A DNA stretch of 64,000 bases from Verrucomicrobiia bacterium DG1235. Its GTDB lineage: Bacteria; Verrucomicrobiota; Verrucomicrobiia; Opitutales; Opitutaceae. The stretch lies in assembly GCA_000155695.1 (NCBI GenBank), contig DS990592.1, forward strand, positions 4,291,820 to 4,355,819. The letters run 5' to 3'. Below are positions 1 to 64,000 of this stretch, piece after piece (the first letter of the stretch is position 1; every line of letters begins with the position of its first letter). A program made the translations under genes and the position numbers. Below the pieces are notes generated by a model that was given only the letters and a program-made list of their open reading frames with translations, did no database searches and was not told where the DNA came from.

Positions 1-3
1 GGA

Positions 4-477
4 ATGCTAGAGGGGAAGGAGGGTGATCCGATCGCCCAGAAGGTGCGGCTGATCGAGCTGAAGCGGTCGCCGAAGTCGGGCGAAAAGGTTAAGGGGCGTG
101 GAGCGGATATCGTCTGCAAGGAAGACGGTGTCGCTATTTTCGGAGACAAGGTCGTGAACGAGCGCTATTTCGAGACGGTGGATGGCCGACTGCCGAGGGT
201 GCTGCTGATCTCCGCAGCGCTAGGTTTCGTGCCTTTACTGGGGTTGATCGCAGGTGTGATCTACTACCGTTTTCAGCTGGTGGCGCCTTACCGTCGCTAT
301 TTGCCTTGGAGTAAGGGCTTTTTGACGAAGTGGCTGGTGCGTCTCGTGTTGCTGCTGTTGGCAGCTTTGCAGATCGTGGGATTTGGTATTTTCGCCGTGC
401 CGCTGATGGCGTTCATCAATCACTGGATGTATCGATCCGCGTTTCGGTCGGACCTGAAGAAAAAGGATCTGGCCTAG
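4..477 (+). CDS. Membrane protein, possibly 5'-truncated by the window edge
   Basis: Encodes 157 residues from an ATG three bases into the window. The frame is open to the left edge, so this may be only the C-terminal part of a longer protein. The first ~65 residues are charged and soluble. Two strongly hydrophobic stretches follow (about residues 68-90 and 111-138), so it is an inner-membrane protein with a basic C-terminal tail (RSDLKKKDLA). No family was recognised and no function is proposed. It converges on the minus-strand SprA-related gene; the two stop regions overlap by 4 bases, so transcription from the two sides would collide there. Confidence 0.6.
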   Translation: MLEGKEGDPIAQKVRLIELKRSPKSGEKVKGRGADIVCKEDGVAIFGDKVVNERYFETVDGRLPRVLLISAALGFVPLLGLIAGVIYYRFQLVAPYRRYLPWSKGFLTKWLVRLVLLLLAALQIVGFGIFAVPLMAFINHWMYRSAFRSDLKKKDLA

Positions 478-1175
478 GCTTGGTAGAGCTTGGCTGCTTG
501 GAGCATGTAGGCGTTTTGGCGAGGGGCGGAATGCTCGTCGCCGGGCTCGCCTTGCCCGTTTTCGCTTTCTGAGGATGCGAAGACTTGGCGGGCGGAGGTG
601 ATTTCGCCTTTTGACTTGTCGCTTGGGTCTTCACCAGGGCCGCTTACGCGGTTTTGGTTTTTCTCAGCCTTGTCGGAATTTTTGGCGGTAGCCTCGTTCT
701 CCATTGTGGAGGCGGCAGCGGCAACCTTCAGGTCTTGTCCGGAAGGGTCGCTCGGCGCCAAGGCTGCGGCTCGGATTTGTTGGGATTTGCGAAGTGTTTC
801 CTCTGGAGTCCTGCCAGGAGAGGTGTCGATTTTCACATTTCCGCCGATCGCGTATTGGCGACCATCGGGTCCGGTTTGGAAAGTGTAATTGGGTCCGCCC
901 ATGGCGAGGCTGCCAGCGGCGGCCATATGAGCTTGCTCGTGAGCGCGGACTTCGGCGTCGCGTTGCTTGAGCTCCTCGACCTGCTTTTTTTCAGCATCGT
1001 CGAGCTGCTGCGGATTGGAAAATTTTTCTTCCTCGGCTTTCTCTGAACCTTTGTTCGATAGCTTGGAACCCTGCTCGTGATCGTGAGAATCCGGCGCAGC
1101 GGAAAACCGCTCGCTTTGTGGGCGACGATTTTGTCCGTAGGTTGCGAAACTCGCGCTGCTGATGGAGTCGATCAT
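474..1175 (-). CDS. SprA-related putative zinc metalloprotease
   Basis: A 233-residue protein with the signature of the SprA-related (CJM1_0395-like) putative metalloprotease family: a charged helix, then EVRAHEQAHMAAAG, in which HExxH-like HEQAH supplies candidate zinc ligands, then GPNYTFQTGPDGRQYAIGG. In known members this core sits between low-complexity tails, as it does here: the N terminus is Ser/Glu/Lys-rich and the C terminus Ala/Ser/Asp-rich. No signal peptide or membrane segment is visible. A longer reading from a TTG at 1220 is possible, but the ATG at 1175 (MIDSISSASF) is a more normal start. Substrate and role are unknown. Family assignment rests on the HEQAH region; proteolytic activity is family inference. 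Confidence 0.75.
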   Translation of the reverse strand: MIDSISSASFATYGQNRRPQSERFSAAPDSHDHEQGSKLSNKGSEKAEEEKFSNPQQLDDAEKKQVEELKQRDAEVRAHEQAHMAAAGSLAMGGPNYTFQTGPDGRQYAIGGNVKIDTSPGRTPEETLRKSQQIRAAALAPSDPSGQDLKVAAAASTMENEATAKNSDKAEKNQNRVSGPGEDPSDKSKGEITSARQVFASSESENGQGEPGDEHSAPRQNAYMLQAAKLYQA

Positions 1176-1266
1176 GAAAAGAGTCCTAAGGGACCAGGCC
1201 TTGGTCTTTTCATCGGTCAATTAGGGGAGTGGTTGAGCTGCGGGTGGTAATGGGGCTGTAAAATTG

Positions 1267-1297
1267 CAGAGCCCCCGGCTTTTGGCTGGGGGCTCTG
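1267..1297 (-). terminator. Rho-independent terminator
   Basis: A perfect 10-bp stem (CAGAGCCCCC paired with GGGGGCTCTG) with an 11-base loop, followed on the minus strand by a T-rich run. It lies about 50 bp after the stop of the small membrane protein gene and upstream of the SprA-related gene, so it should end the former transcript. Confidence 0.7.
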
Positions 1298-1347
1298 GTT
1301 CAATTAGGGTTTTTGGCCCCGGTATTTTTTAAATCTTAGACAAATCG

Positions 1348-1560
1348 TTATGCGTGTGAGCGTTTCTTCAACTGGCGTGGTTTCAAACGGGAGCCAGTAC
1401 CCCGGCGGAGCTCAAGCGCACCCAAGAATCCGAGCGCTGCAATGACAGCAGTGCTCGCAGTTAGCATTTTTGAACCGCTGTAGAGGTTCAGAAGTCCGAG
1501 AAGCGTTACGAACGCTATCAAGGCTGCTACGATTATGTGTCTGGTGTAGTGTGTGTTCAT
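1348..1560 (-). CDS. Small two-helix membrane protein
   Basis: Seventy residues starting from an ATG. Two hydrophobic segments (about residues 8-28 and 34-52) are followed by a very basic tail (RRGTGSRLKPRQLKKRSHA), predicting a small inner-membrane hairpin with the tail in the cytoplasm. No family recognised. It is divergent from the LysR-type regulator with 94 bp between start codons, the usual arrangement for a LysR target, so control by that regulator is plausible but unproven. A strong hairpin terminator follows. It could also be an unrelated small orphan protein. Confidence 0.6.
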   Translation of the reverse strand: MNTHYTRHIIVAALIAFVTLLGLLNLYSGSKMLTASTAVIAALGFLGALELRRGTGSRLKPRQLKKRSHA

Positions 1561-1632
1561 GTTGTTGAGCCAGTATTGCTGGTCGTTTGTACTATATCGG
1601 ATTTCATTTATAAGTTGAAATACTTAATAATT

Positions 1633-1666
1633 ATGCAATCCATAGGTTCAGACTATGGAATTGCAT
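1633..1666 (+). promoter_or_regulatory. Palindrome over the LysR start codon (possible operator or start-sequestering hairpin)
   Basis: The arms ATGCAATCCATAG (1633-1645) and CTATGGAATTGCAT (1653-1666) pair over 13 bp with a single bulged A and a 7-base spacer. The start codon at 1655 lies inside the right arm. The core ATAG-N7-CTAT has the spacing of the half-site described for OxyR (ATAGnTnnnAnCTAT) and matches all but one of its fixed positions. It could be a DNA operator, an mRNA hairpin occluding the start, or both. Confidence 0.55.
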
Positions 1667-2557
1667 CAGCTCAGGTATTTTTTGGCGGTGGCGGAGGCGG
1701 GAAACTTCACTCGCGCGGCGGAGAAGTGTTTCGTTTCGCAGCCGTCCCTAAGCGCTCAGATCATAAAGCTTGAGGGAGAGCTCGGGCAGAAGCTCTTCAA
1801 TCGGCTTGGACGGAGGGCAGAGCTAACTCGGGCGGGCACCTTCTTGGAGTCGCGAGCTCGCACGATCTTGATGGAGGTGGAGAATGCGGAGCGGCAGATC
1901 AAGGAGAACGAAGAGGATATTCGCGGGATCGTTAAGGTCGGGGTGACGCCGTCGGTGACGCCGTATTTGATTCCGCCGGTGATTCGGATGTGTCGGGAGC
2001 GTTATCCAAATCTGGAAATAAACATTCAGGAGAATCTCCGTCGTCGCCTCATTGACGAGGTGCAGCAGGGGCATTTGGAGGTAGCGATTTCATCTTACAC
2101 GGGAGATGCGGCGAACATCGATGCGGAGCCGATTTTGCAGGAAGACTTGGTTTTGGCTGTATCCAAAACGCACCGACTCGCGACGCAGAAGTCGAAAGTG
2201 TCGATCGAGGATTTCAAGGATGAGCCATTGGTCTTGCTGGGGGAGTCGGCTACCTTGGGCGACAAGGTCTTCGATTTTTTCGACAAGATGAACATCGAGC
2301 CGAAGGTGGTGGCTCTGTGCTCGCAGGTGCGCTCGGTGAAGGAGATGGTGAACCTCGGGCTCGGGGTTGCTATTTTGCCGGCAATGGCGAAGGAGGAGCA
2401 CTTGCCATTTGAGATCGTTTACCGTTCGCTGGTTTCGGAGCGGATGAAGCGACTGCTTTTTGCGCTGACGCATTCGCGGCGGTACTTGTCACCGGGAGCT
2501 CGTGTATTCGTTGATCTGATACGAGAGGTAGCGTATGCTTACGATGGCAATGAGTAA
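1655..2557 (+). CDS. LysR-family transcriptional regulator, OxyR-like without redox cysteines
   Basis: A 300-residue LysR-type regulator. Residues 1-60 form the winged helix-turn-helix (MELHQLRYFLAVAEAGNFTRAA...SQPSLSAQIIKLE), followed by a linker helix and a two-lobed effector domain (about 90-295). The N-terminal half and the later GLGVAILP motif resemble OxyR. Where OxyR has its two reactive cysteines (HCLRDQAMGFC region) this protein reads ATLGDKVFDFF, so peroxide sensing by that disulfide is not possible. The effector is unknown. The ATG at 1655 fits the family's N terminus exactly. An OxyR-like palindrome covers that start codon, suggesting autoregulation. The divergent small membrane protein gene is the nearest candidate target. 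Confidence 0.9.
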   Translation: MELHQLRYFLAVAEAGNFTRAAEKCFVSQPSLSAQIIKLEGELGQKLFNRLGRRAELTRAGTFLESRARTILMEVENAERQIKENEEDIRGIVKVGVTPSVTPYLIPPVIRMCRERYPNLEINIQENLRRRLIDEVQQGHLEVAISSYTGDAANIDAEPILQEDLVLAVSKTHRLATQKSKVSIEDFKDEPLVLLGESATLGDKVFDFFDKMNIEPKVVALCSQVRSVKEMVNLGLGVAILPAMAKEEHLPFEIVYRSLVSERMKRLLFALTHSRRYLSPGARVFVDLIREVAYAYDGNE

Positions 2558-2561
2558 TGAA

Positions 2562-2587
2562 AAAGGACGCCGTCTCGGGCGTCCTTT
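2562..2587. terminator. Bidirectional terminator between convergent genes
   Basis: AAAGGACGCC and GGCGTCCTTT form a perfect 10-bp stem with a 6-base loop, with A/T runs on both sides. It sits between the LysR gene and the convergent oxidoreductase gene and can serve both. Confidence 0.85.
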
Positions 2588-2614
2588 GTGAAGTGAGCTA
2601 TTTTGCCTACTTGG

Positions 2615-3775
2615 CTAAACCTTGATGAACTTCGTCCACTTGGATTTTGACTTGGATGACTTTACGGCGCTCTCGATGAAGGCCATGCCTTCGAGGCCGT
2701 CGTCCACGTTGGGGAAGTCGAGGTTTTTGGGGATCTTCTTTCCTTCGACTTCGGCGGCGATAGCTTTGGCCGCTGCCAGATAGACGTTGGCGAAGGCTTC
2801 GATGAAGGCCTCGGGGTGTCCGAAAGGCGTGCGGGTGTTTTCTTGAGCAGCTTTGCAGAGGTAGTCGTTTCCGCGGCGGTAGGTTTGGCGAGGCTTGTCG
2901 GCGTACTTGACGATGAGCTCGTTAGGATCTTCCTGATGCCACTCCAGCGAAGCCTTTTCGCCGTAGATGCGGATGTTGAGGTTGTTCTCGTCGCCACCGG
3001 AAATCTGGGAGGCGTAGAGAATGCCTTTTGCTCCGCCCTTGTAGCGGAGGAGGATGTTGCCATCGTCGTCCAGCTCGCGTCCGGGGATGAAGGCGGTGAG
3101 CTCGGCACAGAGCTCGTCGATTTCGAGACCGGTGATGTAGCGGCCAAGGTTTTCGGCGTGTGTACCGATATCTCCCATACAATTGGAGATTCCGGCTACG
3201 GCGGGGTCGGCTCTCCAGGAGTCGATGGCTCCGCTGACCTTTTTTGTGATTTCGCCGACGGAGTAGCCTTGCGGATACTCTGTAACAATTTTTAGGATAC
3301 GTCCGAGCTTGCCTTTTGAAACCATGTCGCGGGCTTCCTTGACCATGGGGTAGCCGGTGTAGTTGTGGGTCAGGGCAAAGATTTTGCCGGACTTTTCGAC
3401 GATTTTCTTAAGCTGTCTACCTTCCTTGAGGGTGAAGGTCATGGGCTTGTCGCAGATGACGTTGAAGCCATGTTCGAGAAAGCACTTGGCGACGGCGAAG
3501 TGCATATTGTTGCGCACGACGATACTGACGAAATCGATGCGTTCGCCGACGGGAAGGGCGGCTTCGGCTTTCGCCATCTCTTCGTAGGATGCGTAGACGC
3601 GGCTTGGGTCGAGGTGGAAGTCTTGGCCGGAGAGCTTGGACTTCTTGGGGTCGGAAGAGAAGGCTCCGGCCACCAGTTCGATTTTTCCGTCGAGGTTGGC
3701 AGCCATGCGGTGAACGGCTCCGATGAAGGCTCCGCGGCCTCCGCCGACCATTCCCATTTTCAATTTTCTTTTCAT
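2615..3775 (-). CDS. Gfo/Idh/MocA-family NAD(P)-dependent sugar oxidoreductase
   Basis: A 386-residue cytoplasmic dehydrogenase. The N-terminal Rossmann fold begins MGMVGGGRGAFIGAVHRMAA (the dinucleotide-binding glycine loop). The CDKPMTF motif, with the conserved lysine after the second beta-alpha region, is at about residue 110, and the C-terminal alpha/beta substrate domain carries THNYTGYPMV and GDIGTHAENL. Such enzymes oxidise or reduce cyclic sugars or polyols; the substrate cannot be read from sequence. The ATG at 3775 (MKRKLKMG) is chosen because earlier in-frame codons extend through the repeat-rich spacer. It is the last gene of a three-gene minus-strand cluster with another family member and an isomerase-like protein. 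Confidence 0.9.
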   Translation of the reverse strand: MKRKLKMGMVGGGRGAFIGAVHRMAANLDGKIELVAGAFSSDPKKSKLSGQDFHLDPSRVYASYEEMAKAEAALPVGERIDFVSIVVRNNMHFAVAKCFLEHGFNVICDKPMTFTLKEGRQLKKIVEKSGKIFALTHNYTGYPMVKEARDMVSKGKLGRILKIVTEYPQGYSVGEITKKVSGAIDSWRADPAVAGISNCMGDIGTHAENLGRYITGLEIDELCAELTAFIPGRELDDDGNILLRYKGGAKGILYASQISGGDENNLNIRIYGEKASLEWHQEDPNELIVKYADKPRQTYRRGNDYLCKAAQENTRTPFGHPEAFIEAFANVYLAAAKAIAAEVEGKKIPKNLDFPNVDDGLEGMAFIESAVKSSKSKSKWTKFIKV

Positions 3776-3816
3776 AGAACTTAGGTGATTGGTTCTGGGT
3801 ATTTGGTTTTTGGTGA

Positions 3817-4896
3817 CTAGCAGGCGACGGGCTTGCCGGTTTTTGCGGATTCGTAGAGTGCGTCGATGATTTTCATCAGCGAGAGAGCCTGGTCGGGAGT
3901 ATTGATGGGCTTTTCCTTGCCTGTAATTGAATGGATGAAGTTTGCCGCGGAGCGAGAGCGTCCCATGTCTTCGCAAGGCTCGGTGAGCACGGAGCGATTG
4001 ACGGAGTTTCCGCCTTCCTGGGTGTAAAGCTCGCAGCTGTCGATGCTGGTCTCGTCGAGGCCGTCGACTCCGAAGAGGCGCTCGATCTTGCCGCCGGCTC
4101 CGGTGCCTTGGAAGACGACGGAGACTTCCTCGCGCTTCACGAGCTCAGCCCACGAGACTTGCATGGTAAGGACTTGTCCGGTCTTGAAGGTGACGAATCC
4201 GTGGGCGGCGCTTTCGACGTCGGTAGGTCCACCAGCGTCGGGGATGCCCCAGGGGCCTTTGTAGTTCTTGTCGTCGATGAAGTCGGAAAAGGTTTGTCCG
4301 AGGACGTATGCAGGTTCTGGATACCCCATGAGGTACATGGAGAGGTCGACCATGTGGAGGAGGTCGATGAGGGGACCGCCGCCGGCGAGGTCTTTGTTGG
4401 TGAACCAGCCGCCGAAGCCGGGGATGCCAGTGCGGCGTATCCATTTGGCTTGTGCGGAGTTGATTTTTCCAATGGTGCCGTTTTCGACGTATTCGCGCAT
4501 GGCGAAGGATTCGGGGCGGGCGCGGTTGTTGAAGTTGAACATGAGGATCTTGCCCGCTTTTTCGGCGGCGTCCTTCATTTGCTGAACGCCTGCGGCGTCG
4601 ATGGCGGGAGGCTTTTCGCAGAAGACGTGCTTGCCTTCGTTTAGAGCTTGTACGGCGAGGGGAGCGTGAAACTTGTTCGGCACGATGATGGTGACGGCGT
4701 CTAGCTCGGGGAGCTCGTCGAACATGGTTTCCACGCTGCCGAATGACTTTTCGACGCCGTAGCGTTCGGCGGCGGCCTTGGCGGCGGCTTCGTTAAGGTC
4801 GGCGATGGCGAGGATTTCCGCGCCTGCTTGCTTGAATCCGGCGATGTGGTACTGGGCCATGCCGCCCGCTCCGATGATTCCTACTTTTATGGACAT
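3817..4896 (-). CDS. Gfo/Idh/MocA-family oxidoreductase, second copy in cluster
   Basis: A 359-residue dehydrogenase starting MSIKVGIIGAGGMAQYHIAG, a clean Rossmann GxGxxG nucleotide-binding loop. The family lysine motif CEKPPAID lies at about residue 95, and the C-terminal substrate domain contains GGGPLIDLLHMVDLSMYLMG, where the D/H pair usually contacts substrate and cofactor. It is only distantly related to its downstream neighbour, so the two probably act on different intermediates. It lies 41 bp upstream of the other oxidoreductase and 41 bp downstream of the isomerase-like gene, probably one operon. The upstream spacer is a low-complexity repeat. Longer in-frame readings beyond 4896 only shadow the isomerase gene. 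Confidence 0.9.
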   Translation of the reverse strand: MSIKVGIIGAGGMAQYHIAGFKQAGAEILAIADLNEAAAKAAAERYGVEKSFGSVETMFDELPELDAVTIIVPNKFHAPLAVQALNEGKHVFCEKPPAIDAAGVQQMKDAAEKAGKILMFNFNNRARPESFAMREYVENGTIGKINSAQAKWIRRTGIPGFGGWFTNKDLAGGGPLIDLLHMVDLSMYLMGYPEPAYVLGQTFSDFIDDKNYKGPWGIPDAGGPTDVESAAHGFVTFKTGQVLTMQVSWAELVKREEVSVVFQGTGAGGKIERLFGVDGLDETSIDSCELYTQEGGNSVNRSVLTEPCEDMGRSRSAANFIHSITGKEKPINTPDQALSLMKIIDALYESAKTGKPVAC

Positions 4897-4905
4897 AGTA
4901 ATATT

Positions 4906-4936
4906 AGGTGCTGGGTATTGGGTCCTGGGTCTTAGG
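4906..4936. repeat. Low-complexity CTGGGT repeat in operon spacer
   Basis: Tandem degenerate units of the type GGTGCTGGGTATTGGGTCC fill the spacer between two operon genes. A shorter relative lies in the next spacer (about 3790-3810), and a longer one interrupts the U32 gene near 34.05 kb. Confidence 0.6.
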
Positions 4937-4937
4937 A

Positions 4938-5981
4938 CTATTGCTTCTCCTTGTCGAAGGCGGCGTCGAAGGCGACGTTGCTGGTGGGGAAGTCTGAGGC
5001 GCGGACGAAGTCGGATGCTTCGGAGGCGCCGTGGACGCGGTCCATGCGGATGTCTTCCCACTCGACGGAGAGCGGTCCGGCGTAGCCGATGTCGTTGAGG
5101 GCGACGATGATTTCCTCGAAATTGATGTCGCCGTGGCCGAGGGAGCGGAAGTCCCAATAGCGGCGAGCGTCGCCGAAATCGGTGTGTCCGCCAAATACGC
5201 CTACGTCGCCATTTCCGTGGCCCCACCAGACGTCTTTCATGTGGACGTGGTAGATGCGGTCGGAGAAATCGCGGATGAACTTAACGTAGTCGACGCCTTG
5301 ATAGCCGAGGTGCGAGGGGTCGTAGTTGAAGCCGAAGCGCTTGTGCCCTTTGACGGCGTCGATGGCACGGGCTGCGGAGGCGATGTCGAATGCGATTTCG
5401 GTCGGGTGGACTTCGAGGGCGAAGTTGACGTTTAGCTTGTCGAAGGCGTCGAGGATGGGGATGAAGCGTTTGGCGAAGTCCTGGAAACCTTTTTCGAGAT
5501 AGGCTTGGTCCGTTGGCGGGAAGGCGTAGAGGGCGTGCCAGATGGAGGAGCCGGTGAATCCGTTGACGACGGCGGGGGACTTGTCCTTGGGATTGCGGCC
5601 TGGCTTGCAGTCGAAGAACTTGCGAGCTGCCTTGGCGGCGGTGATCATGTTTTTCGCGGCGCGCTTGCGGACGCCTTCCGGCTTGCCGTCGCCCCAGATT
5701 TCAGGGGAGAGGATGGCTTTGTGACGATCGTCGATATTGTCGCAAATGGCTTGGCCGACGAGGTGATTGGAAATGGCGAAGCAGGTGAGGCCGTTTTCCT
5801 CGAGCAGGGCCCACTTGTCTTGGCAGTATTTTTTGCTGCGGGCGGCTTGAACGACGTCGAAGTGGTCGCCCCAACAGGCGAGCTCGATGCCGTCGTAGCC
5901 CATTTTCTTAGCGAGTGGGGCGAGTTCTTCGATTGAGAGGTCGGCCCATTGGCCGGTGAAGAGTGTGACGGGTCTAGGCAT
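4938..5981 (-). CDS. Sugar phosphate isomerase/epimerase-like TIM-barrel protein
   Basis: A 347-residue protein of the xylose-isomerase-like TIM-barrel superfamily (AP endonuclease 2 fold). Family marks include the N-terminal strand [19 protein letters not shown] with [15 protein letters not shown], the metal/substrate-binding ALEVHPTE (about residue 190), [25 protein letters not shown], and a late SVEWED. The Glu, Asp, His and Glu residues in these motifs match the divalent-metal ligands of the fold. First gene of the cluster with two Gfo/Idh/MocA oxidoreductases; that trio is common in pathways that oxidise a sugar to a keto-sugar and then isomerise or cleave it. Exact substrate unknown. 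Confidence 0.88.
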
Positions 5982-6173
5982 GATAATGCTTTGGTTTTCT
6001 ATTTAGGGGAGAGCCGCTTTTCGAGTGGCGGCAAAGTGTAGGGTTAAATCAATGCTTTGGAGTAAAAATGGGGTCGAACGCGTGGCAATGCGAAATGCTC
6101 GCAGGGCTGGCTTGCATAAGAGTGTGGGTAGGGCGTGAGAACGGGGGCTTATCGAGAAAACGGATACGCGGGT

Positions 6174-7469
6174 TTAGTCGTAGAGCCAGAAGTGGCGGCT
6201 TTCGATTTGGAATTGCTTGGCTTGTCGCTGCCAAAGGGTGATGTAGCCGCTGACGTTTGCTTGGGCGCCTTTGAGGGCGAGCTGGTTCCACCAGCTGCTT
6301 GATCCGGTGTGCTTGTTGAAGAGTTCCGCCTGTGATTGGGTGGCTTGGGCGAAAGGGTTGTCCGGCTCGAGCTTGGCGGTGATTTGCATCATGTAGAAGC
6401 TCAGCTCGGTGGGTCGCCATGTGTTCCAGTTGGTGACCTTGACGTAGAGGCCTTCGCCTTGGCTAGTTTTCTTTTTGGTGAAGGTGATGCCGGGGATCTG
6501 GCAGGCTTCGAGCTCGGAGAGAAGCTGGTCGAGTTCGACGCCTTCGTAGCGCAGGCAGCGGAAGGGGTATTCGGAACCGATGCCGTGTTTGAAGCCGCCC
6601 AGTTGAGCGCCGAGTCCGGTCATTGGATAGCCGACGACGGCTTCGAAGTTAGGAATGAAGGGGGAGGTGGGTATCCATTTTAGGCCGGTCTGGGGCCAGC
6701 TCATATAGCGGTTCCAGCCTTCCATGGTGACGATTTTTAGGCTGCCGGCGTTTCTTTGGGCTTCGGAAATGTTGAGTATCCCGGGAGTGGATACGGCCAT
6801 GCGGGCGAGTTCGCCGATGGTGAGACCGTGAACGTAGGGGGTGCGGAAGGCGCCGACGTAGCTTTGCCATTTGGCTTCGAGCGGGGGGCCGTCGACTTTG
6901 AGACCGCCGAGCGGATTGGGACGGTCGAGGATGACGACTTCTTTGCCATTTTCGAAGCAGGCTTCGATGGCGAGCTTCATACAGCTGACGAAGGTGTAGG
7001 AGCGGGTGCCGATGTCCTGGAGATCGATGACGAGAGTATCGATATTTTGGAGCATGGCCGGGGTCGGCTTGCGATATCGGCCGTAGAGCGAGTAGACGGG
7101 TAGTCCGGTGCGGGCATCGACTTTGTCGAGCACAGGGACGTCGGCTTTTTCGTTGCCGTAGATGCCGTGCTCCGGTCCGAAGAGGGTGGTGAGGTTGACG
7201 CTGCGGGCGGAGCTCAGGACTTGAATGGTGCTGATCCCGTTGCGGTTCACTCCGGCCGGATGAGTGAGCAGGCCGACTCGTTTGCCTTTGAGATCGGCGA
7301 AGCCGTCTGCTTCTAGAACGTCAATGCCCAGCTGCGTTTTGGCGGCGGTATTGGATTGTTGGATATGCTGTCCGGAGGCTGCGAATGGAAGAAGGCAGCA
7401 AGCCAGAACGAGCAAGAGGGCAGTGGGGAAAGGGGCGGTTCCCCGTTTTTTAGTTGGTTCACTCCGCAT
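6174..7469 (-). CDS. namZ: NamZ-family exo-beta-N-acetylmuramidase (DUF1343)
   Basis: A 431-residue protein of the DUF1343/NamZ family (GH171), whose studied member releases terminal MurNAc from peptidoglycan fragments. Diagnostic blocks are [69 protein letters not shown] and [12 protein letters not shown], in the usual order. Residues 1-33 form a signal peptide (basic start, hydrophobic core, ending near AASG), so it should act outside the cytoplasm. Start is the ATG at 7469; the longer open frame runs back into the DUF2062 gene and is not credible. It is last in a minus-strand run that begins with a BON-domain gene. Likely role: wall turnover or scavenging of peptidoglycan. Confidence 0.92.
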
Positions 7470-7510
7470 GAAGGTGCCGAATTTGCACCGCCTAAGTGGA
7501 TTGGGCAAAC

Positions 7511-8074
7511 CTAACTTTTGAGCATCCGCTTCACATTTACGCTCTTGTTGAGTCGGCGGAAGATGAAGAAGCGGAAAATAAGATCGACCACGAAGCCGAA
7601 AAGCAATCCGACGACGATGCCGCCGATGACTGCGTTGTAGGTGACTCGCATGATACCAGCGTGCATGGAGGGGAGCCCCCAGAGATCGACGAGCCAATTG
7701 CCAACGTGGGCTGTAAAGGCGTAGATGGGGATGGCGGTGAAGATGTTCGTGACGAGCTGCACGCTCATGATGGCGAGCAAGTTGGCCCGGACTGCGAGAG
7801 CCACGAAAAAGGCGACGACGAACTGCGCTCCGAAGATGGGAAGAAATGCGATGATGCTTCCGAGGTAAATTGCCATGCGTACCTCGCGTTCGCCGAACTT
7901 CCAGAGGTGCGGTGTTTTGCGGGCGGCTTTGGCGAACCATTTGAGCACGGGCCAGCGGTGCAAGTTTGCCCGGCGAGGCAGGGGGCGAAGGAGTTGCTTG
8001 GCTCGTCGAATCCGAGAGTGCTCACGCGAGCGATGCTCGGTGTCGTGGCGGGTCTCGGTTTCGATGGTTTTCAT
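7511..8074 (-). CDS. DUF2062 membrane protein
   Basis: A 187-residue protein. A basic, arginine-rich N-terminal third is followed by a DUF2062-type membrane domain: [19 protein letters not shown] (the hallmark FLPIFGxQ motif), then two or three further hydrophobic helices ending [12 protein letters not shown]2062 proteins are small inner-membrane proteins of unknown biochemical function, sometimes fused to or encoded near glycosyltransferases. It lies 41 bp upstream of the NamZ gene and downstream of glycerate kinase on the same strand, so it may be cotranscribed with either. No function is proposed beyond the domain. Confidence 0.85.
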
Positions 8075-8255
8075 GGGAGCTGGTGGTTGTGAGTCAGGGG
8101 CCCGTCGCGTTCAAGTTTATCTGTGAAAGGTTTTCGCAAATGGGTTTGGATCGCGTGGAGATTTCGTTGCTTGCCTACTCAATGACTCGACGAATGGACG
8201 GCGTCCTTGATTGGGCTGCGTCTCTTTCGTTGAAAATTGACGCTTCGTTGGCGTT

Positions 8256-9422
8256 TTAGCTGGTGAGCACGGACCGAATCGCGGCGCGAATGTTCGCTTC
8301 TGTTTTCGCTAGAGCTTCCGGCAGTGGCATGTTGGGTGGAGAAATCGCTTTGGCGTAGTCGGCGATTTTCGGGTCTGGCAGTGGGCCGAGGCTGCCGGCG
8401 AGGATGATGAGTCGCTTGCCTTCCGCTAGGGAAAGCCGAGCGAGCGAGCCGGGGCCTTTTCCTTGGAGGGATGAAGCGTCGAAGCGACCTTCTCCGGTTA
8501 TGACGAGTTCGGCGGCGGCCAGCTTTTCGTGCAGGCTGGACCATGCGAAAACGAGATCGGCGCCTGGGACGATCGAGCCGTCGAGGGCGGCCATAAGTCC
8601 GAAGGCTGCTCCTCCGGCCGCTCCCGCGCCAGATGTATTCATCATTTGGATGCCGGTTCTTGTTGCATGACATAGTAGGATGGCGAGTCGGTTGGTCTCG
8701 CTGTCGAGCAGCTGAAATTCTTTTTTGAGGAGGCCTTTTTGGGGGCCGAAGATGGCGGCGGCTCCGTTTGGGCCGAGAAGCGGATTCTCCACATCGCAGG
8801 CAATGCGGACAGGAAGGCTGAGCGGGGAGTTGGGCACTTGGATGCTGCGGATCTTCTCCCATTTTTCGGGTATAGGAAGCTCTGCGACTTCGTTTGAGTC
8901 CTTGTCGAGAAATCGGTAGCCGAGGGCTTGGAGGGCGCCGAGGGCGAGGTCGTGGGTGGCGGATCCGCCGAGTCCGACGAGGATGGCGTCGGCTCCGCTT
9001 GCTTTCGCGTGGGCGATGGTTTGCCCGAGCCCGTAGCTGGTGGTGGTCCAAGGTGAGCGCTGGTCTTGGGGGACGAGGGCGATGCCGCTGGACTGGGCGA
9101 ACTCGACGATGGCGAGGGTTTTCGTGTTTGCGGGGAGGGCGAGCAGTTTGGCGGCTGGTGGCGAAATGGTTTTGGTTTCGACGATGCCGTAGCGGGCGGT
9201 GGTTTCTTGTCCCAGCGGGCCGGATACGCTGGAGCTTTCGAAGCGTCCATCGCAGAGGCGGGTGAGGGTGTCGCAAAAGCCGTCTCCTCCGTCGGCGAGC
9301 GGGGAGGTGGCGACGGTCCAGTCTGGATAGATTTCGGCGAATGCTTCCGCGGCGGCGGCGCAGGCTTGGTGGGCGGTGAGGGCGTCCTTGAATTTGTCGA
9401 AAGCGATGAGGGCGTTTTTCAT
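8256..9422 (-). CDS. Glycerate kinase (GlxK/GarK type)
   Basis: A 388-residue glycerate kinase of the GlxK/GarK fold, phosphorylating D-glycerate with ATP (in this class usually to 2-phosphoglycerate) and feeding lower glycolysis. Family features in order: N-terminal DKFKDALTAHQA, SPLADGGDGF (catalytic region), GLGGSATHDLALGALQALG, the ARTGIQMMNTSGAGAAGGAAFGL nucleotide-site region, and GEGRFDASSLQGKGP. Length is normal for the family. Ends with many short hydrophobic helices typical of the fold. The start ATG at 9422 gives the canonical N terminus. It lies 36 bp after the transglutaminase gene; a functional link to it is not evident. Cytoplasmic. Confidence 0.92.
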   Translation of the reverse strand: MKNALIAFDKFKDALTAHQACAAAAEAFAEIYPDWTVATSPLADGGDGFCDTLTRLCDGRFESSSVSGPLGQETTARYGIVETKTISPPAAKLLALPANTKTLAIVEFAQSSGIALVPQDQRSPWTTTSYGLGQTIAHAKASGADAILVGLGGSATHDLALGALQALGYRFLDKDSNEVAELPIPEKWEKIRSIQVPNSPLSLPVRIACDVENPLLGPNGAAAIFGPQKGLLKKEFQLLDSETNRLAILLCHATRTGIQMMNTSGAGAAGGAAFGLMAALDGSIVPGADLVFAWSSLHEKLAAAELVITGEGRFDASSLQGKGPGSLARLSLAEGKRLIILAGSLGPLPDPKIADYAKAISPPNMPLPEALAKTEANIRAAIRSVLTS

Positions 9423-9458
9423 TGTCCGTCGTTTTTGGATACTACTCGTTTTTCGCGA

Positions 9459-10052
9459 TCAGCCGTTTGAGGCGATGGGCAATTCTGGCCAGAGAGTGGA
9501 GACATTTTTAGCCTCTCTGAGGCTCTTCACGACTTTTTCGAGGGGCTTGGCGTAGATGTTTGAGTCGAGAAAATCCAATTCCGGAAAGGCGAGTGATTCT
9601 GATTCTAGAGAGAATTTGGCGTGAACGTCGTCTCTGTTTCCTCGCGGGTCGATGCGGTGCCAGCTTGCTGTTTCTGTTATAAAAACGGCGTTGAGTCCGT
9701 GGAGGGTGCGGAATCCGTCGTCAGGATTTTGCGGATTTTCGAAGACTTGGTAGCAGAAGCCAGCTGGGATGCCGATGTGTCGGAGCATGGCGGCGAGCAG
9801 ATGGGATTTTGCAAAGCAGATTCCGGTGCCGCGCTCGAAGGCTTCGATGGCGGTACAGGTCACTCGCTCTTCTCCGGCGTCTTTGGAATGCGGGATATGG
9901 TCTCTTACCCACTCGAAGAGAGTTTTGGCACGGGCTTGGTTCCCGGAGAGTCCTGCGACGAGCGATTCGGTTTTGGCCTTTATGGCTCCATTAACCAAGA
10001 CGGTTTCGTCGAAGCGGAGGAATGCGTTACTATCGTCGGCAATGAGCTGCAT
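9459..10052 (-). CDS. Transglutaminase-like (papain-fold) protein
   Basis: A 197-residue protein with a complete transglutaminase-like catalytic core: the cysteine in RGTGICFAKSHLLAAMLRHIGIPAGFCYQ, the histidine in TLHGLNAVF and the aspartate in WHRIDPRGN form the expected Cys-His-Asp triad. Bacterial members act mostly as proteases or amidases rather than cross-linkers. No signal peptide is seen, so it should be cytoplasmic. The N-terminal ~50 residues (LFEWVRDHIPHSKD) match the usual helix preceding the core. It lies between a BON-domain gene and glycerate kinase on the same strand. Substrate unknown. Confidence 0.85.
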   Translation of the reverse strand: MQLIADDSNAFLRFDETVLVNGAIKAKTESLVAGLSGNQARAKTLFEWVRDHIPHSKDAGEERVTCTAIEAFERGTGICFAKSHLLAAMLRHIGIPAGFCYQVFENPQNPDDGFRTLHGLNAVFITETASWHRIDPRGNRDDVHAKFSLESESLAFPELDFLDSNIYAKPLEKVVKSLREAKNVSTLWPELPIASNG

Positions 10053-10116
10053 GGAGAGTGTTTTGGAGGATGCCTAGGAGGCGTTCTCTCAGCAGGGATT
10101 GTTCCAGCGCGGCTTT

Positions 10117-10773
10117 TTAGGGCGAGATGGTCAAGTGTTCCTCGACGCCGGTGACGCCTTTGGTGAAGACGGCGATTTCGATGGCGAGTTGCTTGATTTC
10201 GGCGGAGGGCACTTCGCCTCCGAGCGTGACGGCGCGGTCTTTGACGGAGATGCTAATGGCGTTGGAATCGATGCGGCGCTCGAGTTTGAATTGGGCGCGA
10301 ATGGCGGTGGCGATGGTGAGGTCGACTCCGGTTTCGAGGTAGGGCTTGGCCTCTTCGGCGACTTCCTTGGCTTTTTCGGTGACGGTGTCGGCGATCTCTT
10401 CCGCCTTTTTGGAGCCTTGCTCGATGAGTTCGTCGGCGCGGCTTTTCGGGGCGGGATTTTGGGTCGTTGTGGTTTCGGGTTCCGGCTCCGCTTCGACTGT
10501 GGGAACTTCGGTTTCCTCGACGACGTCAGGCGGGGTGGGCTCGACAGTTTTATTGGGAGGCTGGTTGGGCTGGAACTCGCCGCCGCCGACTTCAAACATG
10601 GCAGGCGGTTCGGGCTCGGCGGTGGATTCTTCGTTGGCGTTTGCTTGCGCAGGTTCAAGGAGGCGGGTTTTGGCGTCCTTGAGCTTTTGGTAGGCGTTCG
10701 GGTCGCTAAAATAGTTGGTGGCGATAGAGCCCACGAAGATGCCTAGTATGAGGGCGAGGAAGAAGATTTTCAT
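10117..10773 (-). CDS. Membrane-anchored BON-domain protein
   Basis: A 218-residue protein with an N-terminal hydrophobic anchor (MKIFFLALILGIFVGSIA), a long Pro/Glu/Thr-rich spacer (about residues 45-110), a charged helix with repeated KAEE/KAKE units (115-145), and a C-terminal BON domain: about 60 residues with IDSNAISISVKDRAVTLGGEVPSAEIKQLA and a final GVTGVEEHL strand. BON domains are found in envelope-stress and phospholipid-binding proteins such as OsmY. Likely periplasmic, tethered to the inner membrane. It is the first gene of the minus-strand run and is divergent from the rRNA methyltransferase gene. Confidence 0.85.
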   Translation of the reverse strand: MKIFFLALILGIFVGSIATNYFSDPNAYQKLKDAKTRLLEPAQANANEESTAEPEPPAMFEVGGGEFQPNQPPNKTVEPTPPDVVEETEVPTVEAEPEPETTTTQNPAPKSRADELIEQGSKKAEEIADTVTEKAKEVAEEAKPYLETGVDLTIATAIRAQFKLERRIDSNAISISVKDRAVTLGGEVPSAEIKQLAIEIAVFTKGVTGVEEHLTISP

Positions 10774-10911
10774 TTTTCGGGGCTATTAGACAATGGAGTG
10801 GCGCGCTTGGCAAGCGAGCTGGCAGGGTAGGTGGAATTAGTCAGCTTTTGCGAGCGACCGTTCCCTGATTCGCCTTGCTAAGCGGCGGGTTTCACGTGTG
10901 TTTTTAGGCCG

Positions 10912-11835
10912 TTGAAACACGAGCAGTCAGAATCGCCTTGGGGACGCAAGGGGCCGAGCGAGAAGCGAGGTCCGCGGGAGCGTCATGATCGTAAAGACAG
11001 TCGGCGTCCGCGCGGTCGGCCTGACGCGAAGCCGGATCGGAAGGGCGCGGTGAAGCCGCAAGCCGCTGTTAAGGTAAAGGGCGACCAGTGGCTGGAGCCG
11101 GTCTGTGGCGTGCATGCGGTGGGCAGTTTGTTTCACTGTAAGCCATTTATAGTGGAGCGTCTGTATTTCGAAATGGAGCTGGCTCCGATGTTTGGGGAGA
11201 TCTGCAAGTTTTTGGCGAAGGAGAAGAAGCCCTACAACCAAGTGGATTCGGCGGAGCTGCTTCGGGTGTCCGGCACGCCGCATCATGGTGGCGTGGTAGC
11301 GATCGTGCGTCGTCGTCCGCCGGAGCTCGCCACCACGACGGCGGCTGAGTTTTGGGCGAAGGAGGGGATGCCGATGCTCATTCTCGACGGAGTTAGCAGC
11401 GTGGCCAATCTTGGAGGGATCGCTCGCACTTCGGCCTATTTTGGGGTGGAGAAGTTTTTGATCGCGGCGACGCGGAAGCAGGCACGGCCGTGCGAGGAAG
11501 CCTACCGTGAGGCTCGCGGCGGACTTGATATGGTGGATTTGCGACTGGTGGATAATGTGCCGAGTTTTCTCAAGGGAGCGCGCAAGACGCATTTTGTGAT
11601 CGGGCTTGATATTGAGGGTCCGCCTTTGCCGGAGCTGATGGGGATTTGTCCTGAGGATGAGCTTGAGAAGCCAGTGGCGATCGTGATTGGAAACGAGGAG
11701 ACGGGATTGCACGAGTCGTCGAAGCAGGAATGCTCGGTTCTTGTGGGCATTCCTGGGAGCGGGGCGATCGATCGGCTCAGCGTGGTGGCGGAGACGGCGC
11801 TTCTGCTGCAGAAATACGTGGTCGAGGCGTACTGA
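10912..11835 (+). CDS. SpoU/TrmH-family RNA 2'-O-ribose methyltransferase
   Basis: A 307-residue SPOUT methyltransferase. After a very basic, disordered N-terminal tail (residues 1-55) come a SpoU substrate-binding domain (VCGVHAVGSLF...) and the three SpoU motifs: SVANLGGIARTSAYFG, VIGNEETGL and IPGSGAIDRLSVVAETALLL, which form the knotted SAM site. It should 2'-O-methylate a ribose in rRNA or tRNA; the target cannot be told. The start is a TTG at 10912: an in-frame TAA lies at 10879 and no ATG or GTG comes before the domain, so TTG is the only credible start. The SAM methyltransferase gene follows after 19 bp. Confidence 0.88.
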   Translation: MKHEQSESPWGRKGPSEKRGPRERHDRKDSRRPRGRPDAKPDRKGAVKPQAAVKVKGDQWLEPVCGVHAVGSLFHCKPFIVERLYFEMELAPMFGEICKFLAKEKKPYNQVDSAELLRVSGTPHHGGVVAIVRRRPPELATTTAAEFWAKEGMPMLILDGVSSVANLGGIARTSAYFGVEKFLIAATRKQARPCEEAYREARGGLDMVDLRLVDNVPSFLKGARKTHFVIGLDIEGPPLPELMGICPEDELEKPVAIVIGNEETGLHESSKQECSVLVGIPGSGAIDRLSVVAETALLLQKYVVEAY

Positions 11836-11854
11836 TATTTTGGTTACGGTGGCG

Positions 11855-12592
11855 ATGCGGGGCGAGCGTAGCGAGGTCGGACGGGCGTTGGAGAAAGTGG
11901 ATGGCTTTGCTCTAGGGCTGGGCGCGGAGTCGGCTCGCTACTGGTCGCTGCACCGCAAGCGTTTTAAGTGGTTGGCGGAGTTCGTTTACGAGCGGGCGGA
12001 AAAGGCGGAGGGTTTTCGCATCCTGGATGTGGGGAATTCGTTTCAGACGGTTTTGCTTAAGTCGCTTTTTCCGTATTCACAAGTGGATACGCTCGGTTAT
12101 TATGATCACCGATTTTCTGCGGGTGATGGCTCGGTTCATTTGGAGATGGATTTGAACGACGCTTACTTTGAGGATCGATGGCCGAAGCTCGGTGGAGAGG
12201 GGTATGACTTGATCGTCTTCGCGGAAGTGATCGAGCATCTGTATACGTCGCCGGAGCAGGTTTTGAATTGCTTGAGGAGTCTGCTAAGAAAGGGAGGGCG
12301 TATCTTGGTGCAAACGCCGAATGCGGTGGCTTTGAAAAAGCGTTTACGGCTTTTGTCAGGGAAAAATCCCTACGAGCTGATTCGCTTGGACCGAGGGAAT
12401 CCCGGGCACTTTCGCGAATTGACGGTGCGGGATTTGCGGCGTTACGCGAAGCTTTGCGATTTTGAGGTCGAAGGGGTTTGGATGGATAGCAATCTGGTGG
12501 ATGGTAAGCGATTTGATCGGGTGTGCGATCGCGTATCCAATTTTTTGCCAGGTCCGCTGCGTGGCGGAATCAGCATGAGCTTGCGAGCTTGA
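11855..12592 (+). CDS. Class I SAM-dependent methyltransferase
   Basis: A 245-residue Rossmann-fold methyltransferase. Motif I is FRILDVGNSF (a variant of the usual DxGxG loop, with Asn-Ser replacing Cys-Gly). The acidic and core strands follow, with YDLIVFAEVIEHLYTSPEQVL (motif IV/post region of the Methyltransf_11/23 type) and LLRKGGRILVQTPNA. Many such enzymes modify small molecules or lipids; the substrate is unknown. The ATG at 11855 is preferred; earlier in-frame codons overlap the upstream methyltransferase gene, with which it probably forms an operon. It ends 8 bp before the stop of a convergent gene. Confidence 0.82.
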   Translation: MRGERSEVGRALEKVDGFALGLGAESARYWSLHRKRFKWLAEFVYERAEKAEGFRILDVGNSFQTVLLKSLFPYSQVDTLGYYDHRFSAGDGSVHLEMDLNDAYFEDRWPKLGGEGYDLIVFAEVIEHLYTSPEQVLNCLRSLLRKGGRILVQTPNAVALKKRLRLLSGKNPYELIRLDRGNPGHFRELTVRDLRRYAKLCDFEVEGVWMDSNLVDGKRFDRVCDRVSNFLPGPLRGGISMSLRA

Positions 12593-12599
12593 GCGGGGG

Positions 12600-13340
12600 C
12601 TATCTCGCGACGAGTTTTTCGTTTTTCAGGTTTTTGCCGAAGAAGCGGCTTGCGGCTTTGCAGAGGTCGCGGAGTTGGGGCTGGGCTTCCTCGTCTCGAA
12701 GGTTGTTGTAAGTGGCGAGCACGGCCCAGAGCTGTTCGGGGTCGTTGCTTGCAGTTTCCTTTTCGAAGGACCAGGCGGAGATTTGCAGAGTGATCGGGTG
12801 GATCATGGTCTGTAGCTTTTGAGACTCCGCATCGATAACTTTAGGGGCATTGGGCTCTTGTTCGGAGAGTACGATTATCTCGCCGGTGGGGCCGAGGATC
12901 GAGGCTGGGTCATTCATGTTGCGGGCAATTTGGGGATCGGCGAGTTGCTGGTAGCGTCCGCCTTTCATCATGGCTGCGTAGTTCTTGGTGCTGGCGGCGT
13001 TCGAGTAGTCGATTTTTGGTCTGCCTTTGATTTCGAATTCGGTGGCGAAGGGCTCGTGTTGGGCGAAGTCTACGCGGATGAATACGACGGCTTCGGTGTC
13101 TTTTGAGACGAGCGTGTAGCCCATGCGCTTGATGGACTTTTCAAGCTGCTTGATGGCGCCTGATTCTTCGAAGTCCTTTAAGGCGTCGCCCTCTGGATAG
13201 AGGATGAAGGCAGGGGCGTCATCGATGAAGGCGTCCTGAGCGACCGCTTGGATGACGATTTTGGTTTTCAGGTTGTTGGGAGCAGCGGACGCCGTTGCGA
13301 TGACGAGTCCGGCGATTAGGGTGATGAGTTGCTTTTTCAT
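12600..13340 (-). CDS. Secreted protein of unknown function, distant paralog of the gene at 52.3 kb
   Basis: A 246-residue protein with a clear signal peptide (MKKQLITLIAGLVIATASA). The mature part mixes short beta-like strands with a C-terminal helix LRDLCKAASRFFGKN. No named family recognised. The layout parallels the secreted protein at 52347-53330: a hydrophobic strand after a helix (GYTLVSKDTEAVVFIRVDF here, VPTPGPEETDLVIVVSW there), a region near the end where LQISAWSFEK aligns with LQAFDFQKMW, and a helix before SRFFG/SSLFG. They look like distant members of one periplasmic family. The ATG at 13340 is chosen because it opens the signal peptide. Confidence 0.75.
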   Translation of the reverse strand: MKKQLITLIAGLVIATASAAPNNLKTKIVIQAVAQDAFIDDAPAFILYPEGDALKDFEESGAIKQLEKSIKRMGYTLVSKDTEAVVFIRVDFAQHEPFATEFEIKGRPKIDYSNAASTKNYAAMMKGGRYQQLADPQIARNMNDPASILGPTGEIIVLSEQEPNAPKVIDAESQKLQTMIHPITLQISAWSFEKETASNDPEQLWAVLATYNNLRDEEAQPQLRDLCKAASRFFGKNLKNEKLVAR

Positions 13341-13428
13341 GTCGGGCCGCTCGTTTGGAGCATCCAAGAGAATAGCGGCTTCGACGTTCGGGGCAACCTT
13401 TTTACGAGGACGGGTGCGGGTTCTCGGG

Positions 13429-13926
13429 CTAGGACAGGGCTAGTTGGTAGAAATCTGCGTCGAGCCAGCGCTCGAACTTATAGCCGACTTGGTTGAGGGT
13501 GCCGGCGTAGGTGAAGCCGAGCGACTTATGGAGGTGGACGCTGGTGGTGTTGGTCGAGTCGATGACGCCGATCATGAGGTGAAGGTTTTGTCGCCGCGCT
13601 CGTTCGATGATCTCGCTTAGCAATTTCTTGCCTAGTCCGTTTCCTCTGTAGTTGGAATGTACATACAGGGAGTGTTCTACGGTGTATTGATAGGCGGCGT
13701 GAGGGCGAAAGATTCCGTAGGAGGCGAAACCCATGAGTTCTCCATTTTCTGCTTCGATGCCGATGACGGGGAAATTGCCTTTCTCCTTGGTGGCGAACCA
13801 GTCCTGCATGCTTTTTTCTGTGCGTGGCTGGTAGTCGTAGAGGGAGGTGGAGGTGGCGATAGCGTGATTGAAGATTTGGAGAATCGAGTCGCCATGTTTA
13901 TCGAGCTTGCAGTCGATAAAGCGCAT
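13429..13926 (-). CDS. GNAT N-acetyltransferase (phosphinothricin acetyltransferase-like)
   Basis: A 165-residue GNAT enzyme resembling the phosphinothricin/methionine-sulfoximine acetyltransferase group. Marks are IFNHAIATSTSLYDYQPRT (N-terminal helix with Thr/Ser-Leu), GFASYGIFRPHAAYQYTVEHSLYVHSNYRGNGLGKKLL (motif A, with the R/QxxGxG/A acetyl-CoA loop read as RGNGLG) and SVHLHKSLGFTYAGTLNQVGYKFERWLD. It should transfer acetyl from acetyl-CoA to a primary amine in a small substrate; whether it gives resistance to glutamine-synthetase inhibitors is not known. Its start codon shares one base with the stop of the upstream CPBP gene, suggesting translational coupling. Confidence 0.9.
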   Translation of the reverse strand: MRFIDCKLDKHGDSILQIFNHAIATSTSLYDYQPRTEKSMQDWFATKEKGNFPVIGIEAENGELMGFASYGIFRPHAAYQYTVEHSLYVHSNYRGNGLGKKLLSEIIERARRQNLHLMIGVIDSTNTTSVHLHKSLGFTYAGTLNQVGYKFERWLDADFYQLALS

Positions 13927-14714
13927 TATCCGGCGGGGTTGGTTTGCGGGTGACTGACGAAAAGGGAGAAGAAAATGGTGATGTTCATCACTAAGTTAAA
14001 AGCAGAGTGGGCGAGGACGGCGGTCCATATTGATTTTCCTTTTTGTCTTAGAAAACTGAATACTAGACTAGTGGTGAACATGAGGACGAACCAGATGGCG
14101 GCCGATATGGGCATTATTTCGATTCCGTGTGATCCGCGGTAGATGCCGTGGTGCACTAGGTGGACGAGGGCGAAGAGGGTTGCGGCGAAGCTGCTGGCTG
14201 CGAATCGGCTCATGCGATCTCGGTTTGCTTGCTCGACCATTCCTCGGAAGAATATCTCCTCGCCGATCGGACTCGCAATGATGGCGGGAATGGTGAAGGC
14301 GATAAATGCGATGTGGCGGGGGAGCTGGGCGATGCGTTCGTCTGACTGGAAGGTGTAGCCAATACTGACGAACCAGTTGTGCTCAGTTTTTCCATACAGC
14401 AGGATGCCGAGGAGGTAGCATAGGCCCGCGAGGGCAGCGCCTGCGAGGATGCCGAGGCCGATCCACTTGAATGAGAGGGAGTGTCCGAATCCGATTTGGT
14501 GTCTGCCGTAGGGGGTGAGGAAGAGGGTCGGCACGAACCACATGAGGACGAAGCCGATCATGATGGGCGGCCCGTGGAATACTTCGCTGCCGAAGTAGCC
14601 GTAAACGCGGAAAGAGGAGAGCGCGAGGAATAGGATGAGGACGAGAGCGAGTGGCGATGGGGAAAGGCGCTTGAAGAGGTCGCGTAGCTCGAGAGGCTCG
14701 TTTAAAGTAGACAT
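13926..14714 (-). CDS. CPBP-family intramembrane metalloprotease
   Basis: A 262-residue polytopic membrane protein of the CPBP (CAAX protease/bacteriocin-processing, ABI) family. It has about seven hydrophobic helices and the conserved motifs GEEIFFRGMVEQ (EExxxR), FALVHLVHHG (the FxxxH block) and VLAHSAFNLVMN (HxxxN), so the catalytic Glu and His residues are all present. Bacterial members act as intramembrane endoproteases, some in bacteriocin immunity or processing; the substrate here is unknown. Coupled by a one-base overlap (TAATG) to the downstream acetyltransferase. A hairpin just upstream (14743-14767) ends the previous transcript. Confidence 0.9.
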   Translation of the reverse strand: MSTLNEPLELRDLFKRLSPSPLALVLILFLALSSFRVYGYFGSEVFHGPPIMIGFVLMWFVPTLFLTPYGRHQIGFGHSLSFKWIGLGILAGAALAGLCYLLGILLYGKTEHNWFVSIGYTFQSDERIAQLPRHIAFIAFTIPAIIASPIGEEIFFRGMVEQANRDRMSRFAASSFAATLFALVHLVHHGIYRGSHGIEIMPISAAIWFVLMFTTSLVFSFLRQKGKSIWTAVLAHSAFNLVMNITIFFSLFVSHPQTNPAG

Positions 14715-14742
14715 AATAAGAGGAGACTAGCGGGAACAAAGA

Positions 14743-14767
14743 AGGGCGTCTTCGAAGAAGTCGCCCT
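14743..14767 (-). terminator. Probable terminator after the lipoprotein gene
   Basis: An inverted repeat of AGGGCG-T-CTTC with GAAG-T-CGCCCT (one T-T mismatch, 3-base loop). On the minus strand it is followed by TCTTTGTT. It lies 27 bp after the lipoprotein stop and 29 bp before the CPBP start. Confidence 0.6.
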
Positions 14768-14793
14768 GTCTTGGTGAAAATGGATTGTTTCAG

Positions 14794-15468
14794 CTACTCG
14801 CCGCCGATGCGGCGTTGGGTCACGCGGCGGGTGTTGTTGCGGAAGTTGCGGTCGGGTACGTCGACGGAGAGAAAGACGCTGATGCTTTCGCGGCGGCGGT
14901 CGGTGATGAGCTCTGTCGGAGCGGTGCGGCCTGAGGCTGCGGCGCGGGCTTCCATCTGGGCGGTGGCTTCGGCGATTGCCGCTTCGCGTGCTGCTTGGAT
15001 TTCGGCGGCTTTGTTGGCTTCGACCATGGCGAGCTTTGACTGAGCTTCCTTGATTTTCATGTCTGCCTCGGTGGCGGCTACCTTTCTGTCGGCTTGCGCT
15101 TGGGCGAGCTGGGCTTCGAGGGCGGTTTTGGATTTTGAGATGGCTTCCGCTTGGGTGTTGAGATTCTCGACCATGCTGGCGAGGCGGGCTTTCTCGGCTT
15201 TTTCGCGTTCGACTTGGGCGGCGAGTTCTTCGAGGCGAGCGGCTTCCGCTTCGGCGGCTTTTTCGACTGCTTCTTCGGCGAGGCGTTTCGCTTCGGCGAG
15301 TTCTTCGGCGCGCTTGGCTTCGCGTTGGGCGATGGCTTGGTTTTCGGCGACTTCAGCTTCGAGGGCTGCGAGGCGGGCGAGCTCTTCGTCGGTCGGGCCT
15401 TTCGAGCAGCCGTTGAGGGCGAATAGCGCGGTAATTGACAGAGTGGCGAGGGTAATTGGTAGCTTCAT
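14794..15468 (-). CDS. Coiled-coil lipoprotein
   Basis: A 224-residue lipoprotein: signal MKLPITLATLSITALFALNGC with lipobox L-N-G-C at residues 18-21 and Ser at +2, pointing to the outer membrane if canonical sorting applies. Residues 25-185 are almost entirely Ala/Glu/Lys/Leu heptad repeats (EELARLAALEAEVAENQ...), a long continuous coiled coil. A short basic C-terminal tail (about 190-224, RRRESISVFLSVDVPDRNFRNN) looks like a separate small domain. Such proteins often bridge outer membrane and periplasm or scaffold envelope complexes, in the manner of Lpp or TolA helices, but no orthologous family is recognised. Monocistronic by context. Confidence 0.8.
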   Translation of the reverse strand: MKLPITLATLSITALFALNGCSKGPTDEELARLAALEAEVAENQAIAQREAKRAEELAEAKRLAEEAVEKAAEAEAARLEELAAQVEREKAEKARLASMVENLNTQAEAISKSKTALEAQLAQAQADRKVAATEADMKIKEAQSKLAMVEANKAAEIQAAREAAIAEATAQMEARAAASGRTAPTELITDRRRESISVFLSVDVPDRNFRNNTRRVTQRRIGGE

Positions 15469-15683
15469 AAGCTTTTTGCTGAGTGTGATTTAGGAGTGAA
15501 CGTGGGGGATTGAATGGAAAAAGTCGATAGTGCTTCTAGATTTGAAGAGCGGCTAAATCGGGGGAGGTTCCTTACTTATTGGACTATCTTGTTGAGAAAG
15601 GCGCTCAGCTTCAAGGCTGAGGTTTTGTCGCCTTGTCTAGTGGCGATGGAGAGGGCGTTTTAGGTATTTAGAAAGGGACGTAT

Positions 15684-16769
15684 CTAGGGAGTTGGCGTCG
15701 AGTCTTGGTCGACGAGGGTGACGCTTTTGATCAGGGCGTGGACGGGGGAGCCGGGTGTGAGCTGCAGGTGCTTGGCGGAGCGGTGGGTAACGAGGGCGTG
15801 GAGGGTGCCTTCTTGGCAGGAAAGGGTGACGAGGGTTTGGCTGGCTGACTGGCTTTGCAGCGTTTTGACGGTGGCTGGAATTTGGTTGAGGAAGCTGCTT
15901 TGGTCAATGCGGGAGAGGCTGAGGCCGATGTCTCGAGCTCGGATGAGGAGGCGATCGGGCAGGTCTTGGGGGAGGGCGCTTGCGGGGATGGTGAGGGGAC
16001 CGATGGCCGAGGCGATTTCGACGAGACCTTCGCCTGGGAGGTCCCGTCGGGAGTGGATGGTGACGATGGAGAAGGGAGAGTTGAGCTCGTCGAGGCTGAG
16101 GGAGCTTGGGGCGAGGATTTGGGATGTGGGGCCGGCCTCGGTTATTCTTCCGTCGACCATGCGAATGGCGTGGTTGCTGAGGCGGGCGGCTTCGGCGAGA
16201 TTGTGGGTGACGTAGAGGGCGGGGATTTTGAAGGCGTGGAAGGCGCGGTCGAGCTCGATGGAGAGTTGGAAGCGAGAGGCTTCGTCGACTGCGGAGAGCG
16301 GTTCGTCGAGGAGGAGGAGTTGGGGGTTGGAGGCGATGGCTCGGGCGATGGCTACGCGTTGGCGTTCGCCGCCGGAGAGATTTTCCGGGGAGCGCGAGAG
16401 GAGGTGTTCGATACGGGTCGCTTGGGCGATTTCCTCGAGGGTGAAGCGGTCGGAATCGAGAGCTCGCTTGCGGGCGTAGTTGAGATTCTGAGACACGGAT
16501 AGGTGTTCGAAGAGGGCGGCGTGCTGGAATACGAATCCGATACGGCGAAAGTGTGGAGATAGGCTGCGCTTGTTTTCTAGCCAGTGCTCTTCGCCTGCGT
16601 GTATGTGGCCGTGGACGGTGGGTTCGAGTCCGGCGAGGCAGCGTAGCAGGGTGGACTTGCCAGCGCCTGATGGGCCGATGATAGCGGTGACTGACTCGGC
16701 CGGAATGTTCGCTTCGGCGTGGAGCGAGAAGGCTCCTTTTTTTAGTTGGAGGTTGAAGTCGAGTTTCAT
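15684..16769 (-). CDS. modC: Molybdate ABC transporter ATP-binding protein ModC
   Basis: A 361-residue ATPase of the molybdate importer. The ABC domain (about 1-215) has Walker A IIGPSGAGKSTLLR, the Q-loop FVFQHAALFEH, signature LSGGERQRVAIARA, Walker B LLLLDEPLSAVD and the switch His in YVTHNLAEA. The C-terminal part (about 290-355) is a MOP/TOBE molybdate-binding domain (IPATVKTLQSQSASQTLVTLSCQEGTLHALVT), which separates ModC from other ABC ATPases. The start at 16769 overlaps the modB stop by 4 bases. Last gene of modABC; a weak hairpin (15604-15621) about 60 bp downstream may end the transcript. Tungstate is an alternative substrate. Confidence 0.95.
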   Translation of the reverse strand: MKLDFNLQLKKGAFSLHAEANIPAESVTAIIGPSGAGKSTLLRCLAGLEPTVHGHIHAGEEHWLENKRSLSPHFRRIGFVFQHAALFEHLSVSQNLNYARKRALDSDRFTLEEIAQATRIEHLLSRSPENLSGGERQRVAIARAIASNPQLLLLDEPLSAVDEASRFQLSIELDRAFHAFKIPALYVTHNLAEAARLSNHAIRMVDGRITEAGPTSQILAPSSLSLDELNSPFSIVTIHSRRDLPGEGLVEIASAIGPLTIPASALPQDLPDRLLIRARDIGLSLSRIDQSSFLNQIPATVKTLQSQSASQTLVTLSCQEGTLHALVTHRSAKHLQLTPGSPVHALIKSVTLVDQDSTPTP

Positions 16770-17446
16770 CGTTTGGAGGCGTTGTTTGCTCGATTGATCG
16801 TATAGACGAGGAAGAGTAGCAGAAAGCTGGATACAAGCATGGTGGCGGCAAGTATGTGGGCTTTTCCGTATTCGAGCATTTCGACGTTTTCGTAGATGGC
16901 GATCGACATGGTGCGGGTTTCGCCCGGGATGCTGCCGCCGATCATGAGGACGACTCCGAATTCTCCGAGGGTGTGCGCGAAACCGAGCACGGCGGCGGTG
17001 AGTATGCCGCGTTTGGCTAGGGGTATGGCGACGCTGAAGAATCGGTCGAGAGGAGCTGCTCCCAGTGTGGCGGCGGCGTCGAGCTGGTCTTGTCGGATGG
17101 AGCTGAAGGCGTTTTGCAGAGGCTGGGCGACGAAGGGAAGGGAGTAGATGATGGAGCCGATAACGAGGCCGGGAAAGGAGAAGACGAGTGCGGGACCGCC
17201 GAGGGCTGCGGAGAGTTGGCCGAGTGGGCCTTGTGGAGCGAGGCAGATGAGCAGGTAGAATCCGATGACGCTGGGTGGCAGTACGATTGGAAGGGCGACA
17301 ACGGCCTCGACGATTGGGCGAAGTCGCGAGCTGGAGCGGGCGAGCCACCAGGATAGAGGGGCGCAAATGAGGAGCAGCAGGATGGTGGTGACGGCGGCGA
17401 GCTTAAGGGTAAGCGCCAATGGGATCCATATTTCGGATACAGTCAT
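16766..17446 (-). CDS. modB: Molybdate ABC transporter permease ModB
   Basis: A 226-residue permease with about five membrane helices. The cytoplasmic EAA loop is recognisable as DAAATLGAAPLDRFFSVAIPLAKRGILTA, the contact point with ModC, and VVALPIVLPPSVIGFYLL and LGFAHTLGEFGVVLMIGG are typical ModB blocks. It forms the membrane channel for molybdate passed on by ModA. It overlaps modC by 4 bases (ATGA) and follows modA by 9 bp, so the three genes are one translationally linked operon. No unusual features. Confidence 0.95.
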   Translation of the reverse strand: MTVSEIWIPLALTLKLAAVTTILLLLICAPLSWWLARSSSRLRPIVEAVVALPIVLPPSVIGFYLLICLAPQGPLGQLSAALGGPALVFSFPGLVIGSIIYSLPFVAQPLQNAFSSIRQDQLDAAATLGAAPLDRFFSVAIPLAKRGILTAAVLGFAHTLGEFGVVLMIGGSIPGETRTMSIAIYENVEMLEYGKAHILAATMLVSSFLLLFLVYTINRANNASKR

Positions 17447-17455
17447 GGAATTGTT

Positions 17456-18202
17456 TTAGAGGCGGGAGGCCTGGACTCGTTCTTTGGGGATGTGATAGCC
17501 GGCGGCCTTGATTATTTGACGGGCGGATTCGCTTTGGCAGTAGTGGAGGAAGTCGAGGGTCTCAGGATAGTCTGATAGGGCGATGGCTTGTTGTTCGATG
17601 GGGGCGTAGAGGGATGGGTCGATAATCAGGTATTCCTGGGGCGCTATTTGGAGCTTTATCAATTGGGAAAGTGATACGAAGGCGGAGTCGGCGGCGCCGG
17701 TTAGGGCGAAGTTGAAGGCTTCGGAAACGTTTGACCCGAGGACGTGGCGTGGGGGGCTTGCTGGGAGTTGGAAAGTGTGGAGGGATTGTTTGGCGGCTCG
17801 GCCGAAGGGGGCGAGCTCCGGCTTGGCGTAGGCGAGCGTTTTCGCTTTTGAGAGGTCCGGTTCTTTGGAGCCCGGCTGCCAAAGGGCGAGAATTCCGAGG
17901 GCGTAGGTGAAACGGGAGCTCTGCTGCGCGAGTCCGTTTTGCTCGAGCATCTCGGGGCGTTCGGAGTCGGCGGAGAAGAAGGCGTGAAAGGGGGCTCCGT
18001 TAGCGATTTGGGCGTAGAGCTTGCCGGTGGAGCCCGGGATGAGGGTGATTTGAGTTTTGGGATGAGCGGATTGGTATTGTTTGGCGAGCGTATCCAAAGT
18101 TTGGTGAAAGTTTGACGCGACTGCGATACGTAGGTCTGCCTCGGCTTTTAGCGTGATGCTAATGACTAAGGTTAGAAGCGTGATGGCGATGGAGCGCAGC
18201 AT
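17456..18202 (-). CDS. modA: Molybdate ABC transporter substrate-binding protein ModA
   Basis: A 248-residue periplasmic binding protein. Signal peptide MLRSIAITLLTLVISITLKAEA, then the ModA fold: LRIAVASNFHQTLDTLAKQY, IPGSTGKLYAQIANGAPFHAFFSAD (oxyanion-binding Ser residues), YALGILALW, and VSEAFNFALTGAADSAFVSLSQL. It binds molybdate or tungstate in the periplasm and delivers it to ModB. The ATG at 18202 is chosen because it opens the signal peptide; a TTG reading from 18241 would add 13 polar residues. First gene of the operon. No Mo-sensing regulator gene or clear ModE site was seen upstream. Confidence 0.95.
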   Translation of the reverse strand: MLRSIAITLLTLVISITLKAEADLRIAVASNFHQTLDTLAKQYQSAHPKTQITLIPGSTGKLYAQIANGAPFHAFFSADSERPEMLEQNGLAQQSSRFTYALGILALWQPGSKEPDLSKAKTLAYAKPELAPFGRAAKQSLHTFQLPASPPRHVLGSNVSEAFNFALTGAADSAFVSLSQLIKLQIAPQEYLIIDPSLYAPIEQQAIALSDYPETLDFLHYCQSESARQIIKAAGYHIPKERVQASRL

Positions 18203-18981
18203 GGGAGGATGGTGTCGGCTGGCTGATTTGTGGGCGAGCAAGATTTCGGTTGAATTGCTAGTGGTGTGTCGACTTGGGGATGGGGGGGCTTTCAGAAGCG
18301 AATGCCAAGATAAGCTCTGGTTTGTATCTGGAGGTCTTTCATATGGCGACGGTCACAGTCGGTGGGGCGAATGCTCTGGCAGGGGTTCATGTCGAAAGGG
18401 GGCGCTGCGATCGGTCGGAATTTTTGGAGTTGGGCTGGTTTAATAGGGCGGACTTTCAGGTAGAAGCGGTGGGAGGACGCGGCTTTATTAGTTTCTGTCC
18501 ATTCGGGTTTTGTTGTACTTTTAGGGAGAGGGCGTCCGGATCGGAGTTGGCGACTCTTTGTAGTCATGGGGAGCGGATGTGCATTCCGGATTCGGCAAAG
18601 TAAGGGCTCTCTTCGCATTTTGTGAGATTGTCTAAAAAAATGTGAAGGGAGCATTTCGGGCTTGGGGTCTTCCTCATCCAAACCCCGTCTTATTTTTGTT
18701 CGACCCACTAACCCGAGCCCTTGCCTTTATGTCTTTGTACCCATCGAGGGTGAATGAGTTTTAAGGACTACTTCGAAATAAGTTTACTCTGTTTCTCGAT
18801 CCGCCTCCGCATCTTTAAAGATACGTACACCCCGCCTGCAACTCAGACTACCCTACTATCTGTGACCCTGATTTCATTCTTCAGAAGACAGTACTGTATC
18901 CCGCTTTAGATCTTTTGTCGGCCCACGCGTAGGGCCTGCAATCAAACAAACCAAATCGTGAATTGGTATTCACACTACCCA
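18203..18981. other. Intergenic region upstream of the receptor; no convincing gene
   Basis: The first ~90 bp form the modA upstream region. A minus-strand frame ends at 18292 with codons reading QTRAYLGIRF, which looks like the last strand of an outer-membrane barrel, but no domain precedes it, so it is at most a remnant. The last ~230 bp (18750-18981) are the leader of the TonB receptor gene and include a small GGCCC/GGGCC hairpin (18920-18936). Confidence 0.5.
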
Positions 18982-21900
18982 ATGAATAAATCGATCAAAC
19001 TAATAAACAGATATGCATGGCCTAGATCCGCATCCGGAGCTCTCGCTCTGGGCGCTGCGCTTCTAGTCGCTCCTCTCGGCTCCGCACAGGACGATGAGGA
19101 TGAAAACGTATACGAGCTTTCTCCTTTTACAGTGGAAGGTGATGAGAGCACGGGATACCGCGCGACTTCAACTCTGGCAGGTACTCGTATTCGTACGGAC
19201 CTGAAGGATGTGGGGACCGCTATTTCCGTGGTAACGGAAGATTTCCTGGAGGACACCGGATCTACCGACAATGAGTCGCTACTCCTCTACACGCTCGGAA
19301 CGGAAGTTGGTGGTTCACAAGGTAACTTCGCAGGTGGCGGAGATGGTGGTCGTGTTGACACCGACAGCCAGCGCAGAAATCCGAGCGCTTCCAACCGCGT
19401 ACGTGGTTTGGCCGCTGCCGATAGCGCCCGCGGCTTTTATGCGACTGATATCCCTTGGGATTCCTTCAATGTAGATCGCATCGACATTCAGCGTGGACCA
19501 AACTCGATCCTTTTCGGATTGGGAAGCCCTGCTGGCGTTATCAATGCGAACCTCAAGACGGCGCACTTCGAGAATGGAGGAGATGTTGGACTTGATTTTG
19601 GCAACGACGGCACGTGGCGCGCCACGGTTGATTACAACCAAGTACTGATTGAAGATGAGCTAGCGGTACGCTTTGCGGCACTCGAATCGGACAAAGGCTT
19701 CCAGCAGGATCAGGCTTTCGAGGAAAACAGCCGTATATTCTTCTCCGCCAAATGGGCCCCGTCATTCTTGAAGTCTGAAGGCTCCCACGGTGAGCTCTCA
19801 GCGAACTACGAAGACGGCGACATCATGGCGAACCGCCCACGCGTATTGCCACCCATCGACCGTATCACTCCATGGTTCGATTCTTCCGAGGGCGCCCTCA
19901 ACAAGGGTACTTTCATCACCCGTGATTCCGACGATCCTGATAATTTGCAGACGCTCTTGGAGTATTCCCGTACCGGAACTCCAGGAGCGGCGTACATCGG
20001 AAACGAAGCTCTCGGCCGTATTTTCAACGGTCCGATCGCGTTTTATGACGGAGCCGGCACGCCTTCCTATTACAAGATGGCTGCAGTGACGGTTGACGGT
20101 ACAGGTTATAACTACCTCGGTATCGACGATTCGAAGGACGCGGCTGCGAAGGCCGGAGTTCCTTTCTCCAGCATCGGTGGCTACAAGAGTAATACGCTTT
20201 CCGATCCTACGATCTTCGACTTCTACAACAACTTGCTTGATGGCGACAACAAGCGTGAGTGGCAGGAGTGGGAAGCGTACAACCTCACCTATCGTCACAC
20301 TTGGTTGGATGGTAAGCTCGGTCTCGAGCTCGGCTACGATAAGCAGGAGTACGCCGACGGACAGGTTAATATTATGGATAACTGGGGTCAGTCCATATCC
20401 GTTGATATTGTATCCGAATTCCCTGACGGCACACCTAATCCGAATGTCGGAAGAGCGATGGCCGGTGGTGAAACGCAAAACAACTTCAACGATAACACTG
20501 ATCGTGAGACCTTCCGTTTGCAGGGCACCTACAGCTTCGACTTCCGCGACTCTGGAAACGATTCGCTCGGATTCTTGGGTCGTCACGTGTTCACGGGGCT
20601 CTATTCGCAGCAGCAAATCGACAAGCTGAACACGACTTGGGTCCGCAGCATCACAGATGGCATCGGCGATGGTGGTTCTATCGACGGAGCTGCTCGATAC
20701 CTGTCCAATGTTGTCTACCTGTCTGATGATCTGTCGGGACGGAGTTCCGCATCGGGAGCAAACATCTCTCCGATCAACTACTCGCTTGTCCCGCATGCTA
20801 GTCAGCAAACTATTGTCTATAACGACGATGTTGCCACTCCGTTCTCAGTGCTAAGCTACGACAATGGAGATATCGATTCGCTCTATAAGCAAGCGGTCAA
20901 GTCGCGCGATGAAATCGACTCCACCGTTCTGGTTTGGCAGAGTTGGCTGTTCAACGATACGCTCGTTCCTATGTACGCGTACCGTGACGACTCTTCGGAC
21001 GCGTTGAATGCAGGTTCTCCTCCAGCGGGGCCAAGAGCAGGTTCGGTACTTCCATACGACAGATTGTTCACGGGCGATCAAAAATGGGATCTGCCAGGTA
21101 GCCCTGCAGAGGCAGCCGCTAGCTCCAATGGAGCGACCTTCAATTCGGTAGGTCAAAGCACATCCACCTACAGCCTCGTTTGGCACGCGCCTCAGGCTAT
21201 CAAGGACGCGCTCAAGGGTACCAACGTGAGCCTGTCCTACGCGAATTCTGAGAACTTCTCTCCAGACGCAAGCCGCCGCGGTATCGATGGCGCGGCAGTG
21301 CCAAACCAGATTGGCGATACCGAGGAGTTTGGCATCACCCTCTCTTCGGCTGATGGCAAGCTGCACTTCAAGGTCAATCGTTACGAAACCAACGTAAAGA
21401 ACGCGACTCTATCGAATTCTTCGTTTGGTAACTCATACATGATCGGATTCGGTGAAGGAGTCGCTCGCTGGGGTGCCAAGCAAGCGCAATTGGGTACTCA
21501 CGGCTTCCAAAACAACTACGCGTTGGTTGATCCTGAAAGCGACTTCGATGCGACAAGCAACCCACTGATCGACCCGAACATCGATGTTCTCCGTTACGAG
21601 CCAAACCCCGGCGAGTTCCCAGCCCCCACGGATCCGAACGTTAGCAATCTGTGGTCGGAGGTGTTCGATGGTTTGAGCGAGGCTCAGCGCCAGTCAGCAG
21701 TTCAGGCTGCTCTGGCACGCCAAGAGGGAGCGATTTCCGCTGTTCTCGATTCTGCTAACCGTCCGAGCGCGGCGATCGAAGAATTCTGGAGACAGGATTG
21801 GGACGCGATCACGGGCGAAGGTACTTGGGGTAGCCCGGACCAGGACAATGCTTGGGCTGGCGAGCCAGCGAGCTTCGCAGTGACCAGTGACTTCCGGTCC

Positions 21901-22590
21901 AAAGGTACGGAGTACGAACTCTTCTATCAGCCGACTGATAACTGGAGCATCGTGTTCAATGCGGCTAAGACCGAAGCGCAACGCTTCAACATCGCGAGTT
22001 CTTATGCTAACTATGTGAAAGAGCGCTGGAACCTTTACAAAATCGCCGACGGTGGAGCCTACGGTGATCTAAAGTTGTACAGTGGTTCGTCCACCGATCC
22101 AGAAACCCTTCGCTGGAAGTACGGAACTGAGTTCTATGCAAACTACCTCGCAGGTGTTCTTATCAATCGCTCTCAGGTTCCTGAGCTTCGCGAGTGGAGA
22201 GCGAACTTTATCACCAACTACAGCTTCACGGACGGCCGCCTAGCGGGCCTCAATGTTGGCGGAGCGCTTCGCTGGCAAGACGAGGTAGCGATCGGATATC
22301 CCGGTGTACTCGCCGACGAAGCAATAGAGGAGTTCGGCCTCTTGCCAGGCGACGAGATGTATGACGTAAACAACCCATACATGGGCCCATCGGATACGTC
22401 GCTAGACCTCTGGGCGAATTACACGATCAAGCTCTCCGACAGCGTTGACTGGAAGATTCAGCTCAATGTAAGTAACGTAACTGCCGACGATGAATTGATC
22501 CCTGTCACTGTTAACGTCGACGGAACGCCTGCAGCGTCTCGTATCGCTCCACAAAGAACGTGGACGATTGCTAATACGTTCTCGTTCTAA
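18982..22590 (+). CDS. TonB-dependent outer-membrane receptor (Opitutae type)
   Basis: A 1202-residue receptor. After the signal peptide (ALALGAALLVAPLGSAQ) come an acidic patch and a TonB-box-like YELSPFTV. The plug domain (about 70-190) contains AGTRIRTDLKDVGTAISVVT and the closing VDRIDIQRGPNSILFGLGSPAGVIN. A very long beta-barrel ends in aromatic RTWTIANTFSF, with terminal Phe. It imports a large substrate across the outer membrane using TonB energy. No SusD partner is present, as is common in this group. The ATG at 18982 is preferred to a GTG at 18958. It is followed by a strong terminator. Nearby mannoside genes suggest an oligosaccharide ligand, but this is context only. Confidence 0.92.
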   Translation: MNKSIKLINRYAWPRSASGALALGAALLVAPLGSAQDDEDENVYELSPFTVEGDESTGYRATSTLAGTRIRTDLKDVGTAISVVTEDFLEDTGSTDNESLLLYTLGTEVGGSQGNFAGGGDGGRVDTDSQRRNPSASNRVRGLAAADSARGFYATDIPWDSFNVDRIDIQRGPNSILFGLGSPAGVINANLKTAHFENGGDVGLDFGNDGTWRATVDYNQVLIEDELAVRFAALESDKGFQQDQAFEENSRIFFSAKWAPSFLKSEGSHGELSANYEDGDIMANRPRVLPPIDRITPWFDSSEGALNKGTFITRDSDDPDNLQTLLEYSRTGTPGAAYIGNEALGRIFNGPIAFYDGAGTPSYYKMAAVTVDGTGYNYLGIDDSKDAAAKAGVPFSSIGGYKSNTLSDPTIFDFYNNLLDGDNKREWQEWEAYNLTYRHTWLDGKLGLELGYDKQEYADGQVNIMDNWGQSISVDIVSEFPDGTPNPNVGRAMAGGETQNNFNDNTDRETFRLQGTYSFDFRDSGNDSLGFLGRHVFTGLYSQQQIDKLNTTWVRSITDGIGDGGSIDGAARYLSNVVYLSDDLSGRSSASGANISPINYSLVPHASQQTIVYNDDVATPFSVLSYDNGDIDSLYKQAVKSRDEIDSTVLVWQSWLFNDTLVPMYAYRDDSSDALNAGSPPAGPRAGSVLPYDRLFTGDQKWDLPGSPAEAAASSNGATFNSVGQSTSTYSLVWHAPQAIKDALKGTNVSLSYANSENFSPDASRRGIDGAAVPNQIGDTEEFGITLSSADGKLHFKVNRYETNVKNATLSNSSFGNSYMIGFGEGVARWGAKQAQLGTHGFQNNYALVDPESDFDATSNPLIDPNIDVLRYEPNPGEFPAPTDPNVSNLWSEVFDGLSEAQRQSAVQAALARQEGAISAVLDSANRPSAAIEEFWRQDWDAITGEGTWGSPDQDNAWAGEPASFAVTSDFRSKGTEYELFYQPTDNWSIVFNAAKTEAQRFNIASSYANYVKERWNLYKIADGGAYGDLKLYSGSSTDPETLRWKYGTEFYANYLAGVLINRSQVPELREWRANFITNYSFTDGRLAGLNVGGALRWQDEVAIGYPGVLADEAIEEFGLLPGDEMYDVNNPYMGPSDTSLDLWANYTIKLSDSVDWKIQLNVSNVTADDELIPVTVNVDGTPAASRIAPQRTWTIANTFSF

Positions 22591-22622
22591 GGCTTGAACG
22601 CCTAGTTTAATGTGTTTTAACG

Positions 22623-22650
22623 AACGGCGCCTTCAAGGGCGCCGTTTTTC
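22623..22650 (+). terminator. Terminator of the TonB receptor gene
   Basis: AACGGCGCC and GGCGCCGTT form a perfect 9-bp stem with a 6-base loop, directly followed by TTTC. It lies 33 bp after the receptor stop codon. Confidence 0.9.
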
Positions 22651-22849
22651 TTTTGGTTTCTACATTGGTAGGGTGAAAGTGAGCCGTATCATATATTAGT
22701 ACATATTCTACATGCTTGGTGGATTCTATTAGGATGATGTTTGGTTTTAGTACTTATATTGCTGAGTATAGCTTAGGTTAAGTCCAGGCGGATTTGAAGA
22801 GCATAAAGTGCGGGTGAGCGACGGCGGTTAATATAAGCGGAGATTTCTA

Positions 22850-23831
22850 TGTTGATATATTGGTAGTGAAGGGCAAAAAATGTCTTTGCTCTATTTTAAC
22901 AATAGCAATGGTACTTTTAGCGAAGAGGCTTCTGCTGGAGGTTTGAGCTCTATACTAAACGCGAGGGGGTTTGGGGCGGGAGATTTAGACAACGACGGTG
23001 AAGACCCGTTTATAACCAATTCGGGAGGTCGACCCATTCTTTTCCGAAGTGACGCTTCAAAGAATGGAAAGAATTATCTAAGGCTCTCCTTTGAGGGAAC
23101 TGTGTCCAATCGCGATGGATACGGTTGTTTCGTTAAACTTGTAACCGAAGTTCGAGTACAGACCCAGCTTTATAATCCTAGCAATGCTTACATCGGGCAG
23201 CGGGAACCTTACCTGCACTTCGGTCTGGGGTCAGCGACTTTCGTAAATGCGATAGAGGTGAATTGGCCTTCCGGTGTGCAGCGGACTTTTGAGAGCGTGG
23301 CTATCAATTAGGTGCTTGAGATCGTCGAGCCAAAGTATCTTCTCGGGATCCCCGCGGTTGAGGTGGATCCAGTTGGTGGAACCTTTGAGTTCGGTGAAAT
23401 TTCTCGTGATCGTGTGGGAATGACGGGGGTCGGTCCGTTGTTGGGAGCTGATTTTCAATTGACCTTGGAAGAGGGGGAATCGCTGTCGGTGGAGATAGAG
23501 CTTGAAATGAATGAGCCGGCTGTCGTCCTTTTTTTTGGGCTAAGGAGCAAGTTTGAATAAGGGAATTTTGGATACTAGAATTCGAGTGTATGCTGTTTCT
23601 GAATATGGGATCGAAAGGCAATTAGGGGCCAATGACGATTGGCGTTCGAATGATGTTTCTTCCCAAGCGGAAGTTCTAATGTTGAGGGGCTCCCAATAAA
23701 TGCCCTTAGACGACGAGGACGCTGCGGTCTCGGTTGTCTTAGAATCTGGAGTTTGTCGTTTCGAGCTCGAGTCGGTGGAGGGTTCAGGTTCGCTAGTCCT
23801 GAGCCTTAGGTCGCAGGTTTGGCACGAATAG
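22850..23831 (+). pseudogene. Decayed FG-GAP/ASPIC-UnbV protein with a C-terminal accessory domain
   Basis: From 22856 the frame reads YIGSEGQKMSLLYFNNSNGTF, then GFGAGDLDNDGEDPFITNSG, an FG-GAP/VCBS-type repeat. It continues into an ASPIC/UnbV domain with NRDGYGCFVKL, EPYLHFGLGSATFVNAIEV and NWPSGVQRTFESVAIN. A TAG at 23309 then interrupts what should run on as VLEIVEP, still in frame. After a frame change near 23541-23558 the reading ILDTRIRVYAVSEYGIERQL and NDDWRSND resumes, with a second internal TAA at 23697 before PLDDEDAAVSVVLESG, ending at 23831. No start codon or signal peptide remains. The intact relative is the gene starting at 61828. The region is more AT-rich than most neighbours. 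Confidence 0.8.
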
Positions 23832-24480
23832 GGCTGAGAGTCGGATTTAGGCAGCAATTCAGGGCGGATTTCGCATTGTACGCTTCTGTGCTTTGCAGAA
23901 CCGGAAGGGCGGGCGGAACAGGCAGAAAGTCGATTACAGGAGGTTATGCCGTCCATGAGTTTGGCGGCGATAAGGCCTTTTAACCTAGAGGCGATTTCGC
24001 GCTTTAGGGATTTGGCAGACATGTCGAGGATCCATACCCTTGAGGAGAATTTGAGAAATCAATCACTCGACTTGATTTCAAGTCGTCCGCAGGGGTCTAG
24101 CCAGTCGATATGAGGGAGCTACTCTTACATAACGGTGTAGCTTTTTAGGGTGAAACTGGCTTTCCTAGTTGCACGTAAGGATTGAGTCTGCAGCATCCAG
24201 CGAATCGGTTTTGCCCGCGGGTTTTCGAACGCGCTGGCGATGGACCGATTTTTTTAATTCCACATTTTAATCCCAAAAAGAATTCCCTCCCCGAATATGC
24301 CAGGCGTTTCCTGTTGATTGTCGATAGGCCGAACGTTTGATCATGTTCATCAGGTAAACTCGTACTGAGCCTAAATCGTTCGATATGAGTATTTCCAAAT
24401 TAGATTTGCATCCAAAAAACCTTTTTCGAGAAGCATAATTCGAGCTTCTTCGATCCACACAGTAATCCCGACACATTCCT
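23832..24480. other. Intergenic region, no gene seen
   Basis: About 650 AT-rich bases between the decayed gene and the sugar symporter. Short frames on both strands show no recognisable domain. The last ~200 bp should hold the symporter promoter; GAAC-N10-GTTC around 24331-24350 is a possible dyad, not matched elsewhere. Confidence 0.5.
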
Positions 24481-26283
24481 ATGTCTAAATCGAACGGAAA
24501 ACTATCAGTTAAAGAAATGCTGGCCTATGGCTGCGGTGATTTTGCGTCAGTCCTGTATTGGACGACTTTCATGAAGTACCTAACGTACTTTTACACCGAT
24601 GTGTTCTTGTTGGCTCCTGCAATAGCGGGAGCTCTGCTTGGTTGGAGCCGATCTTTGGATGGAGTGACTGACGTGGCAGTTGGAGTCTGGGCGGATCGCA
24701 ATGAAAGCCGCTGGGGTAAATTTCGGCCTTTCTTGATTTGGGGATGCACGCCTTTTGCGATTGCAGGCGTTCTTACTTTTACAACACCTGGATTTATAGA
24801 TAGCTCGATGGGTAAACTTATTTGGGCTGCTGTTACTTATAATGCCTTAATGATAATGTACACCGTCGTGAATATTCCCTACACGGCGTTGATGGGTGTC
24901 ATGACGGACAATCCAGTTGTTCGAACACGTCTCTCTTCTTATAAATTCATTTTCGCTTTTTCGGCAGGCGTCGTTATCTCTTTTGCATTGCTGCCAACTG
25001 TTGATTTTCTGGGTGGGAAAAATGACCCGCAGAATATGGTTGATGCGATTGTCGCCAAAGGCGTTTCCAGCGAGTTGGCGACATCTCTAGTGGAGGCAGA
25101 TGATGCATCTGGCATCATCAAGGCCATAGTACCGTCTGAAGATCCGCAGACTTTGCTCGATTCTATTGTACAGTCGAATATTCCTCAGATTTTAATAAAC
25201 AAGTTGGTGCCTTCAGGTAAGCCAGAGGACGTCGTCGCTGCACTCGTAGAAGCGGGTAACACTTCTGAAGAGGCAGAGGCAATCATTCAAACTGGTATTC
25301 CCAAGGAGTTGCTTGGCTCGCTTTTGGCAGGGATTGATCCTGAAACAAGTCTATCTAAAATTGTTGATATGGAAGATGATCGAGCTGTTTTGAATGTGCT
25401 TGTTCCTCGTGGGAATCCGCAATTGGGCTGGATGCTTTCTTTTGTGATAATTGGCTTAGCCGCAATTGGTTTCTTTCTGGTCACAGGCTTCAATACCAAG
25501 GAGCGAATTCATCCAAAGGAAGACAAGAGCTCTTCTTTGTTCAAGGATTTCGGCATACTTATCACCAATAAGCCTTGGGTGATCTTGCTTTGTACTACTT
25601 TGACTTGGATTCTTTTTGTAGCGCTTCGAAGCTCAATTGCTCCACACTATTTTAAGTATTATATCTATGATGGATCTGAAGATGCTGTTCTAACGTTTTT
25701 AGGACAGGACTTTAGTTTCACCTACTTGATGTCTACCTTTAATGGCTTAGGGCAGATAGCTTCTGTGTTAGGCGTAGTAGCAATTTTGTTTGCAGCAGAT
25801 AAATTTCCAAAGCGTTTGATGTTTATTGGACTGCTCTCAATGCAAATTGCTTGTACTGCGGCGTACATGTTTTTGGGGCCAAATCAATTAGGTTTGATTT
25901 TTGGATTGGAGATTATTGGTAATTTTGTAGGAGCACCTCTTCCTGTTTTGATGTGGGCGATGTATGCGGATACAGCTGATCATGGCGAATGGAAGAGTGG
26001 GCGTCGCACTACTGCCCTCGTTTTTTCTGCCTCTACAATGAGTCAGAAGTTTGGTTGGGGTATTGCGGCTTACGTGGCTCTCAAGTTACTTGATTTGTCA
26101 GGATTCATTGCGAATACCGAACCGTCAGCTGAGGTTAAGGATAGCCTTGTGCAGCTTATGAGTATTATACCTTCGGCGTTCGGTGTTGTTGCAATTGTCA
26201 TTTTCTTGTTCTTCTCGTTAAACGAGAAAAAGATGGAGGAAATTCGACGAGATTTGAATTCGCGCCGTGGTTTAGAGGAATAG
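24481..26283 (+). CDS. GPH-family sugar:cation symporter with a repeat insertion
   Basis: A 600-residue major-facilitator transporter of the glycoside-pentoside-hexuronide (MelB-like) group, normally about 450-480 residues. N-terminal marks: YGCGDFASVLYW, GWSRSLDGVTDVAVGVWADRNESRWGKFRPF (the family RSxDxxxD and RxGKxRP motifs). Late marks: WAMYADTADHGEWKSGRRTTALVFSAS. Helices 1-5 end near residue 178 and helix 6 starts near 314. Between them lies an extra ~130-residue soluble segment made of two 65-residue repeats, predicted periplasmic. Likely imports mannobiose or a related oligosaccharide for the GH130/epimerase genes. Base composition is visibly more AT-rich than the downstream genes. A strong terminator follows. 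Confidence 0.92.
   Translation: MSKSNGKLSVKEMLAYGCGDFASVLYWTTFMKYLTYFYTDVFLLAPAIAGALLGWSRSLDGVTDVAVGVWADRNESRWGKFRPFLIWGCTPFAIAGVLTFTTPGFIDSSMGKLIWAAVTYNALMIMYTVVNIPYTALMGVMTDNPVVRTRLSSYKFIFAFSAGVVISFALLPTVDFLGGKNDPQNMVDAIVAKGVSSELATSLVEADDASGIIKAIVPSEDPQTLLDSIVQSNIPQILINKLVPSGKPEDVVAALVEAGNTSEEAEAIIQTGIPKELLGSLLAGIDPETSLSKIVDMEDDRAVLNVLVPRGNPQLGWMLSFVIIGLAAIGFFLVTGFNTKERIHPKEDKSSSLFKDFGILITNKPWVILLCTTLTWILFVALRSSIAPHYFKYYIYDGSEDAVLTFLGQDFSFTYLMSTFNGLGQIASVLGVVAILFAADKFPKRLMFIGLLSMQIACTAAYMFLGPNQLGLIFGLEIIGNFVGAPLPVLMWAMYADTADHGEWKSGRRTTALVFSASTMSQKFGWGIAAYVALKLLDLSGFIANTEPSAEVKDSLVQLMSIIPSAFGVVAIVIFLFFSLNEKKMEEIRRDLNSRRGLEE
25024..25413 (+). repeat. Two tandem 65-codon repeats inside the symporter gene
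   Basis: Copy 1 (25024-25218, residues 182-246) and copy 2 (25219-25413, residues 247-311) are exactly the same length and align without gaps at protein level. Each is built from a 39-residue and a 26-residue part beginning with D/K-P-Q/E and ending in a VPSG-like turn. The repeated core is roughly [L/I]VP-x2-[DKN]P[QE]-x5-[IL]V. DNA identity between copies is low, so the duplication is old. Confidence 0.85.
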
Positions 26284-26311
26284 TATAGTTTGTAATCCTC
26301 AGAATTTCGCG

Positions 26312-26345
26312 AAGTCCCAAGGCTTGTGTCTTGGGGCTTTTTTTA
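26312..26345 (+). terminator. Terminator of the symporter gene
   Basis: AAGTCCCAAG and CTTGGGGCTT pair over 10 bp (one G-T pair, 8-base loop), followed by a run of seven Ts. It lies 29 bp after the symporter stop. Confidence 0.9.
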
Positions 26346-26384
26346 CTTATATTCAGGCGTTGTTCTGAGAAAATTAAGCAAATA

Positions 26385-26414
26385 AAAAGGCGTCCGCTGT
26401 TGCGGACGCCTTTT
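26385..26414 (-). terminator. Terminator of the GH130 gene
   Basis: AAAAGGCGTCCGC and GCGGACGCCTTTT form a perfect 13-bp stem with a 4-base loop and could work in both directions. It lies just downstream of the minus-strand phosphorylase gene. Confidence 0.9.
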
Positions 26415-26441
26415 GCGTAAGGTGAATTTGAATACTTGCTC

Positions 26442-27665
26442 TTACTTGGCTCGGAGAGCGTCGATTCGTTTGACGAGCGGGCTGTCGCTTTTGGACATGA
26501 ACTCGAGGTTCTTGTCGATGAGCTCGTTGCGCTGGGCTACGCACATGGCGCTGTAGAGCGGATCGGCGGGCGTGTTGGTGACGTAGTCGACGAGTTTGTC
26601 GATGGTCGATGTCGCAACATGCAAGCGGGTGTCGCTCGATGCGTAGTAGATGTAGACTTCGCCGTCGTCGGTGACGATGGTTCCGTTGGTGAAGGCTACG
26701 TTCATGACGTCGCCGACGAGTTCTTCGCCTTCGGGGGCGATGAGGAATCCGCCGGGGGAGTGGGTGAGTTTTGACGGATCTTCGAGGGAGGTCATGAAGG
26801 CGTAGATGACGTAGCGGAGTCCTGAGGCGCAGCCGCGCACGCCGTGGGCGATGTGGAGCCAGCCTTTAGTAGTCTTGATGGGGGCGTCGCCCTGGCCGTT
26901 TTTGACTTCCTTGATGGTGTGGTACTCGCGGGAGTCGATGATGGTTTCCTTTTCGACGACGGCGTTAGTCATGTCGTCGCAGAGTCCCCAGCCGATGCCG
27001 CCGCCGGAGCCGGCGTCGATGAATCCGTCTTGCGGGCGGGTGTAGAGGGCGTACTTGCCGTCAACGTATTCTGGGTGGAGGACGACGTTTCGCTGTTGAG
27101 CGGAAGGGGTCTTGAGGTCGGGGAGGCGTTCCCAGGTCTTGAGGTCCTTGGTGCGGGCGATGCCGCACTGGGCGACTGCGGAGGAGAGGTCGAAGGGCTT
27201 GGCGTTGGGGTCTTTGCGCTCGGTGCAGAAGAGGCCGTAAATCCAGCCGTCTTCGTGCTTGGTGAGGCGCATGTCGTAGACGTTGGTATCGGGAACGTCG
27301 GTTTCCGGCATGGTGACGGGGTGGTCCCAGAAGCGGAAGTTGTCTACTCCGTTGGGGCTTTCGGCGATGGCGAAGAATGACTTGCGGTCGTTTCCTTCGA
27401 CGCGGGCTGCGACGTAGAACTTGCCGTCGAGCTGGATGGCTCCGGCGTTGAAGGCGCAGTGGACGCCGATGCGTTCCATGAGGTGGGGATTGGTCTCGGG
27501 ATCGAGGTCGTAGGACCAGAAAAGCGGAGCGTGCTTTTCGGTGAGTACGGGATTCTCGTAGCGGTGGAAGATGCCGTTGCCAGGCTCGACCGGAGCGTTT
27601 GGCTGGGCGAGGAATACTTCCTGCTTTTCGACGAGAAGTGCGAGACGTGTTTCGTATGTGCTCAT
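26442..27665 (-). CDS. 4-O-beta-D-mannosyl-D-glucose phosphorylase (GH130)
   Basis: A 407-residue cytoplasmic GH130 enzyme. The whole length matches the subfamily typified by the Bacteroides fragilis mannosylglucose phosphorylase: [107 protein letters not shown] and [27 protein letters not shown]. The Asp in YDMRL is the expected general acid. Reaction: mannosyl-1,4-glucose plus phosphate gives alpha-mannose-1-phosphate plus glucose. The epimerase gene lies immediately upstream on the same strand, supplying the substrate from mannobiose. Specificity is a strong family inference, not tested. Confidence 0.92.
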
Positions 27666-27705
27666 TGTATTGTAATTTTGGTTACGTAAATGGGAGAGAG
27701 TTTTT

Positions 27706-27870
27706 AGCCCACGAATATCACGAATTTTCTCGAATGGGAATATTGTGATTATTTGGGAGTTGGGACATTTGAGGTTGGGCTTGGTTTGGCGGGGCGATTT
27801 GATTTCGAGTTAATTCGGTAAGGGAGGAGTTGTTCTAACCACAAAAAGCACAGGAGGCACAAAAGGAGAA
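27706..27870. repeat. Low-complexity intergenic repeats between epimerase and phosphorylase genes
   Basis: Two short degenerate tandem patches: CACGAATATCACGAATTTTC-type units near 27711-27735 and ACCACAAAAAGCACAGGAGG-type units near 27838-27866. Comparable word-like repeats occur at 50.91 kb and in other spacers of this window. They contain no reading frame of interest. Confidence 0.5.
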
Positions 27871-27902
27871 AGGGCGCTTGGGGCGGTGCTTCAGACGGCT
27901 TG

Positions 27903-29102
27903 TTATTTGGAATTTTGCTCGAGGCGGGCGAGCATTTCGAAGCAGGCGCGGCCGTTGTGGTAGGAGGATTTCCAGGGGCCGGCTTTTTCTTTGTCCATGG
28001 GTCTGCCGTTGGCGTTGACGCCCCAGATCCACTCGCCGTTTTGCTTGTCGACGAAGACGTTTTGGATGTAGTCCCAGATTTTCGTGGCTGCGTCTAGGTA
28101 GCGTTTGTCGCCGGAAAGCTGATACGCGTTGAAGAATCCGACGACGCCTTCTGCTTGGGGCCACCAGCATTTTGTTTCGCTTTGCGGGTGTTCGTTGTGA
28201 AATTCGTCGTAGACGCCGTTGTCTTTTGGGTCGAGGCCGGTTTTGAGCACGAGTTCGGCCATGTCGAGGGCGCGTTGTTTGAACTCTTTTTCGAGTTCGT
28301 GGTCGCCGACGATTTCGGCGGCTTCCCAGAGGAGCCAGCTGCCTTCGATGTCGTGGCCGGGGGAGACGGCGGGATCGATGAGGTTCCAGTCCATGTCGTA
28401 GAAGAGGCCGAATCTTGGCGTATCGGGAAGGATGATACGGTCGGCTATGACGCGGAGGGTTTTAATGCAGGTGGCTTTGACTTCGGGGGAGGGGGCAATT
28501 TTCTGGAGATTAGCGAAGGCCTCGATGAGGTGGAGGTGGTTGTTCATGGTTTTCGGAGCGTCGAGGTCTTCGGCTCCGAGGCGCATTTTCTCGAGTGGGG
28601 TCCAGTCGGCTTCGAAGGTTTCGAGGTAGCCGCCGGATTTGGTGTCCCATGTTTTTTCTTCGATGAGGCGGAAGATTTTTAGGGCAAGGTCGAGGCTGCC
28701 TTGATCCTTGGTCGCCTGATAGTGTTCGGAGAAGGCGTAGACGCAGAAGGCTTGTCCGTAGCACTGCTTTCGGGTGTCGAGCGGTTGGCCGTCGGAGTCG
28801 AGTGTCCAGAAGAAGCCGCCGTTTTCCTTGTCTTCGAAGCGGGTGACGAGTACGTGCTTGGCGTGTCTTGCGAGTTCTTTGTACTCGGGATTTCCGTAGA
28901 GGTCGTAGGCACGGCTGTAGGTCCAGAGCAGGCGGGAAACCATGATGAGGCCGAGGGGGGTGCCGGCGATCGGTTGGTTGGCCGAATCGAGGGCGGAGAT
29001 GAAGCTGTCGGTCGTCCGCAAGCGAGACCAGTAGGGCAGGATGTTGTCGAACAGCTCGGATTTGAAGCTGTTTTTGAGTGTGTCGAAGTCTGGTGAACTC
29101 AT
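27903..29102 (-). CDS. Cellobiose/mannobiose 2-epimerase (AGE superfamily)
   Basis: A 399-residue (alpha/alpha)6-barrel epimerase of the AGE/cellobiose-2-epimerase family. Active-site blocks are all visible: RLLWTYSRAY, RKQCYGQAFCVYAFSEHY, TMNNHLHLIEAF, SPGHDIEGSWLLWEAAE, ETKCWWPQAEGVVGF and PWKSSYHNGRACFEM, giving the usual catalytic and binding histidines. It epimerises the reducing-end sugar at C2; beside a mannosylglucose phosphorylase the expected reaction is mannobiose to mannosylglucose. No signal peptide, so cytoplasmic. It is transcribed ahead of the phosphorylase gene and diverges from the XylR-like regulator. Confidence 0.92.
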   Translation of the reverse strand: MSSPDFDTLKNSFKSELFDNILPYWSRLRTTDSFISALDSANQPIAGTPLGLIMVSRLLWTYSRAYDLYGNPEYKELARHAKHVLVTRFEDKENGGFFWTLDSDGQPLDTRKQCYGQAFCVYAFSEHYQATKDQGSLDLALKIFRLIEEKTWDTKSGGYLETFEADWTPLEKMRLGAEDLDAPKTMNNHLHLIEAFANLQKIAPSPEVKATCIKTLRVIADRIILPDTPRFGLFYDMDWNLIDPAVSPGHDIEGSWLLWEAAEIVGDHELEKEFKQRALDMAELVLKTGLDPKDNGVYDEFHNEHPQSETKCWWPQAEGVVGFFNAYQLSGDKRYLDAATKIWDYIQNVFVDKQNGEWIWGVNANGRPMDKEKAGPWKSSYHNGRACFEMLARLEQNSK

Positions 29103-29294
29103 AAAATGAAGGAGTGGTCTTTCGAGCGGTGTGAAAAATTAAAAGGGGTTTCTTCTGATTTTTTCTCGACGATCCGCCTGAGAGTATATTGGAAAAAATC
29201 TAAATTATTATGAGAAATCGAGTAAAATACCTTTGCTCAGTTCACCCGTTGTCGTAAAATAGCCCTACTTATCAGTTACAAAACTATACCTAAA
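29103..29294. promoter_or_regulatory. Divergent promoter region of epimerase and XylR-like genes
   Basis: This AT-rich 192-bp spacer holds a direct repeat GTAAAATA (29222-29229 and 29254-29261), spaced 32 bp or about three helical turns, and a perfect inverted repeat GATTTTTTC/GAAAAAATC (29157-29165, 29192-29200). AraC-type regulators often bind direct repeats, so these are candidate sites for the adjacent regulator. Confidence 0.4.
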
Positions 29295-30479
29295 ATGATC
29301 GAGAGACCCCGTGTTGCATTGGTATTGAGAGGTTGGTTGGAGGAGAATCTCAACATTCTTCATAGCCTCGCAAAATTCAAGCGCTTCAATGCGAAGTGGC
29401 ATGTCTTTGTGGATGACCAGGCGAGGGGAGCGGACAATCCTGACTGGTTGCTAGACCAGGGTTGGGACGGCATCATCTGCAAGGAGCGTTCCGGGGAGTT
29501 GTTTCGGAAGGCGCGTGAGCGGGGAATCGCTTGCGTGGACATGTCTGACGACGGGAATCTGCGCGAAGGCTGTCCTAAGATGAGGCCCAACAATCTTGCG
29601 ATCGGGCATACTGGGGCGGAGCATTTCATCGAGAAGGGGTTTCGTCATTTCGCCTATTGCGGTTTTGGGAATGAGCTTTGGTCGCGTGAACGGGGCGAGG
29701 GCTATATCGAGGCTCTCACTTTGGCGGGCAAGAAGTGTGCTGTTTTCGAGTCGGACTATCCTGGGGTGAGCGTGCCGGCCTGGGAGTTCGCGGAAGAGGA
29801 CGAGATGGCGAAGTGGATCGATACCTTGCCGAAGCCGGTGGCGATTCTCGCCTGTAATGATTTGCGGGCGATGCATATCGTGAACGCCTGTCACCAGGGC
29901 GAGTTTCGGGTGCCCGAGGAAGTGGCTATTCTAGGGATCAACAACGACAGCGCTCGCTGCGAGCTCTGTTCGCCTTCGCTTTCGAGTATCCCGGTTGATG
30001 TGACGGAGTATGCGCGGGTGGCCGGCGAGACCTTGGAAGCGTTGATGAAGGGAGCGGATCCGGCGGATTTCAAGGAGGTGACTTATATCGATCCGCTCGA
30101 GGTGGTGACGCGGCGTTCGACGAGTATTCTAGCAGTCGAGGATCCAGCGGTTGCGCAGGCGCTGAATTTGATTCGCGAGAACGCGTGCAAGGGAATCACG
30201 GTGGAGCAGGTGGCCAAGAGCGTACACATTTCGCGAAGCCTTCTCGAGAAGCGGTTTCGCCAATATGTGGGACGTTCTCCGCAGGTGGAAATTCGGCATG
30301 CTCAGGTGATGCGGATCAAGCAGATGTTGACCGAGACGGAGCTTTCTCTTGCTGAAGTGGCGGAGATAACGGGCTTCGAGCATCCCGAGTACATGAGCGT
30401 GGTCTTCAAGCGGCTCACGCATACGACGCCGAGCGCTTACCGCAAGAAGAGCAAGGAGTTGGCGGCGGTGGGTCTGTAG
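29295..30479 (+). CDS. XylR-like transcriptional regulator (LacI-type sensor, AraC HTH)
   Basis: A 394-residue regulator built like E. coli XylR. Residues 1-275 form a periplasmic-binding-protein-like sensor (PRVALVLRGWLEENLNIL, GHTGAEHFIEKGFRHFAYCGF, PVAILACNDLRAMHIVNACHQ, VPEEVAILGINND, LSSIPVDVTEYARVAGETL). Residues 285-385 form an AraC-type double helix-turn-helix (CKGITVEQVAKSVHISRSLLEKRFRQYVGRSP; LAEVAEITGFEHPEYMSVVFKRLT). It should bind a sugar in the cytoplasm and control the divergent epimerase/phosphorylase genes. The ligand is inferred from context to be a mannoside or breakdown product; xylose is possible. Confidence 0.92.
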   Translation: MIERPRVALVLRGWLEENLNILHSLAKFKRFNAKWHVFVDDQARGADNPDWLLDQGWDGIICKERSGELFRKARERGIACVDMSDDGNLREGCPKMRPNNLAIGHTGAEHFIEKGFRHFAYCGFGNELWSRERGEGYIEALTLAGKKCAVFESDYPGVSVPAWEFAEEDEMAKWIDTLPKPVAILACNDLRAMHIVNACHQGEFRVPEEVAILGINNDSARCELCSPSLSSIPVDVTEYARVAGETLEALMKGADPADFKEVTYIDPLEVVTRRSTSILAVEDPAVAQALNLIRENACKGITVEQVAKSVHISRSLLEKRFRQYVGRSPQVEIRHAQVMRIKQMLTETELSLAEVAEITGFEHPEYMSVVFKRLTHTTPSAYRKKSKELAAVGL

Positions 30480-30523
30480 CGAGCTCGGCCCTTGAGGGAT
30501 GGGCGCTAGCTGGCTGTTCGCTT

Positions 30524-31174
30524 TTAGGCGCGGGCGGTGGTGATAATGTCGCGGGCTTCCCGGGCGTTGTCGGTGATGGTCGTCCAGTCTTGGGCGGCGA
30601 TGACGTCGCGCTTGGCCAGCCATGATCCTCCGACGGCGGCGACGAGCGGGGTGCCGAGGTAGGTGGGGAGGTTGGTGGAATTGACTCCGCCGAGCGGGAT
30701 GTAGCTGAGCCCGAGGTGCTGGTAGGGGGCTGCTATGTTCTTAAGATGGGCGAGTCCGCCTGTGGTTTCAGCTGGGAAGAACTTGAGGACGTTGCAGCCG
30801 AATTCGAGTGCTCCTTCGATGTCCGAGGGAGTGCAGACGCCGGGGGCGAAGGGGAGTCCGGCTTCTTTGGCGGCTCCGACGACGCGGGGGTTGAAGCCTG
30901 GCGCGACGGCGAAGGCGGCTCCTGCGTCGTGGGCGAGCTTGACTTGAGCTGGGGTAAGGACGGTGCCGATGCCGGCGACCATTTCCGGCACCTCGGCTTT
31001 GATGGCTTTGAGACTGTCGATCGCGGCATCGGTGCGTAGTGTCAATTCCATGACGTTTACGCCGCCGGCGAGTAGGGCGTGGGCGAGTGGGACCGCGTTT
31101 GCTGCGTCGTCGATGACGAGGACGGCGACGATGCCGGAATTGGTGACGGTAGTTTTTAGGGTGTCGGGTATCAT
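30524..31174 (-). CDS. eda: KDPG/KHG aldolase
   Basis: A 216-residue class I aldolase of the Entner-Doudoroff type, cleaving 2-keto-3-deoxy-6-phosphogluconate to pyruvate and glyceraldehyde-3-phosphate. Marks: VMELTLRTDAAIDSLKAI (catalytic Glu, substrate Arg), GIGTVLTPAQVKLAHDAGAAFAVAPGF, GVCTPSDIEGALEFGCNVLKFFPAETTGG (Schiff-base Lys) and YIPLGGVNSTNLPTYL. The ATG at 31174 is preferred; the longer open frame upstream crosses a low-complexity repeat. It converges on the regulator gene. It may also serve keto-hydroxyglutarate or the product of a uronate pathway. Confidence 0.93.
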   Translation of the reverse strand: MIPDTLKTTVTNSGIVAVLVIDDAANAVPLAHALLAGGVNVMELTLRTDAAIDSLKAIKAEVPEMVAGIGTVLTPAQVKLAHDAGAAFAVAPGFNPRVVGAAKEAGLPFAPGVCTPSDIEGALEFGCNVLKFFPAETTGGLAHLKNIAAPYQHLGLSYIPLGGVNSTNLPTYLGTPLVAAVGGSWLAKRDVIAAQDWTTITDNAREARDIITTARA

Positions 31175-31180
31175 GAGGGG

Positions 31181-31222
31181 ATGGAGACTGAGGGTTGAAG
31201 GATGAAGGGTGAAGGGTGAAAT
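31181..31222. repeat. Low-complexity repeat in the 5' leader of the aldolase gene
   Basis: Tandem degenerate 7-bp units (GGTTGAA, GGATGAA, GGGTGAA, GGGTGAA) directly upstream of the aldolase start. Similar units occur in the U32 gene at 34.9 kb. Confidence 0.6.
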
Positions 31223-31393
31223 GACCGGAACGTGGGAAATTGGCGGTGGGCTGGGAAATTGTTGGGTTGAGTTTCTCTTATTTGACGGGGTGGCGGGGGA
31301 GAATTCGCAGGGAATTCGGAACGGGGTTGTTCTTGCAGCGAAGTTTTTGAATTCGCGTATTGTACGAATTGGCCTATGCATTTTTAGTTACGT

Positions 31394-33201
31394 ATGAGGA
31401 CCCTCAATCGGTTGTTATATTTAATTTTAATCCCAAGTTTTTGCTTGTCGGGCACTTTACACGGGCAGGTTGAAATTGGAGAGGCTCTCGATCAGCCGGA
31501 TCAACTGTTTACGAGTTCTGGTACCCATGCACCGGTAGCGGAGAATGGAGAGGGTTTTGTGGATGGGGATGCAGTCCGTTTGGGACCCATACCGAATCAG
31601 AGAAGCAATGTTAGCGAGCTAAGCTTGGAGGTGACTGGACCAGCAGCCATAAGTTGGCTACAGAAGGGGCCGGTGAAGAGTTCGGGAATTCGTTTTACTG
31701 AATACGACAGGTTTTTTCATGAGTTGGTTTCTATCACGGATTTGGGAGATGGTTGGCAGCGGTATGAGACGATCCTTGATCGTGAGCAGGAGTTCGAACT
31801 GGTCTGGCGGGTTTATGCCGGAAGTGTGACCTCGAGCCAGGAAGTCATCGAGGGGTACCTTGATTCTGTGTCGGTAAATAAGAAGCCACTGATTCAGACG
31901 CAGCCTCAGTTCGCGAGTGCGTTTGAAGAAGAAAAGGCGACTCTTCGGGTGGATACCTACAACGCTGTTGGCAAGGTTTCGTACCAATGGAGAAAGAATG
32001 GAGATGATATATCAGAAGCGACTTCGGCAGAGTTTGAGTTGAGCCAACTCGCTGATAGTGATTATGGAGATGTTTATGACGTTGTGATAAGCAATGAATA
32101 TGGCGCAACAGTTAGCGACTCTGTGGAGATAAGGAATCTTCGAGAGTTAGCTACTGTTATCTATCCGGATGTAAGAGATTTGAAATTTGAATACTTTACG
32201 ATGGAGGAGCTTGCTGATGAAGCGAAAGGCATTCGGTTCTCAAGTTCTGGTACGCATGCGACCCAGGCGAAGATGTCACTTGTGGCAGAAGGTCCGTTGG
32301 TTGTTCGGTTTCGTACCGAGGAAACGGGAAACTGGATACCGCTGCTGACGATTTCGAATCTCGATACAGGAGAGATGGAGGAATCCATTCGAAGTGCGAC
32401 GACTCGAATCGAGGAATCGGGTTCATTTCTTCTGGAGTGGAAAGTCGAACTGGACGATCCGTATTGGGGAGGGGGATTGGACGGGTCGATCCCTTACCAA
32501 GGCTATGTGGAAGCAGGCTTGGTCCATCAGGCGATTTATTCTATAGAGCTCAATGGAGAGTTAGAAGCGGGCGCGGAGGACGTGGATGTCGTGCACTGGT
32601 CTGATGATGATATTATTCTTTCACCGGATGTTCCGTTGGAAGGGGAGCTTACGTATCAATGGTATCGATCGAATACCTGGTATGTACCATTTGAAAGACT
32701 CGAGGGTGCAACTAGTTCTAGCCTTACGCTTTCGCAAGAAGGGCGGATGCGGACGGGAAGTTTTCGTTTATATGTGACCCGGGATGGCAAACGTTTTGAA
32801 AGCCGAAATTACAATTTAATAGCAGCGACGGACGATTCCGACTCGGATAGCATTGGTGATATATTGGAGCTAGGTTTAGGAGTCGATCCGTTTTCTGAAG
32901 ATGTTCCAATTGAGCTGCGTGTCGTTTGGTATGAGCTGCCGGTTTATTCCGGAGGGATACCAGAAACTCGGCTTGTTCCGTATTGGTGGTCTAATTACAG
33001 GCCCTGGAATGAGAGTGGGTCTTGTGATTGCGATGTGATTTTGGAAGGCAGTTACGATTTGGCAAACTGGATTCCATTGGAGGATTATTCATTGCACGGT
33101 CTTGAGGAATTAGCCGAGCGAGACCGTGTCGGATTTCGGGACAGCAATGCGGAACTGGACAGTTTGATACCTTTTGCTCGTTTTCGCCTGAAAAAGCAGG
33201 A

Positions 33202-33205
<4 letters not shown>
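31394..33205 (+). CDS. Secreted Ig-like modular protein
   Basis: A 603-residue secreted protein with signal MRTLNRLLYLILIPSFCLSGTLHG. It contains at least two copies of a module marked by SSGTHA (about residues 40 and 285), each followed by a VTGPxxISW/VAEGPLVVRF strand. An Ig-like domain (about 165-255) has SYQWRKNGDDISEATS and DYGDVYDVVISNEYG, and a second Ig-like stretch near 415-475 has TYQWYRSNTWYVP. A Ca-binding-like DSDSDSIGDILELGLGVDPFSED follows (about 480), then a Cys-containing C-terminal domain. The Ig and sugar-binding-like modules resemble those of the subtilase at 37 kb. Surface adhesion or polymer binding is a guess. It ends 3 bp inside the convergent U32 gene. Confidence 0.75.
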
Positions 33206-35835
<2,630 letters not shown>

Positions 35836-35958
35836 GGTCTGTCGGCGTGGCGCTGCGGTTTTGGCAGGCTTGGCGGGCAATTGAGCCGCAAAGGGCTCGG
35901 ATGGCAAGCGTGGGAAGCGGAGAGCGCGGTCGGCTGGATCGAGTGGAGAGGGCGCAAA

Positions 35959-35986
35959 AAAGGGTCGGAACTGAATCCGACCCTTT
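35959..35986 (-). terminator. Terminator of the VPDSG-CTERM gene
   Basis: AAAGGGTCGGA and TCCGACCCTTT form an 11-bp stem with a 6-base loop, followed on the minus strand by further Ts. It lies 25 bp after the stop of the minus-strand surface-protein gene. Confidence 0.9.
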
Positions 35987-36010
35987 GTGGTTTTTTTGAA
36001 AGAATGGTGG

Positions 36011-36775
36011 CTAGCTTCGACGCGCTCTGAAGCCGATAAGGGCTAGGAGACCGAGGGCGGTGAGAGCTAAGGTAGAGCCTGAGTCGGGTACTCCCGCTGA
36101 AGAGCGCTGAGCCGAGTGGGCGCTGAGCGAGAATTCGATGGCGTTGGAGAGGAGCTGGTTGCCGTGGGTTCCCATAGATCCGGGGAAGCCGTTGATGCCG
36201 ACTACGGATGAGCTCGTTAGAGAGTTGTAGGCGATGGCGTGGCGACCTGAAGTCCAGTCTGCGACCAGTGTGGCGCCGGTGGAAACGTTTGAGTTCGCTT
36301 CGTAGTTGTTGTTCAAGCTCGTAACGTCGGTAAGCAGAGGGCTGCCGGATTCGAAAACGGTACCGATGGAGGAGTTGAAGCCAAGATAGCCACCGCTGAG
36401 GGGATCGACTGTGAAAGGAGAATAGCCTTCTGTCATAATGCGACCACCTAGAGCCCACCCGCCTTGGAATACGAATTCGGTAAGCACGACGCCTCCGCCG
36501 AGGTCAGCGAAATCGGCGAGTATGTTTCCGATGTGCGCTGCCTGTGAGAAGGTAGAGTTTGAAGTGACGATAACAGCGTCGAAGGCGCTGAGCTGAGCAA
36601 GGGTGAGATCAATTGGATTTGATAGAGAAGTGACGGTGTGGCCGAAGGCGCTCAAGCCGCTGATGTCACCCCCGCTAGCATTGATGTAGCCTACGGAAGT
36701 AGCGTTGAGACTCGTCGCTGAGAATGCGGCGGAGGCGGTTATGAGAGTGAGGAGAGTTCTTTTGATGTTGTTCAT
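36011..36775 (-). CDS. VPDSG-CTERM surface protein
   Basis: A 254-residue exported protein. Signal peptide MNNIKRTLLTLITASAAFSATSLNA; the mature part (about 25-225) looks like a glutamine-amidotransferase-like or ThuA-like flavodoxin fold with SAFDAVIVTSNSTFSQ and LGGGVVLTEFVFQGGW, a resemblance of low certainty. The C terminus is a textbook VPDSG-CTERM sorting signal: VPDSG, a hydrophobic helix (TLALTALGLLALIGF) and a basic RARR tail. Such tails are processed by exosortase-type transpeptidases in Verrucomicrobiota; none is encoded in this window. The ATG at 36775 opens the signal peptide. Monocistronic, with its own terminator. Confidence 0.85.
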   Translation of the reverse strand: MNNIKRTLLTLITASAAFSATSLNATSVGYINASGGDISGLSAFGHTVTSLSNPIDLTLAQLSAFDAVIVTSNSTFSQAAHIGNILADFADLGGGVVLTEFVFQGGWALGGRIMTEGYSPFTVDPLSGGYLGFNSSIGTVFESGSPLLTDVTSLNNNYEANSNVSTGATLVADWTSGRHAIAYNSLTSSSVVGINGFPGSMGTHGNQLLSNAIEFSLSAHSAQRSSAGVPDSGSTLALTALGLLALIGFRARRS

Positions 36776-37158
36776 TCTTTGTGTGTTTTTGAGGACTGAA
36801 TCACAGTCTGAGCACTCTCTTAGCGTGCTACGCGCCAACTTGGTGGAGCTCTTGAATCTTATATCTCGTAAAGTGTTGATATATATGTGTTTAACGGGGT
36901 GTTTTTTCGGAAACTACTCAAATTTTTGAATCAATCTAAAGTGTAAGGGTTTTGGGGCCTTCTGTACTCAGTTTTGCATTCGTATCTGTATTAAGTATCA
37001 GATAGAGAGTGGTTTAGGTATAGGATAAGAAAGGTGTAGCGTGTTTTGACAGCGATTTCCCCTGTATGGTGGGTATACGAACTTTTAGGGGGCTTGGGAT
37101 GGATTTGACTATGAGAGGGGGGCTTTCAGTTTGGGGGTGCTTCGATGGGGAGCTGTAA
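36776..37158. other. Intergenic region, no gene seen
   Basis: A 383-bp spacer between divergent surface-protein genes. AT-rich stretches (36850-36990) probably hold both promoters; no credible frame, repeat or hairpin was found. Confidence 0.5.
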
Positions 37159-40100
37159 ATGAAGAAGGGGTTAAATTTTCGATGGTTACTAGGCGCGGGT
37201 TTGTTGCTGTGCGTGCTTGTCGGAGTGGTTTGGTGGCTGGTGGTTTCGCAATCGTCTGAAGTGGAGGAGGGGCGCGAGTCTTTGGTTGCGGTTTCGGAGG
37301 TGCTTGAGATTCCCGGAGTATCGCCGGGCGCTGATTCGTTTGATGATGAGGTGGCGAGCCCGATCGAAGCAGCGGGAGAGGTGATTGTGGAGAGACTTGC
37401 TGGGAGAGAGGGTGGAGCGTCTTTCAAGCGGGTGAGCCTTGTGGAGACGGAGGGGTTTGATTTCCCGATTCGGGTGGAAAGGTCGGTTGAGCGAGATTTG
37501 GCGACGGGAGAGGAGCGTACGGTGGGCTTTGTGGAGATGGCGGCGGATCGGGTAATTGTTCGCTTCGTGGAAGGGGTGGGCGAGGAGGTGCTACGAGAGC
37601 GATTTCGGGAGTATGACCTTAGGCTTGGGAGACGGTTGATGCGGGCGCCGGTTTTCGAGCTGATATTTGCGGAGGCGACGATAGACGCGGTGCCGGAGGG
37701 GATGGCGCGGTTGTACGGTTCGGATCTTGGAGTGGTTTTGGCGTATGTGGAACCCAACTACATCGTGCACACGATGGTGGCTCCGGATGATCCTTCGTTT
37801 GTGGATGGGTCGCTCTGGGGACTTCATAATACGGGGCAGGAGGGTGGAGTGGTGGATGTGGATATCGATGCTCCGGAAGGGTGGGATATTCGAAGCAGCG
37901 CGGAAGGGATCGTCGTGGCGGTGATCGATACGGGCATAAACTATCTTCATCAGGATTTGGCTCCGAATGTTTGGGTGAACGCGTTGGAGATCCCGGGCAA
38001 TGGGATCGATGACGATGAGAATGGGTTTGTGGACGACGTGCACGGGATAAATGTGATTCGCATGGATGGGGATCCGATGGATGACAATGGGCACGGTACC
38101 CATTGTTCGGGTACGATTGGGGCGCGGGGAAACGATGGGGTTGGCGTGACAGGGGTGGCTTGGGACGTGCAGCTCATGGGGGCGAAGTTTTTGTCAAAGA
38201 ACGGGAGCGGCACGACAGCGGATGCGATCGCTTGTATTGATTATGCGGTGACGATGGGAGCGGATATTTTGAGCAATAGCTGGGGAGGTGGAGCGTTTTC
38301 GCAGTCTCTCTATGATGCGATATCTGAAGCGGAGGCAAATGGGGTCGCGTTTGTGGCGGCAGCGGGAAATGCGGCTTCTGATATCGACAAGGCTCCGGCT
38401 TATCCCGCTGCCTACGAACTCGGTAATGTCGTGTCGGTGGCTTCGGTGGATCGAAGGGGCGATTTGTCAGTATTTTCCAACTACGGGCCTGAAAATGTGG
38501 ATGTGTCCGCTCCCGGTTCGAGCATTCTATCGTCTTGGATTGGAGGGGAGTCAGCGTATGAGACGATTAGCGGCACGTCCATGGCGACTCCGCATGCGAG
38601 TGGGATTCTGGCTTTGTTAATGGCTGAGTATCCTGAGGACGGGTTGGGCGATAACCTGGGTCGGCTTTTTTATGGATCGCGCCCGCTGACGAGTTTGGAG
38701 GATAGGGTGGGGTCTGGCGGATTGGTAAGTCTGGCGAGCTCGCTAGGATTGGCGGAGGTGCCGCAGCCGCCGCGTTTTCGATCACGCCCGCCTCGAAACG
38801 TTTATGCGCCAGTCGGGGCGAGCTTGGCTTTGGAAGCTGAGGTTGAGAGCGAGCTTCCGGTGACCTATCAGTGGTTTTTCGAGGGAGAAGCGTTGGCGGG
38901 CGAGTCTGCGGCGCGTCTGGACTTGGTGGCGGTTTCTCTGGTGCAGGCGGGTGTGTATCGGTTCGAGGCCAGTAATGAGGATCGGAAGGCTAGGGCGTCG
39001 AGCACGGTGGCGGTATTGGAATCGGAACAGCTTTTGGGCGAGGCTTGGGATGCTTCGATTCTCCCTGTCTACACCTACGGGGATGCGGAGTGGTCGGTGT
39101 ATTCTTTTGATTCGGTGATTGGCGGCTCAAGCGTGCGGTCGGGACCAATCGACGACGGAGGCGAATCGGCGATTTTCACCGAGGTATCCGGCCCGGGGCG
39201 TGTATCCTTTTTTTGGAGAGTTTCTGCGGAGCCGTTTTGGGATTATGGCCAGTTTTTGGTAGATGGTGAGTTGCTGTCATCTCTGCGGTCGGAGGATGAT
39301 TGGGTAGAGCAGTCATTCGATCTGGAGGAGGCGAGGGTGTACCGCATGGAATGGCGTTACGTGAAGGACGTTTCTGGAGCGGAGGGGCAGGACGCTTTGT
39401 TCGTGGATGGCTTGATGTTCAGCGCAGGTGGAGAGGGACCGCCCGTGATTCTGGGTCAACCAGAGGGAGCTGTTTTGGGAGGGGGAGCGACTTACACGCT
39501 TAGCGTCGAGGCGGTAGGAGAAGGGTTGCGCTATCAGTGGTTGAAGGACGGTATTGAGCTTTCGGGAGAAACGGATTCGACGTATCGTTTGCTTGCGGAT
39601 GGGGATGATAAGGCGGGAGAGTACATCGCTGTAGTGAGTAATGAATACGGCGAGGCAAGAAGTTTGGCGGCTCGTATTCGGATTGCGGATATAGCGGTGT
39701 CGATTGAAAGGCAGCCGCGAGATTTACAGTTAGATGTGGGGCAAAGTGGTATTTTCGAAGCGAAGGTATCTGGCTCCTTGCCTCTGTCTATGCAATGGTA
39801 CCGGGACGGGATAGCATTGGAGGGTGAGGTGTTAGGAGGCTTGAGAATTGAATCGGCTCGTCTCGATGACGCGGGCGAATATGTATTGCGGGTTTCCAAT
39901 GCGTTTACCTCGGAGCCGATGGAGACAGAGGCTGCGGTTTTGCAGGTAAGAGATGTGAGTCTCGCCCCGAAATTCGTGAAGCAACCGCGATCTGGGTACT
40001 GGCAAACGGGCGAGCCGTTTCAATTGTCTGGGGTGGTGGAAGGCACGTTTCCGTTTTCGTATCGATGGTTTAAGGACGGGGTAGAGTTGGAGGGAGAGAC

Positions 40101-43014
40101 GGAACGTGTGCTCGCTCTAGAATCGGCCGAGCTAGAGGACGGCGGCGTTTATGTTTTGGAGGCTCGCAATGCTTTGGGAACGGCGCGGAGCGAAGGGGCA
40201 CGGGTCCGGATCCTAGGCGACGTGACGGAAGCTTTAGACCTGGAGGGTGTGGAATGGCAGGTCGAGGGAGACGCATATTTTTTTGTGCAGAGTGATTATA
40301 CTTTTGATGGAGTGGACGCCTTGCAGTCTTCGAGTGAGACGAGTTTTCTCGGGGTTGCGACTCTTCTGGAAACTCAGGTGGTTGGACCGATAAACTTTTC
40401 GTTGTATTGGAAACAGGATACGGCAGCTGCTGCGTCGAGAATGGGTCTGTACGTGGATAACAAGCTGGGGGCGGTTCTGAATAGCGAGCGGGATTGGCAT
40501 CGCGTGACCGTATGGGTGCCGGAAGGAATTCACAGTGTGAAGGTTTCGGGGCTGCTTGAGGTGGGAAGCACCGTGTGGCTGGATAAGGCAAGTTTGGATA
40601 CAGCACCGTTTTTATATCATGATTCAGGCTCTCCTGCTTTGGAGGTGGGGGATCCGCTTTATCTTTGGGCTGATGTTAAGGGACCTGGGACGTTGAGCTA
40701 TCAGTGGTTTCGGAATGGTCTGCCGCTGAGGGGGCATGTAGGGAATGAGTACAGAGTTTCGACGGTGAAGCGAAAGGATTCGGGGATCTATCGACTTGAG
40801 GTGAGCAGCGAGTATGGCTTGAGGCGTGGCCCAAACTTTAGGGTGAGGGTAGTAGATGATTTGGCTGAGGATGTCGGAGATGGGTCGGTCGACCTGGAGC
40901 TCTCGGAAGGAAAAACATGGAAGGGTCTGGTGCGAGCTGATGGGAATACTGTTTTGAGAAGCGGTGAGGGGCAGGAGGATATTGATCGCGAGCTGGCTGG
41001 GGTGGTGGAGGGTCCAGGTGTTCTTGTATTTGATCTAGGGATACGATCGGAGGATTGTTGTACGTCGGTTGCATTGCGAGTAGATGGAAGAGAGGTGGCT
41101 CGCTACACCGATACGCAGACGAGTGAGGCGTTGACAAAGCTGACCCAAAGAGCGGTCTGGATTGGGGAAGGGCAGCATTTGGTCAATTGGCGATTTGCGA
41201 GAGGTTCGGGTGGTCCTCCGCGATCGAGAGAGGCATATCTGGACAATATCCGAGTCACGCAAGCTCCGGTTGTTGTTAGGCATCCGCGGGGTTTGCGGGT
41301 GGTAGAGGGTGAAGAAGCGACGTTGGAGGTTTCAGCGTTGGGGCAGGGCGAATTTACGTATCGATGGTTTAAGGACGGGGAGCTTATTGAGGGGGAGGAA
41401 TCGAGGATTCTGGTAATTGCAGAATCGGGTAGTTCGGATGCAGGGCTATATCATTGCGTGGTCTCAAATGCTGCTGGGCTCACGGCAACTTCTAGCGAGG
41501 CGGAACTCGTGGTGGTCACTGGGTTTTACGAGGCTTTGGGGTTGGACTATGGACGATTAGTAGTTGGGGGAGCGGAATGGGAGCCACGCGAGGGAGTGTT
41601 TCCGGGTGGAGGTTTAGCTTTGTCGTATATGGCGACGACTGCTTCGTCCTTTAGTTCGCTTGCTTTCGATATCGAGGTTCCAGACGACGAGCGTCGTGGC
41701 ATTGCATTTTGGATACGAACTTCAGGAATGTCTGAAGGCTCGAGGGTTCGGGTAGTAGAGAACGCAGGAAAACAATGGGAGACTCGAGAGAACAGCGAAT
41801 GGCAGCGTGTGGTATTGCCGCTGGCGAAAACGGGCTTAAATCGTCTGACCTTGAACGTGGTGAAGTCCGTCGGATTGAGGCGCGACGAGCTAGAGGTTTA
41901 TCTCAGCGGCTTCGAGCTGGTTGAGGAGCCTTTGATCTATAGCCAGCCGCAGTCTGGTTCGCGCTACTGGGGCGAGTCGATAGAGTTTGTGTCCGACGTG
42001 ACGGGTCGGGAGCCGATGACGTATCAATGGTCTAGGGATGGGGTCGCTTTGGAAGGAAGCGAGACTCATCTGTTGAGTGATGCGCGACTAAGGATTGGCA
42101 AGGTGAGGGATGCGGATGCGGCTCACTATAAGTTGGGTGTGGAAAATGGGCTGGGGACGATAGAAAGCGATGAGGCCGTATTGGCGGTTTTGACTACGGA
42201 CTATGGAGAGGCTGTCGGAACGCCAGGGACGGCGGTGTGGAGCGAGGGGGGGCGTTTATGGACGGTCGATGAGTCGGATGCGGCGATCGGGCAGAAGTCC
42301 CTATCCGTGTCGGGGCTTGAGCCTCAGTCTGAAAGTGATCTCGTTTTTTGGATACGCGGCCCCGGAGTGATGTCACTGTATTGGAAACTGGATACGCCTA
42401 GTGGAGGTGATCGCATGTCGCTGCTCGTGAGTGGTCAGCTCGTGAGTGGTATAGTTGCCAGCTCTGAGTGGGAACGCTATGAGTTGCGGGTGGATGAGCA
42501 ATTTTATCAGGTGCGGGTGCGGATGAGTAATTTGAGGTCTGAGGAAAGAGAGGCCGGTACGGGCTGGGTGGATTCGATTCGGTTCCAGAACGACGGAGCG
42601 CTGACTTTTGGCGATTGGGCGGCGGGAGCCTTTGCCGGGACGGATTTGCCCGATTCGGAGCGAGGACTTGAGGGGGATCCGGATGAAGACGGAGTGGTGA
42701 ATTTCGTGGAATATGCCTTGGCTCAGAGTCCATTGTCCAAAACGAAGCTGCCTGTTCTGCGGCGTTTTGATAGTGGCGATTCTGCGCAGGTTTTGGTCGA
42801 TTTTTCGCTGGAGGCGTGGGCGGATGATATCGCGTTTGGCTTGGAGGCGAGTCGTGATCTGGAGACCTGGTATCCGCTGCGTAGCGAATTTTTGGTTACA
42901 TTCGACGAAGAAGAAGGCTACGAAGGGACTTTGCTCTACGATTTTGACGATAGGGAGCGGTTGGAAAGCGTTTTTACCCGTATGGCGATTTATTATATCG
43001 GGAACGCGGAGTAG
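37159..43014 (+). CDS. Giant S8 subtilase with about seven Ig-like domains
   Basis: A 1951-residue exported serine protease. An N-terminal hydrophobic anchor or signal (about 9-29) precedes a propeptide-like region (60-215). The subtilisin domain (about 225-510) has the catalytic triad Asp (VAVIDTGIN), His (NGHGTHCSGTIG) and Ser (ISGTSMATPHASG). About seven Ig-like domains follow, each with a YQW/YRW-F-K/R-D/N-G core and a closing AGxYxxxxSN motif. They are interspersed with jelly-roll-like modules (GPINFSLYWKQDTAA, GVMSLYWKLDTPSGG). The C-terminal block is the Opitutae type: FGDWAAGAFAG...DPDEDGVVNFVEYAL. No CTERM tail. Likely a surface or secreted protease acting on polymers or hosts; substrate unknown. 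Confidence 0.88.
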   Translation: MKKGLNFRWLLGAGLLLCVLVGVVWWLVVSQSSEVEEGRESLVAVSEVLEIPGVSPGADSFDDEVASPIEAAGEVIVERLAGREGGASFKRVSLVETEGFDFPIRVERSVERDLATGEERTVGFVEMAADRVIVRFVEGVGEEVLRERFREYDLRLGRRLMRAPVFELIFAEATIDAVPEGMARLYGSDLGVVLAYVEPNYIVHTMVAPDDPSFVDGSLWGLHNTGQEGGVVDVDIDAPEGWDIRSSAEGIVVAVIDTGINYLHQDLAPNVWVNALEIPGNGIDDDENGFVDDVHGINVIRMDGDPMDDNGHGTHCSGTIGARGNDGVGVTGVAWDVQLMGAKFLSKNGSGTTADAIACIDYAVTMGADILSNSWGGGAFSQSLYDAISEAEANGVAFVAAAGNAASDIDKAPAYPAAYELGNVVSVASVDRRGDLSVFSNYGPENVDVSAPGSSILSSWIGGESAYETISGTSMATPHASGILALLMAEYPEDGLGDNLGRLFYGSRPLTSLEDRVGSGGLVSLASSLGLAEVPQPPRFRSRPPRNVYAPVGASLALEAEVESELPVTYQWFFEGEALAGESAARLDLVAVSLVQAGVYRFEASNEDRKARASSTVAVLESEQLLGEAWDASILPVYTYGDAEWSVYSFDSVIGGSSVRSGPIDDGGESAIFTEVSGPGRVSFFWRVSAEPFWDYGQFLVDGELLSSLRSEDDWVEQSFDLEEARVYRMEWRYVKDVSGAEGQDALFVDGLMFSAGGEGPPVILGQPEGAVLGGGATYTLSVEAVGEGLRYQWLKDGIELSGETDSTYRLLADGDDKAGEYIAVVSNEYGEARSLAARIRIADIAVSIERQPRDLQLDVGQSGIFEAKVSGSLPLSMQWYRDGIALEGEVLGGLRIESARLDDAGEYVLRVSNAFTSEPMETEAAVLQVRDVSLAPKFVKQPRSGYWQTGEPFQLSGVVEGTFPFSYRWFKDGVELEGETERVLALESAELEDGGVYVLEARNALGTARSEGARVRILGDVTEALDLEGVEWQVEGDAYFFVQSDYTFDGVDALQSSSETSFLGVATLLETQVVGPINFSLYWKQDTAAAASRMGLYVDNKLGAVLNSERDWHRVTVWVPEGIHSVKVSGLLEVGSTVWLDKASLDTAPFLYHDSGSPALEVGDPLYLWADVKGPGTLSYQWFRNGLPLRGHVGNEYRVSTVKRKDSGIYRLEVSSEYGLRRGPNFRVRVVDDLAEDVGDGSVDLELSEGKTWKGLVRADGNTVLRSGEGQEDIDRELAGVVEGPGVLVFDLGIRSEDCCTSVALRVDGREVARYTDTQTSEALTKLTQRAVWIGEGQHLVNWRFARGSGGPPRSREAYLDNIRVTQAPVVVRHPRGLRVVEGEEATLEVSALGQGEFTYRWFKDGELIEGEESRILVIAESGSSDAGLYHCVVSNAAGLTATSSEAELVVVTGFYEALGLDYGRLVVGGAEWEPREGVFPGGGLALSYMATTASSFSSLAFDIEVPDDERRGIAFWIRTSGMSEGSRVRVVENAGKQWETRENSEWQRVVLPLAKTGLNRLTLNVVKSVGLRRDELEVYLSGFELVEEPLIYSQPQSGSRYWGESIEFVSDVTGREPMTYQWSRDGVALEGSETHLLSDARLRIGKVRDADAAHYKLGVENGLGTIESDEAVLAVLTTDYGEAVGTPGTAVWSEGGRLWTVDESDAAIGQKSLSVSGLEPQSESDLVFWIRGPGVMSLYWKLDTPSGGDRMSLLVSGQLVSGIVASSEWERYELRVDEQFYQVRVRMSNLRSEEREAGTGWVDSIRFQNDGALTFGDWAAGAFAGTDLPDSERGLEGDPDEDGVVNFVEYALAQSPLSKTKLPVLRRFDSGDSAQVLVDFSLEAWADDIAFGLEASRDLETWYPLRSEFLVTFDEEEGYEGTLLYDFDDRERLESVFTRMAIYYIGNAE

Positions 43015-43215
43015 TGTCATGATTTCGCTCTGATGGTATTTCTCTAGGGCGAATGGCAGAGGCGCTTGGGCGAGAGGTACGTCTTTATACGTAAGATTTT
43101 CGGTGAATTGTCAGGGTGACGAATAATCGACAAAGTGTGTTGGGAACATATGGTGTTGGTTGTGGTACTTGTTCGTGCCAATCCACATTCATTGAACCTT
43201 ACCCAACTGATTCCA

Positions 43216-44769
43216 ATGTCGTTTCCCTCTACACGACTGTCTGAACAAAAATTCGCGGGTTTAGCTCGCGGCCTACGTATCCCTTGCGCTTTTACGCTCG
43301 GTCTCGTGCTTTGCTCCTGCGCCTCGGTGGATGCGATGCGCAGGGTCGAGGTCGACTTTGAACACGTATCTGAGATCGCCCAGGACCTTGCTGACGAAAG
43401 TTATAAGGAACCGGAACCTTTGCCAGCGTTTTTGAGTGAGCTTGATTATGACGAGTATCGAAAGATTCGTTACAATGTGAACGAGTACCTGTGGAAGGAT
43501 GAGGGCTTGCCGTTTACCCTTGGCTTTTTTCATCCTGGATTTCTGCATACGGATCGCGTGAAGGTGCATGAGTTTACGCCGACGCATGAGCAGCATGTTC
43601 GTTATTTGAGCGCGTTTTTCGATTTCGAGGATCCGGCGATGAAAGAGGCGATGCCGTCCTCGCTCGATTATGCGGGGCTGCGACTATCCTATGCGGGAGC
43701 TGATCGGTCGGACTATCGCGAAGTCGCTTCGTTTTTGGGGGCGAGCTATTTTCGTGGTACAGGATTGGATACGCGTTATGGGACTTCGGCCCGAGGAATT
43801 GCTGTGAATTCAGGTTTAGGGATTCCTGAGGAGTTTCCTCGGTTCAAAGAGGTTTGGCTTGGCAAGCCGCTCGTCGATTCAAGTTCTGTGGTGATGTATG
43901 CCTTGCTTGATGGGCCGAGTGTGACGGGGGCTTACGAGTTTGTGATTCGGCCGGGCGAAAGCACTGTGATGGATGTGAAGGCGCGTCTGTATTTTCGGGA
44001 TTCGGTAGAGAGTCTGGGGATCGCTCCGTTGACGAGTATGTTTTGGCGCGGTGAAAACCGGAGCGGCGAGCAGCGCGATTATCGTCCGGAGGTCCACGAT
44101 TCGGATGGATTGATCGTAGCGGAGAGCGACGAAGATCCCTTGTGGCGGGTCGTTGATATCGGGGACCGTACGCGTTTGTCTTATTTTAGCGTGGATGGGC
44201 TGAGTGGGTTTGGCCTGATGCAGCGTGATCGCGATTTTGAGAGTTATCAGGATCTGGAGGCAGAGTATCATAAGCGTCCGTCCGTTTGGATCGAGCCGAA
44301 AGGCGACTGGGGAAAGGGTTTCGTGAAATTGATCGAGTTGCCTACGAAGACAGAATTTGAGGATAATGTGGTCGCGTTTTGGGAGCCAGCGGTATTGCCA
44401 GAAAAGGGGAGTGTATTGGATTTTGAATACAAATTATCGTGGACTCCAAAGAGCGCGCCTTCTCAGTATCCGCGGTCTGTCGCCTTATCCACACGTACGG
44501 GAGCGGATCCGTCTTATCCAGGCACGGATGTGTTTGTAGTGGACTTTTCGGGCTCACAGGAGACGGGGGTGCCGGAGCTGCTTTCGGTGGTGGAGGGAGC
44601 GGCGCAGCTGGTAGATGAACATGTGCTTTGGAATCCGTATTCAAAATCCTGGCGCGTGGTGCTCCGACTCAAACCGGAAGGCGATGCAGGGGTGACTGAG
44701 ATTCGGAGTCAGCTGATGTTTCCCAACGGCGAGAACTCGGAGGTCTGGGCTTATCAATGGACCCGCTAA
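43216..44769 (+). CDS. opgG: Osmoregulated periplasmic glucan biosynthesis protein OpgG/MdoG
   Basis: A 517-residue MdoG-family protein. The N terminus ends GLVLCSCAS, a plausible lipobox, so it may be a periplasmic lipoprotein rather than the soluble form of E. coli. Family blocks: RKIRYNVNEYLWKDEGLPFTLGFFHPGFLH, ASFLGASYFRGTGLDTRYGTSARGIAVNSG, YEFVIRPGESTVMDVKARLYFR, LTSMFWRGENR, RPEVHDSDGLIVAE and FGLMQRDRDFESYQDLEAEYHKRPSVWIEPKGDWGKG. It extends or branches beta-glucan backbones in the periplasm. The ATG at 43216 is chosen over upstream in-frame codons because it leads straight into the signal region. First gene of a three-gene operon; the next gene overlaps its end by 13 bases. Confidence 0.92.
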   Translation: MSFPSTRLSEQKFAGLARGLRIPCAFTLGLVLCSCASVDAMRRVEVDFEHVSEIAQDLADESYKEPEPLPAFLSELDYDEYRKIRYNVNEYLWKDEGLPFTLGFFHPGFLHTDRVKVHEFTPTHEQHVRYLSAFFDFEDPAMKEAMPSSLDYAGLRLSYAGADRSDYREVASFLGASYFRGTGLDTRYGTSARGIAVNSGLGIPEEFPRFKEVWLGKPLVDSSSVVMYALLDGPSVTGAYEFVIRPGESTVMDVKARLYFRDSVESLGIAPLTSMFWRGENRSGEQRDYRPEVHDSDGLIVAESDEDPLWRVVDIGDRTRLSYFSVDGLSGFGLMQRDRDFESYQDLEAEYHKRPSVWIEPKGDWGKGFVKLIELPTKTEFEDNVVAFWEPAVLPEKGSVLDFEYKLSWTPKSAPSQYPRSVALSTRTGADPSYPGTDVFVVDFSGSQETGVPELLSVVEGAAQLVDEHVLWNPYSKSWRVVLRLKPEGDAGVTEIRSQLMFPNGENSEVWAYQWTR

Positions 44770-45329
44770 AGCAAATCGCTCCCCGTTCGGCGAGCTTCAT
44801 CGACTGGGGTGAGGCGTACGAGCGGGTGGAGAATTATTTTTGCGCCTTGCGAATTCAGGATCGCCTGCTTCTGAGCCAATTGGTGGCTCAGATTCTTTCA
44901 CGGGCTGCGGAGCGGGTAGAGAGCTCGGAGAAGTCGCCCTCGGTCTTAGCGATGGAAGAGGCGAAGAAGGTGGTGCGTTCCTGGTTTGCTGAAGTTCTCA
45001 GCGAGGCAGGTGTGGAGCACGGTGAGCTTGGGGCTCAGGGGCGGCTCGCTTTGCTTCTCGCGGATATGCCAAAGCGTTGGCAGAGCGAGTTTTTGCATCC
45101 AGGTCCGTGGCCGGAGGCTTTTTTGAAGGCGATGAAATCGACCTATTTGAGGACGGGGCCAGAGTTTAGCGAGGCCCGCATGACGCCGCGTGATATTGAT
45201 CTAGGACCTGTGTCTGCGGTGGCGGACGAGACTTGGCGGGTGATTGATCGGTGGCCGCTTTTGGGGGCGTTAGCGGTCTGGACCATATATCTTGGTGTAG
45301 TTGCTTTGCTGATATACTTGCTTCGCTGA
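44757..45329 (+). CDS. Opg-operon protein, possibly a detached OpgH N-terminal region
   Basis: A 190-residue protein. The first ~160 residues are soluble and helical (FIDWGEAYERVENYFCALRIQDRLLLSQLVAQIL) and one membrane helix closes it (WPLLGALAVWTIYLGVVALLIYLLR). No named family. It overlaps opgG by 13 bases and ends 2 bp before opgH, so it is made with both. Proteobacterial OpgH (about 850 residues) has an extra ~140-residue cytoplasmic part before its first helix, which the 699-residue OpgH here lacks, so this protein may supply that role. The link is by position and length only; sequence similarity is not evident. Confidence 0.7.
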   Translation: MDPLKQIAPRSASFIDWGEAYERVENYFCALRIQDRLLLSQLVAQILSRAAERVESSEKSPSVLAMEEAKKVVRSWFAEVLSEAGVEHGELGAQGRLALLLADMPKRWQSEFLHPGPWPEAFLKAMKSTYLRTGPEFSEARMTPRDIDLGPVSAVADETWRVIDRWPLLGALAVWTIYLGVVALLIYLLR

Positions 45330-45331
45330 TT

Positions 45332-47431
45332 ATGAGAAAAGGCATTCAAAGTAGCGGTCGGTTTCTGGATTGGCAGCGGGTTTTCTTTTTCGTTACGGCC
45401 TTGCTGTTTACTGCCTTTCCGACTGCTTTGTTTTCGAACTTGCTTTGGCGGGTTGGCATTGAGCAAGGGATCGTGGCGCTTACGCTATTGTTCGCTGTTT
45501 TGAATTGGAATATCTCCTGGGGGGCGACGCATTCGTTAGTAGGTTTTTTCAAGCGGCGACGGCGGGCCCGGCAACCTTTGGCGGCGGATCCGGACCGAGA
45601 AAATCCCGGCAGTGTGGCGATCGTGTTGCCGGTCTACAACGAAGATCCAAGGAGGGTGTTCGCAGGGCTGCGCGCCATGTACGAGTCCTTGCAGGAGACG
45701 GGCGGTCTGGAGCGATTTGACTTCTTCATTTTGAGTGATTCGACGAAGCCCGAGCGATGGCTTGAGGAGGAGCAAAGCTGGGCAAGCTTGTGTAGGGATT
45801 TGGGGGCGTTTGGGCGTATTAACTATCGTCGCCGTTCTGTGAATACAGACAAGAAGGCCGGAAATTTGCTGGAGTTTTGCGAGGCATGGGGAGCCCGTTA
45901 TCGCTATATGGTGACGCTGGATGCGGATAGCATTATGAGTGGCGAAACGCTCGTGGCTCTCTACGAGCGTATGGAGGCAGATGCGCGTATCGGGATTTTG
46001 CAGACAGCTCCGAAGATTGTTTACTCCGAGAGTTTTTGGGGGAGGCTGCAGCAGTTCTCGAATCACTTCTACGGTCCGGTTTTTGTGGCGGGATTGAACT
46101 TTTGGCAAGGCGGGCAGGGGAATTATTGGGGGCATAACGCGATCATCCGCATGGCTCCGTTTATGGAGCATTGCGCCTTGCCGGATCTCCCCGGGCGAGA
46201 GCCCTTTGGCGGGAAGATTTTGAGTCATGATTTCGTGGAGGCGGCGTTGATGCAGCGGGCTGGCTATGAGGTTCGCTTGGCGGATGACTTGGAAGGGAGC
46301 TACGAGGAGTGTCCGCAGGATATGGTGGAGCATGCGAAGCGGGATCGCCGCTGGTGCCAGGGGAATATGCAGCACTTTTGGCTGCTGTTTTCGCGGGGGC
46401 TGACTTTTGCGAGCCGCTTGCATCTTGGGAATGGCATCATGGGCTATGCCTCGTCGCTGCTGTGGGCGGTCTTCCTGATTCTGAGCGGAATCCTGGTGTA
46501 CAATCGGGTGCGGAGCAAGTTGTCGCTTTTGCCGACGAGCGGTTTTGGGGATCTGTTTGCGATACCTTTGGTGGAGCACGGATTGCTGGTATTTGGCGTG
46601 ACCTTTAGCTTGTTGTTTTTGCCGAAGGTTTTGGCGTTGATGGATGCTTTGCTGACAAAGGGAAGAACACGTGTATTTGGAGGAAGACTACAGTGTACGG
46701 CGAGCGTGTTGCTTGAGCTGGTGGCATCCGCTCTAGTGGCGCCTATCATGATGCTGTATCACGGTCAGTTCGTGGTGTTTACGGCGCTCGGTAAAGGAGT
46801 AGGCTGGTCGACTCAAAACCGCTCGGCGGGTGATGGGCTTTCGCTTTACGACGCGTTTAAGGCTCATCGCGTACACGCGCTTGTCGGGCTGGTGGCCACT
46901 CTTCTAGCGAGGCAGGTGAGCGAGGGATTTCTCTACTGGACCTTGCCGGTGAGCGGCGCGATGACGCTGGCTCCTCTCGTTTCGTGGGTTTTGAGCAAGC
47001 CGTCGATCGGGCGAGCTTTGAAGCGTATGAGGATTTTGGCTACGCCGGTGGAAATTGACGAGTCGGATGAGCTGAAGGCGGTTCGCAAGCATGAGCTTGA
47101 TTGGCGGCGGTCGAACTGGATCTTCGAGGAGGAGAGCGAGGTGGCGGGAATAATGAACGCGGTTGTCGATCCCTATTTGAACGCGATTCGTAGCACCTTG
47201 GCTGAGGAGAAGGATAGGATGAAGGCCGGAGACGGTCCGAAGAGGCTGGGGCAGGCCTTGCTCAAGGAGGGGGCTGAGGTGCTCAATCCCACGGAGAGAA
47301 AGCTGGTGCTTGCAGACTCGAGTTTACTGAGCTGGCTGCATCGGGAGGTTTGGACGGTGGATCCGGATGACTTGCATCCCAGCTGGGGGCCTTTGTTTCA
47401 GCGATACAATTGGATTCACTCGCGTGAGTAG
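45332..47431 (+). CDS. opgH: Glucans biosynthesis glucosyltransferase OpgH/MdoH
   Basis: A 699-residue polytopic glucosyltransferase (GT2). Two helices (about 16-60) lead into the cytoplasmic catalytic domain: VAIVLPVYNEDPRRVFAGLRAMYESL, FFILSDSTKPE, YMVTLDADSIMSG (metal-binding DxD), FWQGGQGNYWGHNAIIRMAPFMEHCALPDLPG, LSHDFVEAALMQRAGYEV and RDRRWCQGNMQH (the Q/RxxRW-type motif). Several C-terminal helices follow. It makes the beta-1,2-glucose backbone of periplasmic glucans from UDP-glucose and moves it across the inner membrane, for OpgG to finish. It lacks the long N-terminal cytoplasmic part of E. coli OpgH. The ATG at 45332 fits the operon spacing. Confidence 0.94.
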   Translation: MRKGIQSSGRFLDWQRVFFFVTALLFTAFPTALFSNLLWRVGIEQGIVALTLLFAVLNWNISWGATHSLVGFFKRRRRARQPLAADPDRENPGSVAIVLPVYNEDPRRVFAGLRAMYESLQETGGLERFDFFILSDSTKPERWLEEEQSWASLCRDLGAFGRINYRRRSVNTDKKAGNLLEFCEAWGARYRYMVTLDADSIMSGETLVALYERMEADARIGILQTAPKIVYSESFWGRLQQFSNHFYGPVFVAGLNFWQGGQGNYWGHNAIIRMAPFMEHCALPDLPGREPFGGKILSHDFVEAALMQRAGYEVRLADDLEGSYEECPQDMVEHAKRDRRWCQGNMQHFWLLFSRGLTFASRLHLGNGIMGYASSLLWAVFLILSGILVYNRVRSKLSLLPTSGFGDLFAIPLVEHGLLVFGVTFSLLFLPKVLALMDALLTKGRTRVFGGRLQCTASVLLELVASALVAPIMMLYHGQFVVFTALGKGVGWSTQNRSAGDGLSLYDAFKAHRVHALVGLVATLLARQVSEGFLYWTLPVSGAMTLAPLVSWVLSKPSIGRALKRMRILATPVEIDESDELKAVRKHELDWRRSNWIFEEESEVAGIMNAVVDPYLNAIRSTLAEEKDRMKAGDGPKRLGQALLKEGAEVLNPTERKLVLADSSLLSWLHREVWTVDPDDLHPSWGPLFQRYNWIHSRE

Positions 47432-47519
47432 CGGGGAGGCTTTGTACGCTATCGGTTGGGAATCGGTGGGCAGCAGACGGGGTGGAGCGCTTGCTTCGGT
47501 GTTGGGCTCCGGCGGAGTT

Positions 47520-48329
47520 TTACTTGGCCGGGAGCGCCAAGGCCTCTCGGGTGATGGCGATGCGGGCGTGGGCGAAGGTTTCGTCTGGGCTTTGGGCGTC
47601 GAGGACGGTGGCGAAGAAGGTGACTTCTGCTTTGCGTTCGCCCCAGCCGACCCACCAGCCCGTGTAGCGGTCACCTTCGAGTATGGCGAGGCCGGTCTTG
47701 GCGCGGAGCTTGTAGGAGGCGGTTTCCTCGACGAGCATCATTGCCCTGACGGCGGCCATGGTCTCTGGGGAGAAGGGGAGGTCGTCCGAGTAGAGGCGGG
47801 TGAGGAATTCGATTTGCTGGCGGGGAGTGATGCGTAGGGCGCCGGTGAGCCAAAAGCTGTCATCGCCGCCGGAGATGTCGCGGTTTCCGTAGCCGACGGC
47901 GTCGATGTGGCGCTGCATGCGCGCGGGGCCGATGCGGCGTACGAGCTCTTGGTAGTGGGGAACGGCGGAGAGGCGAAAGGCGGATTGGAGGGTGAGGTCG
48001 CGGTTGAGCTCGGTGCGGGAGTTCCAGTTGCCGTCCCACTCGATGGTGGCCTCGCGGCTATCGATGACGCCGGTTTCGAGGGCTACGAGGGAGCTGAAGA
48101 TCTTGAAGGTGGAGGCGGGGATGCGTGGGGTGTCGATGCTTGGGTTTCGATTGGTCCGATAGGTCTGCGTTTTCAGGTCGTAGAGGCAGAGGGTGCCGTC
48201 GAAGCCGGATGCCAGGATGGCTTCGGTAGCGGGCGGGAATTCGACGGGGTTCGGTTGCGCGAGGGAGGCTGTGAGCAAGCCGTAAAGAGAGGCGGCGAGA
48301 GAAAGGATGAGGCGAGTGGCGGGCGTCAT
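47520..48329 (-). CDS. Class D (OXA-type) beta-lactamase
   Basis: A 269-residue serine beta-lactamase with every class D hallmark: RIPASTFKIFSSLVALETGVI (STFK, acylated Ser and carbamylatable Lys), SAVPHYQELVRRIGPARM (SxV), VGYGNRDISGGDDSFWLTG (YGN and the conserved Trp) and LRAKTGLA (KTG). Signal peptide about residues 1-24 (LILSLAASLYGLLTASLAQ), so periplasmic. Length equals the family norm. The motifs resemble carbapenem-hydrolysing OXA-48-like enzymes in outline, but spectrum cannot be read. No integron, IS or resistance gene lies next to it; it converges on opgH, so it is probably a resident chromosomal enzyme. Confidence 0.93.
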   Translation of the reverse strand: MTPATRLILSLAASLYGLLTASLAQPNPVEFPPATEAILASGFDGTLCLYDLKTQTYRTNRNPSIDTPRIPASTFKIFSSLVALETGVIDSREATIEWDGNWNSRTELNRDLTLQSAFRLSAVPHYQELVRRIGPARMQRHIDAVGYGNRDISGGDDSFWLTGALRITPRQQIEFLTRLYSDDLPFSPETMAAVRAMMLVEETASYKLRAKTGLAILEGDRYTGWWVGWGERKAEVTFFATVLDAQSPDETFAHARIAITREALALPAK

Positions 48330-48653
48330 GGCAGAGCTTGGATTTTCGGATGGACAGGGATTCTGACCGCCTGTTCGGGGAGGACAGAGGTTTTGCTTGA
48401 TGGATGCGATTTATTATTCGGCGAGGGCTTCGGGTTCGGCGCAGTGTTGCCTGTCGCTTGTTTCAATTTTTCGATACCCCGCTGGCGGAGTTGCTTCCTT
48501 TGGTGAGTAGTTTTCGCTTTGGGATAGGGTGGATTGCGGGAGAGTTGGCGTTTTGGCTCTATTTCTCTTTTGTTGGGCCTAGGTCAAGGAGCTCGATATG
48601 CGGCAGTGGCGTTAACTGGGGACTGATTATTCCGTAGTTTAGAGTTATCCAAG
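48330..48653. other. Intergenic region, no gene seen
   Basis: A 324-bp spacer between divergent genes, with no credible frame or terminator. It marks the left edge of the mobile-element-rich zone. Confidence 0.5.
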
Positions 48654-48989
48654 ATGAGCCAGCCTGATACCCAGACCTACCTTTTCACCCGTTCGTGTCG
48701 CCCGTCAAAAACCGTCCATTCCCTCGACGACGAACGCGTCCTTGCAGTGTTTGCTCCAATGGCGCGGGAAGTGGAGGAAAACGTGGAGATGTACTTCGAT
48801 GACCTGGCGGCGGCGTCCGAAACGATTGCCGGAGAGTGTTTCGACGATGAGACGCACTCGAATTTCTATTTGGCCTCGAAGGAGGTTATCTCGCAGGGGC
48901 TGAGGGTTCAATTGGAGTTTCTCCGCGATAACGCCCCGGGGGCGTTTGCTCTTTTGCTGCAGAAGAACGGCTTGGCTGTGTCTTCGTAG
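48654..48989 (+). CDS. Small protein of unknown function
   Basis: A 111-residue, acidic, mostly helical protein (MSQPDTQTYLFTRSCRPSKTV at the start; EEVEENVEMY-like acidic helix; C-terminal GAFALLLQKNGLAVSS). No signal peptide, membrane segment or recognised domain. It starts at an ATG and stands alone between the beta-lactamase and the tRNA. Codon use looks like that of neighbouring genes, which supports it being real, but there is no family evidence. No function proposed. Confidence 0.5.
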   Translation: MSQPDTQTYLFTRSCRPSKTVHSLDDERVLAVFAPMAREVEENVEMYFDDLAAASETIAGECFDDETHSNFYLASKEVISQGLRVQLEFLRDNAPGAFALLLQKNGLAVSS

Positions 48990-49040
48990 AGCGAGCGAGG
49001 GCTCTGGGTGCGAGAATTCAGAATGGGTAGCCCGTAGCCG

Positions 49041-49106
49041 CAGCTTTTGGGTTTTGAGGCGGAAACGATTTCCGCCTTCAGGAATTGGTAGGCCCGCTCG
49101 GACTCG
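49041..49106. repeat. Partial duplicate of the tRNA 3' end and its downstream hairpin (copy A)
   Basis: Matches 49168-49233 at 63 of 66 positions. It covers the GAGGCGGAAA/TTTCCGCCTT hairpin and the tRNA 3' acceptor and T-arm bases up to GGACTCG, then diverges. Confidence 0.85.
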
Positions 49107-49167
49107 TTCACGAGCGTAGCGAGAAGGCCTGCCACCGAGGACTCCGTCGTCGGTTCGAGGTTAGCCC

Positions 49168-49233
49168 CAGCTTTTGGGTTGTGAGGCGGAAACGATTTCC
49201 GCCTTCGAGAATTGGTAGGCCCGCTCGGACTCG
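49168..49233. repeat. Tandem partner (copy B) overlapping the tRNA 3' end
   Basis: The intact copy. Its hairpin (GAGGCGGAAA...TTTCCGCCTT) is just downstream of the tRNA on the minus strand and probably terminates it; its other end lies inside the tRNA T-arm. Spacing to copy A is 127 bp. Confidence 0.85.
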
Positions 49234-49289
49234 AACCGAGGACCAATGGATTATGAGTCCACTGCTCTAACCAACTGAGCTACAGGCCC
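49213..49289 (-). tRNA. tRNA with anticodon CAT (Met or lysidine-modified Ile2)
   Basis: A 77-nt cloverleaf on the minus strand. Acceptor GGGCCTG pairs with CGGGCCT (two G-U pairs); D-arm TAGCTCAGTTGGTTAGAGCA; anticodon arm TGGACTCATAATCCA with CAT; T-arm CTCGG-TTCGAGT-CCGAG; then A73 and an encoded CCA. The TTGGTC variable loop resembles E. coli tRNA-Ile2 (read as AUA after lysidine modification) more than elongator tRNA-Met, but this is not decisive. Confidence 0.93.
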
Positions 49290-49433
49290 GCTTAGTAGGG
49301 AAGAGTGTTTGGGAGGACCGAGCTATCTTGTCAATCCCCGAGCAGTGGACAGGTCCACTGTGTATTCGCGTCGCGAATAGATGTCGCTTGGGCTGTCGTG
49401 GTCAGGTCGACTCCAGCTCGGTAGCTCGGAACT

Positions 49434-49478
49434 AACCAACTTCCGCCTACGCCGAGGCTACGGCGGACGGGGAGCTAC
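49434..49478. repeat. Dispersed GC-rich hairpin repeat, copy 1
   Basis: Matches 51715-51759 at 41 of 45 positions, including a perfect 28-bp run starting GCCGAGGCTACGGCGGACG. GCCG and CGGC around AGGCTA form a small hairpin. Confidence 0.8.
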
Positions 49479-49494
49479 TGGCCCGCTGGAAAGG

Positions 49495-49503
49495 TGGTAT
49501 AAT
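49495..49503 (+). promoter_or_regulatory. Extended -10 promoter-like element
   Basis: TGGTATAAT has the TGn extension and a consensus -10 hexamer. It lies about 130 bp upstream of the small membrane protein gene at 49632. No clear -35 box. Confidence 0.35.
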
Positions 49504-49631
49504 TCGGGCAAAGCCTGTTCTTTTGGCTTTGTCTATTCCGCACGGTGTTGGGTGTGCTGCTAGCGGTTCGCGCTGACTTCCGCGAAGTATCGACAAGGGC
49601 CTTTTGAACTCTTTATGAATGGATTCCTCAA

Positions 49632-49964
49632 ATGATACTGAAGGTCTTTATCGCAATCGTTCTGATCGTTCATGGCGCCATTCATTTACTTGGGTTTGTG
49701 AAGGCATTTGGCTACGCAAAGGTCGAAGAATTGACATTGCCAATTTCGAAAATGGCAGGGCTTATCTGGCTTCTTGCGACTGGCCTTTTCCTTGTATCAT
49801 CAGGACTATTGTTTCTTGGCTCTGGTCTTTGGGTTCTCGTTGGGCTGATCGCGATGCTCGTTTCGCAGGGACTCATCGTCTCGTTTTGGAAAGACGCGAA
49901 ATACGGAACTGTGGCCAATGTCCTCGTTTGCGCGCTACTCGTTTATTCAACGATTGAGCTGTGA
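49632..49964 (+). CDS. Small multi-helix membrane protein
   Basis: A 110-residue, strongly hydrophobic protein with four predicted helices (about 3-22, 42-62, 64-84, 92-108). The N terminus ILKVFIAIVLIVHGAIHLLGFVKAFGYAKVEEL, with its HGxIHLLGFxKAF pattern, resembles a class of small bacterial membrane proteins of unknown function, but I cannot name the family with confidence. The ATG at 49632 fits the first helix. Context (tRNA repeats, dispersed hairpin, azoreductase) suggests accessory DNA. No function proposed. Confidence 0.65.
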   Translation: MILKVFIAIVLIVHGAIHLLGFVKAFGYAKVEELTLPISKMAGLIWLLATGLFLVSSGLLFLGSGLWVLVGLIAMLVSQGLIVSFWKDAKYGTVANVLVCALLVYSTIEL

Positions 49965-50142
49965 ATTTGTGAATTCGGCTCGAAATCTTGTTTCCTCATT
50001 TCGATATACCCTCTGGGTATGCCTTAAATCGGAAGCCGAGATTTTGAGCGCGAATTATACTACGAGCACTCGAAAGCGACTTATTGGACACTCCCTAAGA
50101 GAAGGATGACCAGTGGCGGCGAGGATTGCCCGATCGCGCAGT

Positions 50143-50847
50143 CTACCCCTCCAGTGTTTTCGCGTTGGCGAGTGGCAACCGTTTTTCCCGGTCGAACGAC
50201 GACAGGACCTCGTCCACGATTACGGGGATGGCCGCGAAGGACTTGGCTTTGGAGTCTTCGAATCGCTTGTCGCCGAATTCTTGATACTCGATGCCTTGCT
50301 GCCAGGAATGGGAGACTCCAAAGTATCGGGAGACTACTTCAATATGCGGATGAAGGTGATTCCAGTCGGCGCGAATGCCGTTGCCAGTGAAGCCGAATTC
50401 TCCGCTTGAGGTCAAAGTCACCATCCGCTTCCCAGAGAGAATCGGCTCTAGTGGGAAGTCGCCTCGTTCCAGATCGAAGGAAAAGATTTCGCCGATGCGA
50501 ACGACCTGGTCAACCCAGGCTTTCAGGGCTGCGGGCACGCCGTAGTTGTGCATGGGTGTGGCGATGACAAGGGTGTCGGCCGCCTTTAGCTCGCTGATCG
50601 CTTGGTCAGAGTATTCGAGCAGCTTTCGTTGTGTTGCGCTTCTTTGCTCAGGGGGCGTGAAGACGGCTGCTATCCACGCCTCCGAAACGAACGGCGGGGG
50701 CTCGGTGCCCACGTTTTTGACGATAATCTTGGAGTCTGGAAGTCGGGTTAGCCAGTTCTCCTCGAAGTAGCTAGCCATTTCCCGAGAGAGGGAACGTTCG
50801 CCGCGAGGGCTTGCATTGATGATGAGTACGGTTGGTGTGTTGTTCAT
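50143..50847 (-). CDS. FMN-dependent NADH-azoreductase-like flavoprotein
   Basis: A 234-residue flavodoxin-fold oxidoreductase of the AzoR/NQO family. N-terminal FMN-phosphate loop NASPRGERSLSREMASYFEENW; second flavin contact TPMHNYGVPAALKAWVDQVVRIGEIFSF (the characteristic MYNF-like segment read as MHNYG); third loop LTSSGEFGFTGNG. It would reduce quinones, azo compounds or nitroaromatics with NAD(P)H in a two-electron step, typically for detoxification. A 19-bp motif directly upstream is shared with the promoter of the neighbouring TetR gene, so induction by a toxic quinone-like ligand through that repressor is likely. Substrate range unknown. Confidence 0.9.
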   Translation of the reverse strand: MNNTPTVLIINASPRGERSLSREMASYFEENWLTRLPDSKIIVKNVGTEPPPFVSEAWIAAVFTPPEQRSATQRKLLEYSDQAISELKAADTLVIATPMHNYGVPAALKAWVDQVVRIGEIFSFDLERGDFPLEPILSGKRMVTLTSSGEFGFTGNGIRADWNHLHPHIEVVSRYFGVSHSWQQGIEYQEFGDKRFEDSKAKSFAAIPVIVDEVLSSFDREKRLPLANAKTLEG

Positions 50848-50850
50848 GCT

Positions 50851-50869
50851 TATTTATCAGTAGGTAGGT
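50851..50869. promoter_or_regulatory. Probable TetR operator upstream of the azoreductase gene
   Basis: TATTTATCAGTAGGTAGGT matches 17 of 19 positions of the site before the TetR gene, at the same distance (3-4 bp) from the start codon. Confidence 0.7.
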
Positions 50870-51024
50870 TTTTGGTGCGAAAAAGAATACTCGTTTTGCG
50901 GCCGGATTTTTAGCTGCGAATGAACGCGGATTTTTTGGATTAAGAGAGGCTCCACACTGATGGCGGAGCTGGGGAGCGGTCTGATGACGGATGGGAGAGG
51001 TTTTTGAGGGAGTTCTGGGCTAAA

Positions 51025-51570
51025 TTAGACGGGAAGGTTTGATGCCCGGTAGGACGTAGTGAGCTTCTGGAAGAGTTCCGGATCGGCGTTGTTGTGGGCC
51101 ATTAGGAAGGCGCCGTAGACGAGGGCCACGAATTCATCTCCTAGGCCTGCTTTCCCGTTCATGCCGTTCGGATCGGCATCTCGGAAGGCTTTCTCAAGCC
51201 ACTTCGAAGCATCGCCGAAAAAGGTCTTGGCGTATTCATTCATCTCGGCAGGCACGACATCACGGTCTGATGCCGCGCTGGCGAAGAGGCAGAATAGACC
51301 GTCATCCAGCGTCTTCGAGAACAGTTCTAGAAAGTGGTCAACTCGTTCTTTTGGCGGCCTGTCATTCGCGGCCTGGAGGTAGGCGATGTCGGACTCGTAG
51401 TAGCGTTTGGCCAATTCCTTGCCGAGCTCTGCCTTGGTAGGAAAATGGTAGTGGATCGCTGCCGACTTGACGCCGATCTCGTCCGCTAGGTCGCGGAACG
51501 AAAAGCCACGAAACCCAGTCTGCTGGGTGCGGTTTAAGGCGATTTTAAGAATACGGTCCCTTGTTTTCAT
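51025..51570 (-). CDS. TetR/AcrR-family repressor
   Basis: A 181-residue regulator. Residues 1-50 form the TetR helix-turn-helix (RDRILKIALNRTQQTGFRGFSFRDLADEIGVKSAAIHYHFPTKAELG). The remaining helices form a ligand-binding and dimer domain of the size usual for YxaF/LmrA- or NemR-like regulators (CLFASAASDRDVVPAEMNEYAKTFF). It lies upstream of the azoreductase on the same strand with a 177-bp gap, and both promoters carry the same 19-bp motif, so it probably represses both genes and releases them when bound by a reactive compound. Ligand unknown. Confidence 0.9.
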   Translation of the reverse strand: MKTRDRILKIALNRTQQTGFRGFSFRDLADEIGVKSAAIHYHFPTKAELGKELAKRYYESDIAYLQAANDRPPKERVDHFLELFSKTLDDGLFCLFASAASDRDVVPAEMNEYAKTFFGDASKWLEKAFRDADPNGMNGKAGLGDEFVALVYGAFLMAHNNADPELFQKLTTSYRASNLPV

Positions 51571-51574
51571 GTTC

Positions 51575-51593
51575 TATTGATCAGTAGGTAAGT
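51575..51593. promoter_or_regulatory. Probable TetR operator upstream of the repressor gene
   Basis: TATTGATCAGTAGGTAAGT contains the near-palindrome TATTGATCAGTA and matches 17 of 19 bases of the azoreductase site. Position suggests autorepression. Confidence 0.7.
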
Positions 51594-52346
51594 AAACGTC
51601 GGGGGCGGGCAGAAGGCTGCACGTATGCTCCAGTCAAGGAATCTTAGTTGAGGAGTTTGTGTACAGAAATTGGATACAAGAAGCGGAATATCAGAGATAA
51701 AACCCGAAAGATTTAAGCAACTCCCGCTTGCGCCGAGGCTACGGCGGACGGGGAGCTACAGGTTGCGGGCGAAGGGCGGTGAAATGTCGGAAGCGTTGTT
51801 CTTAAGGCGGTTGCTAACGGAGATGATTGTTCCGCTGGTGGAATTCGCGGAAAGTCGGATGGAGCGAGTGCCAAGGTGGTGGAAGGTGATGCCGCTTTGG
51901 CCTTCAGCTCGGCTACTTGCAGTTGAGTATAGGCGTCTTAGCTGTACCTAATTGTTGCTAGTAGCAGTTCTGGATTCGATCGAGAACAAGTCTTGGTGTA
52001 GTCGAAAGGTCGATTTGCGTTTTGACGTTTGAACCCTTTTAAAGCTCCCCACCTGTTCGAGTGGATTGAGGTCGTCGGAGACGTTTCCGGGGAAGAGGGA
52101 GAGGCCGTCTTTGCGGACTTCGAGGACTTGGGTTGTGATGGGGCGATGCGGGCGCCTCATCCTTTACGATGAGCTTTTCTATGGTACGGACCCTTTTTTA
52201 CGCCATCCTTCATGCGTATATTCCCTGGTGTTGATGAATAATGTTGAACCAAGAAGGTTACTGACCTACTATATTCCCCAGGAATTCCTCCTCTTACGCT
52301 GACGTTTCGTCGTTCGCTTACCCATTGCGCCGTGCACGATTCCAGA
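51594..52346. other. Intergenic region with a dispersed hairpin repeat and no clear gene
   Basis: About 750 bp. It holds copy 2 of the GC-rich repeat and several short frames with no recognised domain. A minus-strand frame at 51948-52160 has gene-like composition (VRKDGLSLFPGNVSDDLNPL) and may be a fragment of a lost gene. Confidence 0.5.
51715..51759. repeat. Dispersed GC-rich hairpin repeat, copy 2
   Basis: This copy adds an outer imperfect stem, CTCCCG with CGGGGAG, around the GCCG/CGGC hairpin, giving a REP-like palindrome. It is 41/45 identical to 49434-49478, in the same orientation. Confidence 0.8.
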
Positions 52347-53330
52347 ATGTCTCGATTCGCCCGATTTGGCAACTCCAGTCTCCAGTCCCTATTGCTTGTG
52401 GCGATTGGGCTCTTGGGGGTAGCAAGTGTGTTTGCCGAAAGAGAGAAGAAGTATCGGCCGCCGCGGACTGCCGCTCACTCGACCGTGGATCCGTCTTTCG
52501 TACGCGAGAGGCTGCCCGACGGCCAGTGGAAACCGATTACCTACGCTTTCGGAAAAGGGAACTTGATCGATCCTACCGAGCGGGACAAGTCGCTCAACCA
52601 ATTGAGTTTCCACGAGCTCGGTGCAATTCTCTCCAAGGCTCTACTTACAGAGAATTACGTGCCCACTCCAGGACCTGAAGAGACGGATTTGGTGATTGTT
52701 GTGAGCTGGGGAAAGACGATCACGTTTGACGATGGCATGGACGAGATTGGCTTGATAGGAATGTCTGATACGATGAACAGGTTGAATGGCATCAACCGGG
52801 CAATTGCCACTAACGACGCAGCCGGCGAGGGGCGATCACCTGAGGGGATTGACCCCGCTCGGAGCGAGCGAGAAAGCATCATATCGGAGATGATCACCAT
52901 GACGATGATGAACGACATGTTCGAGAATCGTCGGCGACGCTCGAATTACAGCAACGCCAAGCTTCTCGGCTATGCACCGTCGCTGGAGGAATTGTATTCC
53001 TTTGATGTTGCGGCCGGTCCACAGAAATCCTTGTTGCTTGATTTAGAGGCCGAGATCGAGTCGGACCGGTACTTTGTTATTTTGCAGGCCTTCGATTTCC
53101 AAAAGATGTGGAAAGAGAAAGAAAAAAAGTTGCTTTGGGTGACTCGCTTCAGCATCCGAGCTAAGGGGAGAAACTTTGACGAAGAGTTGGCCGCTATGGC
53201 AATGGCCGCTTCTTCGCTCTTCGGAAACGAGTCTGACAAGTTTCGTCGTAACCTACTTCCTGGCAAGATTAGGATGGGCGAGTTGGAGGTCATCAGCGTC
53301 GTCGACGAAGAGGAGTCTGGTAGGGAGTAG
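52347..53330 (+). CDS. Secreted protein of unknown function, distant paralog of the 12.6-kb gene
   Basis: A 327-residue protein with a signal peptide ending near GLLGVASVFA. The mature part has FHELGAILSKALLTENYVPTPGPEETDLVIVVSWGKT, a Met-rich central stretch (ISEMITMTMMNDMF) and a closing segment YFVILQAFDFQKMWKEKEKKLLWVTRFSIRAKG followed by a small-residue helix (MAMAASSLFGN). The same order of elements occurs in the protein at 12600-13340, with similar LQ-x-F/W strand and SSLFG/SRFFG helix end, so I infer a common family. The ATG at 52347 is preferred to a GTG at 52332. Function unknown. Confidence 0.72.
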   Translation: MSRFARFGNSSLQSLLLVAIGLLGVASVFAEREKKYRPPRTAAHSTVDPSFVRERLPDGQWKPITYAFGKGNLIDPTERDKSLNQLSFHELGAILSKALLTENYVPTPGPEETDLVIVVSWGKTITFDDGMDEIGLIGMSDTMNRLNGINRAIATNDAAGEGRSPEGIDPARSERESIISEMITMTMMNDMFENRRRRSNYSNAKLLGYAPSLEELYSFDVAAGPQKSLLLDLEAEIESDRYFVILQAFDFQKMWKEKEKKLLWVTRFSIRAKGRNFDEELAAMAMAASSLFGNESDKFRRNLLPGKIRMGELEVISVVDEEESGRE

Positions 53331-53401
53331 GGTAGTTTTCACTGTATCGAGGGAATCGATACGCTGGTGGGGAGAGATTCTGAAGGGCCAGGCAGAGGGA
53401 T

Positions 53402-53575
53402 GCCGAAGAGCTCGCAGGGAGGCCCTGCGAAGGGGGCATATGAGTCCGGACGCCCATTGCGGTCGCATCGCGCAAGATTTCCGCGGCGCCGTATTGGCTA
53501 TCGCCTGCGACGCTGCCTTGTAGCGTGGACAAGATTCGCCGCCGATCTTCTTTCGTAGGCATGTCCTCGGATCAT
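53402..53575 (-). pseudogene. Inverted, internally deleted fragment of an IS1182-type transposase
   Basis: Read on the minus strand it matches two separated parts of the adjacent intact transposase: CLRKKIGGESCPRYKA (intact: CVRKKTGGESRPRYKA) and GDSQYGAAEILRDATAMGVRTHM (intact: GDSQYGTAENFRDATAMGVRTHM). The ~160 bases between them are missing, so the two pieces are in different frames. It lies just outside the left end of the intact element in opposite orientation and is the remnant of an older insertion. Confidence 0.85.
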
Positions 53576-53589
53576 ACCAAAGGTCAAGA

Positions 53590-55269
53590 GTTAACGGGGT
53601 GTTGCCCAAATGCGCTTTAAAACTGGATACACGAATAAAAACATCCTAGTTTGTTGGTGCCATGATGGGAATCCATGTACCGCAGAGCGAGCTGTTCAGC
53701 TATCGTGTTAATCTCGATGAGAGAGTCCGTGAGGACCATCCTTTGCGCAAGGTCCTCGCGATGTGCGACTTCAGCTTCGTGCGCGAGCAAGTCAAAAGCA
53801 CCTACGGAACCAACGGAAACGTAGGCCTGGATCCCGAGATCGTGGTCAAGCTGATGTTTCTATTGTTCTGGGACAACGTGAAAAGCGAGCGTGAGCTCAT
53901 GCGTTGCCTGCCCGAGCGGCTCGACTATCTCTGGTTCCTTGGATACGGGCTGGACGACGCCATACCCAACCATAGTGCGCTCTCGAAGGCGCGGCGGCGT
54001 TGGGGCGGTGAACTATTCGAGAGCATGTTCATCAAAAGCGTTTCGCTTTGCGTAGAGCAAGGTCTAGTAGGCGGCAAGCGCCTGCACATGGATGGCTGCT
54101 TGATCGATGCCGACGCGGCCAAGGGCTCTGTCGTGAGGAGCGATCCGGAGATGATCGAACACCTTCGAGCAGCCTATGCGATACAGGAAGGCAAACTCGA
54201 AAGCCCCGCCATGGAATCGATCGACCCGAACCGCAACGAAGACCCTCCCGACGATCCGCCGAGCCAAGGATCTGGCGAACGCCCCAAGCCGGAAAGAAAG
54301 GGGAAGCCGCCCGCCAACGCCTTCCTCGTAAGCCCAACGGATCCGGACACCGCATGCGTGCGAAAGAAGACCGGCGGGGAATCTCGTCCTCGCTACAAGG
54401 CGCATCGGGCGGTCGACGACGAGCATGGAGTCGTCCTCGCCACGACAACCACGTCGGGAGACGTCGGCGAGAACCAGCTGCTTAGACCTCTGCTCCTGCA
54501 GGTCGAGCGGAACACCGGCTCCTTGCCTGGCAGCGTCGTCGGCGATTCCCAATACGGGACCGCGGAAAACTTCCGCGATGCGACCGCAATGGGCGTTCGA
54601 ACCCACATGCACCCCTTCGCGGGGCGTCCCAGCGAGCTCTTCGGTTCGGAACGCTTCAAGTACGACGCATCCAGCGATACCTACACCTGCCCTAAGGGGA
54701 ATAAGCTGTACCCGAGGAGTGGAGACAAGATCAGAAAAGGCATAGAGTATGTCGTGCGCAAGGGAACTTGCCAAGGGTGCTCCCTTAAAGGCCAATGCGC
54801 CAAGGCAGGAACGGGACGTACCGTATTGAGACGTTGGGGACAGGAACTCATAGACGAAGGCATGAGCCAAGTCGCGACGCAAGAGGGGCGAACCGGAAGG
54901 TATCGTCGCAAATGGCTGATGGAGGGCTCCTTCGCCCAAGGAGCGAACTTGCACGGATTGAAGCGTTCGCGCTGGCGCCGCCTTTGGCGTCAGGGAATCC
55001 AAGACCATCTGATTGCCACGGTACAAAACGTGAAGATCCTCATCAGTCATTGCGGTAGGGATCGCGACCGAGGCGTCGCCTGTTCCCGGGCAGGAGCATT
55101 GTCACCGTTTTTAGCGCCGATAACTGCCGTATACCGGCTCTTATTGCAGTTGGCGCCATGCGCTATGGTCGAACGCTCTTACATCTTCGATGTCTCACGG
55201 CATCCATTATTGAAGTCGGAAAACGGTCAGTAAGACCGACTCCAGCGCATTTGGGCAACAGCCCGTTAA
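53590..55269 (+). mobile_element. IS1182-type insertion sequence, intact
   Basis: About 1.68 kb bounded by inverted repeats. The left end reads TTAACGGGGTGTTGCCCAAA then TGCGCT (53590-53615). The complement of 55244-55269 is identical except for one base. It contains one transposase gene of full length. TTAAGAGCTGACCC, found in the RAYT flanks at 59.2 kb, overlaps the right edge. Confidence 0.85.
53662..55233 (+). CDS. IS1182-family transposase
   Basis: A 523-residue DDE transposase. The N-terminal DUF772-like domain contains LDERVREDHPLRKV, LDPEIVVKLMFLLFWDNVKSERELMRCLPERLDYLWFLGYGL and NHSALSKARRRWG. The catalytic core has HMDGCLIDADAAKGS (first Asp), a Pro-rich spacer, KAHRAVDDEHGVVL and GDSQYGTAENFRDAT (second Asp). 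A Cys-containing zinc-like region (YTCPKGNKL, CQGCSLKGQCAKAG) precedes the end. The frame is intact and flanked by inverted repeats, so the element may be active. ATG at 53662. Confidence 0.92.
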   Translation: MMGIHVPQSELFSYRVNLDERVREDHPLRKVLAMCDFSFVREQVKSTYGTNGNVGLDPEIVVKLMFLLFWDNVKSERELMRCLPERLDYLWFLGYGLDDAIPNHSALSKARRRWGGELFESMFIKSVSLCVEQGLVGGKRLHMDGCLIDADAAKGSVVRSDPEMIEHLRAAYAIQEGKLESPAMESIDPNRNEDPPDDPPSQGSGERPKPERKGKPPANAFLVSPTDPDTACVRKKTGGESRPRYKAHRAVDDEHGVVLATTTTSGDVGENQLLRPLLLQVERNTGSLPGSVVGDSQYGTAENFRDATAMGVRTHMHPFAGRPSELFGSERFKYDASSDTYTCPKGNKLYPRSGDKIRKGIEYVVRKGTCQGCSLKGQCAKAGTGRTVLRRWGQELIDEGMSQVATQEGRTGRYRRKWLMEGSFAQGANLHGLKRSRWRRLWRQGIQDHLIATVQNVKILISHCGRDRDRGVACSRAGALSPFLAPITAVYRLLLQLAPCAMVERSYIFDVSRHPLLKSENGQ

Positions 55270-55298
55270 GAGCTGACCCTATCGTTCGCGTCCTTCCT

Positions 55299-56546
55299 TT
55301 AAGGACGGCCTTTGCCGCGTGAACCTTTAGGAGGAGGCGGTCTTCTGCCTTTGTTTGGAGCTTTTTCTGCGAGAGCTTTGATAAGGTCGAAGGCATTTGA
55401 GTCGCAATGAATAAAGAAACCGGGCTTGGGTTCTATGATGTTAAAGCTGTCGATCTTCTCTACTTTTATTCCGTGAGATTCAAATAGGCTGTAAACTTCG
55501 TAGAGAGATTCAGTCGGGCTGCTTCTGTGCCATGGAGTCGACTTACCGTACTCAAAATCGGTATTGTGAGCAGTGTAGCTCATGAATACGATGGTGCCGT
55601 CAGTGTTTGCAGAGAACTCTAGGTTATGACCGCTGATTCGAATTTGAAGCCTATCCCTTGATTTGCAGTTTTGGGTAAGCGGATAGTAGTCGGAGCAGTC
55701 CATAACTCCTGAAAAATCGTCTGAGCGTGCTCGGATCCTGCGTATTTGGTCGTAGATCTCTTCTCGTTTGCTGTCTCGCGCTTTAGAGATCTTGAGATCA
55801 GATGATAGGTCCTGTTCGGGAAAAAGTCTCTCTAGAATGGCGGCAGCTGATAGTGCAATATTTTTGTTCAGTTCGGTTTCGATCTGATCGAAGACACTGG
55901 ATGACCTCCACTTTACTTTTATATTGCGGATCAAATATGTCCTAAATTCTGATTCTACTTTTTGTTCCCTTATATTATACAAAATCCCGTGGACTACTGT
56001 TTTAGTTCTTTTACCAACCAACTTGATAGGAGCGCTCAGATCCTCGTATACTGCAAGCTTGTCGAGGTCCAGGATCAAGGCATAGTCGTTGCTCTCTTGT
56101 TCTAGAGCGCTTTGTAGATTATATTGGTGGAGTATGAGTTGTGGATGGTATGATCCTCCCTTGAGAGTGGGCAACGACCTCGGGTCGAAGGTGTCGCTCT
56201 TTAAGCTTGCCTTTAGACCATGTTCTTCGAGCGCATTCGAAATAACCTCTCCAATTTGATGAAAAGAATCTATATTTATTTCTGATATTGTTTCTCCGAG
56301 TTCGGTGGCTTCTCTCATGTTGAGCATGGATCCCAGTCTTGGATAGTTGTATGTAAGTAAGCCTTTTTCTCTTGGGAAATTGAGAGTATATATAGATATA
56401 CTATTCATCCTCTCCCACGTGGTAGAGTCTATGGCATGCTTCTTGTTGGCCCATGCGAACCTAGCTTTCTTTTCCTTGCTGTGGGTAGAAGGTAGAAGGA
56501 GGAGTGCTGATAAGAATAGGAGGATTACTGAAGCGCCCTGATTTAC
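55299..56546 (-). pseudogene. Secreted protein gene, probably 5'-truncated by the IS3 insertion
   Basis: From the ATG at 56408 a 369-residue frame can be read (MNSISIYTLNFPREKG...), ending in a Pro/Lys/Gly/Arg-rich tail. The frame stays open for another ~135 bases upstream and encodes a convincing signal peptide, SVILLFLSALLLLPSTHS, followed by KEKKARFAWANKKHA. This stretch has no ATG, GTG or TTG and stops at the IS3 end. The original start was therefore probably lost to, or separated by, the insertion. A good ribosome-binding sequence (GGGAGAGG) precedes the ATG at 56408, so a cytoplasmic N-truncated product is possible. No family was recognised. The whole gene is AT-rich relative to its surroundings. 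Confidence 0.7.
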
Positions 56547-56613
56547 TGGGACACAGGATTCTTATTTGTTAGGTATGTTAGTTGGGTTTTGGTTTGGTAT
56601 GTTGGTGGATCTA

Positions 56614-57531
56614 TCAGTTTGTTTGATCCTGGTAAAGGTATCTTTCCTTGCTTTGCCCCCCATGGGGGGCAAAAAAATCTCGCTCGAATTGGATCGGGTT
56701 CTTGTATCCAATCGATGAATGCTTCCTGAAGCGGTTATAGAACATTTCGATATAGAGGAATACATGCCGTCTTAGCTCGGCCTCGTCCAGGAAGATACGC
56801 TCGCGGACGCTGCCGCTCTTGAAGCGGCCGTAGAAGGACTCCTTAGCCGCATTGTCGTAGCAGTTCCCCTTCGCGCTCATGCTCGAGTTCATGTCCAGAG
56901 CGAAGAGATAGTTCTGGTAGGCGTAGCTAGCGTACGTGCTGCCGCGATCGCTGTGATGGATTATTCCGGACGCCTTGGAGCCGCGTGTCGCTACGGCCGC
57001 TTTGAGAGCTTCAAGGATCAATGCGGTGTCGTTGCTCGGGGAAACGCTCCACCCCAGGATGCGGCGACTATGCAGGTCCATTACGGTAGCTAGATACATC
57101 CACTGTAGGCCCACCCGAAGATAAGTGGTGTCCGCCACCCAGGCCTCGTCGCAGCGACGGGTTTGGCCAAGCGCCTTGAGCAGGTTGGGGCTGTAGCCGA
57201 AGTCGTGGGCGCTGTCTGTGCCCTGGGGCTTGTATCCCTTCGATTGCCTGCCGGATATCTGCAGTTCGTTCATCAGTCGAAGCGTTCGGTCCCGCCCGCA
57301 GTTGACCCCGTCTTCGAGCAAATGTCGATGGACTGGGCGGTGCCCGTAGTCCCCAACAGCCTGATCGTGCACCTCGAGGATCTTCTCCTTGAGCGACTCG
57401 TCTTCGCTCTGGCGAAAGCTAGGTTCGGATCTCTCCCGGCGATAGTAGCCGCTTGTGGATACGCCAAGGGTCTCGCACATCTCGACCACATCGTAGAGGC
57501 TTCGGTGCTTTCCAATGAACTCGAACTTCAT
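56614..57531 (-). CDS. IS3-family transposase OrfB (integrase core)
   Basis: A 305-residue DDE integrase. The HTH_21-like N-terminal part has EKILEVHDQAVGDYGHRPVHRHLL. The rve core has the catalytic residues Asp (EAWVADTTYLRVG), Asp (IIHHSDRGSTYAS) and Glu (NAAKESFYGRFKS). The C terminus reads YIEMFYNRFRKHSSIGYKNPIQFE as expected. Its ATG overlaps the orfA stop (ATGA), and its frame is also open back to the A8 run at 57560-57567, so it can be made alone or as an OrfAB fusion by -1 frameshifting. Intact. Confidence 0.93.
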   Translation of the reverse strand: MKFEFIGKHRSLYDVVEMCETLGVSTSGYYRRERSEPSFRQSEDESLKEKILEVHDQAVGDYGHRPVHRHLLEDGVNCGRDRTLRLMNELQISGRQSKGYKPQGTDSAHDFGYSPNLLKALGQTRRCDEAWVADTTYLRVGLQWMYLATVMDLHSRRILGWSVSPSNDTALILEALKAAVATRGSKASGIIHHSDRGSTYASYAYQNYLFALDMNSSMSAKGNCYDNAAKESFYGRFKSGSVRERIFLDEAELRRHVFLYIEMFYNRFRKHSSIGYKNPIQFERDFFAPHGGQSKERYLYQDQTN

Positions 57532-57824
57532 ATCTCGTCCTTGGAAAAGTAGCTCACCGTTTTTTTTAGAATCTCGTTCACCCGCTCAGCCTTGCGCAAC
57601 TGCTTGCGCAGGCTGTCCAGCTCGGCGGCCATCTCCTTGGGGCTGGCTTGCCCCAAAGCTGCAGCTTCCTGCGAATGGCTTTCGAGGTGGGCGTCGCGCC
57701 ACTTGTAGAGCTGAGCAGGGCTGGCACCCAGCTTCTTAGATACGTCCGAGACGCTCATCCCGTCGATAATTATCAGCCTAGCGGCTTCCTTCTTGAACTC
57801 TTCGCTGTAGCGGGGTTTCCTCAT
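57528..57824 (-). CDS. IS3-family transposase OrfA (helix-turn-helix)
   Basis: A 98-residue DNA-binding subunit. MRKPRYSEEFKKEAARLIIIDGMSVSDVSKKLGASPAQLYKWRDAH is the usual Tnp_1 helix-turn-helix. A leucine-zipper-like helix (EMAAELDSLRKQLRKAERVNEILKKTVSYF) mediates multimerisation in the family. The ATG at 57824 gives the standard N terminus; an upstream GTG would add 12 residues. It ends with ATGA overlapping orfB. Confidence 0.92.
   Translation of the reverse strand: MRKPRYSEEFKKEAARLIIIDGMSVSDVSKKLGASPAQLYKWRDAHLESHSQEAAALGQASPKEMAAELDSLRKQLRKAERVNEILKKTVSYFSKDEI
57560..57567 (-). promoter_or_regulatory. A8 slippery run for -1 programmed frameshifting
   Basis: Eight consecutive As on the minus strand (CTAAAAAAAACGG), 29 bases before the orfA stop. 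The orfB frame is open from here to its ATG, so a -1 slip yields OrfAB. Confidence 0.6.
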
Positions 57825-58137
57825 TTTTCGATTCTCCTTAGTTGAGAATCTCGTGTCCACTTTTCCCAGTGCGCATCATACTTTAAGGAAGTGGTTTTTC
57901 TTCATCTAGAGTAGGAACGGAGTTCTCAATCGGAATAGTGTTGGAGAGTGATTTTTGAGAAGTAAGACAATTGTTCGTGGGCGATCGGTTATTTGGGAGG
58001 CTTCTACTCGCGATAACTGACTTAATTAATGAAAAGTAGCATATGATGCTGTTAGTCGAGTTAGTGGATCATTTGGATTTTGATGTATTGTTTTCAGGAC
58101 GAGAAGAGGTGAGAATAGGGAAGAGGCGAGAATAGAG

Positions 58138-59124
58138 TCAGCTCTTAAAACTTGACTTTAGGGTTTCCAAAATTCTTTCGGCTTCAGCCCCCTTGTTTTC
58201 TCTGAGTCGTCGAAGGCCTCTGCTTACTCCTGCTTCGGTTCCCATGTTGATGCGTTCGCTGATCCAGCGGGACTGGCAGTGGAAACGCTGCCGCAGGAAG
58301 GCGCAGACGGCGACTTTCCAGTCGGCTGACTTCGGGTCGGAATCGATTTCTTCTTCTCCCTTTTTCAACGCCTCCAAGCAGCTCGCTAGGGCTTTCTTCC
58401 AAAGCTGCTCTTTTGCTTCCTTGCCGGCGTCTCCGTCTATGATCCTTTGGGCTGTCTCGACCTTTTTGTCTTCTAGCAGTGAATCCTTGAACTCCTCGCT
58501 GCCGTGAGCCCAGCCCTTGCTCATCCGGTCGAAGTAGAGGCTCTTCTGCCTTGGCTCGTCCACACTGAGCCAGGCGAGATACTCCATGTACTTCTTTCGC
58601 CCAACAGGTCCGTCCCTCAGTCCGCCGCACGTGTCGAGCATTGTCGAAAACTCCAAGAAGGGAGGCCTGCCTTTCTTGCCTTGAACGAGCCAGTGCAGGC
58701 TGGAATAGCGATAGCTGCCGATGGAGTTGGCGGACAAGATATTGGCTCTCACCGGATTGAGATGGATGTAGTGGCAAAGCCAAGCCAATCGCTGCGCGCC
58801 CTCGACCACAATGCTCTTGAACCGTCCCTGGAAGATGTGGCCGTTCTCCTTTCTGTAGCGATTGAAGCGCATGGCATATGTGCTCTGCAGCCATCCCATG
58901 CCTTTGCTCAGGTTTCCCTCCGGCGTCTCGAGGGCGAGGTGGAAGTGGTTCCCCATGAGGCAGTACGCATGCAGGATCCATCGATGTTCTTCGCAGGACT
59001 CGAAGAGGGCCTTCTCGAACGACTTCTTCGCTCCGTCGTCCTGGAATACCCGCTCGCGGTAGTTTCCGCGATTGATCACGTGATACATCGCCCCTGGGAA
59101 TTCGAATCGCAGTGGTCTGGCCAT
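58138..59124 (-). CDS. REP-associated tyrosine transposase (Y1/TnpA_REP family)
   Basis: A 328-residue RAYT. N-terminal MARPLRFEFPGAMYHVINRGNYRERVFQDD leads to the Y1 HUH core: LHAYCLMGNHFHLALETPEGNLSKGM (HFH metal ligands), YRKENGHIFQGRFKSIVVEG and WLCHYIHLNPVRANI; the catalytic tyrosine is probably in SSYR/YHIH-type helices after the HUH motif. The ~120-residue C-terminal extension ends RGLRRLRENKGAEAERILETL, resembling a helix-turn-helix (DnaA- or MarR-like) seen in long RAYTs. The start at 59124 is favoured; a TTG at 59145 would begin inside the flanking repeat. Usually single-copy and non-autonomous for itself, mobilising REP hairpins. Confidence 0.9.
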   Translation of the reverse strand: MARPLRFEFPGAMYHVINRGNYRERVFQDDGAKKSFEKALFESCEEHRWILHAYCLMGNHFHLALETPEGNLSKGMGWLQSTYAMRFNRYRKENGHIFQGRFKSIVVEGAQRLAWLCHYIHLNPVRANILSANSIGSYRYSSLHWLVQGKKGRPPFLEFSTMLDTCGGLRDGPVGRKKYMEYLAWLSVDEPRQKSLYFDRMSKGWAHGSEEFKDSLLEDKKVETAQRIIDGDAGKEAKEQLWKKALASCLEALKKGEEEIDSDPKSADWKVAVCAFLRQRFHCQSRWISERINMGTEAGVSRGLRRLRENKGAEAERILETLKSSFKS

Positions 59125-59257
59125 GTAGGGCAGGGGACCCGGCAAGAAGTGTTAAGTCAAGAATTAAGAGCTGACCCTTTTGCATCTACCCATGTAGGGC
59201 AGGGGACCCGGCAAGAAGTGTTAAGTCGAGAATTAAGAGCTGACCATATTGCATCTG
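59121..59257. repeat. Two tandem 69-bp repeats at the RAYT 5' end
   Basis: Units at 59121-59188 and 59190-59257 both run from CCATGTAGGGCAGGGGACCC through GTTAAGTC and TTAAGAGCTGACC to TTGCATCT, with few differences. The first contains the transposase start codon; the second carries the same ATG with no gene behind it. Confidence 0.9.
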
Positions 59258-59264
59258 CCGCTCG

Positions 59265-61727
59265 CTATAGGGTTTCTCGGAATTTCGGGGGGATGAGTTC
59301 GAGGGCGAGGGTTTTGAGTTCTTGGTTGGGGAAGGGGATTTCGAGGGCTTTGCTGAGGGCTAGGAGGCGTGAGATGGCGACTGGCGTGAGGGTGCGGAGG
59401 GTGTCGGCGTCGAGGGTCTCGAAGCAGCTGTTTGTTTGGTCTCGGGCGAGCTCGATGCGTTTGGCCTGAATCAATAGTACGCTGATGCTGATGCGTCGGT
59501 GGGCGGGGAGGTTGCGGGCGGAGCGGCGAGAGAGGGTGGGGATCAGGTCTTCGAGCGATTGTTCGAATGCGGCCTGGTCGCCTAGGGCTAGGTCGATGTT
59601 GGCGATTGCCGCTTTGGCGTGAACACTTCGGGGAAAAGCGAGTAGGGCTTCTCGTATGGAGCGCATCGCGGGGATGCGTCCTTTTTCCACCAATACATCG
59701 GCTAGGCGGCTGAGAGCTACCTCGGTCTCTTCATCATTGGCCACGGCGAATGGGTGGAGGGTGAGTCCTCTGAACGCTTTCTCTTGGGAAACCGAGTAGT
59801 TCATTGGCCGTATCCAGTTTGGAATACTGAAACGTTTGAGGGAAACTGAGAAGGCTTCGCTGGGCGGGGGCTGGTCGCGAGGTATGCCTCTTCCCATGCG
59901 GGCGAAGTGATCCATCATGGGATCCCAGAGCGGCAAGGCGATGTGGGTGATTCCGCTCGATTCGGCCAAGATGGTAAGCTCTCTCGATGAGCTGGAGCTG
60001 GCGAGGCGAACGGCGGTGGCGAATCCCGCTTCGTTTTCTCCGTCGTTTGAAATGACCACGTCAAACCCTCCGTAGAAGGCGGCTGCGCCTGAGAAAAGCG
60101 GGGCGGAAAACAAGACGGGCGGTTCCGAGCTGGCGCGCTTGTTTAGCCAATACGAGAAGTCGCGGGCGATCAAAGCGCGGGTTTCCATTTCGGAAAGATC
60201 GTCCGCCGCGTCTCCTTTGATAGCCTCTGGAAATCCTACGAATAGACCTGGCAGGAGGAGCAGCACCGGCAAAAACGCTTTCGCTCGGGATGCGAAGTCG
60301 TTGGCGACTGTTTCCGCGAAAAGCAAGGTCAAGGTCGCGAGGGCCAGCACGTCGAAGAGATTCCACCAGCGGAGCTGCAGGCAGGCGAGGATGAGGGCGG
60401 CGATCGCTGGGATGGCGATCAAGGCAAGGCGGGCGCGGCCTTCGGGCGCGGTTTTACCCAAGAAAAAGCGGGTGGCCACTAAGCCGATGAGGCCGCAGGG
60501 CAGCAGGAGAGCGAATTTCGGACCGATGTCTACGCTGTTGAGCCAGGCGCTGAGGCTGAGCTCTGAGCCGCCGTTGGGGTGGTTGGCTAGTTCGCGGGCG
60601 TAGGAATCGGAGGCGAGCAGCGAGCCGGACTCGGTCAGAGCTCCTACAACCGGCCAAGATGCGATCGCCAATCCAGCGGCTGCTAGGAGAGCGACCGAGC
60701 GCCAATTGAAGCCGCGGCGTCCTTGGCGAAAGCAGGTTCCCGCCGCGAGCGCGGTTTCGCCCATTCCCCACCAGATAAGGGCGTGAAGCGGGTTTATGGC
60801 GTCGAGTGACCCGCTCAGGTGGTTGGGAGCGAATTCGAAGAGACTGGCGGCGAGCGTGGTTGTCGCTCCGGTCAGAGCCCAGGCCCGCCAGTGGGAAGGG
60901 GCTGCTGAGGTCTTTTGATCGGCTCCGCGGCTGCGGACTAATTCGTAGCAGACCGCTCCGAGAAAGGTTGCGAGGAGAAGGGGGGCTTGGCTGGTGGCGT
61001 CGTTCCAAAGCGCAAGTCCGCCGAGGATACCGGCCGCGATGAAGTGGGCGCGGCGGCGGGTTCCGGTTTTTTCCGGAGAGGCGAGCAATGGCAAGATACT
61101 GCCCAAGGCGAGGAGCCAAGCGAGCGAATGCGGGTCCGGGGCGCCTGGCTGGAAGTTGGCAGAGAGCGGGAAGATGCAGATGCCTCCGAGGGTGAAGCCC
61201 ATGGCGGCGAAGGAGCCGATGTAGCGTGCGCTGTAGACGGCCCCGAATACGAGCAGCAAGGCGAGGAGAATGGGGTCGGCGAAGAGGGTGCCGCGCTCGA
61301 TGGCAAAGCCGAGCGGCTCGTCGTGAATGGTGGCATAGAGCCAGCCGACGGAAATGAGCCACCAGCGATAGGGGGCGGTGCGCGAGATGTCGCGGCCATC
61401 GGGCGCGGCGTCGTAGTCGATGTGGCGGAGGCGCCAGACGCCTTGCTCGACGGATTGCTGGGCTTCCATTATCCACGCAAGGCTCGGGCTGTGGTGTCCG
61501 GGGGTGATGAGTCTGCGTTGTCCCATTTCGTAGCCGGTGGGGCTGTTGGCGTCGCGTTTCGGGGCGTCGACCGACCAGGTAGGCGAGTCAGTGATGGCTT
61601 CGACGCGCTCGATGCGGCGGTCGGTGGTCAGCCAAAGGAGGGCTAAGGCGGCGATGAGCAGGATCCACCAAGTGTGGGATGCGAGCGAGGCGGTGGGGCG
61701 GGCGGAATCTGATAGGGAAGAAGGCAT
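59265..61727 (-). CDS. Large polytopic membrane protein, GT-C/STT3-like
   Basis: An 820-residue protein with about 12 hydrophobic helices (25-500) and a soluble C-terminal ~300 residues. The first periplasmic loop WRLRHIDYDAAPDGRDISRTAPYRWWLISVGWLY has the Asp-rich pattern of oligosaccharyltransferase STT3/PglB and related GT-C enzymes, whose catalytic acidic residues sit there. SANFQPGAPDPHSLAW gives a second acidic loop. The C-terminal part is helical and TPR-like (VALSRLADVLVEKGRIPAMRSIREALLAFPRSVHAKAAIANIDLALGD). A lipid-linked sugar transferase is plausible; an oligosaccharyltransferase cannot be distinguished from an ArnT-like enzyme. It diverges from the FG-GAP protein gene. Confidence 0.75.
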   Translation of the reverse strand: MPSSLSDSARPTASLASHTWWILLIAALALLWLTTDRRIERVEAITDSPTWSVDAPKRDANSPTGYEMGQRRLITPGHHSPSLAWIMEAQQSVEQGVWRLRHIDYDAAPDGRDISRTAPYRWWLISVGWLYATIHDEPLGFAIERGTLFADPILLALLLVFGAVYSARYIGSFAAMGFTLGGICIFPLSANFQPGAPDPHSLAWLLALGSILPLLASPEKTGTRRRAHFIAAGILGGLALWNDATSQAPLLLATFLGAVCYELVRSRGADQKTSAAPSHWRAWALTGATTTLAASLFEFAPNHLSGSLDAINPLHALIWWGMGETALAAGTCFRQGRRGFNWRSVALLAAAGLAIASWPVVGALTESGSLLASDSYARELANHPNGGSELSLSAWLNSVDIGPKFALLLPCGLIGLVATRFFLGKTAPEGRARLALIAIPAIAALILACLQLRWWNLFDVLALATLTLLFAETVANDFASRAKAFLPVLLLLPGLFVGFPEAIKGDAADDLSEMETRALIARDFSYWLNKRASSEPPVLFSAPLFSGAAAFYGGFDVVISNDGENEAGFATAVRLASSSSSRELTILAESSGITHIALPLWDPMMDHFARMGRGIPRDQPPPSEAFSVSLKRFSIPNWIRPMNYSVSQEKAFRGLTLHPFAVANDEETEVALSRLADVLVEKGRIPAMRSIREALLAFPRSVHAKAAIANIDLALGDQAAFEQSLEDLIPTLSRRSARNLPAHRRISISVLLIQAKRIELARDQTNSCFETLDADTLRTLTPVAISRLLALSKALEIPFPNQELKTLALELIPPKFRETL

Positions 61728-61827
61728 GGGCGCGGTTTGCTTTCGGGAGAGTCGTTAGCGTGATGGGGGCGACGCGCATTCCACTTGACTCGGCTATGGG
61801 CAGCGGGTGCTCATAGGTCATTTCAAA

Positions 61828-64000
61828 ATGGAAATGATGAGACTGCCCCTCGCCGCTGGAAATGCGAGCAAGAATGCGCTTGGCAATTTCAAATTGTTGC
61901 TGCCGATCTTTTTGCTGTTGTGCGTTTTAACCGCTCCCGGCCGGTCGGAGGTAAGCTTCGAGTCAGTGCCGTTCGCTCCTCGTTCGAAAGCAAGCGGTTC
62001 GACGCTTTTCACTGAGCTCCCCGAAGGGAGTACTGGGATTTCAACTACTAATCGATATGATGACCCGCGAATGTGGGGCGAGCGCTATCGGGTGTATCAA
62101 CTCGGCAGTATCGGGACCGGGGTGGCGGTCGGCGACTACGATGGCGACGGTCGGCCGGATATCTTTGTGGTCAGTAAGATCGAGTCTGGGCGACTCTTCC
62201 GCAATCTAGGCGATTGGCGCTTCGAAGATGTGACGGAAGCGGCGGGGGTGCAGGACGTCAGCGGCGAGTGGAAGCAGGGAGCGTCGTTTGTCGATGTGAA
62301 TAATGACGGGTTGCTCGATCTGTATGTGTGTCGGCTTGGGGTGGCGAATCAGTTATTTATCAATCAGGGTGATGGGACTTTTAGGGACGAAGCGGAGGAG
62401 CGCGGGCTGGCGCTGGTGGAGGGGTCCGGCATGGGCTGTTTTGCCGACTACGATCGCGATGGTTGGCTGGATGTCTACATTCAGACGAATCTTATGGACG
62501 ACAGCCGCGGGGACGGGCAGCCCGACTACCTGTTTCGCAACGAAGGTGATGGGTATTTTCGCGATGTGAGCGAGGCGGCGGGGATAAGCTCGCGGCCGAC
62601 GCGGTGTCACTCCGCGACCTGGTGGGATCAGAATGAGGACGGCTGGCTGGACCTTTACGTTGCCAACGATTTTTCGCCGCCGGATTTTTTGTATCGGAAT
62701 AATGGAGACGGAACGTTTACCAATGTGATTGATCAGGCGTTGCCGCATACGACCTATTCTTCGATGGGGGCGGATTTGGGGGATGTCGATAACGATGGAG
62801 ATATCGATTTCTTCGTTGCGGACATGGCGGGCAGCACGCACGAGCTCGAGCAACGCGGTCAAGCGGAGTCGAGGGCCGTTGGCCATGACGGAAAAAATGA
62901 GAAAGTGGATACGGCGATTCAGATTCTCGACAACGCCTTGTATTTGAATACGGGTACGGATAGAAGTTTAGAAGCGGCCAATTTGGTGGGGCTTAGGGGT
63001 ACGGATTGGACTTGGTCGCCTCGCTTCGAGGACTTTGACCAGGACGGGCGCTTGGACCTGTTCGTTACGAACGGCATGGATAACGAGCAGAACAACGTCG
63101 ACCTGATGAGGAAGCGTCTCTCGGCTACGAGTATGAACGCTCGCCGGGCGATCGCGAAGTTGGCTCCCGTTTGGAAGCAGGCTAATCTCGCTTACGCCAA
63201 TCGGGGCGAATTGCGGTTCGAGGAAGTCGGCGAGAAATGGGGGCTCGACAAGTTTGGGGTGAGCTTTGGATCGGCGACGGGAGACTTCGATGGCGATGGC
63301 GATCTCGATATCGTTTTCACGAATTTTGAGGAAGGCCCGACAGTTCTGAGAAACGACAGCCAGAGCGGCAATGCCGTGATCGTTGAGCTGCGGGGGGTGG
63401 TCTCGAATCGCTATGGGTTGGGAGCTCGCGTGGAAGCCACCACGAATTCGGGCACACAGGTAAGGCAATTGATCTCGGCGCGCGGCTACCTCTCGACCAG
63501 TGAGCCGGTGGTGCATTTCGGGGTTGGCGAGGAAATGGTGATCGAGCGCTTGAAGGTCATATGGCCTAGCGGGCACGAGCAGGTGTTTGAGGACCTGGAT
63601 ACAGGGCATCGCTATACGATCACCGAGCCTGAAGCGTGGAGCGTGGATGAGTCAGGAGAGAGCGCTTCGATATCGGCTCGGTTTGAGGAGGTGTCCGCAT
63701 CGTTTGGGGTTGAGATTCTGCAGTCCGAGGAAGAGCGCGAGGGCACGGTGGTTCAGCCTTTGCTGCCGCGACGGTTTAATCGCCGCGGTCCCGGACTGGC
63801 GGTGGGAGATCTTGATGGCGATGGTATCGATGAGATCGTAATCGGGGCGACGGCGCTCGATGGGGCGAAGGTATTGCGTCGCCAAGGCGGTCGTTATGAA
63901 ATTCTGGATACAGGGTCACTAGGAGAAAAGCCGTTCATCAGCGACGGACCGCCGCTGATTCTCGACGCCAATGGCGATGGAGCCAACGACGTGCTTTTGA
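61828..64000 (+). CDS. FG-GAP/VCBS repeat protein with ASPIC-UnbV domain (CRTAC1-like), 3' end cut by window
   Basis: At least 724 residues, open to the right edge. A hydrophobic signal (LLLPIFLLLCVLTAPG) is followed by repeated FG-GAP/VCBS calcium-loop units: VGDYDGDGRPDIFV, VDVNNDGLLDLYV, ADYDRDGWLDVYI, DQNEDGWLDLYV, GDVDNDGDIDFFV, EDFDQDGRLDLFV and GDFDGDGDLDIVF, a predicted beta-propeller. An ASPIC/UnbV domain (about 505-590) follows: NRYGLGARVEATTNSG, PVVHFGVGEEMVIERLKVIWPSG, HRYTITEPE. A second propeller then begins (GLAVGDLDGDGIDEIVIG). Exported, probably surface or extracellular carbohydrate-binding. The pseudogene at 22.9 kb is a broken relative. The ATG at 61828 is one of three clustered start candidates. 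Confidence 0.88.
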   Translation, partial: MEMMRLPLAAGNASKNALGNFKLLLPIFLLLCVLTAPGRSEVSFESVPFAPRSKASGSTLFTELPEGSTGISTTNRYDDPRMWGERYRVYQLGSIGTGVAVGDYDGDGRPDIFVVSKIESGRLFRNLGDWRFEDVTEAAGVQDVSGEWKQGASFVDVNNDGLLDLYVCRLGVANQLFINQGDGTFRDEAEERGLALVEGSGMGCFADYDRDGWLDVYIQTNLMDDSRGDGQPDYLFRNEGDGYFRDVSEAAGISSRPTRCHSATWWDQNEDGWLDLYVANDFSPPDFLYRNNGDGTFTNVIDQALPHTTYSSMGADLGDVDNDGDIDFFVADMAGSTHELEQRGQAESRAVGHDGKNEKVDTAIQILDNALYLNTGTDRSLEAANLVGLRGTDWTWSPRFEDFDQDGRLDLFVTNGMDNEQNNVDLMRKRLSATSMNARRAIAKLAPVWKQANLAYANRGELRFEEVGEKWGLDKFGVSFGSATGDFDGDGDLDIVFTNFEEGPTVLRNDSQSGNAVIVELRGVVSNRYGLGARVEATTNSGTQVRQLISARGYLSTSEPVVHFGVGEEMVIERLKVIWPSGHEQVFEDLDTGHRYTITEPEAWSVDESGESASISARFEEVSASFGVEILQSEEEREGTVVQPLLPRRFNRRGPGLAVGDLDGDGIDEIVIGATALDGAKVLRRQGGRYEILDTGSLGEKPFISDGPPLILDANGDGANDVLL

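Follow-up and report, generated by a model that had tools for sequence, protein, structure and literature searches.

Ten 13-residue units in the presumably periplasmic loop between helices 5 and 6 of a GPH-type sugar symporter

The melibiose permease of Salmonella, MelB, has the MFS fold, an acidic pair (D55/D59) and a short periplasmic loop between helices 5 and 6. An acidic pair on the second helix presumably forms the cation site of GPH (glycoside-pentoside-hexuronide) carriers, and we take D59 of MelB to play a role at this site. For D55, the assignment to the cation site is given in the title of PDB entry 8fq9. Loop 5-6 of MelBSt is described as periplasmic in the available part of PMC8437787, where G172 in this loop appears as a sensitive position, the G172C mutant showing poor activity and expression. 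There are also known MFS proteins that carry additional parts outside the membrane. We analysed a window, that is, a whole stretch of DNA of 64,000 nucleotides, whose forward strand encodes at 24481-26283 a GPH:cation symporter of 600 residues (TIGR00792, PF13347, MelB fold). This protein has the acidic pair (D60/D64) and, by prediction, the MFS fold in common with MelB; its loop 5-6, however, contains 130 extra residues.

Judged by its sequence, the host protein is a symporter of the GPH/MelB type and otherwise ordinary. TIGR00792 matched it above the curated cutoff (E = 1.9e-89, 300.3 bits compared to 231.35) in two stretches, the best one at residues 13-184, and PF13347 matched it at 8.5e-71 (239.2 bits, best stretch 16-186). 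The PDB sequence search returned MelB and MFSD2A (8 distinct sequences), with every best stretch stopping by residue 181. The symporter core is predicted with high confidence to adopt a MelB-like fold. In the AlphaFold2 model of the whole protein, made with 35 sequences, mean pLDDT was 80.9, with core block means of 63 to 98, mostly above 80; Foldseek placed MelB 7l16 at the top (E = 3.1e-15, TMt 0.83), and ranks 1 to 10 were all MelB or MFSD2A. The TIGR00792 score and the Foldseek result bear out the family assignment made in the earlier note. According to the homolog alignment and the predicted fold, the N-terminal bundle TM1-TM5 (24481-25023, forward strand) carries D60 and D64, which occupy the positions of MelBSt D55 and D59 and are invariant across the 35 rows of the alignment. 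As counted on the alignment, MelB K18, D19, D124 and W128 correspond to S23, V24, N131 and T135 of the window protein, and sugar specificity may therefore differ. From TM6 to the C-terminus (25414-26280, forward strand), homolog comparison and predicted fold indicate that the protein restarts at NPQLGW like its closest homologs.

The substrates are probably beta-1,4-mannobiose-like disaccharides, judging from three neighbours: a GH130-family protein of the mannoside phosphorylase type, likely of the same pathway (26442-27665, reverse strand; PF04041, 1.4e-21), a cellobiose 2-epimerase-like protein (27903-29102, reverse strand; NF041848 EpiA, 7.8e-94; PF07221, 2e-51) and, upstream, a TonB-dependent receptor (18958-22590, forward strand; PF07715 plug, 1.6e-07). 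NCBIfam phosphorylase models match the GH130 protein only far below their cutoffs, and EpiA matches the epimerase-like protein with 315 bits, compared to a cutoff of 800. According to titles cited in PMC8950772, cellobiose 2-epimerase and mannosylglucose phosphorylase form a known mannan-use pathway. A regulator combining a periplasmic-binding-protein-like (LacI-type sugar-binding) domain with an AraC-type HTH lies at 29295-30479 (forward strand; PF13377, PF12833), and a KDPG aldolase is also found downstream of the symporter. The neighbourhood was compared at 46 GPH-relative loci, some of them duplicates and most extending only about 1.5 kb to either side. Relatives of the regulator were present in 10, those of the epimerase in 4 (L039, L041, L054 and L056) and those of the GH130 protein in 1 (L023). 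The longer loci L002, L003 and L004 had, at 1e-8, neither a GH130 nor an epimerase relative, which leaves the window as the main basis for the substrate guess. Two other reading frames of the window were observed: one of 1951 residues (37159-43014), which by eye resembles a protease of the subtilisin type carrying numerous Ig-like domains, and one of 603 residues (31394-33205) that had no Pfam match at 1e-5.

The insert consists of the 130 residues D182-G311 (25024-25413, forward strand), between TM5 and TM6 of the symporter; both the coordinates and the frame put forward in the earlier note were confirmed. Its length could be defined by comparison with 37 full-length homologs, 36 to 65% identical to the symporter. 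Between fixed points, the TM5-TM6 segment was 26 to 29 residues long in all 37 (26 in 22, 27 in 12, 28 in one and 29 in two), in agreement with the short loop that had been expected at this site in the family. It was 157 residues long in the window protein, which thus departs from the short loop typical of GPH carriers. The value of 157 is exactly 27 + 130, and 27 is the length in the closest homologs: where these read LGGDKNPQLGW, the window protein reads LGGKN, followed by the ten units and NPQLGW. The set of 37 was made of proteins spanning query 20-585, leaving out those that did not (L015, L019 and L021, for example, hold partial proteins), duplicates of identical sequence, matches that missed the 1e-20 cut, L054 and L005; the 35-row alignment comprised the window protein and 34 of the 37 (L024, L052 and L053 being omitted). 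L005 matches query 1-593 across 463 codons and therefore has no room for the insert. In the 50 of 252 family genomes listed as matching at 1e-55, those N- and C-terminal pieces that were compared pairwise by eye adjoin, with no insert-sized gap; in some of these genomes one piece alone was listed.

The insert turned out to consist of ten 13-residue units, of 39 nt each, joined without a gap; their consensus is DPQELLDAIVPSG. When it was compared with itself using BLOSUM62, scores over lags 5 to 69 were positive at 13, 26, 39, 52 and 65 alone (the next best being -1), and over lags 10 to 99 they exceeded 10 solely at multiples of 13. The score at lag 13 was 87, compared to a mean of -85 (SD 23.5) over 2000 shuffles of the residues; the top score at any lag from 5 to 69 across these shuffles was 32. 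The units, all on the forward strand, are, in order, DPQNMVDAIVAKG (25024-25062, predicted helix at residues 183-192), VSSELATSLVEAD (25063-25101, 197-205), DASGIIKAIVPSE (25102-25140, 209-216), DPQTLLDSIVQSN (25141-25179, 222-232), IPQILINKLVPSG (25180-25218, 236-242), KPEDVVAALVEAG (25219-25257, 248-257), NTSEEAEAIIQTG (25258-25296, 262-271), IPKELLGSLLAGI (25297-25335, 275-281), DPETSLSKIVDME (25336-25374, 287-295) and DDRAVLNVLVPRG (25375-25413, 300-307). Position 9 of the unit is I or L in all ten and position 10 is V in eight, while proline occupies position 2 in six units and glycine position 13 in five. Mean hydropathy at positions 5, 6, 9 and 10 is 2.6, 3.6, 4.2 and 4.2, respectively, and at most 0.1 elsewhere.

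This period of 13 replaces the exact 65+65-residue repeat that had been described from the sequence. Two gapless blocks of 65 residues do exist, and both start with D/K-P-Q/E and finish with VP-x-G, as had been reported; they are not exact copies, however, since they share 19 of 65 residues, with positive scores at 37 of 65 positions and 77 of 195 nucleotides matching. We rejected 65 residues as the repeat unit, the blocks being five 13-residue units set against five. Shuffling the order of the units gave P = 0.024, uncorrected, for a superperiod of five units (65 residues); this value is the best of five lags tested and is therefore not significant after correction. The 39+26 layout noticed inside the blocks is likewise present, although it really consists of three plus two units of 13.

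One short helix per unit is predicted, at low confidence. AlphaFold2 (35 sequences) gave ten short helices in the insert, with block mean pLDDT of 39 to 62, and single-sequence fold prediction likewise gave one helix per unit (mean pLDDT 41.2). At block values of 39 to 62, any packing of the helices is tentative and the insert may be partly disordered; repeat sequences can also receive confident yet unreal AlphaFold2 structures, as PMC11795689 cautions. The insert is not transmembrane by hydropathy: the maximum among all its 112 windows of 19 residues was 1.15, compared to as much as 2.55 in those sampled from the membrane part. By homology with MelB, it presumably faces the periplasm. The transmembrane segment that the earlier note had named as a point against its own proposal was not found by hydropathy, and the proposal itself, a helical periplasmic module, stands in so far as helices are predicted and the loop is periplasmic in MelB, with disorder still possible at these pLDDT values.

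The reading that we put first, still tentatively, is that of a mannobiose-type symporter with a periplasmic alpha-solenoid acting as a docking surface or a spacer. A sugar:cation symporter would have gained exactly ten 13-residue units in its periplasmic TM5-TM6 loop. Each unit would form one short capped helix, in which positions 1-3 supply an Asp/Pro N-cap, positions 5, 6, 9 and 10 line up as the hydrophobic stripe, and positions 11-13 make a Pro/Ser/Gly turn. Packed side by side, the ten helices may build a small acidic alpha-solenoid (the insert has 22 acidic and 8 basic residues), seated on the N-terminal bundle at its periplasmic face. This solenoid could offer a docking surface, or act as a spacer, for a further component of the periplasm or envelope; the transport core would work as in other GPH carriers. 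The more ambitious claim, namely an undescribed type of alpha-solenoid with one capped helix per 13 residues, grown by repeat expansion in the periplasmic loop of a GPH symporter and turned into a docking domain linking sugar uptake with another envelope component, appears rather unlikely.

A second explanation ranks only narrowly behind docking or spacing: the insert would be a structural passenger, a helical in-frame repeat expanded or inserted once in the lineage and tolerated by the loop, soluble, harmless and of no specific role. The distribution of the insert bears on this point. So far it has been seen in one species. No convincing relative beyond its own locus was found in its own genome and 95 relatives, in 252 family genomes searched with a 65-residue profile, in 372 order genomes, or in 387 phylum genomes searched both with the protein and with the profile (these Verrucomicrobiota sets overlap, with at most 387 genomes per search, the first pass was loose, and a few genomes had some candidates unscored). 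The contigs of 84,980 species, scanned with six symporter peptides, two of them in or at the edge of the insert, yielded 5 relatives, whose matched spans of 456 to 465 codons leave no room for it. Phages, plasmids and viral contigs gave no convincing relative, PHROGs gave weak matches only, and PDB sequences searched with the single insert gave none. No Pfam or NCBIfam profile covers the insert, and no Pfam match to the whole insert, or to either half of it, comes near a cutoff; a common annotated domain, the other objection that had been foreseen, was thus not found. In the open-licence literature searched, no 13-residue helical repeat of this kind was found, and for insertions in MFS or GPH proteins, judged by title and start of abstract, only PMC8437787 and PMC10576003 were relevant.

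A number of weak matches were rejected as chance. ProC-like frames (L027, L032) and frames L028-L031 matched the insert with E values of 0.001 to 0.09, and sigma-54-like and helicase-like frames (L057 and L058) matched the 65-residue profile with E values of 0.001 and 0.006; these presumptive names come from our recognition of the sequences. All were weak and showed no clear 13-residue periodicity: over 60 residues, the lag-13 score reached at most 15 for L029-L032, 25 for L027 and L028, and 30 for L057 and L058, compared to 82 for the insert. A plasmid alcohol dehydrogenase (E 0.5), the weak PHROG and Pfam matches, and the PDB matches to clathrin, AmiC and others (E of at least 0.12) and to PstA and the RNA polymerase subunit Rpo4 (E of at least 0.27) were also attributed to chance.

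Occurrence in a single species is as compatible with a passenger as with a function. The absence of the insert from all 37 homologs compared speaks for a passenger, as does the start of the array with DPQ, the native loop restarting with NPQ. Less easily accommodated are the ten units with not one gap, the hydrophobic stripe retained in most of them, and a protein pattern that has outlasted long divergence. The last point comes from the DNA. Between-unit identity at the first, second and third codon positions was 0.38, 0.56 and 0.26, compared to 0.30, 0.28 and 0.27 when codons were shuffled within units; third positions are randomised while second positions are alike, so that the array is not a product of recent DNA slippage. 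Tandem Repeats Finder found no DNA tandem repeat, and the closest pair of units matched at 22 of 39 nucleotides. These three observations together indicate that the array has long diverged as DNA, with its protein pattern kept. GC3 is 0.423 in the insert and 0.428 in the remainder of the gene, compared to 0.59-0.80 in the four neighbours measured, so that insert and host gene may have a common history. For the symporter gene as a whole (GC3 about 0.43), a horizontal origin or a different expression class is possible.

An origin by duplication of the native loop and the start of TM6 was considered and rejected: NPQLGWMLSFVII scored -14 against the units, compared to 5.4 to 19.2 for the units themselves in a leave-one-out comparison. 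The top window outside the insert, with a score of 6.9, is the helix before TM12, DSLVQLMSIIPSA (residues 548-566, 26122-26178). This score was reached by 4 of 16682 windows in the 37 homologs, two of them being the same pre-TM12 helix (L041 and L044), so that DSLVQLMSIIPSA resembles the unit only weakly. The pre-TM12 helix was seen to score high against the unit in several homologs too.

The remaining explanations are much less probable. A gating or regulatory element, in which the solenoid would move with TM5 and TM6 and tune the alternating-access cycle or sense an envelope signal, seems improbable to us, although the sensitivity of MelBSt loop 5-6 (G172C, in the part of PMC8437787 cited above) implies that a domain placed there could affect expression or transport. 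We hold a substrate-handling module, which would bind oligosaccharide or funnel it to the periplasmic mouth of the carrier, to be slightly more improbable still. The expected periplasmic placement and the mannan-type gene neighbourhood would suit such a module, but its 130 residues lack Trp, Tyr, Phe, His and Cys altogether and include 2 Arg only. Aromatic stacking is usual in sugar sites, and with no F, W, Y or H an aromatic platform for carbohydrate binding is absent. This composition speaks against the substrate capture that the earlier note had listed among the possible roles. An assembly or annotation artefact is very improbable indeed: one genome alone has the insert, but the 600-residue frame is intact on a 5.5 Mb contig, GC3 of the insert matches that of the remainder of the gene, and the units are diverged rather than copied.

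If the insert folds, as the docking or spacer reading supposes, it represents a transporter that gained an extra-membrane domain of exactly ten units, and its helical repeat is a very short one. As a passenger, it would reveal how permissive loop 5-6 of a GPH carrier can be, despite the sensitivity of the MelBSt loop to mutation reported in PMC8437787 (available part). The insert is a simple case for asking whether loop domains work or are merely tolerated.

Precedents for such extensions come from two MFS cases. In the 14-helix transporter Rv1410 and its homologue MHAS2168, TM11 and TM12 are extended into the periplasm, and it has been proposed that these extensions guide the lipid substrate to the lipoprotein LprG; of the truncation mutants named in the available part of that study, three of four failed and one kept some activity (PMC10576003). 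Like the insert, these are periplasmic helical extensions of an MFS transporter, but they lengthen TM11 and TM12 of a lipid transporter, whereas the window protein has a repeat array between TM5 and TM6, and no homology is claimed. Luminal domain 4 of SV2A is likewise a domain added to a non-cytoplasmic MFS loop, repetitive in fold and flexible relative to the core; in the portion of PMC11026379 available, it is a beta-helix between TM7 and TM8, in contrast to the predicted helices between TM5 and TM6 here, and again no homology is claimed. Both cases make a docking role plausible, though they do not prove it.

At the level of the repeat, the nearest comparison is with the armadillo and HEAT alpha-solenoids, which consist of tandem amphipathic helices, as predicted for the insert. 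A 26-residue profile weakly matched the designed proteins 4rv1 (E 9.5e-7) and 4hxt (6.3e-4), no single stretch passing alone; we take these designs to be ARM-like. The insert, whose unit has 13 residues and one predicted helix and which no Pfam repeat family matches, differs in this respect from the ARM unit of 42 residues and three helices and from the HEAT unit of about 40 residues and two helices; alpha-solenoids are, according to the available part of the same source, frequently protein-binding (PMC11514114).
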